This document shows, in pieces, positions 1 through 31,185 of a DNA stretch of 31,185 nucleotides. Positions within the stretch are counted from its first letter, which is position 1; the number at the start of each line of letters is the position of its first letter. Source of the DNA: a virus. A program made the translations under genes and the position numbers. The notes beneath the pieces are model-generated. The model was not told the DNA's origin. It searched no databases and was given only the letters and a program-made list of their open reading frames with translations. Where the stretch lies: IMG/VR virus record IMGVR_UViG_3300042542_001171, positions 1 through 31,185 of that record. One strand, written 5' to 3'.

Positions 1-89
1 GTGAACTCCCCCCGTTCGATCTGGACTTTTAGACCGTACCGGGATATGCCGGGTGGGGGGTGTCGCGGTGGTTCTTTGTGAATCTGTGT
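1..89. other. non-coding left edge, possible packaging (cos) neighbourhood
   Basis: No convincing gene starts or ends here. The stretch holds a C-run (8-13), CCGGG near 39-43 and a G-run (about 55-60), so it is G/C-tract rich. It lies just beyond the HNH gene, and the small terminase lies at the other end of the window. In many actinobacteriophages the cohesive end lies between an HNH gene and the small terminase. That role is inferred from position only; no terminase binding motif is proven. Confidence 0.3.
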
Positions 90-401
90 TTATTGATTGC
101 CCTTGCTGCTGTTACATCGGCGGCAGAGCACCCATAAATTGGATGTGACGGTCAGCCCACCGTCGGAGAGTGGGATCCTGTGGTCTACGGTCAGGTCTTT
201 GGTCGACTGGCACTGGCTGCACCAGGGTTGCGCTTCTCGCATTGCTTTACTGAGTTTGCGCCAGGCGTAGTCGTATCCTCGTTGCGCTCTGGTTGGACGG
301 GCGGACTCCCTAGCCTTGCTGTGTCTGGCTTGGCATTCGTTGCACCGAGCTGCGCGTGCGATCTCTCCGCACTCTAGGCATGGTCTAGGTAGCTGCGCCA
401 T
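90..401 (-). CDS. HNH homing-type endonuclease
   Basis: 103 residues. A small N-terminal zinc knuckle is formed by C8, C11, C20 and C23. The HNH fold follows: CSQC (61-64), the catalytic DH pair (73-74) in DHRIPLSDGG, then N88 and the CRRC pair (93-96) with NSSKG. HNH proteins of this size next to the terminase assist cos cleavage in HK97-like phages, nicking DNA with a single metal ion. It is the last gene of the leftward operon in this window, overlaps the endonuclease VII gene by 17 bases and ends in TAA. Whether it acts in packaging or as a free-standing homing nuclease cannot be told from sequence. Confidence 0.9.
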   Translation of the reverse strand: MAQLPRPCLECGEIARAARCNECQARHSKARESARPTRAQRGYDYAWRKLSKAMREAQPWCSQCQSTKDLTVDHRIPLSDGGLTVTSNLWVLCRRCNSSKGNQ

Positions 402-780
402 CGGTATCCATTAGGTACTTGATTGCCATTGCCAATCTTGCTGGCTGGTCTTTGAAGTATCCGAGTCCGACGTTGCAGTTGCTGCATAAGATTCCGCGCA
501 CCAGATGCGTATCGTGATTGTGATCTATTACGAATGTTATTTGATTCTTCTTAGCTGTGACGCCACAGATAGCGCACGCATTGTTCTGCGATTGAAGTAT
601 CGCTTCCTTATTCTTCTCAGCATCGCGAGTGATGCCACGATGAAGGATCCGGCACTGGCGACATATATCGTAGTGTCCATTGGGTGTTCTCTTATCTTTA
701 TGATAGTTATCTAGAGTCTTGTCCTGCTTACATCTTCTGCACTTAGCAGTTGCTTCTTCATTCGTCATCTCCATCGTCAT
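385..780 (-). CDS. endonuclease VII-like HNH nuclease
   Basis: 131 residues. The C-terminal half matches the recombination endonuclease VII family (T4 gp49 type): a zinc site C69-x2-C72 and C99-x2-C102, the DHNHD motif at 86-90, and RGILCSNCN followed by GLGYFKD. A second cysteine set (C14, C17, C40, C43) forms an extra N-terminal zinc knuckle. The family resolves branched DNA before packaging or acts as a homing nuclease. Three Met codons (780, 774, 768) are possible starts; each overlaps the upstream gene. It lies beside a second, unrelated HNH gene, so the window has two zinc nucleases at the packaging end. Confidence 0.88.
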   Translation of the reverse strand: MTMEMTNEEATAKCRRCKQDKTLDNYHKDKRTPNGHYDICRQCRILHRGITRDAEKNKEAILQSQNNACAICGVTAKKNQITFVIDHNHDTHLVRGILCSNCNVGLGYFKDQPARLAMAIKYLMDTDGAAT

Positions 781-952
781 CGTAGTCCGATCCGAATGCT
801 GCCAGCCTGTCTTCCTGTGGCAGTGATAGATATGACTGCAGCGTCGATGTCACTGCTCTGTTAAGTAGTGATTCGATTGCGTCGAAGGAGAGGCTGGCAT
901 CTGTGGTTATATCAGTTACAACGTCACCGATACTTATGCTGATGCTTAGCAT
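758..952 (-). CDS. small acidic hypothetical protein
   Basis: 64 residues, not recognised. It starts MLSISISIGD, has a middle that could form an amphipathic helix (DAIESLLNRAV), and ends in a run of acidic residues (DYDDDGDDE). The acidic tail could mimic nucleic acid or bind basic partners, but this is only a guess. The start at 952 overlaps the stop of the 28-codon gene upstream by seven bases, and its TGA lies inside the start region of the endonuclease VII gene, so translation is probably coupled. Confidence 0.6.
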   Translation of the reverse strand: MLSISISIGDVVTDITTDASLSFDAIESLLNRAVTSTLQSYLSLPQEDRLAAFGSDYDDDGDDE

Positions 953-1032
953 TTTATTTCCGCAGGCATGATGTCATCTGCTAACGCAAGTGTAACAGAT
1001 GGCGGTGACATTCTTGTCAATTCAGTTGTCAT
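946..1032 (-). CDS. 28-residue micro-gene, unknown
   Basis: Begins MTTELTRMSPPS and ends PAEIKC before TAA at 946-948. The case rests on coupling: its ATG shares ATGA with the stop of the zinc/helix-turn-helix gene (1029-1032), and its end overlaps the start of the next gene. It exactly fills a gap in an operon that otherwise has none. No function can be assigned. It may serve only to carry ribosomes across the gap. Confidence 0.5.
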   Translation of the reverse strand: MTTELTRMSPPSVTLALADDIMPAEIKC

Positions 1033-1769
1033 GTTGTTCTCGCTTTGATGATGGCTGCTAGGTTGTATAGGTTTCCGCGTTTGTCTATCTCGTTCTTCTT
1101 TATCGTTCTGTAAACTTCTCTTTCGTTTATTCCTAGCCACAACGCTATTGCTTCTACATCTAGGTAGAAGATCTTCTTTGGGTTGCTCATTGCTAGTGCC
1201 ACCAATCGCAGTACCGTCCAGGTTTGTTTGCATCCGAAGCAAGTTACTTCTGCTGTTAGGTTTTCTGCATCTACTACTACGAACTTCTTACAGTCATCGC
1301 TTGGACATGGGATTCGTCTTGGCTGTTCTGAGAATCGTTTGGCAGCTGCTCTTCCTTTGGCATGGATCGCGTTTACTTCGTTAGCAAAGTCTAACGCCCA
1401 TGTCTGATTTAATGACCATTCCAGATGTGCCAAGTGGAATTGCGTCGTTGCTTTGACTTCGGCTTCGGTGCTCTTCTCTTTGGCTACCAGCGCCGGCGGT
1501 GTCAGTTTCCTGTCTTGGCGGATCTGGCTCTCCCAGGAATGAAGGGTGCGCAGTAGCTCGGTGGCCATTGAGAAGTCCAGAGCTGAGACGTTGATTCCGA
1601 TGCTTCGTTCCTGGCTGGCGCTTCCCGATCCTGTCCTTGCTGGCATCAGGTACTGCCCTGCTTCTCGGTGGAGTTCTGGCAATTCTGAGAGCTGTGTTCT
1701 GATCTTGGATCCGCATCGGTTGCATGCTCCTTGTGATTCGACTTCCTTTGCGCAGATCGTGCATTCCAT
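1029..1769 (-). CDS. zinc-binding helix-turn-helix protein
   Basis: 246 residues from the ATG at 1769, which overlaps the upstream TGA by one base (TGATG). An open frame extends further upstream but lacks this coupling. The N-terminus has a CxxC...CxxC zinc ribbon (CTIC, CNRC). The middle is helical. Near the C-terminus CPSDDCKK and CFGC give a second zinc site, then DVEAIALWLGINEREVYRTI looks like a helix-turn-helix. Two zinc sites plus such a domain suggest a DNA-binding protein, perhaps regulatory or acting at the origin that lies upstream. Similar layouts are annotated as DNA-binding proteins in actinobacteriophages. Confidence 0.75.
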   Translation of the reverse strand: MECTICAKEVESQGACNRCGSKIRTQLSELPELHREAGQYLMPARTGSGSASQERSIGINVSALDFSMATELLRTLHSWESQIRQDRKLTPPALVAKEKSTEAEVKATTQFHLAHLEWSLNQTWALDFANEVNAIHAKGRAAAKRFSEQPRRIPCPSDDCKKFVVVDAENLTAEVTCFGCKQTWTVLRLVALAMSNPKKIFYLDVEAIALWLGINEREVYRTIKKNEIDKRGNLYNLAAIIKARTT

Positions 1770-2149
1770 CAGAACGGTATCCCTTCTGGCTCTTCCTGTC
1801 GCTGGCGTCCTCGGCTCCAATAATCTGGCACTTCTTCTTGGCTTGGCTCTTCGCCCTTCATTCTGAAGATGATCTCTATCTTCTGGCATCGGTGGCTGGC
1901 TAGTATCGTCTTTGGTTTTGCCGGGTTGCTTTGTCGGATTCGATTGGCTGATCTTAGCGATGCTTCAAATGATGTGTTGGTTGGGTGGAGCTCGTAGCTG
2001 CGTAATTCCTGGATTCGCTTGATGATCTCTTCAGCGATCGTCAGCGGTTCTGGATCTAACTTTGTTGGAAATCCTGTTAGGCAGTCGCCTTTCCAAATAA
2101 GTTTTCCACAGGCTGTGCAGTAGATCGGTTTAAATTCTTTATTACTCAT
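1769..2149 (-). CDS. putative zinc-binding protein of unknown function
   Basis: 126 residues, starting MSNKEFKPIYCTACGKLIW. The CTAC pair near residue 11 and a further cysteine in GDCLTG, with HRC near residue 87, suggest a zinc ribbon. The C-terminus is charged and rich in Glu, Arg and Gln. It is the first gene to the left of the iteron/DnaA region, so its transcript would start in or pass through that region. A role in origin control is possible but unproven. It is coupled to the zinc/helix-turn-helix gene. Confidence 0.65.
   Translation of the reverse strand: MSNKEFKPIYCTACGKLIWKGDCLTGFPTKLDPEPLTIAEEIIKRIQELRSYELHPTNTSFEASLRSANRIRQSNPAKPKTILASHRCQKIEIIFRMKGEEPSQEEVPDYWSRGRQRQEEPEGIPF
2102..2110 (+). 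promoter_or_regulatory. DnaA-box-like nonamer (TTTTCCACA)
   Basis: Fits the relaxed DnaA consensus TTWTNCACA exactly. It has the same orientation as the perfect box at 2288 and lies inside the 5' part of the neighbouring coding region, about 180 bp away on the other side of the iterons. Confidence 0.45.
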
Positions 2150-2176
2150 TTGATCTGTTCCTGAGCCTGCTGTTCC

Positions 2177-2220
2177 ACCGTTCCGCGTTCCCCCTTATAG
2201 GGGGGGAACGGCGGAACGGT
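2177..2220. repeat. 18-bp inverted repeat built from iteron sequence
   Basis: The left arm ACCGTTCCGC (2177-2186) pairs perfectly with GCGGAACGGT (2211-2220). Inside it GTTCCCCC (2187-2194) pairs with GGGGGAAC (2202-2209). One G (2210) is bulged and the loop is TTATAGG. The outer arm is the same 10-mer as the tandem iterons, so two iterons face each other here. There is no T-run after it on either strand, so it is not a standard terminator. Confidence 0.85.
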
Positions 2221-2245
2221 TTGGTCGCTTTTGCCGAGGTATTCT

Positions 2246-2283
2246 GCGGAACGGTGCGGAACGGTTCGGAACGGCGGAACAGT
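2246..2283 (+). repeat. tandem 10-bp iterons (GCGGAACGGT)
   Basis: Copies at 2246-2255 and 2256-2265 are identical. 2266-2275 differs at its first and last bases, and a degenerate copy follows (GGAACAGT). The period of 10 bp places each copy on the same face of the helix, as expected for cooperative binding of an initiator or repressor. Confidence 0.85.
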
Positions 2284-2287
2284 TAAG

Positions 2288-2296
2288 TTATCCACA
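2288..2296 (+). promoter_or_regulatory. perfect DnaA box (TTATCCACA)
   Basis: Exact match to the bacterial high-affinity DnaA consensus. It lies directly beside the iterons and five bases before the end of the primase-polymerase gene. It suggests use of host DnaA at the origin. Confidence 0.65.
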
Positions 2297-2300
2297 GGCT

Positions 2301-4403
2301 TCACTCCCCTTCCCAGGCGTTTACGTCGCCGATTAGGAATTGCTTCTTGTGTTTGTAAAGGTACTTCTGTCCATGCTTTCGGTATTCGATGTGGCCACTG
2401 GCGATTAGTGATTCTAGGGTTGCGCTGAGTTCGTCGTTGCCAATCTCTATGTGGCTGGCTCGCAGGTTCTTTCGTAGCTCGTTCTGGCTCATTTCGTCAC
2501 CGCTTGCTTCGAAGAACTGGCTTATCTCTGCCATCTTCTGCTCCCTGGTTGAGATGTGGATTGCTCCGCCGGTGATGGTGACGGTGATCGTGCCATCCTT
2601 GTTGCTCTTCAAGTTTGCTATCCCTAAGTCTTTGGCGTCCTGGCAGATGGCGCGGACGAATCCCGGCCGATCTTTGGTTACTTTCAGATTCAGGCAGCCG
2701 TCCAAGCCCCTGCCGAATGGCATCGCTACTTCGACTGCGATCGCTACGCCGTCGATGTCTGCTCGCTTGGCCTGTGCTCCGATGGCGTAGTTTCCTCTGG
2801 TGTCTTTGCTCTTCGTGACGTGGTCGATGGTCAAGATGCAGGCGTTCTCCATGCGCATCGGGCGCAGTATGAGCTGTGAGAATGTGGTTGCGTCCTTGTT
2901 CTTTTCTAGATCTAGCCCTAGCAGGTTCATAGCTGCGTTGACGCCGTCGACGACGATCAGGGATGGCTTGTGGATGGCAATCTCGCTTTGGATCACGTCC
3001 ATGACGCCCCTGGTCATACCTTCGTCCGGGTTCGCGTATCGGAAGTGGCGCAGGCCGCCTGTCTCCACGCCCATCGTCTTGAGTCGGTTCTTGATGCCGC
3101 GTGCGCTGTCTTCGAAGTCCAGGTAGAAGACTGTGTGCTTGGCTTTGAGTTCTTGGCGCACCGCTTCTAGGGCTATCCAGGTTTTGCCGCTTTCGCTTTC
3201 CCCAAAGATGGCGTTGATCTTGTTTGCATAAAGGATGAAGTTGCCATCTTCGCGCTTTAGAATTGATGGCCCCGGTTCGTCTTCGAGCTGCATATCGGTG
3301 ATGTCCTGTGGGATCCAAGAGCTGGTGGTTATCTCTTCGTTCTCGTCATGTAGCTGCACATGGCTTGGCTTATTGGCCGCTTCTATCTGATCCCAGTCAG
3401 TTTTCAGGTCACTCGTTGCCCCGAATCCCTGCGTTCTTAGGTGGCTCGCTGCCGACTTGAAGTCTCCCCGGTGCTCTATCTGGGTGTAGGCGGCAAACTT
3501 GGAGTAGCTGCTCTGGGCTTGAAATATTGTCGAGGTGCTGAACACGAAGAGCTTGCCGTTGCCGTTGAAGTTGGTCGTTGCCGAGATTCCTTCGTTCTTG
3601 CCTGGTCGTCGCCATGCGGTGGCTTCGCCTTTGCTATAAACCTTCGTCCAGCCCAGTGGTTCTAGGATTGCTTCCCAGGTGACGCTCTCTTCATAGGCAT
3701 CGCCGGGGCTGGTAACTCCGCCTTCTTTGCGTGGCTTTGTTTCTTCGCCGATCCACTCTGGCTTCGGTACTTCGTCGTATAGGGCGAAGTATTGATGGAT
3801 TATGGCTCTCTCTTCCATCGTAAATGTCGGTATCGTCTCGATCGATCCTGCGCTGATCTGCCAGGGATTGCCAGATGGATGGCATCGGCCACCCGATGGA
3901 GCTGTGATCACGAATCCGCCTTCGCCGCGTGTTTCGGCTAGGCATCCGCCGTCTTCACCTGCTGCCTGCGCGATCTTCGTGTTGCCTGGCACTTTGCCGT
4001 CGCTGATTCGGTATAGCCAGTGGATTCCGCCCGATGGCGTGGTTTCCATGTATCCGTTGATCAGCCTTGTCCAGAGCTGCCCATGCTGGCTCTGTTCGAA
4101 TATCTCGCGTAGCTCGATGTGGAGTTTCTTGGCGACTGCTCTGCCTTCGAGTTCGAGCATTTCGAGGTTTCCGGATATCGCTCCGCAGATGATGCCGACG
4201 CCGTCTTGCTTCTTTCCGAACCACCCCATCAGTTCTTCGGCTGTTGGTCGCTTCTTCTGGTAAGCCGTCCATGCTGGAAGTCCTGGTCGCTTCGATCCAT
4301 CGGCTGCTACTGGGACGGCGCATATGCCTGCAGCTGCGAAGCGCAGAGCTGTGGTTAGTACGTCGTTGCTTCTCTTCTTATTGGCTGTCTCTGATTCCGT
4401 CAT
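2301..4403 (-). CDS. bifunctional primase-polymerase / RecA-fold helicase
   Basis: 700 residues. The N-terminal region (about 15-200) looks like the archaeo-eukaryotic primase-polymerase domain: KRPGLPAW near 38, VGIICGAISGNLEMLELEG (69-87) holding the acidic motif, and SGGIHWLY with the catalytic-type His near 128. The first motif reads LELEG rather than the usual D-x-D, so activity should be checked. The C-terminal half is a RepA/DnaB-like ATPase: Walker A GESESGKT (401-408), LDFED near 429, Walker B IVVDG (483-487), and TIDHVTK. The last 80 residues look like a winged helix. It probably primes and unwinds phage DNA from the adjacent origin. A G-rich Shine-Dalgarno (AGGGGGG) precedes the ATG. 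Confidence 0.88.
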   Translation of the reverse strand: MTESETANKKRSNDVLTTALRFAAAGICAVPVAADGSKRPGLPAWTAYQKKRPTAEELMGWFGKKQDGVGIICGAISGNLEMLELEGRAVAKKLHIELREIFEQSQHGQLWTRLINGYMETTPSGGIHWLYRISDGKVPGNTKIAQAAGEDGGCLAETRGEGGFVITAPSGGRCHPSGNPWQISAGSIETIPTFTMEERAIIHQYFALYDEVPKPEWIGEETKPRKEGGVTSPGDAYEESVTWEAILEPLGWTKVYSKGEATAWRRPGKNEGISATTNFNGNGKLFVFSTSTIFQAQSSYSKFAAYTQIEHRGDFKSAASHLRTQGFGATSDLKTDWDQIEAANKPSHVQLHDENEEITTSSWIPQDITDMQLEDEPGPSILKREDGNFILYANKINAIFGESESGKTWIALEAVRQELKAKHTVFYLDFEDSARGIKNRLKTMGVETGGLRHFRYANPDEGMTRGVMDVIQSEIAIHKPSLIVVDGVNAAMNLLGLDLEKNKDATTFSQLILRPMRMENACILTIDHVTKSKDTRGNYAIGAQAKRADIDGVAIAVEVAMPFGRGLDGCLNLKVTKDRPGFVRAICQDAKDLGIANLKSNKDGTITVTITGGAIHISTREQKMAEISQFFEASGDEMSQNELRKNLRASHIEIGNDELSATLESLIASGHIEYRKHGQKYLYKHKKQFLIGDVNAWEGE

Positions 4404-4412
4404 GCTGCCCCC

Positions 4413-5528
4413 CTAGTTTGTTGCTTGAATAAATCTCTTAATAATCCATTCCACGACCGGCACTGCTACCGCGTTGCCTAGTTGCTTGTACCGGTGGCTG
4501 TCTGCTTGTCCTTCTGTCCAGTTATCTGGGAATCCTTGTAGTCGCTCGCACTCTGTCGGTGTCAGGCGTCGGACGGTAGCTGCGTGAACCATCGGCGTAT
4601 TGCCACCGCCGGTTCCCATTGTTGCCGCTAATGTGTTGATCACGTCGCCTTGAATCCTTACGTCTTGATGGTTCTTTGCGTAGAAGAATGTCGGTTGAAT
4701 GACTAGATCGGTTGCGCCTTTGTAATCTCTAGCTTGAAGTGATGAAGATATTTCATCCAGTTGATAGTCGCCGAATGCTTGAAGTCTTGCCACTTCTTGT
4801 ATGACTATTTTATTTTCATGCACTTGTTGTTGCTGTGGGAATTTGTAGTCGCTGGCTTGAAGTGAACCTACTGTTTCGGATCCAATGAGGCTATTGCTTC
4901 CAGCGCCGTCTGAAGTTTTATAGGTAGGGTCTTTCCTCTTCGTGTTGCTCTGTTCAGAATGCCTTGCGCTGCTCTCGGCGAGAGCGAGTATTTCTGCAGG
5001 TGTTCTCCAGTCGTCTCCAAGATTGCCGACAATGAAGACTCGACGGCGTCTTTGTGCGACTCCGAAGTGGCGAGAGTCAAGCACACGCCACGCGATGCTA
5101 TACCCGCGCTCTTCCAGCGCTCTGATAACGGTTCCCATATCTCGTCCTTCGTTAGATGAGAGAAGTCCAGGGACGTTTTCGAGGATAAAGCTTTGCGCTT
5201 TGGTTTCGTCAAGGAGTCTGCATATCTGCCAGAATAATCCTGATCGTGATCCAGTGAGTCCTGCTCTTCTACCTGCAACGGACAGATCTTGGCATGGAAA
5301 TCCGCCAGTGATAATTCCGTTTGCTGGATCAAATCCTGCATTGATAAGTTGTACACCTGTTACCCCCGTTATGTCGCCGTAGATTTCTGAGTTTGGAAAT
5401 TGTTTTGCTAGAACCTTCTGTGCGTGTTTATCCCATTCAACAGCTGCGACGACTTTGATCCCTGCTCTTTCCATTGCAAGATCAAATCCGCCAATCCCTG
5501 CGAATAATGACACTCCAGTTTTTATCAT
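4413..5528 (-). CDS. DNA (cytosine-5) methyltransferase
   Basis: 371 residues with the ordered motifs of C5-cytosine methyltransferases: SAM-binding FAGIGGFDLA (9-18), the catalytic PCQ with C79 in GGFPCQDLSVAGRRAG, ENVPG (117-121), QRRRRVFIVG (159-168), then a variable recognition region and QLGNAVAVPV near the C-terminus. It transfers a methyl group from S-adenosylmethionine to C5 of cytosine. No restriction enzyme gene is beside it, so it is an orphan that most likely protects phage DNA from host restriction. It overlaps the upstream gene by ATGA, with AAGGGGG before the start. The target sequence cannot be read from the protein. Confidence 0.95.
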   Translation of the reverse strand: MIKTGVSLFAGIGGFDLAMERAGIKVVAAVEWDKHAQKVLAKQFPNSEIYGDITGVTGVQLINAGFDPANGIITGGFPCQDLSVAGRRAGLTGSRSGLFWQICRLLDETKAQSFILENVPGLLSSNEGRDMGTVIRALEERGYSIAWRVLDSRHFGVAQRRRRVFIVGNLGDDWRTPAEILALAESSARHSEQSNTKRKDPTYKTSDGAGSNSLIGSETVGSLQASDYKFPQQQQVHENKIVIQEVARLQAFGDYQLDEISSSLQARDYKGATDLVIQPTFFYAKNHQDVRIQGDVINTLAATMGTGGGNTPMVHAATVRRLTPTECERLQGFPDNWTEGQADSHRYKQLGNAVAVPVVEWIIKRFIQATN

Positions 5529-5713
5529 TCGTACCCCCTTGTTGATTCTCTAGCTGGTGCTCCCATCGGATCTTCGCTTGCTATCACGATCAATCCGCTG
5601 GCCTGTAGATGTTCCATGATGCCCTTCGCCATTCGTCCTGGCGTATCTGGCAGACCATACTCGTAATATTTCCAAAGCCAGTGAGCGATTGCTGCTTGCG
5701 CGTCGTTCTTCAT
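5525..5713 (-). CDS. small hypothetical protein behind the tRNA-like element
   Basis: 62 residues, starting MKNDAQAAIAHWLWKYYEYG. Not recognised. It looks helical, with an aromatic N-terminal helix and a second helix around MAKGIMEHLQASGL. Its ATG follows the tRNA-like fold after a single spacer base, and the bases just before it hold no Shine-Dalgarno. The nearest candidate, AAGGAG (5740-5745), is separated from the ATG by the T-arm hairpin. It overlaps the methyltransferase start by ATGA, so the two are probably translated together. Confidence 0.6.
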   Translation of the reverse strand: MKNDAQAAIAHWLWKYYEYGLPDTPGRMAKGIMEHLQASGLIVIASEDPMGAPARESTRGYE

Positions 5714-5714
5714 G

Positions 5715-5768
5715 TGCGAGCGATCGGAATCGAACCGATCTCCTTCCCCTTAGCCGCCAGGCGCTCGC
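5715..5768 (-). ncRNA. tRNA-like element without an anticodon arm
   Basis: On the minus strand a 7-bp acceptor stem GCGAGCG (5768-5762) pairs perfectly with CGCTCGC (5722-5716), followed by A. It stacks on a canonical T-arm: stem ATCGG/CCGAT with loop TTCGATT, including the conserved G-TTC-R-A...C pattern. Only 22 nt lie between acceptor and T-arm; a normal tRNA has about 40. They contain GGCGGCTAAGG, which recalls a class II D-loop, but no anticodon arm. It lies between two co-directional genes. It may be a decayed tRNA, an RNase P/Z processing signal in the mRNA, or a translational control hairpin. There is no CCA after the discriminator. Confidence 0.6.
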
Positions 5769-5803
5769 TTCTCGGTAGATGTTTGTCCAACGAGAATGGG
5801 TTG

Positions 5804-6277
5804 TTACTTCGGCTGTTGACCGAGCTGCGCTAGAAGTGCTAGGACTTCTGGTGTTAGTGAGTTTGCGTCAACGACCTGCTTTGCTTCCGCTGGTGCTGGC
5901 ACTGCCGGTTGCTTCGCGCCGGCGTTGCCGATGTAGGCATTCGCTTTCGCTAGATCGGCTGGGTTGCTGGTGGCATCGATCAGGATCCAGGGGGCCGATT
6001 TTCCTGGCTTCGCGGTTCCTTGTCCGATGCGTGCTAGGACTCGCTGTCCTACTTTATTCTTTAGCGCGTTCTTTAGCGCCACGTTGAAGAACAGGATGTT
6101 TTCGTGTTCTTCGTTTGTGTCCAGGTTTGTTACTTGAACTTCGATGGCATCGGTTTCCCCATGCACTGTTTGGATTCCGGTCTTGTATTCGACCGGGGTG
6201 ATGATTAGCAGCTGGTTTGCGAGGTCAGCGACTTTAGGCTGATCTCCCCCAGTGCTTAGTTCTGCGAAGTTTGACAT
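5804..6277 (-). CDS. putative ssDNA-binding (OB-fold-like) protein
   Basis: 157 residues from the ATG at 6277, chosen because AAGGGGG lies seven bases upstream; an ATG at 6283 is too close to it. The segment from about residue 20 to 105 alternates strands (LLIITPVEYKTGIQ, DAIEVQVTNL, ENILFFNVAL, QRVLARIGQG, APWILIDAT), consistent with an OB-like beta barrel. The tail is rich in Ala and Pro and low in structure, as in SSB proteins. Position beside the Cas4-like exonuclease and primase supports a role in coating single-stranded DNA during replication or recombination. The assignment rests on pattern and context. Confidence 0.55.
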   Translation of the reverse strand: MSNFAELSTGGDQPKVADLANQLLIITPVEYKTGIQTVHGETDAIEVQVTNLDTNEEHENILFFNVALKNALKNKVGQRVLARIGQGTAKPGKSAPWILIDATSNPADLAKANAYIGNAGAKQPAVPAPAEAKQVVDANSLTPEVLALLAQLGQQPK

Positions 6278-6567
6278 TCGCATTCCCCCTTCTCTGTTTG
6301 GGTGTTGCTTTGTTGGTTTGCCAACGCTGTTTCTTTCATTTCCTTGACGACGTCGCTCATCGTCCTGGTAGGAATATTTGTCCGACTGTTGATCTCTTCC
6401 ATCTCAATCATGGCTTCTTTTATCTTGGTTATGAATTGATCCACCATCGAGACGCTGATTTGAATTTCGTCATCTGTTCCGAGATCGACGATTCTGATTC
6501 GATCTCCGTAAAGTGATATGGCTATGTCGATGCCGCCGATCTGTGCGCGGCTTGAGTAGATGCTCAT
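6256..6567 (-). CDS. hypothetical protein with coiled-coil middle
   Basis: 103 residues. Not recognised. The start at 6567 shares ATGA with the exonuclease stop. The N-terminal part (MSIYSSRAQIGGIDIAISLYG) looks beta-rich. The middle is helical (VDQFITKIKEAMIEMEEINS) and the C-terminus is polar, ending with two cysteines in GECECQTSQN. It lies between the exonuclease and the SSB-like gene, so a part in recombination is possible but not shown. Confidence 0.6.
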   Translation of the reverse strand: MSIYSSRAQIGGIDIAISLYGDRIRIVDLGTDDEIQISVSMVDQFITKIKEAMIEMEEINSRTNIPTRTMSDVVKEMKETALANQQSNTQTEKGECECQTSQN

Positions 6568-7298
6568 GGTTTCGTGTCTCCGTTGCATGCCTTTGCTAGG
6601 TCTTCGCTGAATGGTTGGAAGTATGGGCAGTAATTGCATAGGCGATCGGCGCTCGCTGGTATCAGTGACCAGAGATCCGGGCTGTTCTCGACGTCCACCG
6701 TCGCAAGCAACGAATAAACGTTATCGAGACGTTCTAACGCTTTGATCGCAACGCTTTCGTCGTAATCGTAAAGTTCCACATGCATGTCGTCGAGGCTGCC
6801 CCCGGTAGGCAGGTAGACCAGCGCCACTTGATTGACTTCGGATCCGCTTTGTGCTTTGCCGTAGCCGTAGAGCTGTACTTGGACTAGCTGCTGTTGCGTC
6901 GCGCCTTCTTTGCGTCGCTTCTCTAATCCAGTGCTGCCTGTGGTTTTCCAGTCCATCACGATTCCGCGCCGCTTGTCGAAGAGGTCGACGGTTCCGGTGA
7001 GATTGGCACGAATCGTCACCTTCTGCTCGACTTCGTAATCTTCAAGTTTGGCGAAGATATCTGCTAAATGTGCATGGATCGCTGTTCCTACCTGCGCTGC
7101 CCAGTTGCCCCCACCCATCTCGTTTGGTTTATCCCAGTCGAGAAGTTTGTAGGCAATCCTTCGGGTGCATTCGTGTCCGATTTCGCTTGGCCCTATGTAG
7201 ACCTGTTTCGATCTCGGTGTCCAGGTTCCTGCTCTGGTGATTATTGCTGCGAGTTCATCGCCCAGCGCTTTGCCTGGTGCATGTGGTGATACAAACAT
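6564..7298 (-). CDS. Cas4/RecB-like PD-(D/E)XK exonuclease with Fe-S cysteines
   Basis: 244 residues. Nuclease motifs are in order: GTAIHAHLA with H75, GTVDLF with D105, VMDWKTTG giving D116-x-K118, and QVQLYGYG with Q142 and Y144. C44 in HECTRR together with C221, C224 and C238 (CNYC...AC) makes the four-cysteine set that binds a 4Fe-4S cluster in Cas4/AddB-type nucleases. Such enzymes resect DNA ends to give single strands for annealing or recombination. It starts directly after the TAG of a 29-codon gene and is followed by ATGA coupling. Its partner is probably the YqaJ-like accessory protein two genes upstream. Confidence 0.85.
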   Translation of the reverse strand: MFVSPHAPGKALGDELAAIITRAGTWTPRSKQVYIGPSEIGHECTRRIAYKLLDWDKPNEMGGGNWAAQVGTAIHAHLADIFAKLEDYEVEQKVTIRANLTGTVDLFDKRRGIVMDWKTTGSTGLEKRRKEGATQQQLVQVQLYGYGKAQSGSEVNQVALVYLPTGGSLDDMHVELYDYDESVAIKALERLDNVYSLLATVDVENSPDLWSLIPASADRLCNYCPYFQPFSEDLAKACNGDTKP

Positions 7299-7388
7299 CT
7301 ATTCGTCATCCTCATCTTCGAACGGGTCGTAGCTGGGAATGTCGATCTCTGGTATTCCTGGCTGTGGCAGAATGTACGGGATACTCAT
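7299..7388 (-). CDS. 29-residue acidic micro-gene
   Basis: Reads MSIPYILPQPGIPEI and ends in FEDEDDE. It starts in ATGA overlap with the accessory protein gene (7385-7388), and its TAG directly abuts the exonuclease ATG, so it fills the space exactly. The proline-rich start and acidic tail suggest a disordered peptide. Function unknown. Confidence 0.5.
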   Translation of the reverse strand: MSIPYILPQPGIPEIDIPSYDPFEDEDDE

Positions 7389-7705
7389 TGTCCGTCCTGC
7401 TCTACCATCGTGAAGCGGCGGCTTTGACTTACCACTTCTAGTAGGTCGATTACCTGCGGTGGCAGAATCTCCCTTGCCTTCTTTGTATCGAAGCGCCGAC
7501 TCTCCACTGTTGTCCATCGAACCACTGGCTGGTTTTTATAGAGTGCTAGTTCTGCGTTCCCCATTGCCGATTCGATGTGCGATCGTGCTATGTCTGCGAC
7601 TTCTTCCCATCGGGCTATCTCTGCTTTCGCTGCTCGATATTGCTTGAGCCATTGCGCGATGCCATCGTCGAAGTCGACGACCCCTGGTGTTCCTTCTGTG
7701 CTCAT
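7385..7705 (-). CDS. YqaJ-type recombinase accessory domain protein
   Basis: 106 residues. A helical front (GIAQWLKQYRAAKAEIARWE) leads into IESAMGNAELALY, VVRWTTVESRRFD and SRRFTMV. This pattern resembles the C-terminal accessory region of YqaJ-like phage exonucleases, where a long helix precedes a small beta domain. Here it is a separate protein close to a nuclease that lacks that region, so a two-subunit recombination nuclease is likely. TAGGGGGG lies just upstream of the ATG. The assignment rests on remembered family patterns and needs a profile search. Confidence 0.5.
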   Translation of the reverse strand: MSTEGTPGVVDFDDGIAQWLKQYRAAKAEIARWEEVADIARSHIESAMGNAELALYKNQPVVRWTTVESRRFDTKKAREILPPQVIDLLEVVSQSRRFTMVEQDGQ

Positions 7706-7714
7706 GTTGCCCCC

Positions 7715-8101
7715 CTAGTACCAGCCGTAGCCGGTCGTTTGCTTTTGATGTTTCCAGTGACTCCATGCCGCGCATGGGCCGCCGGATCCGTATTTTCTTC
7801 CAATATACGCCAGAGCTGCGACAACCTGGCTTACCCTGCTTTCGGGGTGTCGCATTCCTAGATTCTTGTATGTTCCGGCAAGTAGCTGTCCGACTCCGGC
7901 TGCGCTGGATGTTGGATTGTTGACTGATCTCCATGCGCTCTCTTTGCCTACGAGCTGCGTGAAGCATTGGTATTGCTTTGGCTTTAGCAGTTCTTCTGCG
8001 AGCTGCTTCGGGTCGATGTGTTGCATCGCTGTGCGCTTCTCGTAGACGACCGGGATCGCCTGGGTTGGATTTAGTGCTAATTGTAGGATCGTTGCTGTCA
8101 T
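7715..8101 (-). CDS. lytic transglycosylase-like (SLT/lysozyme fold) protein
   Basis: 128 residues. Residues about 45-128 match the SLT-type fold: the catalytic Glu is in GKESAW, followed by VNNPTSSAAGVGQLL, then ALAYIGRKYGSGGPCAAW and a C-terminal GYGWY. The first 20 residues are moderately hydrophobic and could be a weak signal or anchor. Such enzymes cleave peptidoglycan between N-acetylmuramic acid and N-acetylglucosamine. It is coupled by ATGA to the WhiB gene, far from the lysis genes near 14 kb. That places it with early or middle genes, which is unusual for a lysin. Confidence 0.75.
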   Translation of the reverse strand: MTATILQLALNPTQAIPVVYEKRTAMQHIDPKQLAEELLKPKQYQCFTQLVGKESAWRSVNNPTSSAAGVGQLLAGTYKNLGMRHPESRVSQVVAALAYIGRKYGSGGPCAAWSHWKHQKQTTGYGWY

Positions 8102-8562
8102 TGCGCTGATCCCAACGGTGACGACGAATCGTCTGATTGCGTACTTCTCTTCGGGTTTGATTGGTCTTCTCGCTTCCTTGCCTGATTCGCTTCGGTGAAT
8201 ATGCGGTACACATAGGTCACTTTCAGGTGCATCAATCTGGCAATATCTTCGGCTGAGATTCCCTTGCTTCGTAGCTTTACTATTCGCTCGGCTCTTATGC
8301 TTCGCTGGCTACGTTGCTTGTCTTGTCCTCTTTCAAGTGGCGTCTTGCCACCAAAGAATCCATACGGGATCTCTTCTCTGATTGCGTATTCCAAGCATTC
8401 CTTTCTTTCGGTACAGGCTCCGCAAATTCTGCGAAGTTCTGGGAGGCGCTTTGCCTCTTCGACTTTCCCATCTGGGAAGAATAAATCTGGGTCTTCGATG
8501 TCTGCGCATAGTGCGTTTCTAAATAATGGGATTCTTTGTAGGAATGTCGCTGGCGCTATCAC
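8098..8562 (-). CDS. WhiB-family iron-sulfur regulator with helix-turn-helix tail
   Basis: 154 residues from a GTG at 8562 that overlaps the upstream TGA (GTGA). In-frame ATGs at 8580 and 8604 are alternatives. The WhiB signature is complete: C19, then C47-x2-C50-x5-C56 for a 4Fe-4S cluster, and GFFGGKTPLER matching the family G-[VI]-W-G-G turn. WhiB proteins bind the primary sigma factor and are confined to Actinobacteria and their phages. Residues about 90-122 (IVKLRSKGISAEDIARLMHL) form a helix-turn-helix not found in typical short phage WhiBs. It likely controls phage or host transcription. Confidence 0.9.
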   Translation of the reverse strand: MIAPATFLQRIPLFRNALCADIEDPDLFFPDGKVEEAKRLPELRRICGACTERKECLEYAIREEIPYGFFGGKTPLERGQDKQRSQRSIRAERIVKLRSKGISAEDIARLMHLKVTYVYRIFTEANQARKREDQSNPKRSTQSDDSSSPLGSAQ

Positions 8563-8909
8563 TGTTTGCGAGCCATCCATTGCTCTAGGTTTTCTACGAC
8601 CCATGCCTTCTCAATGCCGGCGTTGCGTCTTTTAATGATCACATACGCCGGGGGTGTTTCATCTAGGTTTCTTGCCTTTGCGTAGTTCTTTGCTTCGGTG
8701 ACAGCTTCATCCCAGAATGCAGGAAGTGTAATCGCTTTCCTATTTTTTAGTTCTAGAATGTAAGTTTTGCCGGCGACGATGCATACGATGTCGCCTTCGT
8801 CGTTGCTTCCGGCCTTGCTCAATCTTTCGGCGTTCGCTCCAACGGATCGCAGCCACTTCATCACTGCTGTCTCGAATAATGCGCCTTTGCGTCCGTTTGG
8901 GTTTGCCAT
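8559..8909 (-). CDS. Holliday-junction-resolvase-like PD-(D/E)XK nuclease
   Basis: 116 residues. Core nuclease motifs: E13 in GALFETAV, D40 in NDEGDIV, and E53-L-K55 in YILELKNRK, the layout of archaeal-type resolvases and related VRR/Mrr-like nucleases. The glycine-rich start with basic residues (MANPNGRKGA) and GSND fit strand-exchange substrate binding. It probably resolves four-way or replication-fork junctions. Together with the exonuclease and SSB-like protein it makes a recombination module. Family membership within PD-(D/E)XK is not certain. Confidence 0.75.
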   Translation of the reverse strand: MANPNGRKGALFETAVMKWLRSVGANAERLSKAGSNDEGDIVCIVAGKTYILELKNRKAITLPAFWDEAVTEAKNYAKARNLDETPPAYVIIKRRNAGIEKAWVVENLEQWMARKQ

Positions 8910-9248
8910 TTATTTTACGATCTCCAGGAATTTTACTTTGTGCTTCTCTGAGATCGAAGTGATTATTGCCTGCGCCAGAAGAAGTGCTTCGTTCTCTGTC
9001 ATCGTTGCTACTTTGACTGCTGTTTCTGGCATGTTGTATCTGAGATACTCATAAGTTTGGATTCCGAACTGAGTTCCTAGTTCTTTGGGATGGCTGGCGT
9101 CAGTCAGGTTTTTAATAAATTCGAATCCAAGTTCTTTGCCTGTTTCTGATATCAGATCTGCAATCGCATCTGCTTCTTCCAGGTATAGCTGGTATGCGCC
9201 GGTGCTCTCGGAATAATAAATCGAGAAGAGTGGTTTCTGTTTTCTCAT
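8910..9248 (-). CDS. hypothetical protein
   Basis: 112 residues from the ATG at 9248, which shares ATGA with the membrane gene upstream; the open frame extends further but without a signal. Not recognised. It starts MRKQKPLFSIYYSESTG, with beta-rich N-terminal residues, then mostly helical segments (ADAIADLISETGKELG, ENEALLLAQAIITS). No cysteines or obvious motifs. It is the second gene of the leftward early block, directly before the resolvase-like gene. Confidence 0.6.
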   Translation of the reverse strand: MRKQKPLFSIYYSESTGAYQLYLEEADAIADLISETGKELGFEFIKNLTDASHPKELGTQFGIQTYEYLRYNMPETAVKVATMTENEALLLAQAIITSISEKHKVKFLEIVK

Positions 9249-9403
9249 TCTTCGATTGCCTTCTTCATGCGCTTCTGTTTGCTTTCGTACAGCTGCGCTT
9301 CTTGTATCTCTTTGGCTATCGGGTCGTCGGTGTATTTCAGTATTAGGTACAGAGCTGAGCAAGCTGCGATGGCTCCGGCGAAGATGATGTACTGGGTTTG
9401 CAT
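9245..9403 (-). CDS. small single-span membrane protein
   Basis: 52 residues from the ATG at 9403, chosen because AAGGGGG lies just upstream. Residues 5-22 (YIIFAGAIAACSALYLIL) form one membrane span. The rest is a charged helix (AKEIQEAQLYESKQKRMKK) that probably lies in the cytoplasm as a coiled coil. It is the first gene of the leftward block. The function is unknown; superinfection exclusion or a regulatory membrane role is possible. Confidence 0.65.
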   Translation of the reverse strand: MQTQYIIFAGAIAACSALYLILKYTDDPIAKEIQEAQLYESKQKRMKKAIEE

Positions 9404-9645
9404 GGGTTCCCCCTTCTTTGGGTGGCCTAGTGGCCTTAGTCGCCTTAGTTTGCCCCAGTTCTGCCTAATGTGTCGGTCGCCACGCCGCTGCTCCGCCGAG
9501 GCGGTGGCAAACACGCTCAATCTTGCCCTAGCTGGCTAAATATTCACAGGATTAAATGTGGGTTTCGTATTGCTATTCGTCCATACGCATGCTTAACTTC
9601 TCTTATCGGCAAGGAGCGGATGTCTCAGCCGGTAGGGGGATTCAA
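9404..9645. promoter_or_regulatory. divergent intergenic control region
   Basis: The only place where leftward and rightward genes diverge, so promoters for both are expected. It holds short repeats next to the leftward gene, a GC-rich imperfect hairpin at 9479-9508 (GCCAC-GCC against GGCGGTGGC with one bulge), an AT-rich patch at about 9536-9556 (CTAAATATTCACAGGATTAAA) and a short coupled reading frame before the first rightward gene. No clear -35/-10 pair with good spacing was found; the AT-rich patch is the most likely promoter zone. Confidence 0.5.
9424..9470. repeat. degenerate 9-10 bp tandem repeats (operator-like)
   Basis: On the plus strand GGCCTAGT, GGCCTTAGT, CGCCTTAGT, TGCCCCAGT and TGCCTAATG follow one another at 8-11 base steps. 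They lie 20-65 bases upstream of the leftward membrane gene, just behind its Shine-Dalgarno. This position suits a repressor or activator array acting on the leftward transcript or its promoter. Confidence 0.5.
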
Positions 9646-9652
9646 ATGTTAG
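9620..9652 (+). CDS. possible 10-codon leader peptide
   Basis: Reads MSQPVGGFKC. AAGGAG lies three bases upstream of the ATG. Its TAG at 9650-9652 overlaps the start region of the next gene (ATG 9646). If translated, ribosomes finishing it would re-start on the next gene. The spacing to the Shine-Dalgarno is short and the frame is tiny, so chance is possible. Confidence 0.25.
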   Translation: MSQPVGGFKC

Positions 9653-9948
9653 TTCTTGATCTAGAAAGTCTAATCATCGAAGCTGCTACAGAGCTTGCTA
9701 TCTCTGGCGAGTGCGATCTTCCAGTCGGCAACAAATGGCATGGCGTTGATCTTGTTGCTCCTGGTTATTACGAATCTGCTATTGATATTCGCGGTTTCAT
9801 CAAAGATGGCGTGCGTCTTGCTGTTGAAGATGAATCAATTCATATTTACAAGTTTGAACAATATGGCGTCGTTGCTTCTGCTTCTTTCAAGGGCAAGACA
9901 ATCTCTTCTTCTGTACTCGTTGCGATCGCAAAGGAATGGTTAGCATAA
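9646..9948 (+). CDS. hypothetical protein, first rightward gene
   Basis: 100 residues, starting MLVLDLESLIIEAATELAIS. The start was chosen because TAGGGGG lies six bases upstream; a longer frame from 9556 lacks a Shine-Dalgarno. Not recognised. The N-terminal third is helical, and the rest alternates strands (ESAIDIRGFI, GVRLAVEDESIHIYKF, YGVVASASFKGK) before a C-terminal helix. No metal or catalytic motif was seen. Its TAA overlaps the ATG of the next gene (TAATG). Confidence 0.65.
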   Translation: MLVLDLESLIIEAATELAISGECDLPVGNKWHGVDLVAPGYYESAIDIRGFIKDGVRLAVEDESIHIYKFEQYGVVASASFKGKTISSSVLVAIAKEWLA

Positions 9949-10160
9949 TGTCAAAGCGTCTTTGGGTTTCTGATAATGGATCTGTTACTTGCGATGAGCA
10001 TGCTGGCACTTATCTTCGTTGCGCTATTGAGGCTCGTCCTAAAGCAAAATCTCACTGCACTCCTTTAGATAATTGGTCAATGTATTTCGAACATTTACTT
10101 GGTGGCTTGCCATGTGAAACTTGTGTTGATTGGTCTACTTTGGTTTTGGAGGCTAAATAA
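9948..10160 (+). CDS. small cysteine/histidine-rich protein
   Basis: 70 residues, starting MSKRLWVSDNGSVTCDEH. CDEH near 15, a further cysteine in YLRCAI, SHC, and a C-terminal CETC suggest a small zinc-binding fold. Function unknown. It starts within TAATG of the upstream gene and its stop overlaps the next ATG, so translation is coupled. It is one of three consecutive small proteins with paired cysteines. Confidence 0.6.
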   Translation: MSKRLWVSDNGSVTCDEHAGTYLRCAIEARPKAKSHCTPLDNWSMYFEHLLGGLPCETCVDWSTLVLEAK

Positions 10161-10333
10161 TGCGCGGACAATCTGTTAGCAAGGTTGCTGGTCTTCCTGA
10201 TTGCGATGCCTGCGATGGTCGCTGGCAGGCGCTTTATAAGCGTCAATATGAGCATCCAAATGGCGAGCGTTACTGGATGAATGTCTGCGTCTTCTGTGCT
10301 CGCAAGAACTGGGATTTCGAGGTGAAGTCATGA
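10160..10333 (+). CDS. 57-residue zinc-ribbon protein
   Basis: Starts MRGQSVSKVAGLPDCDACDG and has CDAC (15-18) and CVFC (43-46), the two knuckles of a zinc ribbon about 25 residues apart. The middle is rich in Arg, Tyr and Trp, which suits nucleic-acid contact. ATG overlaps the preceding TAA by one base and the TGA overlaps the next ATG (ATGA). Function not known. Confidence 0.6.
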   Translation: MRGQSVSKVAGLPDCDACDGRWQALYKRQYEHPNGERYWMNVCVFCARKNWDFEVKS

Positions 10334-10485
10334 GCCATGTTTCCTTCTTCCGCGAATGCGCCATGTGTGGCGATAATGCGACTTTGGTCAATCGCTGGTT
10401 TCGCTATGACAATGGTCAGCAGGAGCTGTTGCCAGTTTGTCCTTGTTGCGCTGATCTTCATGCTTCTCTAGTGAAAGGTAAATAA
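10330..10485 (+). CDS. 51-residue zinc-ribbon protein
   Basis: Starts MSHVSFFRECAMCGDNATLV. CAMC (10-13) and CPCC (37-40) form the knuckles of a compact zinc ribbon with a short aromatic beta segment (NRWFRYDN) between. It begins within ATGA of the previous gene and ends directly against the next ATG. It resembles its neighbour in design but not clearly in sequence, so the two may be diverged relatives or separate acquisitions. Confidence 0.6.
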   Translation: MSHVSFFRECAMCGDNATLVNRWFRYDNGQQELLPVCPCCADLHASLVKGK

Positions 10486-10653
10486 ATGGGCGCTATGAAA
10501 TCTGTTCTTATGGACATCTGTGATGGCATGACCCTTGCTGGTCGCAATCTGGTTGATTCTGCCGAGAAGCAGGATCCCGAATTGATGGAAGCCGTCCTTG
10601 TCAATATCTTGGCTAATCTGCCTTCGTATCTAACTGCTTTGAGAGGTGAATAA
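10486..10653 (+). CDS. small helical hypothetical protein
   Basis: 55 residues, starting MGAMKSVLMDICDGMTLAGR. Predicted to be mostly alpha-helical, with a Leu-rich C-terminal helix (MEAVLVNILANLPSYLTAL). Not recognised. It starts directly after the upstream TAA, and its own TAA overlaps the next ATG (TAATG). Met2 candidates lie only three codons on, so the start is nearly fixed. Confidence 0.55.
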   Translation: MGAMKSVLMDICDGMTLAGRNLVDSAEKQDPELMEAVLVNILANLPSYLTALRGE

Positions 10654-10820
10654 TGAATATGGATCCTAAGTTTGTCCGTCGTCGTCGGATCGTAGCTGCG
10701 ATCGTCGGTGCTCTGGTGCTTGGCTTGTTTACCTATGCCACCGGCGATGTCTGCTGGACTGAATCTGGCTACGGTTCTTGCTCTAAAATGATTGAAGAGG
10801 AGGCTAATCGTGGCCGTTAA
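10653..10820 (+). CDS. small membrane-anchored protein
   Basis: 55 residues. A basic stretch (KFVRRRR) precedes one membrane span at 13-28 (IVAAIVGALVLGLFTY). The remaining part holds two cysteines (DVCWTE and GSCSK) that could form a disulfide if exported, and an acidic helix EEEANR. The positive-inside rule puts the N-terminus in the cytoplasm and the cysteines outside. The coding sequence contains the Shine-Dalgarno of the next gene. Function unknown. Confidence 0.6.
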   Translation: MNMDPKFVRRRRIVAAIVGALVLGLFTYATGDVCWTESGYGSCSKMIEEEANRGR

Positions 10821-10941
10821 GAAGGCTCGTTCTGTCCGAGTTTCGGATTCTCTTTGGTCTGCCGTCAAAGCCAAAGCAGCTGCGGATCAAGTTTCGGTTT
10901 CTGAAGTCATCGTTGATGCGCTAAAGGCGTATATCCGATGA
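10810..10941 (+). CDS. ribbon-helix-helix DNA-binding protein
   Basis: 43 residues from a GTG start preceded by a strong AGGAGG. The sequence follows the Arc/CopG pattern: a short strand (RSVRVSDSLW), helix A (SAVKAKAAADQ), the turn VSVS, and helix B (EVIVDALKAYI). Such proteins bind DNA as dimers at palindromic operators. As the only recognisable transcription factor in the rightward block, it may control the divergent region at 9404-9645. Short length and context make its regulatory target uncertain. Confidence 0.75.
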   Translation: MAVKKARSVRVSDSLWSAVKAKAAADQVSVSEVIVDALKAYIR

Positions 10942-11180
10942 GCTGGTGGAATCTTCTCGCTGCGCCGATTGCTGGCGTTTTAGCTCTGGCTTATGGTCGT
11001 CGCATATCGTTCTGGACTTTGTTTGCTCTTTGCTTTGGTTTCTGGTCGTTGCTGATCATCCTGCTACCGCGCAAGGAGTTGCGCATTCCTACTCTTCCTT
11101 CCTGGTTGCTTGTTTTCTGGGGCAACCGCCAGATCGCTCGAATCATGCGTCCGATTCGAGATCCGTCCGATCTGATCTAG
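10938..11180 (+). CDS. small membrane protein with two spans
   Basis: 80 residues, starting MSWWNLLAAPIAGVLALAYG. Two hydrophobic segments at about 4-20 and 24-46 (FWTLFALCFGFWSLLIILL) are followed by an amphipathic, Trp-containing region and a basic tail (IARIMRPIRDP). Last rightward gene, starting in ATGA overlap and followed within 20 bases by the terminator. It could be a holin-like or superinfection protein; nothing specific was recognised. Confidence 0.6.
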   Translation: MSWWNLLAAPIAGVLALAYGRRISFWTLFALCFGFWSLLIILLPRKELRIPTLPSWLLVFWGNRQIARIMRPIRDPSDLI

Positions 11181-11197
11181 GGACAGGGACGCGAAAG

Positions 11198-11234
11198 CCC
11201 CCCATCGTTTGTAGACGGCGATGGGGGGTTTTCT
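11198..11234. terminator. bidirectional rho-independent terminator
   Basis: A 10-bp perfect stem CCCCCCATCG (11198-11207) / CGATGGGGGG (11219-11228) with an 11-nt loop is followed by TTTT on the plus strand. On the minus strand the stem is followed by CTTTCGC, a weaker U-tract. It lies between the converging rightward cassette and the end of the leftward operon, whose TAG overlaps the end of this element. Confidence 0.9.
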
Positions 11235-12096
11235 ATTGCGCTAATGCTCTGGCAATGCCTTCTTCTAGGCTGATCTTTGGCACATAAACTTCCAACATCT
11301 TAGCTGGGTTGCCCACTCTGTATTCGACTCCGCTTGGCTTGTTTGGGTGGTTCTTGATCGGCGCTAGGTAGCCTGCCTGCATCATCGCCATCTCTGCCAG
11401 TTCAATAAACGATGTGGCTCTTCCGGTGCAGAGGTTTAGGGTCTTCACGCGGTTGGTTATGCACTCAAACGTAGCTGCGACGATGTCGTCGATGTGGATA
11501 AAATCTCTGGTTTGTTGCCCTGTTCCCCATACTTCGAACGGATCCTGTTTCGCCTTTGCGCGTGCTATTAGCGATGGGAATGGGTAGTCCAGCGCCTGAT
11601 CGCTGCCGTATCCGCTGAATGGGCGAAGGACGGTGACGTTTAGTCCTTCATTCCTGGCGTATCTTGCCAGGGTTTCTCCGGTCAATTTTGCCCAGCCGTA
11701 GCTCAGATCTGGCGTGCGAATGTGGTCTAGGTTGATGTCCCCTTCTCGCAGCTGTTGCTTGTATGCCAGTTTCTGTAGGTAGATTGGGTATGCCGCCGAG
11801 CTGCTGAAATAAACTAGGTGCTTTGGCTTCGTCCTTATCGCCCACTGGAACATGTCGGAATCGATGGCGAGGTCGCTGGCGACCGCCAATGGGTTGCCTT
11901 CGATCGTGGCCCTGCCCCCGACAATCGCCGCCAGATGGATGACGACGTCGTATCTGGTTTTGTCTGTCTTGAAGAAATCTCGGCAATCTTTGCCATTGGC
12001 TAGGTCGATGCCGGTGATGTCGTTGCCTTTGTCATCGAGCGCTCGGTGAAATGCTCTGCCTACGAATCCTGCGTCGCCTGTTATGAGTATCTTCAT
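11233..12096 (-). CDS. NAD-dependent nucleotide-sugar epimerase/dehydratase
   Basis: 287 residues from the ATG at 12096, which shares ATGA with the glycosyltransferase upstream. The Rossmann motif GDAGFVG lies near the start, VVIHLAAIVGG follows, and the catalytic Ser/Tyr-x3-Lys set is present (YFSSSAAYP, then SYGWAKL). FIHIDDIVAA and the C-terminal VEYRVGNPAKM are typical of extended SDR sugar epimerases. It would convert an NDP-sugar for the adjacent glycosyltransferases. It is the last gene of the late operon and stops inside the terminator. The exact sugar is unknown. Confidence 0.9.
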   Translation of the reverse strand: MKILITGDAGFVGRAFHRALDDKGNDITGIDLANGKDCRDFFKTDKTRYDVVIHLAAIVGGRATIEGNPLAVASDLAIDSDMFQWAIRTKPKHLVYFSSSAAYPIYLQKLAYKQQLREGDINLDHIRTPDLSYGWAKLTGETLARYARNEGLNVTVLRPFSGYGSDQALDYPFPSLIARAKAKQDPFEVWGTGQQTRDFIHIDDIVAATFECITNRVKTLNLCTGRATSFIELAEMAMMQAGYLAPIKNHPNKPSGVEYRVGNPAKMLEVYVPKISLEEGIARALAQ

Positions 12097-12815
12097 GCGA
12101 GCCATTCTGCCAGATATCTGTCGCTGCCTGTTTCGGCTTTGGCTCTTTGCTGGTCTACGTCGAAGATGTAGCGGTCGTTCTCGTCCAGAGCTGCGCCAAT
12201 GTGATGCAGGGTTGCTTCTTTGGCCATTGGGAATGTCTTTACGGCCGATATTCCTTCTGCCTGGCTGTCGTATGTTTCGTCATGGATTAGGCAGCTGTCT
12301 TTGATCCGGGGCCAAATTTCGGCGGCCAGCCAGTCCTGGTCTTGCGTGTAATAATCCTTGCTCTGTTGCTCTTCTAACAGCTGTGCTATCTCTGGAATCG
12401 CGCCCTTACGAGCTGCGAACATCCCTGCGCTGATCTTGTAATTGTGACCGATCGGGTGGTCTTTCATGATGTGAAAGTCTAGTTTGCTGGCTAGGAATTC
12501 TTCGTGGGCGATGCGTTCTCTTCGAGTTAGCCTGGCGTCTGCGTCTCTGCTTAGCACCACGTCTGCTTCTTCATCGGCTAGGGCGGCAAATCGCCAGAGT
12601 TTGGCTGTGTGGTCTTCGGAACCTTCGCACCTAACGATTTTAACGTTTGGAAGCAATTGCAACGTGCTTGTTACCCATTCTGGCACGCTTGCCCCGGTAT
12701 AGAATCGGATTTCGTATCCGGCGAAGTGCTGCTGCGCCAGGATCGCGTTCTTGATCGCGCCGATTGTGTATCGTTCCTGGCTGCCGTATAGCGAATAGGC
12801 GATGACCTGCTTCAT
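12093..12815 (-). CDS. glycosyltransferase-like protein (GT-A type)
   Basis: 240 residues. Begins MKQVIAYSLYGSQERYTIGA, then IRFYTGASVPEWV. A DxD-type metal site lies in VVLSRDADARL near residue 90, which typically binds a nucleotide sugar through a metal ion. HDETYDSQAEG and LHHIGAAL later may form the acceptor side and a metal-binding His. Coupled by ATGA on both sides with a second glycosyltransferase and the epimerase. It probably modifies a virion or cell-surface component; the target is not known. Confidence 0.75.
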   Translation of the reverse strand: MKQVIAYSLYGSQERYTIGAIKNAILAQQHFAGYEIRFYTGASVPEWVTSTLQLLPNVKIVRCEGSEDHTAKLWRFAALADEEADVVLSRDADARLTRRERIAHEEFLASKLDFHIMKDHPIGHNYKISAGMFAARKGAIPEIAQLLEEQQSKDYYTQDQDWLAAEIWPRIKDSCLIHDETYDSQAEGISAVKTFPMAKEATLHHIGAALDENDRYIFDVDQQRAKAETGSDRYLAEWLA

Positions 12816-13489
12816 CGGGTGATCTTCTTCTTCAGAGCTGCGTAGGCTTCGCTTTCGATGTAGTTCTTGTAAGCCAGGGCGTCAAATGAGTAGATTTCCT
12901 GCGCGTTTACCGCTTTGTATCCTTCATCCCATTCGGCCTTGCCTGCTACCGGGTGCATGTGCTCTACGATCACGTCGTCCAGATAAGTTAATGCGCCCAG
13001 ATCTTCTCCGAGCTTCTTCCAGAAATTGTCTAGATATAGGTGCTTCATCTTTGGCGGAACCATTCCGTCTAACGCCTTTACGATGTCGCTGGTCATCGCG
13101 ATCATCGTGGGCAGTCGTTGCCCCTGTAGTAGGTCGTTGCCGTAGGCCATTGACGGCCGCCGTTGCATTGCCGCTATCAGCTGCGCATCCCACCCGGCTG
13201 TGCGTGGGCGATGGTCGTCGCCCAGGAAGGCGAAATACTGGTATTGATTTTGCTTTACGATCGCAGCTGCTGCCTTGTTTATTGGGTAGGCCATTCCCCT
13301 TGTTTCGTTCTCGATCGTGATGCAGCGCTCTGCGCCTACTTCGTATTCGTACTGGTCATGCTCTGGGTCATTGGCATCGATTACGAATAAAAGGTCGCTG
13401 GCTGTGGAGAGTTCTTCGTGGACGGCTAGTAGCTGTGCTGCGCTCATTGGGCGACCGCGAGTCGGAACGAGGATGATCATTGGATTCAT
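12812..13489 (-). CDS. glycosyltransferase family 2-like protein
   Basis: 225 residues from the ATG at 13489, fixed by ATGA overlap; a longer open frame is out of context. N-terminus MIILVPTRGRPMSAAQLL is the classical start of a GT-A fold. LFVIDANDPEHDQY and FLGDDHRPRTAGWD hold the nucleotide-binding and metal-binding acidic residues. DDVIVEHMHP near the C-terminus is typical of family 2-like transferases. With the following transferase and epimerase it forms a sugar cassette at the end of the late operon. Confidence 0.8.
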   Translation of the reverse strand: MNPMIILVPTRGRPMSAAQLLAVHEELSTASDLLFVIDANDPEHDQYEYEVGAERCITIENETRGMAYPINKAAAAIVKQNQYQYFAFLGDDHRPRTAGWDAQLIAAMQRRPSMAYGNDLLQGQRLPTMIAMTSDIVKALDGMVPPKMKHLYLDNFWKKLGEDLGALTYLDDVIVEHMHPVAGKAEWDEGYKAVNAQEIYSFDALAYKNYIESEAYAALKKKITR

Positions 13490-13755
13490 TCCTGGCTCCA
13501 AGTTGCCAATTCGCCGGCTATCGCTGCGTAGGCGGCTAGATCTATGAACGAATCTTCTGTCTGGGTTTCCATCAGGCGTGCGACTTTTACCAGGGCCATG
13601 CAGATCGCTACTTGCTCTGGTGCTATCTCTGTTTCCAGGTATGTCGTCCAAAGTGCTGCTATCCGGCAGTGATTGGTTCTCGGATCCCCGTATGTCTTCT
13701 GGCGATCGGTGGCGGTGAGTCTTGCTGCTTCTTTAAGAATATCCCCCCGATTCAT
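13486..13755 (-). CDS. DUF6378-like protein
   Basis: 89 residues. DRQKTYGDPRTNHCRIAALW, then EQVAICMALVKVARL and DSFIDLAAYAAIAGEL match the pattern of the DUF6378 family found in many phages. The helical fold with conserved acidic and Asn/His residues recalls MazG-like nucleotide pyrophosphohydrolases, but catalysis is not established. It lies between the lysis genes and the sugar cassette. Confidence 0.7.
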   Translation of the reverse strand: MNRGDILKEAARLTATDRQKTYGDPRTNHCRIAALWTTYLETEIAPEQVAICMALVKVARLMETQTEDSFIDLAAYAAIAGELATWSQE

Positions 13756-13758
13756 AAA

Positions 13759-13953
13759 TTATTTCGCTCCGCGTCCGAACTCGCTGGACTTGCCGTCAAG
13801 TGCCTTTAGCACTGGCCCGGCGATGGCTGCCAATCCTGCTGCCAGGTAGTTCTTTAGCGGCTGGTTTGGGCTGGCCAGATATAGAGCTGCTACGGCTGCT
13901 GCTGCTGCTCGTAGGTAGGTCTTTCCGATTGCTTCTAGCTTTGCTCTGTTCAT
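13759..13953 (-). CDS. holin-like small membrane protein
   Basis: 64 residues. A basic start (MNRAKLEAIGKTYLR) leads into one hydrophobic segment AAAAAVAALYLA and, after a short loop (SPNQPLKN), a second (YLAAGLAAIAGPVLKAL). The C-terminus is polar and basic. Two spans, small size and ATGA coupling to the endolysin support a holin. AAGGAG lies upstream of the ATG. The Ala-rich spans are weakly hydrophobic, so this is a context-based call. Confidence 0.6.
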   Translation of the reverse strand: MNRAKLEAIGKTYLRAAAAAVAALYLASPNQPLKNYLAAGLAAIAGPVLKALDGKSSEFGRGAK

Positions 13954-14453
13954 TCTGTCTCCTTAAAAGTAGGCTTGCCGAAGCCGACAATGGCGACCGC
14001 CAATGATGGCTTTAACTTGCCTCGGTTCTTTGCCTTGTACGCTCTGATCTTACGGCATACTTCGCCGCCATTGCGTTGATCGCCCTTCTTATCAGGTGCG
14101 GTGTTTCCTTCAATAGTCGTTACTGTGCCGTCTTGATTGTCCTTGACGACGATCCCGACGTGGCTGATTCTGTCTAACGCGTCGCCTGGGAAGTCGAAGA
14201 ACACGATGTCGCCTGGCTCTGGCGTTGCCACAGCTGCGTCTTGCCACTTCTTCTTGTCCATAAAGGCGACCGCCCCTGCCGGGGTGTAGGTGCAATTCGG
14301 AATCTTCACGCCTGCCTGCTTTGCCACCCAGTTCACAAATGCTCCACACCAGGGGACGTTTGCCTTCTGGTATTTTGTGTGATTTTCGGCTGGCCCTTCG
14401 ATGTATCCGATCTCAGCTGTTGCGATCGCGATCATCTGCTCTCTTTGGCTCAT
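13950..14453 (-). CDS. CHAP-domain endolysin
   Basis: 167 residues with the CHAP (amidohydrolase/peptidase) layout: catalytic C36 in VPWCGAFVNW, H98 in RISHVGIV and E115 in TTIEGNT. The domain cleaves amide bonds in peptidoglycan. No separate cell-wall-binding domain is obvious; the C-terminal 35 residues are basic (KIRAYKAKNRGKLKP) and may bind wall polymers. It lies between two membrane-protein genes and is coupled to both by ATGA, forming the lysis cassette. Confidence 0.9.
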   Translation of the reverse strand: MSQREQMIAIATAEIGYIEGPAENHTKYQKANVPWCGAFVNWVAKQAGVKIPNCTYTPAGAVAFMDKKKWQDAAVATPEPGDIVFFDFPGDALDRISHVGIVVKDNQDGTVTTIEGNTAPDKKGDQRNGGEVCRKIRAYKAKNRGKLKPSLAVAIVGFGKPTFKETE

Positions 14454-14668
14454 TTCCTGCCCCCTCTAGGTTTGTTATTTTCTAGCAAAAGGCTGTATAT
14501 GTCGTCGACTCTGTTTTCTACTCTGGTCATGCGGTCGTTCATGGAGCTGCCGCCGTTTGGCTTTAATTCTGCCAGGTAGTGCTTTACGAGCCATCTGGTC
14601 ATTGCTGCGAATGCGCCGGCAATCGTAAGTATGGAAACGATCAGGGCTGCGTAGTCCTGCGCGGTCAT
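14450..14668 (-). CDS. holin/antiholin-like membrane protein with coiled coil
   Basis: 72 residues. One span at about 7-28 (YAALIVSILTIAGAFAAMT) is followed by a basic stretch and a coiled-coil-like segment (MNDRMTRVENRVDDIYSLLL), ending in basic residues. Single-span proteins with this tail accompany endolysins in many actinobacteriophages and act as holin or holin partner. ATGA overlaps at both ends tie it to the lysis operon. Confidence 0.65.
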   Translation of the reverse strand: MTAQDYAALIVSILTIAGAFAAMTRWLVKHYLAELKPNGGSSMNDRMTRVENRVDDIYSLLLENNKPRGGRK

Positions 14669-14919
14669 TTTCCAACCGCCATCACTTGCATCGTGACGGT
14701 TCCTGAGCTGGTGATCGCCCAGATTCCGTTTGCCTTATTCTCAATAGTGATCTTGTCGCCGTTATCCATGCGGTATCCGGTGCTGCTAGTTACGTTTGAA
14801 TCGCCCAGATAGCATGTGCCGCTTGAGCTGTGTAAATAGACCATCTCTGCATCAGGGGTTGCGTCAACGAGCGCTGTTGCTGTCGTTCCCACTGTTACTT
14901 GGCGTGTGCTGATTCCCAT
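14665..14919 (-). CDS. small beta-rich structural protein
   Basis: 84 residues, starting MGISTRQVTVGTTATALVDA. It alternates short strands (MVYLHSSSGTCYLGDSNV, GDKITIENKANGIWAIT, TVTMQVMAVG), typical of a small virion beta barrel. GGAGAG lies upstream of the ATG. Position between appendage proteins and lysis genes suggests a tail-tip or fibre accessory part; not recognised beyond that. Confidence 0.55.
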   Translation of the reverse strand: MGISTRQVTVGTTATALVDATPDAEMVYLHSSSGTCYLGDSNVTSSTGYRMDNGDKITIENKANGIWAITSSGTVTMQVMAVGK

Positions 14920-14938
14920 CGATCTCTCCTGGTTTATT

Positions 14939-15025
14939 TTAGATTATTGATGCTTCTGCTTCGTCGACGGCATCGTCTATTGTCCTGGTTGGTTCCCTGG
15001 TGCAATTGCCATCGGCGTAGGTCAT
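14939..15025 (-). CDS. 28-residue micro-gene
   Basis: Reads MTYADGNCTREP and ends DEAEASII. Its ATG overlaps the upstream TAA by one base (TAATG), and it fills most of a 105-base gap. The acidic helix in the C-terminal half looks protein-like. The unexplained function and small size leave room for chance. Confidence 0.45.
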   Translation of the reverse strand: MTYADGNCTREPTRTIDDAVDEAEASII

Positions 15026-15252
15026 TATTTTGTTAGAGCTGCGATCTCTTCGGCTGATAGTCCGAGCTTTGCCAATTTAGCCTGCGCCGATGCCTTTGCA
15101 TCTGCCGCTGCCTGCTCCGCTGCTTCACGTTCGGCTTGGGCAGTTGCTGCGGCGATGGCATCTAGCTCGCGCTGTGCGATTTCTTCCGCAGTTAGCGGAA
15201 CCTCGGTGACTTCGCCTGTTGCGCAGTTTACTTCGATTTTGATGTCTGACAT
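15025..15252 (-). CDS. small phage tail-region protein with Ala-rich helix
   Basis: 75 residues from the ATG at 15252; AAGGAG lies six bases upstream and an open frame upstream lacks such a signal. The N-terminus MSDIKIEVNCATGEVTEVPL is a beta strand pair followed by LTAEEIAQRE, then a long Ala/Glu-rich helix and GLSAEEIAALTK. This small protein type commonly follows tail fibre genes in phages and may be a fibre chaperone or fibre tip component. Function inferred from context. Confidence 0.6.
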   Translation of the reverse strand: MSDIKIEVNCATGEVTEVPLTAEEIAQRELDAIAAATAQAEREAAEQAAADAKASAQAKLAKLGLSAEEIAALTK

Positions 15253-15262
15253 TTGTTGCTCC

Positions 15263-15775
15263 TTATGCGTTTGAGATTCCGTAGAGGGTGAAGGTTGAGT
15301 ATTGGACAAAGTTTCCACCTGTTGAAAATGTCAATGAAGTAATTGCTGAGGTACTTGACCAAAGACCAGCAGAGATTCCTTGATAAATAGTTGAGGCATT
15401 ATTTTGATTAGCACCATCAGCACTTAAAGATTTGTTATATGATGATGAAGCATAATTTGTAATGTATATTTCACCATTTCCAAAAGTGCTTGCTGTTGCG
15501 GCAGAACCAGGAATATAAAACAAATGATTGTATCCAAATGCTGCTTGCGTGTAACTAATTGCGCCGCCACCAGCATCGCCAAGCCATCTTAAAGTGTAGT
15601 TAGTTGATAACCCATTTGGTGCAATTACTAATCCAGCAAAAGCGGCACCTGAATCTGATCTTGCAGAAACTTTAACTACTAAATCAGTATAAGTGGCAGG
15701 GATGCTTGAAAAAGTAACGGTGGCAGCGCCACCAGAACCAACAGTATTAGAAGCAATCTTTGTATATGTAGGCAT
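15263..15775 (-). CDS. tail appendage/adhesin protein, paralogue 3
   Basis: 170 residues. Shares with the next two upstream genes the start TKIASNTVGSGGA, the block TVTFSSIPATYTDLVV, a central Gly/Asn/Ser-rich variable part, and the end WSSTSAITSLTF...STFTLYGI. These features suggest a beta-sandwich exposed on the tail tip, a likely receptor-binding or carbohydrate-binding unit. Base composition is markedly AT-rich relative to neighbours. Coupled to the upstream paralogue by a shared base. Confidence 0.7.
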   Translation of the reverse strand: MPTYTKIASNTVGSGGAATVTFSSIPATYTDLVVKVSARSDSGAAFAGLVIAPNGLSTNYTLRWLGDAGGGAISYTQAAFGYNHLFYIPGSAATASTFGNGEIYITNYASSSYNKSLSADGANQNNASTIYQGISAGLWSSTSAITSLTFSTGGNFVQYSTFTLYGISNA

Positions 15776-16278
15776 TATGCCGCCTTAATTCCGTAGAGGG
15801 TAAATACTGAACCTATGCTAAATGTGGCAGATGAATCTAAACCAATTTGAATTGTATTTATAGCTGAAGTGCTACGCCATAACCCAAAAGTAAGATTAGT
15901 TTCTAAAGATCCAGAAGTTCCTCTTATACTAAAATTTTTATTCGTAGTTGTATTTGAATAATTCATAAAGTTCATTATGACAAATTGCGAAATATTTGAT
16001 AAAGAATTGAGAAAATCCCAATAAACTTTAGTTTGATTAGCCCCTCGACCAGAGCCAGCGCTTGTTCCATTTCCGGATAAAACAGTCCAAGAATAATTTG
16101 ATCCAGTATCAATAGAACCGTTTCCAACCCTCACCCAACCATCAGTCGTTGCAGATATGCCACTAATTGCACCTACAATAACTAAATCTGTATAAGTGTT
16201 GGCTATGCTTGAAAATGTAATTGTGTTGGCACCCGAACTAAGGGTATTAGTTGCAATCTTGTCATAAGTAGTTGGCAT
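15775..16278 (-). CDS. tail appendage/adhesin protein, paralogue 2
   Basis: 167 residues with the same frame: YDKIATNTLSSGANTITFSS, TYTDLVIVG, a variable middle (SNYSWTVLSGNGTSAG), then LWRSTSAINTIQIGL and SVFTLYGIKAA. Its middle differs from the other copies, while both ends are conserved, as expected for adhesins with a fixed fold and a changing binding face. Segments within it have about 25% GC. An AAGGG-type Shine-Dalgarno precedes the ATG. Confidence 0.7.
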   Translation of the reverse strand: MPTTYDKIATNTLSSGANTITFSSIANTYTDLVIVGAISGISATTDGWVRVGNGSIDTGSNYSWTVLSGNGTSAGSGRGANQTKVYWDFLNSLSNISQFVIMNFMNYSNTTTNKNFSIRGTSGSLETNLTFGLWRSTSAINTIQIGLDSSATFSIGSVFTLYGIKAA

Positions 16279-16280
16279 CT

Positions 16281-16808
16281 TTAACCCTTAATTCCATAAA
16301 GTGCGGCTGATGTGTATTGAGTAAAAGTTGCATTTAATACAATTGAGTTAATTGCTGCTGTGTTACGCCAATTGCCTGAGCTAAACCATACATATCCGCT
16401 GCCATTGTAATCAACACCAATAAAAGAACGATTAGTTTTATATTTATTGGTGTTTGCATAGTCAAGAATGTCAATAATTGAAACTGCTGCCTGAGTTGAA
16501 CCAGTCAAAGATGCAAACACGCTTGTTTGGTTTGCCGCACCTAAAACGCCAACGGCTGCGCCTGTTCCGTATAAGTCGTGAAATGAATAATTTGAACCAC
16601 TATCGGAGTTGTATCTCATTGCGACTGTTCCGTTATCGCTACTGTTTCTGCTAAATAAACGAATCTGCAAATGCTGATAGGTGCTAGGAATTGAACTAAA
16701 AGTTATGCTTGATGCGCCACCTGCGCCAATGGTAGTTGTCGCAATGCTTTGATAGTCCCCTACAAGAGTGCCCGAAATGCTAGAGGCGATGATTCCTAAG
16801 TTTGGCAT
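16281..16808 (-). CDS. tail appendage/adhesin protein, paralogue 1
   Basis: 175 residues. It has an added N-terminal stretch (MPNLGIIASSISGTLVGD) before the common block YQSIATTTIGAGGASSITF, SSIPSTYQHLQIRLFSR, and ends NWRNTAAINSIVLN...ALYGIKG. The extra N-terminus could anchor it to the upstream fibre protein. It is first in translation order of the three copies. Coupled to the fibre gene by a shared base at 16808. Confidence 0.7.
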   Translation of the reverse strand: MPNLGIIASSISGTLVGDYQSIATTTIGAGGASSITFSSIPSTYQHLQIRLFSRNSSDNGTVAMRYNSDSGSNYSFHDLYGTGAAVGVLGAANQTSVFASLTGSTQAAVSIIDILDYANTNKYKTNRSFIGVDYNGSGYVWFSSGNWRNTAAINSIVLNATFTQYTSAALYGIKG

Positions 16809-17509
16809 TAGGCAATATCACCTGTCACCAGCCAGGTATCGGTTGCGATCTTAATACAAGAAGCAACCGAATTGACCACTCGAAGTTTCGGCGCTGTGCT
16901 GGTTGCGCCGGTGCTGAGCACTGTTGTCGTTCCGCTTGTTACTGCGTTAATCGTTGGTTGTCCTGCGCCGGTGATCCAGGCGACGTTTATCTGCGTTCCA
17001 ACAGGGTAGGCAACCGATGCGTTTGTTGGAATTGAGAGCGTTTGCGCCGAGGCGTTATTCGATGTTACTAGCTTGCCGTTATCAGCTAGAACGAAAGTGT
17101 AGGTCGTTGATGTATTTGCGTTGATGCCGAGATTGATCAATGGCGAAGTCAAAGTCTTATTGGTTAGCGTTTGGGCAGTTGTCAGATCTGCTGTTGTTGC
17201 GGTATCGATTGAAAGGGTCACGGTTCCCGATGTGCCGCCACCGCTTAATCCTGTGCCGGCTGTTACTCCGGTGATGTCGCCTGGGTTGGATGCTGATTGC
17301 CACGCTGCGCCGTCGTAGTATTCGAATGCGTTGGTATCGGCCAGGTATGAGAACATTCCTTCGACTACGACTCCGCTAAGAGCTGCGGTTCTTGCTGCGC
17401 TGCTCGCAAAGAACATGATTGTCTGGTTTTGCAGGTTGTACTGCACTTGAGCTGCTGTTAGCACGTCGCCTGTGGCGAATGCTTTGTATCCGGCGTTTGC
17501 TGTTGGCAT
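16808..17509 (-). CDS. tail fibre protein
   Basis: 233 residues. The N-terminus (ANAGYKAFATGDVLTAAQVQ) is typical of tail-attached fibres. DITGVTAGTGLSGGGTSG and LTTAQTLTNKTLTSPLINLG are low-complexity beta-repeat motifs common in fibre shafts. The C-terminal part is beta-rich, with AYPVGTQINVAW. AAGGAGAACC precedes the ATG. Likely a trimeric fibre linking the baseplate protein upstream to the appendage proteins. Confidence 0.8.
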   Translation of the reverse strand: MPTANAGYKAFATGDVLTAAQVQYNLQNQTIMFFASSAARTAALSGVVVEGMFSYLADTNAFEYYDGAAWQSASNPGDITGVTAGTGLSGGGTSGTVTLSIDTATTADLTTAQTLTNKTLTSPLINLGINANTSTTYTFVLADNGKLVTSNNASAQTLSIPTNASVAYPVGTQINVAWITGAGQPTINAVTSGTTTVLSTGATSTAPKLRVVNSVASCIKIATDTWLVTGDIA

Positions 17510-17517
17510 GGTTCTCC

Positions 17518-18780
17518 TTAGTAGCTCAGGATTCCTGAGTCTAGCAGTCCTTGTAAATTAGAATCTAAAATAAAGGCTTGAATGATTGGCTCGGAAGTTA
17601 GCAGCTTCGTTTGCCATGTTTGTGGGGTTATGTCGTGCTGTATTCCTTGTACGAATAGTTCTCTGGTCATTGCGGATCCGCCGGGGGCGGTTTTGGTTAT
17701 ATTTACCAGCCCAAATATGTCAAGGCTTAACCCTGCGTCTATTCTTGCTGGCTCTGTTGCTTCCATTAAGTTCAGAGTCATCGAGTCGATGCGTATCGTG
17801 GCATTCTCTCGCGATCCTAGAATCATGCTTGCCTGGCTCAACGCTTCATCGTCGGTTTGTACGAGGATTCCTTCTCGCTTTCCAGAATGGATGAAGAAGG
17901 TTTCGATGCTGCTTGTCGATTGAACATTCTGCGCAACGCCGTTTAGTCTCGTCACTGTCACATCGTTCAGAATGAGTGTGTCGTCGAAGGCGAAGTCGAT
18001 GCCCTGGTAGGAGATTCCTGTGCCGGTATCGCTAAACACTACTGGCGTTGCGTCTGCCTTCTTGCTTACTGTGTCGCGTGATAGGAATGTCGCGTTGCCT
18101 TCTGGGTCTAGGTAGAAGCCGCCAAATTCGCTGTTCTCAACCGTTTGTATAGCTGTGAGCAGGTCGCGCTCGGTTCCTGGATCTGCCTGCATCTGGCTGT
18201 TTCCGGCATTGATCACTCGTTGCGAATTGGGCCATGAAGCCACGTCAAGTAGGTTTTCGATTCTGGCTCCGCTTAGCTGCCCTGCACTGGTTCCTGCGAC
18301 TGTGGATATGCCCACGCTGTTTAGCAATCGGAATCCGTCCACGCAGGACAGAGTCACTGTTGATATCTCTTCTGCGCCAAGAACGAATCCGGTGTCGTAG
18401 GAAATGATGTAGCCAGAATAAAGGTAGTACTGCTGCGTTCCTGTGCCGTCGTCGTAGTCTGCCCAGACTCTTATTTTGCGCAGCGGTAGCAGTTTGCCGT
18501 AGTAGGGCGATGCGGTATTGAGTGGATTCCAGTCGCCTGTCGTATCTTCCAATACGATCGTTGCTGATCCTGCTTCAAATTTGTTGAGGATTCGGTTTCG
18601 ACCGCGTCGTATGCTCACTCGTAGCGCGATGTCTGATACGTCAACGGTGTCTGCTGGCACGTCCGCCAGGATTCCGAATCCGAGGCGTCCTGAAACGGTG
18701 TCGTCTAGTACGAGTGGGTTGCCGAATGCCGGGCCGTTTGCAAAGTCAACGCTTACTCCGAGATGTGGCGTTCCTGGCAT
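17518..18780 (-). CDS. minor tail (baseplate hub-like) protein
   Basis: 420 residues. It follows the tape measure gene, the place of distal tail and hub proteins in siphoviruses. Beta-rich throughout, with ATIVLEDTTGDWNPLN near residue 72, IRVWADYDDG, a YSGYI motif and a central region (ENSEFGGFYLDPEGNATFLS) of the type found in actinobacteriophage minor tail proteins. Probably forms the tail tip or part of the adsorption device. Start overlaps the tape measure stop (TAATG). Confidence 0.75.
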   Translation of the reverse strand: MPGTPHLGVSVDFANGPAFGNPLVLDDTVSGRLGFGILADVPADTVDVSDIALRVSIRRGRNRILNKFEAGSATIVLEDTTGDWNPLNTASPYYGKLLPLRKIRVWADYDDGTGTQQYYLYSGYIISYDTGFVLGAEEISTVTLSCVDGFRLLNSVGISTVAGTSAGQLSGARIENLLDVASWPNSQRVINAGNSQMQADPGTERDLLTAIQTVENSEFGGFYLDPEGNATFLSRDTVSKKADATPVVFSDTGTGISYQGIDFAFDDTLILNDVTVTRLNGVAQNVQSTSSIETFFIHSGKREGILVQTDDEALSQASMILGSRENATIRIDSMTLNLMEATEPARIDAGLSLDIFGLVNITKTAPGGSAMTRELFVQGIQHDITPQTWQTKLLTSEPIIQAFILDSNLQGLLDSGILSY

Positions 18781-21212
18781 TAGATCAAGATCGCATTCTT
18801 AACGATGGCTTGGCCGTTATTTTGTCCTTGCAAGAGCGCGTTTCTAATTGTGTTAACCAGATCGCCTTCGCTGGTGACGCTGCCGTTGATTGTTAGGTTG
18901 ATCGTCGTTCCGCCCATTGATCCCATCTGGCCTAGTGGGATTACTGCTTCTGGCCCTGCTTCACCAATTAAAGAAAGAGTTGGCGAAGTTACGATGCCGC
19001 CTGCTGCCAATGCCAGAATGGCTCCTCGCGGCGGAACATATCTAGGCCCTTCATCGCCGCCTGGCGGAATAATTGGCGGAATGACTGGCAATTGCGGAAT
19101 GACTGGCGGTGTCACGATTGCTGCGTTTGCTGCCGCTGCTGCGTAAGCAGATAGAGCTGCTGCTGCCGAGATCCAGCCTATGGCAGCTGCGTCGGATCCG
19201 TCTGTGATGCTTGGATCGTAAGTAAAGGTTCCTTCGGAAATTTCCTTGTACGCATCGACAGTTCCGTATGCTAAAACCCAAGCAGTTTCAGCTTCTACAG
19301 GTGCTGCAAGAAGGCTCGGATCGTAACCAAATTCTTCAAGGATCTTAGCTGCGTATGCCTTTGCTTCGTCAATTGTAAGACCCCACTTGTCGGCAAGTCC
19401 TACTATCTCGGTGTAGTCAATCTTTCCGTCATCGGCGGCTGCGAATACCAATGCATAATCTGTTACTGCTTTGCTTGTCATACCCCATTGAGTTTGGAGT
19501 TTTCCAATTTCCTCTGGTGATAAATAACCGTCATTTAGAGCCTGGAAGAAGGATAGGTACTTCGCTGCTTCCTCGTAGGTAACTCCCCATGCCTCTGCAA
19601 GAGCTGCTACATCAGCAGCGCTAATCTGATTGTCTTTTATTGAAATTATTGATTGGACATAGAGTTGCGCTGCGTTTGTAGTTATTCCCCATTTAAGAGC
19701 AAGGACTTCAAATTCTTGAGATGTAATTTTGTTATCAGCAAGTGCTACAAGTATGTCGTTATATCGTTGCGCTGCTTTGGCTGCTTCATCGGCTGCTGCC
19801 CTGGCTTGTAGTAGCTGCACAATTCTTTGCGCTTCTGCCATAGCGCCTTGTCTTACCAAATTCAGGCGTGCTGCTTCTAGTTGGATTGGATCAGTTTCAG
19901 ATGTAGGAGCGCTGCCGCCTAATTTTTTAATTGCCGCTTGTAAACCAAGAACCAGTTTCTGTTCTTTCGTAAGCGCCTTTGATGCACCTGTTGCCTTGCC
20001 AAGATCTATATTCATTCCCTTTAGATTTTTAAGGAAATCAGCAGTGGTTCCGTTTAGTCCTTCAAATGAAAATTCTAGATCCTTGCCAGTTGTTTCAAGT
20101 TTGTCCATCGCGCCATTGGCGGTTTTTACTGCCAGGTAAAGTCCACCGAGTGTCGCTGTGAAGGCTGCTACTCCGGCTACGGCTGCGGCTACGGAGATTC
20201 CACCTGTTGCTGCTGCCTGTGCCGCTGCCGCTGCCAGTGCTGCTGCTCGGATTGCTTTGTATGCTGCAACGAGCTTCTGTATCGCCATTACAAATGCGAT
20301 TACCTTGCTGGCTACGAATGTCGCTGCGAAGATTGCGCCTAGCGCTGTAAAGATTGTTTTGTTTTTTGCTACGAATGAGAACACTTTGAATATAACAAAG
20401 CCAAATCCGACAACCGCTTTGATTGCGGCGGTGAATACTGCTATGAGTTTGTCGCCGTTCTCGGCAAGCCATCCCTGAATTGCTGGGATGATCTTCGTTA
20501 CAATAATTGTGAATAATTCTTCCATGACTGGCATGAGTGCTGTGCCTAGTGTTTCCTTCGCTTCATCTAAGGCGATGTTTAAGCGTTTCATTCTGAATTC
20601 GAATGTGTTTGCCCTTGTCGCAGCTGCTCCGCCGAATGTCTTTGCTGTCAAAGCAAGTACGGCGTTTAGGTCTTTGGATTTGACCATTGCGTCGGTAATT
20701 GGAACGCCTAGATTCTTTAGCGCTTTGTAGTTGCCCTGTAGCGCCTTCGTTACTGCGTTTGTCGCTGCGTTCAGATCCACGCTTCCGCCGGCTGAGACAT
20801 CCAGGGCCAATCCGAGAAGGCCCTGGGCGGTTGCCACGCTTCCTGTCATTGAGGCTAGTTTTGCCAGCGCCGGGCGAAGTTCGTCATCGACGACTCCGAA
20901 TGCTCTCTGAGTCTGATCAATCCAGGCTTCCGTTGCCGCAATCGCTGCGTCTGTTGCCCCTGTTGTATTTCGTAGAGAATTGGCTAGTAGCGCCTGGGAC
21001 TTCTCATCGGCTATCGCTGCCTTGACGGAGTCGATTCCGATCTTGATGGCAAATGCCGCGCTTGCCGCAGCTGCTAGTCCAAATGCTTTGCCTACTTTGC
21101 CGGCAAATTTGTCAAAGGATTTTCCCAGTTTGTTGATGTCTCTGGATGCTGCCTTGCTGCCCTTGTCCGAATACTGGGTGATGATCCGGGCTATTACTGC
21201 TCCTACTGCCAC
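18780..21212 (-). CDS. tail tape measure protein
   Basis: 810 residues, one of the longest genes. The N-terminal part is helical (SKAASRDINKLGKSFDKFAG); a hydrophobic zone spans about 256-360 with likely membrane segments; four 34-residue repeats occupy about 484-626; a Pro-rich linker follows (TPPVIPQLPVIPPIIPPGG); and the C-terminus has SLIGEAGPEAVIPLGQ, typical of tape measures. It sets tail length and takes part in DNA passage. A length of 810 residues would suggest a tail near 120 nm by the usual 0.15 nm per residue, as a rough inference. Confidence 0.93.
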   Translation of the reverse strand: MAVGAVIARIITQYSDKGSKAASRDINKLGKSFDKFAGKVGKAFGLAAAASAAFAIKIGIDSVKAAIADEKSQALLANSLRNTTGATDAAIAATEAWIDQTQRAFGVVDDELRPALAKLASMTGSVATAQGLLGLALDVSAGGSVDLNAATNAVTKALQGNYKALKNLGVPITDAMVKSKDLNAVLALTAKTFGGAAATRANTFEFRMKRLNIALDEAKETLGTALMPVMEELFTIIVTKIIPAIQGWLAENGDKLIAVFTAAIKAVVGFGFVIFKVFSFVAKNKTIFTALGAIFAATFVASKVIAFVMAIQKLVAAYKAIRAAALAAAAAQAAATGGISVAAAVAGVAAFTATLGGLYLAVKTANGAMDKLETTGKDLEFSFEGLNGTTADFLKNLKGMNIDLGKATGASKALTKEQKLVLGLQAAIKKLGGSAPTSETDPIQLEAARLNLVRQGAMAEAQRIVQLLQARAAADEAAKAAQRYNDILVALADNKITSQEFEVLALKWGITTNAAQLYVQSIISIKDNQISAADVAALAEAWGVTYEEAAKYLSFFQALNDGYLSPEEIGKLQTQWGMTSKAVTDYALVFAAADDGKIDYTEIVGLADKWGLTIDEAKAYAAKILEEFGYDPSLLAAPVEAETAWVLAYGTVDAYKEISEGTFTYDPSITDGSDAAAIGWISAAAALSAYAAAAANAAIVTPPVIPQLPVIPPIIPPGGDEGPRYVPPRGAILALAAGGIVTSPTLSLIGEAGPEAVIPLGQMGSMGGTTINLTINGSVTSEGDLVNTIRNALLQGQNNGQAIVKNAILI
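19335..19763 (-). repeat. four 34-residue repeats inside the tape measure
   Basis: Residues about 484-626 hold four copies with an exact 34-residue period. Aligned anchors are D493, D527, D561 and D595 followed by N/G-x-I/L, and W508, W542, W576 and W610 followed by G. Each copy reads roughly D-[NG]-x-[IL]-s-x-x-[ED]-hydrophobic helix-WG-helix. The D-G/N-x-I-x-x-x-E pattern recalls the second half of an EF-hand loop, but the first calcium ligands are missing. Confidence 0.85.
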
Positions 21213-21217
21213 TTGGA

Positions 21218-21763
21218 TTATCCCTTCTCTTTATTCAGATTGGCTTGTAAAATCTTCTTTGCGTCGTCCATTGCGCTTCTTACGTTGCGAAGGATTCTAT
21301 CTGAGTCGCGATCGACGACGGCCCAAATGCCGCGTGATGCGCCCTTGAATCTTTCGTTGAGCACGCCGATCATGTTTCGGCCCCTGCCTTCGCCTGAGCT
21401 GCGTCGTCCTGCTACTTCCCAGATTGCACCTGCTGCGCTCTTCTGAGTTAGAGCTCCGGCGCTGGTCGTATAATCGCCTCTTACTTTGCCCTGGGATCTG
21501 GTCTTGACGATGCCCTGGCGGATGGTTCCGGCTTCCCATGCTGGCCAGCCTGCGCCACCGCGTGTCTTGCCATTGGTTGCGGCTACGGTGCGCCAGCCAC
21601 TCATTGGCGGCTTGTCTTCTATCTTTCCACGTGCGTCTGTTTCGGCTAGGGACAGCTCGTCGTTTACCACTTTGTTTAACCGACGAGCTGCCGCCTTGTC
21701 GAACTTCTTTAGAGCATCGGTGGTTTCTTTGATGCCGGAAATTACTACCGAACTATCCGCCAT
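21218..21763 (-). CDS. tail component, possibly HK97 gp10-like
   Basis: 181 residues. A helical start (ETTDALKKFDKAAARRLNKV) is followed by a basic, Gly-rich middle and IGVLNERFKGASRGIWAVVD, then a C-terminal helix (VRSAMDDAKKILQANL). The N-terminal helix pair recalls tail-completion proteins of the HK97 gp10 type, although that protein usually lies before the major tail gene. Here it lies between the chaperone and tape measure. Starts 11 bases before the end of the frameshifted chaperone frame. Confidence 0.5.
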   Translation of the reverse strand: MADSSVVISGIKETTDALKKFDKAAARRLNKVVNDELSLAETDARGKIEDKPPMSGWRTVAATNGKTRGGAGWPAWEAGTIRQGIVKTRSQGKVRGDYTTSAGALTQKSAAGAIWEVAGRRSSGEGRGRNMIGVLNERFKGASRGIWAVVDRDSDRILRNVRSAMDDAKKILQANLNKEKG

Positions 21764-22168
21764 GCTTCTTTGCCGCCTTTGCTCGTTCTTTCAGGTAAAT
21801 CACGATTGCTTCTAGTATGCCGTCTGGTGCATCTAGCAGGCTTATCGGGTCAATGCCTGTCTCCACAGAAACTGCTGCTATTGAATAGGTCAGGCTGTCT
21901 CTGTGGATTCGGAATTTGGGTCAGTGTCCAGAGATACAGCTTCTAGCGTATCAAGGAAGTCTGGCCCGAACGGTTTTACTACTTTTCCGTTTGCGCGAAG
22001 TGCGAGCCAACCTAAATAATAGATGTGCTCTAACTTCTGTTCTTCGCCAAGAAGTTTGGCGAGTCCTTTTCCGTACTTCTGTTCAAAGTCAACGATGATT
22101 CTTGGTCGCAACGAATATGTTGCTTCCACTCCATCTGTTGTTTTTACTTTGACATGTAATCCATCCAT
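21753..22168 (-). CDS. tail assembly chaperone, -1 frameshift product
   Basis: Read through in the -1 frame at CCCAAAT (21920-21914): 85 residues of the short form, then 53 more, starting FRIHRDSLTYSIAAVSVETG and ending KERAKAAKKHGG before TAG (21753). The extension has DPISLLDAPDGILEAI, typical of the second domain of HK97-type G/T chaperones. Total about 138 residues. The extra frame has no good start codon of its own, so frameshifting is the natural explanation. The product would bind the tape measure and major tail proteins during assembly. Confidence 0.75.
21890..22168 (-). CDS. tail assembly chaperone, short form
   Basis: 92 residues, starting MDGLHVKVKTTDGVEATYSL. Helical middle (FEQKYGKGLAKLLGEEQKLE), then IYYLGWLALRANGK, as in the first chaperone domain of siphoviruses (lambda gpG equivalent). 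AAGGGGG precedes the ATG. It is located in the expected place between major tail protein and tape measure. The ratio of short to frameshifted form would be set by the slippery site. Confidence 0.85.
   Translation of the reverse strand: MDGLHVKVKTTDGVEATYSLRPRIIVDFEQKYGKGLAKLLGEEQKLEHIYYLGWLALRANGKVVKPFGPDFLDTLEAVSLDTDPNSESTETA
21914..21920 (-). other. -1 ribosomal slippery sequence CCCAAAT
   Basis: In the zero frame the bases read GAC-CCA-AAT, so C CCA AAT fits the X XXY YYZ rule. A TGA in the -1 frame lies just upstream, so the shift cannot occur earlier, and the zero-frame TGA lies 22 bases downstream. This narrow window holds one canonical heptamer. Confidence 0.8.
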
Positions 22169-22186
22169 GAGTTCCCCCTTGTTAGT

Positions 22187-22597
22187 TTAGGCTGATGTTG
22201 TCTTAGTGATTGCGCCGCTGATTGGCCAGGTGACCGATGCGGTTGCTAACTCACCAACAGATCCGTTTAGCGGAGTCCATTCTGAAATTAGCGTTGAAAA
22301 TGAGTATTGCGGATTTACTGTACTTGTTGTTGTGTTGACTGGCTTGACTGCCACTGTCACTGCTGTTCCAAGTAGTGGGTAGATTGTTTGCTCAACGCTG
22401 CTTGTTGCGTAGTCCTGGTGGAATTCGAAACTTACAGAATTGTCTTGCAAACCGGCAATACGTGTCTTTGCGCTGTTTCCGAAAGCAGTGGTCTCAACAA
22501 TATCAAAAGTTGTATTGAGAGTTACTGACGAAATATGGTCGCTGAGATCGGTGGTTCCGAATACAACGTATGCGTTTGTTAGAACGATTCTGGCCAT
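22187..22597 (-). CDS. major tail protein, copy 2
   Basis: 136 residues from the ATG at 22597, which overlaps the stop of copy 1 (TAATG). Begins MARIVLTNAYVVFGTTDLSD and shares with copy 1 long conserved blocks: EFHQDYATS, VEQTIYPLLGT, ISEWTPLNGSVGELATASV and TWP. Roughly 70% identity by eye. Beta-rich tail tube fold. One copy may form the tube and the other a decorated or terminal variant; which is more abundant cannot be told. Confidence 0.85.
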   Translation of the reverse strand: MARIVLTNAYVVFGTTDLSDHISSVTLNTTFDIVETTAFGNSAKTRIAGLQDNSVSFEFHQDYATSSVEQTIYPLLGTAVTVAVKPVNTTTSTVNPQYSFSTLISEWTPLNGSVGELATASVTWPISGAITKTTSA

Positions 22598-23007
22598 TAT
22601 ACGACCGCCTTTGTGATTGCTCCGGTTACTGGCCATGTCACGCTTGCTGTTGCTAATTCACCAACGGATCCGTTTAACGGAGTCCATTCTGAAATAACAG
22701 CGCTACATGTATATGACGGATTGAATGCGCTTGTTGTTGAACCGTTTGGCTTAACAATCACTGTCGCTACTGTTCCTAGTAATGGATAGATTGTTTGCTC
22801 TACTTCGCTTGTTGCGTAGTCTTGATGGAATTCCAGTGCTACTGAATTATCCGCCAATCCTGCTAGGCGAGTCTTAGCTGCTGTTGATGAGAATGCTGTT
22901 GTCTCGACAACGTCGAATGTCGAATTGAGTGTTACTGATGCGACCAAATCGCTCAGATCCACTCCGCCGACGGAGATGTATGCGTTAGTTAGGACTAAGC
23001 GTGCCAT
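22597..23007 (-). CDS. major tail protein, copy 1
   Basis: 136 residues, starting MARLVLTNAYISVGGVDLSD. Size, beta-rich pattern and position before the tail chaperone identify a tail tube subunit. It is followed directly by its close paralogue. Its start overlaps the stop of the small upstream gene (TAATG). Differences from copy 2 cluster in predicted loops (GGVDLSDLVAS, KPNGSTTSAFNPSYTCSA), leaving the core conserved. Confidence 0.85.
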   Translation of the reverse strand: MARLVLTNAYISVGGVDLSDLVASVTLNSTFDVVETTAFSSTAAKTRLAGLADNSVALEFHQDYATSEVEQTIYPLLGTVATVIVKPNGSTTSAFNPSYTCSAVISEWTPLNGSVGELATASVTWPVTGAITKAVV

Positions 23008-23204
23008 TATGCGGTCGCTCCTTCTTTGGTTTCTTGTTTGATGGATGATACTACTGTTTGTGCTGTTCCTGCTATTGCTTTGATGTGGTTGCCAGCGATC
23101 AGAGTTTCTGCGCTGACACCTGCGTCTTGCAATTCTTTGTTTGTGAGCGAATCGCCCTTTTGTTTTCCGCAGACAGTTTTGTCTGAAATTATTGTGTATG
23201 ACAT
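23007..23204 (-). CDS. small hypothetical tail-region protein
   Basis: 65 residues from the ATG at 23204, chosen because AGGAG lies upstream; an ATG six codons earlier lacks this. Starts MSYTIISDKTVCGKQKGDSL, then LTNKELQDAGVSAETLIAGN. The pattern suits a small helical virion or assembly protein. Not recognised. It sits between the tail terminator-like gene and the first major tail gene. Confidence 0.6.
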   Translation of the reverse strand: MSYTIISDKTVCGKQKGDSLTNKELQDAGVSAETLIAGNHIKAIAGTAQTVVSSIKQETKEGATA

Positions 23205-23212
23205 TGGTTCTC

Positions 23213-23611
23213 CTATCCCCAAATCGTTAGACGGTATCGGTAAGAAAGGAACAGATTGTCTTGTGATGTATAGGTTCCGGATTCGGCTCCTGTTACTCGC
23301 AAAGTATTTACTGTTCCGCCAAGCGTTCTGTCTCCTTCGATCGCTGTTTTTATTGAGCTGGAGCCGGAGCCTGCTAGGTATGCATCAAGTTTGTCCTGCC
23401 CTGCTCTATCTGAGAAGCGCTGGACTATCACATAAATATCAACGTTTGCCTGATCTAATCCTCTGGCATTGTCAATATCAAATGTGAAATCTAGTTGTCC
23501 TACGACCGCGCATGGTGGCGTCGGTGTTTCTGGTATCAGGTCATATACGCGTAGCCCTGTGATCGTCTGCAGGCGTGTTTTCAGACCGTCTCGGACTTGG
23601 CTTGGGTTCAT
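23213..23611 (-). CDS. tail terminator-like protein
   Basis: 132 residues. MNPSQVRDGLKTRLQTITGL and RVYDLIPETPTPPCAVVG at the start, then FDIDNARGLDQANVDIYVIV and a C-terminal LSYRYRLTIWG. The mix of an N-terminal helix, PP-containing strand and beta strands fits tail completion proteins of the gpU/gp9 type that cap the tail at the neck. Position before the tail tube supports this. Confidence 0.7.
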   Translation of the reverse strand: MNPSQVRDGLKTRLQTITGLRVYDLIPETPTPPCAVVGQLDFTFDIDNARGLDQANVDIYVIVQRFSDRAGQDKLDAYLAGSGSSSIKTAIEGDRTLGGTVNTLRVTGAESGTYTSQDNLFLSYRYRLTIWG

Positions 23612-24220
23612 CTACTTGGCCAATCCGTTATTCTTCTTAAATGGGCGCAGGAGGGTTTCTACGTCTGCGTCTAGTTTGGCGCTGAGTCGTACTGTGCCTA
23701 AGTCCGGGCTTCCTGCTATTCCAAATGGCGACTGGCGTCTGGTGAATAACCGAGCTGCCTGGATTAGCGTTGCCATGTTGACTTCGGCTGGTACGGCTTC
23801 CCATCCCCAGATTCCGCTGATTCGACAGGATTGCGGTAAATAATAAGGCCAGACGTATCGGCCAATCGCAAGGATGCGGTTGACTGGCCATCCGCGCTGT
23901 GGGTTATTTACTGGTTCTAGCATGTAGTCACTCGTTGCCCAGACCGTATCCCATGTCTGATTAAAGTTGTCGTCTGTGGCCACCTGGGTGATCGTGTAGT
24001 TATCGTCCATGTTCATCGTCCAGGGATCGAGTGGCGTGTAGTAGCGCGATACTGGTACTTGGCTTGTTCCGTTCCGGTAGAAAAAGCGCCCGGTGTAGTC
24101 GTCAATCATTCGGCTTGTAGCTGTGATCGCTGCTTCCAGGGGGGTGTCGTCGATGCTGTCTGAGATCGCAAGCGATGCCTTTAATTCGGCAAGAGTACAG
24201 TAGCCGTTAGTTATTGCCAC
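23612..24220 (-). CDS. head-tail connector (HK97 gp6-like)
   Basis: 202 residues from a GTG at 24220 with AAGGATG upstream. The N-terminal half is helical and typical of the adaptor that docks on the portal: YCTLAELKASLAI, then LEAAITATSRMIDDYTGRFF. The second half contains YPYYLP-like strands and ISGIWGWEAVPAEVNMATLI, a conserved block of gp6-like proteins in actinobacteriophages. Placed between capsid and tail genes as expected. Confidence 0.8.
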   Translation of the reverse strand: MAITNGYCTLAELKASLAISDSIDDTPLEAAITATSRMIDDYTGRFFYRNGTSQVPVSRYYTPLDPWTMNMDDNYTITQVATDDNFNQTWDTVWATSDYMLEPVNNPQRGWPVNRILAIGRYVWPYYLPQSCRISGIWGWEAVPAEVNMATLIQAARLFTRRQSPFGIAGSPDLGTVRLSAKLDADVETLLRPFKKNNGLAK

Positions 24221-24332
24221 GCTTCATCCTTCTTTCCAGTTTTGGCAACATTGCTCGCTCTAGTTCTGGTTGCGCTGTTGCCGTCTCTTTGTCTGGCCTT
24301 AGCCAGATTCGTTTAATCTTTCCAAATATCAT
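24207..24332 (-). CDS. 41-residue basic micro-gene
   Basis: Starts MIFGKIKRIWLRPDKETATA and ends PKLERRMKRGNN, strongly basic. It starts 20 bases before the glycosyltransferase stop, covers the whole 92-base gap to the connector gene, and ends 14 bases past the connector start. Filling of a gap and codon-level openness favour a gene, but there is no clear Shine-Dalgarno. Function unknown. Confidence 0.45.
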   Translation of the reverse strand: MIFGKIKRIWLRPDKETATAQPELERAMLPKLERRMKRGNN

Positions 24333-24996
24333 TATGGATTTCATCCATCCAAAAGGTCTTCTGGTGCGGTAGTACAGCTGCTGTGTTCACGTGGATCTTG
24401 AATCCTAGTGCCTTTGCCCTACGGCAGAATAATAGATCTTCTCCGATCCATTCGCCTGCTACTGGCCCATCCCAGAACCAGCACCAATCTTGGCCTTGAT
24501 TCGGATCTGCTACTTCGCGCATCTTCTCTAGGACGCTTCTATGCACCATCAGGCATCCTGTTCCTGCTGCGTCTATTTCAAAGACGGAGTTTTTATCATA
24601 TTTGTAGAGTGGCAGGAATCCTTTATCAGAATCTTGAAAGATTGCTGGTACTGGTTTTGGGTAAGGTTTTCCTGGCACTCCAAATCCTGCGAATACCAAT
24701 CCGGCGACGATTGGTCGTTCTTTATCGTGCGCTGTGTCTATGAGCGCGTCGAATGCTGGCACTGTCAATTGCTCATCTGAGTCAATCATCAAAAGCCAAT
24801 CTGAATTTGTGTTATCTAAGAATTGTTTTACTACTCGGTTGCGCTGTTTCGATAGTAGTCCTGATCCCTTAATTCTCACAAATGGGCCAAGTCTGCTACT
24901 TCTTGCTTGTGCTAGTTGGATCAGTCGATATGCGAAGGATCCATTTACTGATCCTGGATCGCATGATCCGATTGTTACTTTGTGTCCTGATTTCAT
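24313..24996 (-). CDS. GT-A glycosyltransferase near capsid gene
   Basis: 227 residues. SKQRNRVVKQFLDN leads into DWLLMIDSDEQL with the D-S-D metal motif (about 72-74). GTGCLMVHRSVLEKM and GEDLLFCRRAKALGFKIHVN, with a later His in LPHQKTF, match the family 2 or galactosyltransferase-like fold. CAGGGGG precedes the ATG. Lying directly after the major capsid gene, it may glycosylate capsid or tail proteins, as suggested for some actinobacteriophages; the target is not shown. Confidence 0.8.
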   Translation of the reverse strand: MKSGHKVTIGSCDPGSVNGSFAYRLIQLAQARSSRLGPFVRIKGSGLLSKQRNRVVKQFLDNTNSDWLLMIDSDEQLTVPAFDALIDTAHDKERPIVAGLVFAGFGVPGKPYPKPVPAIFQDSDKGFLPLYKYDKNSVFEIDAAGTGCLMVHRSVLEKMREVADPNQGQDWCWFWDGPVAGEWIGEDLLFCRRAKALGFKIHVNTAAVLPHQKTFWMDEIHNDIWKD

Positions 24997-25014
24997 ACTT
25001 CCCCCTGTTTAGAA

Positions 25015-25057
25015 GTGCAGAGCGAGTGAGTCGGGGGGTGGCCCACTCGCTCTGCAC
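25015..25057 (-). terminator. strong hairpin after capsid gene
   Basis: A perfect 14-bp stem GTGCAGAGCGAGTG (25015-25028) / CACTCGCTCTGCAC (25044-25057) with a 15-nt loop follows the capsid stop by about 20 bases in the leftward direction. After the stem on the minus strand comes TTCTAAAC, a weak U-tract, so it probably attenuates rather than fully stops transcription, or protects the capsid mRNA 3' end. Confidence 0.75.
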
Positions 25058-25077
25058 AATTTATTGCTGTGCTTCTT

Positions 25078-26427
25078 CTAGAAGCTTGGCGCGCTGAGAC
25101 CAGAACCTGAGATTATCGAGGCTGCTAGTGGGTAGCGCTCTGCTGTATATGCGGCGTAGCCGTATACGACAGATTTGATTGTTAGGTTTCCAGCGCCTGT
25201 CGCATCGAAGCGAAGTGCGAATGGTGATCCTGGTTGCTCCCATAGATGAGATTCGTTTGCTGTTACGCAATAGATTTCATCTTGGTTTGTTGTAGTTCCG
25301 TATGTGGTTCCGATGCTTGCATCGGTGATGATTGGAAGTCCAAGCATCTGGTATCCGGAGTTACCGTATACAGGTGCTCCGCCAACGCCTACTGCGTTTA
25401 GTGGGCCATTCGCTGCTGGTACTACTAGCGGACGGTTTGTGCTGTCCACAGCTGCAAGCAAGAATGCTAAACGACGTGGGTGTAGTACCCAGTGTGAAGG
25501 TGAAACGAATGCGTTTGTCTGGATCTGTGCAATCGCATCAGCAAGCTTTGGATAAAGCAGGCCGACTGTTGGGGCTGTTGATGTAAATGTAATCGCATTT
25601 CCACCTGAGTTGCGAAGGCCCTTGAGTGTGCCGGCTGTTCCTGCACCGTTAAGGATCTGTGAATCAAGTGTTGTATGCCATGACTTAATCAAGTCAGCAA
25701 TCACGAATGAGTCAATGCCTGTTCCGCGCTCTAGTGCCTGGCGAGAAATATCTTGCTGGCCTGCGATTGTACGAACGTTGATTGTCAAAAGTGTGTCGTC
25801 AATATCAGTTTCTGATACTGCATCGTTCTGTGTAACTTGTACGGCTGTTGAACTTCCTGTAGTCATGCGAGAAATATTCAGGGTCATTCCACTTTGTGGA
25901 AGTGCCATCTTGTTTGTCGCGAAGTCTGCGAATGGACGTCCTGCGCGTGCTAGAGGAGCTGCTAGTTCCACTAAATATTGTGGAATTACAAGACCATCGA
26001 ATTGAGGTGTGCCAACATCGCGGCGCTCGATTGACTCTTCACGCATGTGGCGTGCTAGACGCTCGTTTGCTGCGTAGTCATTTGAGAATTGCGCGTTGAA
26101 TGCATCCTTTACGAATGATGTTCCTGAGTTCACTGAGTATGTGCGCTCTTCGCGTGTCACTGTTGCTCCGCCAACCTTTGGCATTGCTACATCGGCTACA
26201 GCTGCGCGGATCTCGTTTGTCTTTGCATCTGCATCTGCCTGTGCCTTCATTCTTTCAATCTTTGAATCAAGTGTGCGTGATTCTTCAACAAGGGTGTCTA
26301 CCTTTGCTGTTTCATCTGCTGTTAAGTCGGTGCGATCTTCGGTTGCTACTGCTTCCAAGATTGCGTCCATCTCTGTCTTAACTGCATCACGACGCTCGAT
26401 CAATTTGTCAAGGAAAGTCTTTGACAT
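25078..26427 (-). CDS. major capsid protein, HK97 fold
   Basis: 449 residues. The first ~100 residues form a charged helical delta/scaffold domain (MSKTFLDKLIERRDAVKTEM, then VESR-type coiled coil to about residue 85), which the adjacent protease would remove. The rest carries HK97-fold features: FVKDAFNAQFSND, then PLARAGRPFADFATN, QDISRQALERG, and a C-terminal VVYGYAAYTAERYPLA. AAGGAGATC precedes the ATG. No separate scaffold gene is seen, consistent with the N-terminal domain doing that job. Confidence 0.95.
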   Translation of the reverse strand: MSKTFLDKLIERRDAVKTEMDAILEAVATEDRTDLTADETAKVDTLVEESRTLDSKIERMKAQADADAKTNEIRAAVADVAMPKVGGATVTREERTYSVNSGTSFVKDAFNAQFSNDYAANERLARHMREESIERRDVGTPQFDGLVIPQYLVELAAPLARAGRPFADFATNKMALPQSGMTLNISRMTTGSSTAVQVTQNDAVSETDIDDTLLTINVRTIAGQQDISRQALERGTGIDSFVIADLIKSWHTTLDSQILNGAGTAGTLKGLRNSGGNAITFTSTAPTVGLLYPKLADAIAQIQTNAFVSPSHWVLHPRRLAFLLAAVDSTNRPLVVPAANGPLNAVGVGGAPVYGNSGYQMLGLPIITDASIGTTYGTTTNQDEIYCVTANESHLWEQPGSPFALRFDATGAGNLTIKSVVYGYAAYTAERYPLAASIISGSGLSAPSF

Positions 26428-26544
26428 TTATTTGATCTCCTTCTGAGTTGGTTTTGTGTCAAGGTGGTGGCGGTGGTTTTCGCGGCGCTTTCAGGGTGCG
26501 AATGTCGCTCCGACTTTGTCTCTGCTGGTTTCTCCAACAGAATT
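26428..26544 (-). promoter_or_regulatory. 117-base leader before capsid gene
   Basis: The longest gap in the head genes. It carries the capsid Shine-Dalgarno and, on the minus strand, an ACCGCCACCACC tract. TTGACA occurs close to the Shine-Dalgarno (near 26455), too near the start for a conventional promoter. No clear -10 element or stem was found. Its likely job is mRNA structure or high-level translation of capsid. Confidence 0.3.
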
Positions 26545-27318
26545 CTATTTTGTGTTATTTACGATTGCTTTAGCTAGGCGAAGGGAGATTGATCGCGGTT
26601 GCGCGTCTTCGATCATTGGTTGATCTTCTAGCATTGGCTCATCTTCTGGCATGTCTTCTCCCGGTGCTTCTGGTTGTATTCCAAGAAGGGTTTCAAGGGT
26701 TGTCTTGCCTTCTCCTAGATATTCGTATGATTCGTCAATTTTATCTAAGATCGCCTGGATTACAAGCAGGCTTTCTCCTGTGATCTCGCGGCCTTCTTTG
26801 ATGGCTTGACGAGCTGCTGTAATCTGCTCGCGTGCTTCGACTGTTGTTGTCGGATACGCTGGATATGTCACAACGCTGACGTCGCCATCGGCCAATGAAA
26901 CTTCGGTCAGGGTGCGCTCGGTTCTTCCTTCGTTCCATTTCTGGCGAATCACTCTGAATGCGAAACTCATCTGGTCTACATCTCCGCGTTCTACCAGTGT
27001 GTAGAGATCGCGAGCTGCCTGCGTGTCTGGAAGATCGGCGTCCATGTAGAGGCCGATTTCATCTTCGTTAAGTCGAAGCGTTCCGTTCTTGGTTCTGGCC
27101 AAAGGTAATCCTTCGTGGTTGATTAATAACCTCACGTCTGGTGTTTCTGTCAGGGTCTTTCGGAATGCGCCGGGTGCGATTCTTTCGATGAATGGAAGTG
27201 GCACGCTGTCGTCGTTAAATACTGCTGCGTATCCAGAGAGGCGCATCGTTCCGTCGTCTGCCTGGCGTGCTTCTACGTTCTTGATTGTAAAAGTGCGGCG
27301 TTCAATTTTCTTTGTCAT
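26545..27318 (-). CDS. prohead protease, probable internal-start short form
   Basis: 257 residues from the ATG at 27318. AAGGAG lies four bases upstream, as good as for other late genes, inside the long reading frame. The product begins MTKKIERRTFTIKNVEARQA, exactly where typical HK97 proteases begin, and contains the full catalytic region. This suggests that protease is made both fused to the extra domain and alone. The internal start is inferred from sequence only. Confidence 0.55.
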   Translation of the reverse strand: MTKKIERRTFTIKNVEARQADDGTMRLSGYAAVFNDDSVPLPFIERIAPGAFRKTLTETPDVRLLINHEGLPLARTKNGTLRLNEDEIGLYMDADLPDTQAARDLYTLVERGDVDQMSFAFRVIRQKWNEGRTERTLTEVSLADGDVSVVTYPAYPTTTVEAREQITAARQAIKEGREITGESLLVIQAILDKIDESYEYLGEGKTTLETLLGIQPEAPGEDMPEDEPMLEDQPMIEDAQPRSISLRLAKAIVNNTK

Positions 27319-27855
27319 TTTGCTCCTTGAGTCTTCTTCTGCGTCGAGTGCGTCTATTTTTCTTTGCGCCCAGTCTTGTGCTCGGTCGCTGAAGTTGGAA
27401 TCTCCGCCCCATAAAAGCCAAGCCACTAATCCTGCGCCTGGATATCCTGGATCGGATTGATTGCTGTTCTTCGGTGCTTGCCCATCAACTTTGTGCCTAG
27501 CAAACCAGGGGGCCATTTTCCTTACTTTGTTTTCAGTTATTCTTCCTGCTGCCATCTCGCGTGCTTCACGCTTTGTTGCATCTGTGAGTCCATCTCCGCC
27601 ATAGCCTTCTTGCAGATATTTCAATCCGCGTTCTGCGTTTGCTCGGATAAATGCTGGCGCACTCAGATCTACTGCCCTGTTGCTTACTTCTCCGCCTGGT
27701 TCCATATCCTCTGAAATTGATATTGCAACCATCTGGTCTATTGCGTCTTGCTTATCTTCGTGGCATCCGATTGTCGTATATGTGCCGTCAGTTTCTTCTT
27801 TGACGGTTGCCCATGCTGCGCAGTCGCTCTGGCTATCGCTTATGAAATATGGCAT
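26545..27855 (-). CDS. prohead protease with N-terminal extra domain (long form)
   Basis: 436 residues. The C-terminal part (about 185-350) is an HK97-type prohead protease: KIERRTFTIKNVEA, PFIERIAPGAFRKT, catalytic H247 in LINHEG, and S297 in DVDQMSFAFR. The first ~175 residues are an added domain with CAAWATVKEETDGTYTTIG, then RANAERGLKYLQEGYGGDG, APWFARH and GLVAWLLWGGD. Head proteases cleave the capsid delta domain during maturation. An internal Met180 with a strong Shine-Dalgarno could give a separate, normal-size protease. Confidence 0.88.
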   Translation of the reverse strand: MPYFISDSQSDCAAWATVKEETDGTYTTIGCHEDKQDAIDQMVAISISEDMEPGGEVSNRAVDLSAPAFIRANAERGLKYLQEGYGGDGLTDATKREAREMAAGRITENKVRKMAPWFARHKVDGQAPKNSNQSDPGYPGAGLVAWLLWGGDSNFSDRAQDWAQRKIDALDAEEDSRSKMTKKIERRTFTIKNVEARQADDGTMRLSGYAAVFNDDSVPLPFIERIAPGAFRKTLTETPDVRLLINHEGLPLARTKNGTLRLNEDEIGLYMDADLPDTQAARDLYTLVERGDVDQMSFAFRVIRQKWNEGRTERTLTEVSLADGDVSVVTYPAYPTTTVEAREQITAARQAIKEGREITGESLLVIQAILDKIDESYEYLGEGKTTLETLLGIQPEAPGEDMPEDEPMLEDQPMIEDAQPRSISLRLAKAIVNNTK

Positions 27856-29247
27856 TTATTCCACCTCATAAACCGATGCTGGATCTGCTGGATCGATAGT
27901 TGAGACTTGCTGTAGCTGGCTGCTTGGCACGCCTGTGTGTGTCATCGCTGGCAATCCTACGGCTTCTGTTACTGCCTTTGGATCGAAGCCGACTTGAATC
28001 AGAGCTGCTGCTATCTCTGCGCGTAGCTTGAGTCCTACGTCGCGTGCGTCTGCTGCGTCGATGTTCTGTAGTGGCACTCGGTACTGATCGCCTGCTTCGC
28101 CTAGCGGTGCTAGATCTTCTACGGATCGCACATCGTTTAGGGATAGGAAGCCTTCGCGCAATCCCTTTGTGTACGCATCGAATCGCTCTAGTGTTGTTCC
28201 GCGTAGGAGTGCGTCCAGATTGAATTTAATAAATCCTTCTGGTTCTGGAAGTAGTGTCGAAAGTGCTTGTTCCAGTCTTTCCAATAGTGGGCGCAGGCTG
28301 TGCTGTACGAAGGAAAGGTTCTGCGCTTCCACGCTGGCAAATGACATTGCGCCGGCGACAGGGTGTCCAAGAAGGCTTAGTGGGACTCGGAATAATCTGG
28401 CGATGTCTTCTACGTTGAAGCGCCGGGCTTCTAGCAGCTGTGCGTCTGCTGCGTTGAGTGTCAGCGGACGGAAGGTTGCTCCGCCTGAAAGGATTCCGAT
28501 CTTGCCTGCTCTGTATGGGCCTGTGTGGGTGATGTTCCAGTCGCGGCCTATGTCGCTTGCTTGCTCTTCGGTTAATTCGTTTGGTACTTCGATCACTCCG
28601 CCTGGGTTTGCCGCGTTGCCGAAGTATGCAGCTGCGTATGTGTCTGCTGCCATTGCTGCGCCGATTGTTAGACGAGCTGCGCCGATTGGCCCTAGACCGT
28701 ATAACGATCCTGGCAAGCGGAACATCGGAATGTGAAGCATTTCCTTAGTTGTCAAGATTCTAGAATATGCTCCGACCGAATCGCGCATTTTGTAAATTAT
28801 TGGTTCGCCTGGTGCTGGTCTTTCAATTCGAACGTCATCTGGATGGATGCAATAAAGTTCTATCACTTCGTCCATGTCGTCACGCACTGTCAAGATGAAT
28901 GCGTTTCCATGAATGTTGAGTGATGAAATTACTTGCTCAAAGAATTCCAGTCTTGTTGCTTCTGGGTTTGGGCGATTGATCCACGCTGGCTGTTCTCCGA
29001 ATGCTGATATGTAAGAGATTCGGTTTCTTCCTCTTCGCACATATGCGCCAAGTGGCAGTGATGAAATTGTGTCGCCTAATAATCTTACGCAGGCATAGAC
29101 CGTTGACATGCGGATGGCTGAGTCTGGTGTTACTTCGATTCCAGAAGGAGCCATGTACGCTGGGCGTCCAGGGATCAGTGGCTCAACCCATTGGCTGTTG
29201 TTGGTTCGCTTCTGCTCTGCTGCTTTTATTCTCTTTGATAAACTCAT
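27856..29247 (-). CDS. portal protein (HK97 gp3 family)
   Basis: 463 residues. The N-terminal stem MRMSTVYACVRLLGDTISSL and LPLGAYVRRG, then LGPIGAARLTIGAA, and the crown region HSLRPLLERLEQALSTLL followed by FIKFNLDALLRGT match HK97-type portals. Twelve copies form the ring through which DNA enters and leaves the head. Starts one base inside the stop of the small membrane protein gene (TGATG). Ends directly before the protease. Confidence 0.95.
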   Translation of the reverse strand: MSLSKRIKAAEQKRTNNSQWVEPLIPGRPAYMAPSGIEVTPDSAIRMSTVYACVRLLGDTISSLPLGAYVRRGRNRISYISAFGEQPAWINRPNPEATRLEFFEQVISSLNIHGNAFILTVRDDMDEVIELYCIHPDDVRIERPAPGEPIIYKMRDSVGAYSRILTTKEMLHIPMFRLPGSLYGLGPIGAARLTIGAAMAADTYAAAYFGNAANPGGVIEVPNELTEEQASDIGRDWNITHTGPYRAGKIGILSGGATFRPLTLNAADAQLLEARRFNVEDIARLFRVPLSLLGHPVAGAMSFASVEAQNLSFVQHSLRPLLERLEQALSTLLPEPEGFIKFNLDALLRGTTLERFDAYTKGLREGFLSLNDVRSVEDLAPLGEAGDQYRVPLQNIDAADARDVGLKLRAEIAAALIQVGFDPKAVTEAVGLPAMTHTGVPSSQLQQVSTIDPADPASVYEVE

Positions 29248-29387
29248 CAGTTAGCCTTTTCCGTAATCCAGATTAAGAAAGATCCTAGCGCAATCATCGC
29301 AATTGGAAGCGAGAACATCGCAAGTCCTGCGCTGGCTAATGCTACTCCGGTGATCTCTGTGATCAATATAAAGTCTATTTTCTTCAT
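29247..29387 (-). CDS. 46-residue membrane protein
   Basis: Starts MKKIDFILITEITGVALASA, with AGGAGCGCA before the ATG. Two hydrophobic segments (about 5-22 and 24-40, FSLPIAMIALGSFLIW) with a short turn suggest a hairpin in the membrane; the ends are polar. Its TGA overlaps the portal start. Between terminase and portal such a protein is unexpected; it may be a late membrane factor or second holin. Not recognised. Confidence 0.7.
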   Translation of the reverse strand: MKKIDFILITEITGVALASAGLAMFSLPIAMIALGSFLIWITEKAN

Positions 29388-29394
29388 TGCGCTC

Positions 29395-30930
29395 CTAAAG
29401 TTCTAGTGAGAAGAATCTGGCTACTGGTTTCTTTGGTTCTGCTGGTTGCGTTGCTCTGTCGTATCCAAAGATACTGGCAACAGCTGCGTCGACTTTGCGT
29501 TTGGAGCTTGCCTTTGCCACCATGACTCCGCGTGAAGATTGCTTTGTGACGCAGTTGGAGATGTGGCGAGCAAGGCGTTCATCGCCGTCATGAGTAAAGG
29601 ATTGATTAACAACGGCTTCGTAAAACTTCTGAGTGGCTGGAACCATTCTTTCGGCTGAGTTTGGATATTGGACAACGGGTAGTCCTTCCTCATCCAAGAT
29701 CATGAATGTTCTTTGCCATCTTGCTGGGTCGAATACTATTTCCTTGACTGAGAATCTGCCGTCTCTGGCTGTGTCAATAATTGTTTGCTCGACTTCTGCG
29801 ACCGGCACATGCCATCCTTGTTCTGCGTCGTCTGGTCTTTCCCAGAGTCCTACTACCATCAAGTGCGGTTTCTCTCCGCCTAGCAGCCATGCCACCAGTG
29901 CTGTGCTGTCGTTCGAGAACGCTCCGTCGAATGCCAGGATCACATCTTCGCCTGGCTCTGGCATGCGTTCTTTATCTATCAGCTGCTCCCATGCCCCTGT
30001 TGGTAGCCATGCGGTTGCTGTTGAGACGAATGTGTTAGTTCTCTTCGTTCTGAATTCTGCTTCTGGCGTTCTCAGAACTGCGCTTTCGAAATCCTCTGCG
30101 TCCACGATGTCGCCAAATCCTGGATTAGATTCGATCCACAGCTGCTTGTTTCGGTGATCTCCTTCTGGGTTATTCGGTTCCCACCAGGCAAAGAAGAACG
30201 ATGGATCTACCAGTTCTCCCTTTACTAGCTTCTGTCCGTATTGATAAAGCGAATAGCAGAGGCTGTCTTGGCCATTGGATTGCGTCTTTACCCCTGCTGT
30301 TGTTATGCCGAGGAGAAGCGAATCGGCGCGTGCTCCGCCGGCGAGCGACATAACATCCCAGAGTTCTCGGTTTGGCTGCGCATGCACTTCGTCAAAGATA
30401 ACAATTGGAGAAGGGTTGAGTCCTTCTTTCGTGTATGCCTCTGCCGATAGCACTCGGTAAACGGATCCCTTGTCTTTGTATTCGATTACGTCTTTGTACA
30501 GAGTGAACATGGAAGAAAGTTCTTCGTCTAATTCAACCATTCTCCGAGCTGTACCGAATACGATTCGTGCTTGATCTCTGTCTGCTGCGCACGAATAAAT
30601 TTCTGATCCGTTGCCGCCAAGTGTTAGCGCAGATAATCCTGCCGATGCTGCGAGTGCGGACTTTCCATTCTTTCGCGCCATTCCAATCAGCGCCACTCTG
30701 TGTTTGAAGCGGCCATCTGATCTGCGTGCTAGTGCGTGGTTTAGAAGTTCCTTCTGCCATCCGCGCAAGTCTAGAAGTTGTCCTGCTGGTGCTGCTACTG
30801 AGTCTTTGGTTACTCGACATACTGCTTCGGCAAATTCTGAATAGAGTGGGCCATCTCCGCGTTTGCGGTCGCGCCAATCTACTGGCGTCAACCAACGCGG
30901 TGGCCATGATTCTATTTTTTTACTAGCCAC
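29395..30930 (-). CDS. terL: terminase large subunit
   Basis: 511 residues from a GTG at 30930. The ATPase has Walker A GMARKNGKS (83-91) and Walker B IVIFDE with D180-E181, followed by VHAQ and the coupling motif GITTAG. The nuclease half has ILAFDGAFSNDST with D335 as the first metal ligand, and further acidic residues in EIVFDPARW. The enzyme pumps DNA into the prohead and cuts it. Overlaps the small subunit by eight bases. The family is the HK97-type Terminase_1 group. Confidence 0.96.
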   Translation of the reverse strand: MASKKIESWPPRWLTPVDWRDRKRGDGPLYSEFAEAVCRVTKDSVAAPAGQLLDLRGWQKELLNHALARRSDGRFKHRVALIGMARKNGKSALAASAGLSALTLGGNGSEIYSCAADRDQARIVFGTARRMVELDEELSSMFTLYKDVIEYKDKGSVYRVLSAEAYTKEGLNPSPIVIFDEVHAQPNRELWDVMSLAGGARADSLLLGITTAGVKTQSNGQDSLCYSLYQYGQKLVKGELVDPSFFFAWWEPNNPEGDHRNKQLWIESNPGFGDIVDAEDFESAVLRTPEAEFRTKRTNTFVSTATAWLPTGAWEQLIDKERMPEPGEDVILAFDGAFSNDSTALVAWLLGGEKPHLMVVGLWERPDDAEQGWHVPVAEVEQTIIDTARDGRFSVKEIVFDPARWQRTFMILDEEGLPVVQYPNSAERMVPATQKFYEAVVNQSFTHDGDERLARHISNCVTKQSSRGVMVAKASSKRKVDAAVASIFGYDRATQPAEPKKPVARFFSLEL

Positions 30931-31185
30931 GTGATCGCTGCATTAATTCCTGGATGCGTGTTTGTGCTACTACTTCAGCTAGTCCTAGTCGCGATCTTTC
31001 GACCGGGTTGAATGCGATTAGTGAAAGCATGTTTGTGATCTGGTAGTCCAATTGTCTAAGTGCTACGCGATCTCTCCATTCGCCACCGCGAAATACTACG
31101 GCGCGTAATTGGATTCGTTCATCCATTGTTTCGCAGAGCATCATGACTTGCTCGATGTCTGTCGTAGGCGAGATCCATGCGCGTC
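30923..31185 (-). CDS. terS: terminase small subunit, 5' end cut by the window
   Basis: 86 residues are seen, starting RAWISPTTDIEQV at the edge, with the rest missing. It contains TMDERIQLRAVVF, ALRQLDYQITNMLSLIAFNP and VERSRLGLAEVVAQTRIQE, the C-terminal pattern of actinobacteriophage small terminases. The frame is open to the window edge; the first ATG at 31144 is internal. Joining positions 31185 and 1 gives a frame that stops at once without any start codon. The protein recognises packaging-site DNA. Confidence 0.8.
   Translation of the reverse strand, partial: RAWISPTTDIEQVMMLCETMDERIQLRAVVFRGGEWRDRVALRQLDYQITNMLSLIAFNPVERSRLGLAEVVAQTRIQELMQRSRG

Follow-up and report, generated by a model that had tools for sequence, protein, structure and literature searches.

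Genes and Repeats of the Locus

The window analyzed here, i.e., the whole stretch of viral DNA under study, is one entire IMG/VR record of 31,185 bases. A 151-bp gap separates the stop codon (2301-2303) of a minus-strand gene of 700 residues from the start of the next gene on the same strand, and this gap and its surroundings hold two matches to the DnaA box, four direct 10-bp repeats (iterons) and a palindrome containing the 10-bp repeat (Table 1). The direct iterons follow each other in steps of 10, 10, and 8 bp, and their unit is present in each palindrome arm. GGAACGG occurs seven times in the window, six of them inside 2178-2274, and the Poisson probability of six copies in 97 bp is approximately 5e-16. 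The DnaA boxes taken alone are not significant by count; TTWTNCACA is matched four times over the full window vs. 1.9 expected, and 11 of 100 shuffles reach this number.

A preliminary description, made from the sequence alone, had placed two DnaA boxes, three tandem 10-bp iterons with a 10-bp period and an 18-bp inverted repeat derived from the iteron unit together beside the primase-polymerase gene. The layout, both boxes and the inverted repeat were confirmed, and the side can now be specified, as the repeats lie 3' of that gene. The direct copies are four instead of three and not strictly periodic, and the second box is present but sits inside the zinc-knuckle codons of the next gene. GC skew, put forward there as a check, showed no inflection at 2.2 kb in the window and is uninformative on the origin. 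No AT-rich unwinding element was obvious by eye in 2150-2300.

Table 1. Coordinates of the features at the locus (positions in the window).
Feature	Position	Strand	Remarks
DnaA box 1	2288-2296	+	TTATCCACA; directly after helicase gene
DnaA box 2	2102-2110	+	TTTTCCACA; within zinc-knuckle codons of next gene
Four direct iterons	2246-2283	+	GCGGAACGGT at 2246 and 2256; TCGGAACGGC at 2266; GCGGAACAGT at 2274
Spacer, direct iterons to palindrome	2221-2245		CTCGGCA...CGACNAA on - strand; partly conserved
Palindrome	2177-2220		Arms 2177-2194 / 2203-2220; 18 pairs, one-base bulge
Apex	2190-2206		C/G-rich with T/A loop; CCCCCTTATAGGGGGGG in window, CCCCCTCTTTAGAGGGG in relatives
Extra partial iteron outside palindrome	2170-2176	-	CTGTTCC on +, GGAACAG on -
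Initiator candidate (helicase gene)	2301-4403	-	Prim-Pol + AAA_25 RepA-like helicase + C-terminal winged helix
Winged-helix coding part, proposed iteron reader	2334-2570	-	Residues ~612-690
Next gene	1769-2149	-	Small C-x2-C protein, PHROG 10480 (unknown function)

In the product of 2301-4403, Pfam identified above the curated cut-offs a Prim-Pol domain (PF09250, residues 19-182) and a RepA-like, RecA-type AAA_25 domain (PF13481, residues 393-533, E 8.2e-9), and reported no SF3/D5 family. An AlphaFold2 model of the C-terminal 111 residues, built on a 22-sequence alignment, adopts a helix-helix-helix-strand-strand fold with a core pLDDT of approximately 77-85. Its top VIA-align matches included the DNA-binding domain of FurB, other winged helices and, as the best match, the DNA-binding domain of Zur (Z 11.4 over 69 residues at 1.4 A). 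Foldseek with the same model returned nothing at E <0.001, Pfam winged-helix matches for the C-terminus were below cut-off only, and a sequence search of solved structures gave nothing significant. The model of the full-length protein was poor (pLDDT 52.7) and was not used.

No two-winged-helix Rep initiator was found in the adjacent genes by the Pfam and PHROGs scan, and no integrase among the window proteins scanned. As regards nucleotide similarity to sequenced phages, a methyltransferase gene alone was matched. The early region (90-780, 4413-5528, 6564-7298, and 8098-8909) contains an HNH nuclease, an endonuclease VII and a C5 DNA methylase, as well as an exonuclease (PHROG 1674), a RusA resolvase and a WhiB-like regulator, the last of which points to an actinobacterial host. 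Elsewhere in the window, positions 15001-16800 have a GC content of 37-43% vs. approximately 50% in the remainder, the AT skew switches sign there, and the two genes scanned in it, 15263-15775 and 16281-16808, have no PHROG match, which suggests that this stretch was acquired recently.

Conservation of the Module Among Related Loci

About 95 related loci were compared, some of which are overlapping stretches of one contig. Close relatives of the helicase protein are encoded at 57 loci, and a profile search added a third group at 59-60% identity. Comparison shows that the architecture is conserved: across the first two clades, 41 distinct versions of the module keep the order DnaA box, direct iterons, spacer, palindrome, and next gene with the second box. 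In their alignment GCCTGTGGATAACT of box 1 is nearly invariant, and the distance between the two boxes is fixed at 199 bp throughout clade A and lies at 198-201 bp in clade B. Extra genes are found between the helicase gene and the module at loci L016, L020, L045, and L053, where an undisturbed module follows the inserted genes. These insertions carry differing genes, always ahead of DnaA box 1 and just after the helicase stop codon, a site that looks like an insertion hot spot.

Six iteron types, namely GTTCCG, GCGCC, GAACCT, GATCCG, GTTTCCC, and GTTCCTC, were assigned by us from the palindrome arm. Within one locus the direct copies and both arms are mostly of one type, and the comparison shows that the iteron copies of a locus change together between lineages, with compensation in both hairpin arms. 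In the 41-sequence alignment, both partners vary at six of the 18 stem pairs, and these six stay paired in every sequence, while three further pairs are unpaired in approximately half of the sequences. Compensated cells numbered 94 vs. 35 in shuffles, and the covariation score of the palindrome was 0.308 vs. 0.122 after shuffling, a signal that was lost when the partner columns were slid. Furthermore, a C/T change at columns 92/132 was compensated in all 12 sequences carrying it. The relatedness of the sequences inflates these compensation and covariation counts. Downstream of the helicase gene at L130, L133, L071, and L079, the iteron array is expanded to about double its length by additional copies in direct and inverted orientation.

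The co-occurrence of the DnaA boxes is equally shown by comparison. Among 95 typed loci, 52 carry both boxes, 41 neither and two the first only, the latter (L059 and L078) being cases in which the contig or sequence stretch ends before the second site. The codons TGT GGA AAA CTT under box 2 are invariant in all aligned relatives. Over residues 1-40 encoded by the next gene, the degenerate codons under the box are invariant in 4/4 cases vs. 1/8 at other invariant residues (one-sided Fisher p = 0.01, calculated by hand). Given this strictly paired occurrence and the frozen codons, the boxes are likely real, lineage-specific elements that the module type does not require, and we lean toward regarding them as functional accessories, any role of DnaA itself being inferred. 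The boxes as core of the module were rejected, since they are absent from 41 related loci. At four box-less loci with GTTCCG iterons (L119, L131, L134, and L137) an iteron-like GGAACGGTT is found at the zinc-knuckle codons where clades A and B have box 2.

Natural Exchanges Between Iteron Types

The relation between protein and repeats is seen in a pair of near-identical phages, L187 with GAACCT iterons and L230 with GTTCCG iterons. Their Prim-Pol domains are 99% identical, their AAA domains and zinc proteins 100% and their winged helices only 35%. At the DNA level the two share mostly 90-100% identity as far as a point 267 nt short of the helicase gene's end and then diverge across the winged helix and the iterons. 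Identity resumes, mostly at 92-100%, 5 nt ahead of the next ATG, and the apex CCCCCTCTTTAGAGGGG is unchanged inside the exchanged segment. The GAACCT version recurs in L145, from another metagenome, and the GTTCCG version in L256 (the same region as L148). Assembly chimeras are thus unlikely, as each version is found in two contigs from different metagenomes. The same pattern was observed upstream in L214 and L198 (99/100/43%), where the L198 contig ends soon after the module.

All pairs with AAA domains at least 95% identical were taken into the comparison. Winged-helix identity was 91.6% in pairs of the same iteron type (n = 150) vs. 40.2% in pairs of different type (n = 12), while the respective values for the zinc protein were 86.6 and 82.2%. 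The 12 different-type pairs stem from few independent exchanges. On the winged-helix tree five iteron-type changes are needed, which is the minimum for six types, compared with eight on the AAA tree, nine on the Prim-Pol tree and eight on the zinc-protein tree. A minor iteron change (GTTTCCC vs. GTTCCTC) was seen with winged helices 77-82% alike.

Comparison thus shows that winged helix and repeats are inherited jointly and exchanged as one cassette among related phages. That the winged helix of the helicase itself reads the iterons is very likely, although the support, from swaps and trees, is comparative only and without binding data. The zinc protein is disfavored as the iteron binder, because the exchanges cover winged helix and repeats and leave it 100% unchanged. 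The main caveat is linkage, in that it cannot be excluded that one recombination tract carried the adjacent winged helix and repeats without functional coupling, but this is made less likely by the exact exchange ends and the single-tree fit.

The Constant Apex and the Wider Class

An exact scan of viral contigs for CCCCCTCTTTAGAGGGG found at least 120 stretches, and a palindrome with inverted loop served as control, for which the scan was complete. To recognize AAA_25-like genes, a profile was derived from AAA_25 domains confirmed by Pfam; its seeds came from the motif set and somewhat favor that set. Such a gene lay within 3 kb at 90/114 viral apex loci vs. 1/25 loop-inverted control loci. 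Outside the family of the window, 37 of 60 apex loci had one, representing 21 protein clusters at 60% identity, and the apex was mostly located 28-260 bp past the stop codon and occurred in both orientations. The domains fused to AAA_25 vary and include Toprim, CHC2 zinc ribbon, PriCT_2, DnaB N-terminal and DNA polymerase A. Almost all clusters carry repeats of their own, with the best arm hexamer recurring 2-12 times (median 7) within 150 bp vs. 1-4 in controls (Mann-Whitney p 3e-8).

In addition, iterons and a palindrome follow the AAA_25 gene in Alteromonas phage XX1924, Microcystis phage MinS1, Arthrobacter phage Peas and two Streptomyces plasmids, and iterons follow it in Verrucomicrobia phage P8625; the apices differ among these phages and plasmids. 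No such module was found, by eye and with a simple hairpin finder, beside the AAA_25-like proteins of BFK20, Wooper, Vortex, EnJE1, and Vibrio phage 1268.

In bacterial genomes the apex alone is not diagnostic, since only 7/119 loci lie near an AAA_25 gene, the rest being mostly unrelated REP-like palindromes. Repeated hexamers were found at five of the seven AAA_25-near loci (L313, L322, L365, L373, and L381) vs. 1/112 others. In MAGs of Oscillospiraceae and Anaerolineaceae (L268-L386) the 17-bp palindrome is abundant and apparently dispersed in REP-like fashion, mostly without AAA_25 or iterons nearby.

A bolder reading is that the constant apex (C4-5, T/A loop, G4-5) would be a common helicase-entry signal for RecA-type RepA-like helicases in many phages and some plasmids. 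It rests on the apex being constant while iterons, winged helix and primase domain (Prim-Pol, Toprim, CHC2 zinc ribbon, PriCT_2, or DnaB N-terminal) are exchanged. The function of the apex is inferred, and we hold this extension to be tentative, with the balance slightly against it.

Probable Origin Function and Alternative Explanations

It is very likely that the module is a phage replication origin used by the product of 2301-4403, an inference drawn from comparison without replication, binding or read-depth data. This reading is strong because relatives keep the layout and yet carry repeat sequences that vary with the lineage, with near-identical phages swapping winged helix and repeats. 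The precedents of SaPI Rep, Cch2, pRN1 and PLE RepA add support, and on the other side stand the flat GC skew, the lack of an obvious AT-rich element, the poor full-length model and the phages with AAA_25-like proteins but no such module. The origin proposed in the preliminary description is therefore supported as the best reading, with comparative evidence behind it. Of the binders it named, the C-terminal winged helix of the helicase is favored over the zinc protein on account of the natural exchanges, and the DnaA boxes of its layout are a lineage-specific addition and not core. Its view that such a layout is unusual for a lytic-looking siphovirus calls for qualification, as similar layouts follow AAA_25 helicase genes in many phages and two plasmids.

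The putative mechanism is that of a self-loading initiator, with Prim-Pol, RecA-type helicase and winged helix in one polypeptide. The winged helix would bind the tandem iterons and those in the palindrome arms, physical binding being inferred, and would thereby gather helicase subunits, perhaps as two rings, at the site. The palindrome may then open at its short T/A-rich apex, via melting or hairpin extrusion, and the opened apex would offer single strands for helicase loading, after which the attached Prim-Pol would prime; apex melting, loading and priming are all inferred as well. In the lineage of the window, the flanking DnaA boxes may let host DnaA aid opening or recruit parts of the host replisome.

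Three rivals were considered, each of them very unlikely. According to the first, the module is an operator, in which a repressor sitting on the iterons, either the winged helix (autoregulation) or another regulator, controls transcription of the next gene or operon. The module does lie directly upstream of 1769-2149, with box 2 inside that gene, and iterons often double as autoregulatory sites. However, no sigma-70-like promoter was found in 1700-2700 (actinobacterial promoters may be missed), and other AAA_25 families keep the module 3' of the helicase gene even when the next long ORF is on the opposite strand (e.g., L238 and L178, by mechanical ORF calls). Moreover, a compensated palindrome with a constant apex is unnecessary for an operator.

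The second rival regards the palindrome as an RNA element or terminator, i.e., a hairpin formed in RNA at the 3' terminus of the helicase mRNA, and is favored by the strong, compensated stem that follows the gene on its 3' side and covaries in both halves. However, the palindrome has no T tract and a search for terminator-like sites found 0, while the change of the direct iterons with the arms and the link to a DNA-binding domain are left unexplained. In pRN1, mutation of a terminator hairpin was without effect, whereas the larger stem-loop was essential (PMC4234260). Finally, a DnaA-led origin, with host DnaA as main initiator and the iterons merely modulating, could draw on the strict pairing of the boxes and the frozen codons of box 2, but the boxes cannot be essential to the type because 41 related loci have the same iteron and palindrome architecture without either.

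Under the preferred reading of a replication origin, the sequence rule of an AAA_25 gene followed by iterons and a constant-apex palindrome predicts origins in many uncultured phages. The likely iteron-reading domain could be named from natural exchanges alone, and the natural chimeras make initiator-origin specificity directly testable. Two questions are raised, namely why iteron types diversify and swap, with origin-directed attack (as for PLE and Odn) and replicon compatibility as candidate causes, and by what route a hexameric helicase of RecA type might self-load without a separate initiator.

Comparison With Known Systems

The open-access literature, searched to a limited extent, yielded no description of this origin class and no exact apex sequence. 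The mycobacterial prophage RepA (PMC7157519) was rejected as a counterpart, being a different initiator of 320-350 residues with an N-terminal helix-turn-helix.

Among the nearest counterparts are SaPI/PICI Rep and SCCmec Cch2, initiator-helicases with a C-terminal domain acting on short repeats (PMC7581432; PMC6092414). In SaPI Rep and Cch2 this domain recognizes iterons just 3' of its own gene (PMC7581432), the iterons being element-specific and the putative ori of Cch2 a three-iteron site. Iterons directly 3' of an initiator-helicase gene are also found here, with origin function inferred, while iteron specificity set by the C-terminal domain of the helicase is met by comparison only. The helicase there belongs to SF3/AAA+ (D5-like or MCM-like), whereas here it is a RecA-type AAA_25, and in PICI origins two iteron sets surround an AT-rich region (PMC6092414), whereas here the iterons flank a GC-rich palindrome with constant apex and also help form it.

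In the Sulfolobus plasmid pRN1 a single protein, ORF904, unites Prim-Pol, helicase and C-terminal winged helix, as does the present gene with its 3' palindrome. A stem-loop of 100 bp located 3' of the ORF904 gene is necessary for replication and, together with the replication operon, sufficient for it (PMC4234260). The fold and not the sequence of that stem-loop is conserved, and a similar one was proposed for phage BIP-1 (PMC4234260). pRN1 differs in its SF3 helicase, the absence of iterons and a 58-nt loop, compared with the AAA_25 helicase and clear iterons here. RSF1010 RepA/RepB'/RepC with oriV (as in PMC4234260) offers iterons, hairpins, a RepA-type helicase and a primase. Its hairpins (ssi) are recognized by the primase. 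RSF1010 RepA belongs to AAA_25, and a RepA-like helicase is present here too (PF13481). In RSF1010, however, these are three separate proteins and RepC binds the iterons, whereas here a single polypeptide would cover all three functions and no separate iteron-binding protein is implied, as specificity follows the C-terminus of the helicase itself.

The alpha protein of phage P4 with its ori (as in PMC4234260; PMC6092414) is also a single polypeptide carrying a primase, a helicase and a winged helix that binds iterons, but the primase is of Toprim type, not Prim-Pol, and no constant-apex palindrome is described in the literature searched. In PLE RepA of Vibrio cholerae, DNA-binding domains and iterons covary and swap with the origins as modules, with an origin-directed phage nuclease as the suspected selection (PMC8263062); it differs in its N-terminal RepA_N domain, semi-palindromic iterons of approximately 30 bp and lack of a fused helicase or primase. 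Iteron plasmids with DnaA boxes share the iterons beside DnaA boxes but not the two-winged-helix Rep, of which the Pfam and PHROGs scan of the adjacent genes found none.

By analogy, we believe that the module would work like SaPI Rep/ori and pRN1, but with a RecA-type helicase. This case is set apart by that helicase, the combination of iterons with a constant-apex palindrome, and the DnaA boxes added in this lineage.
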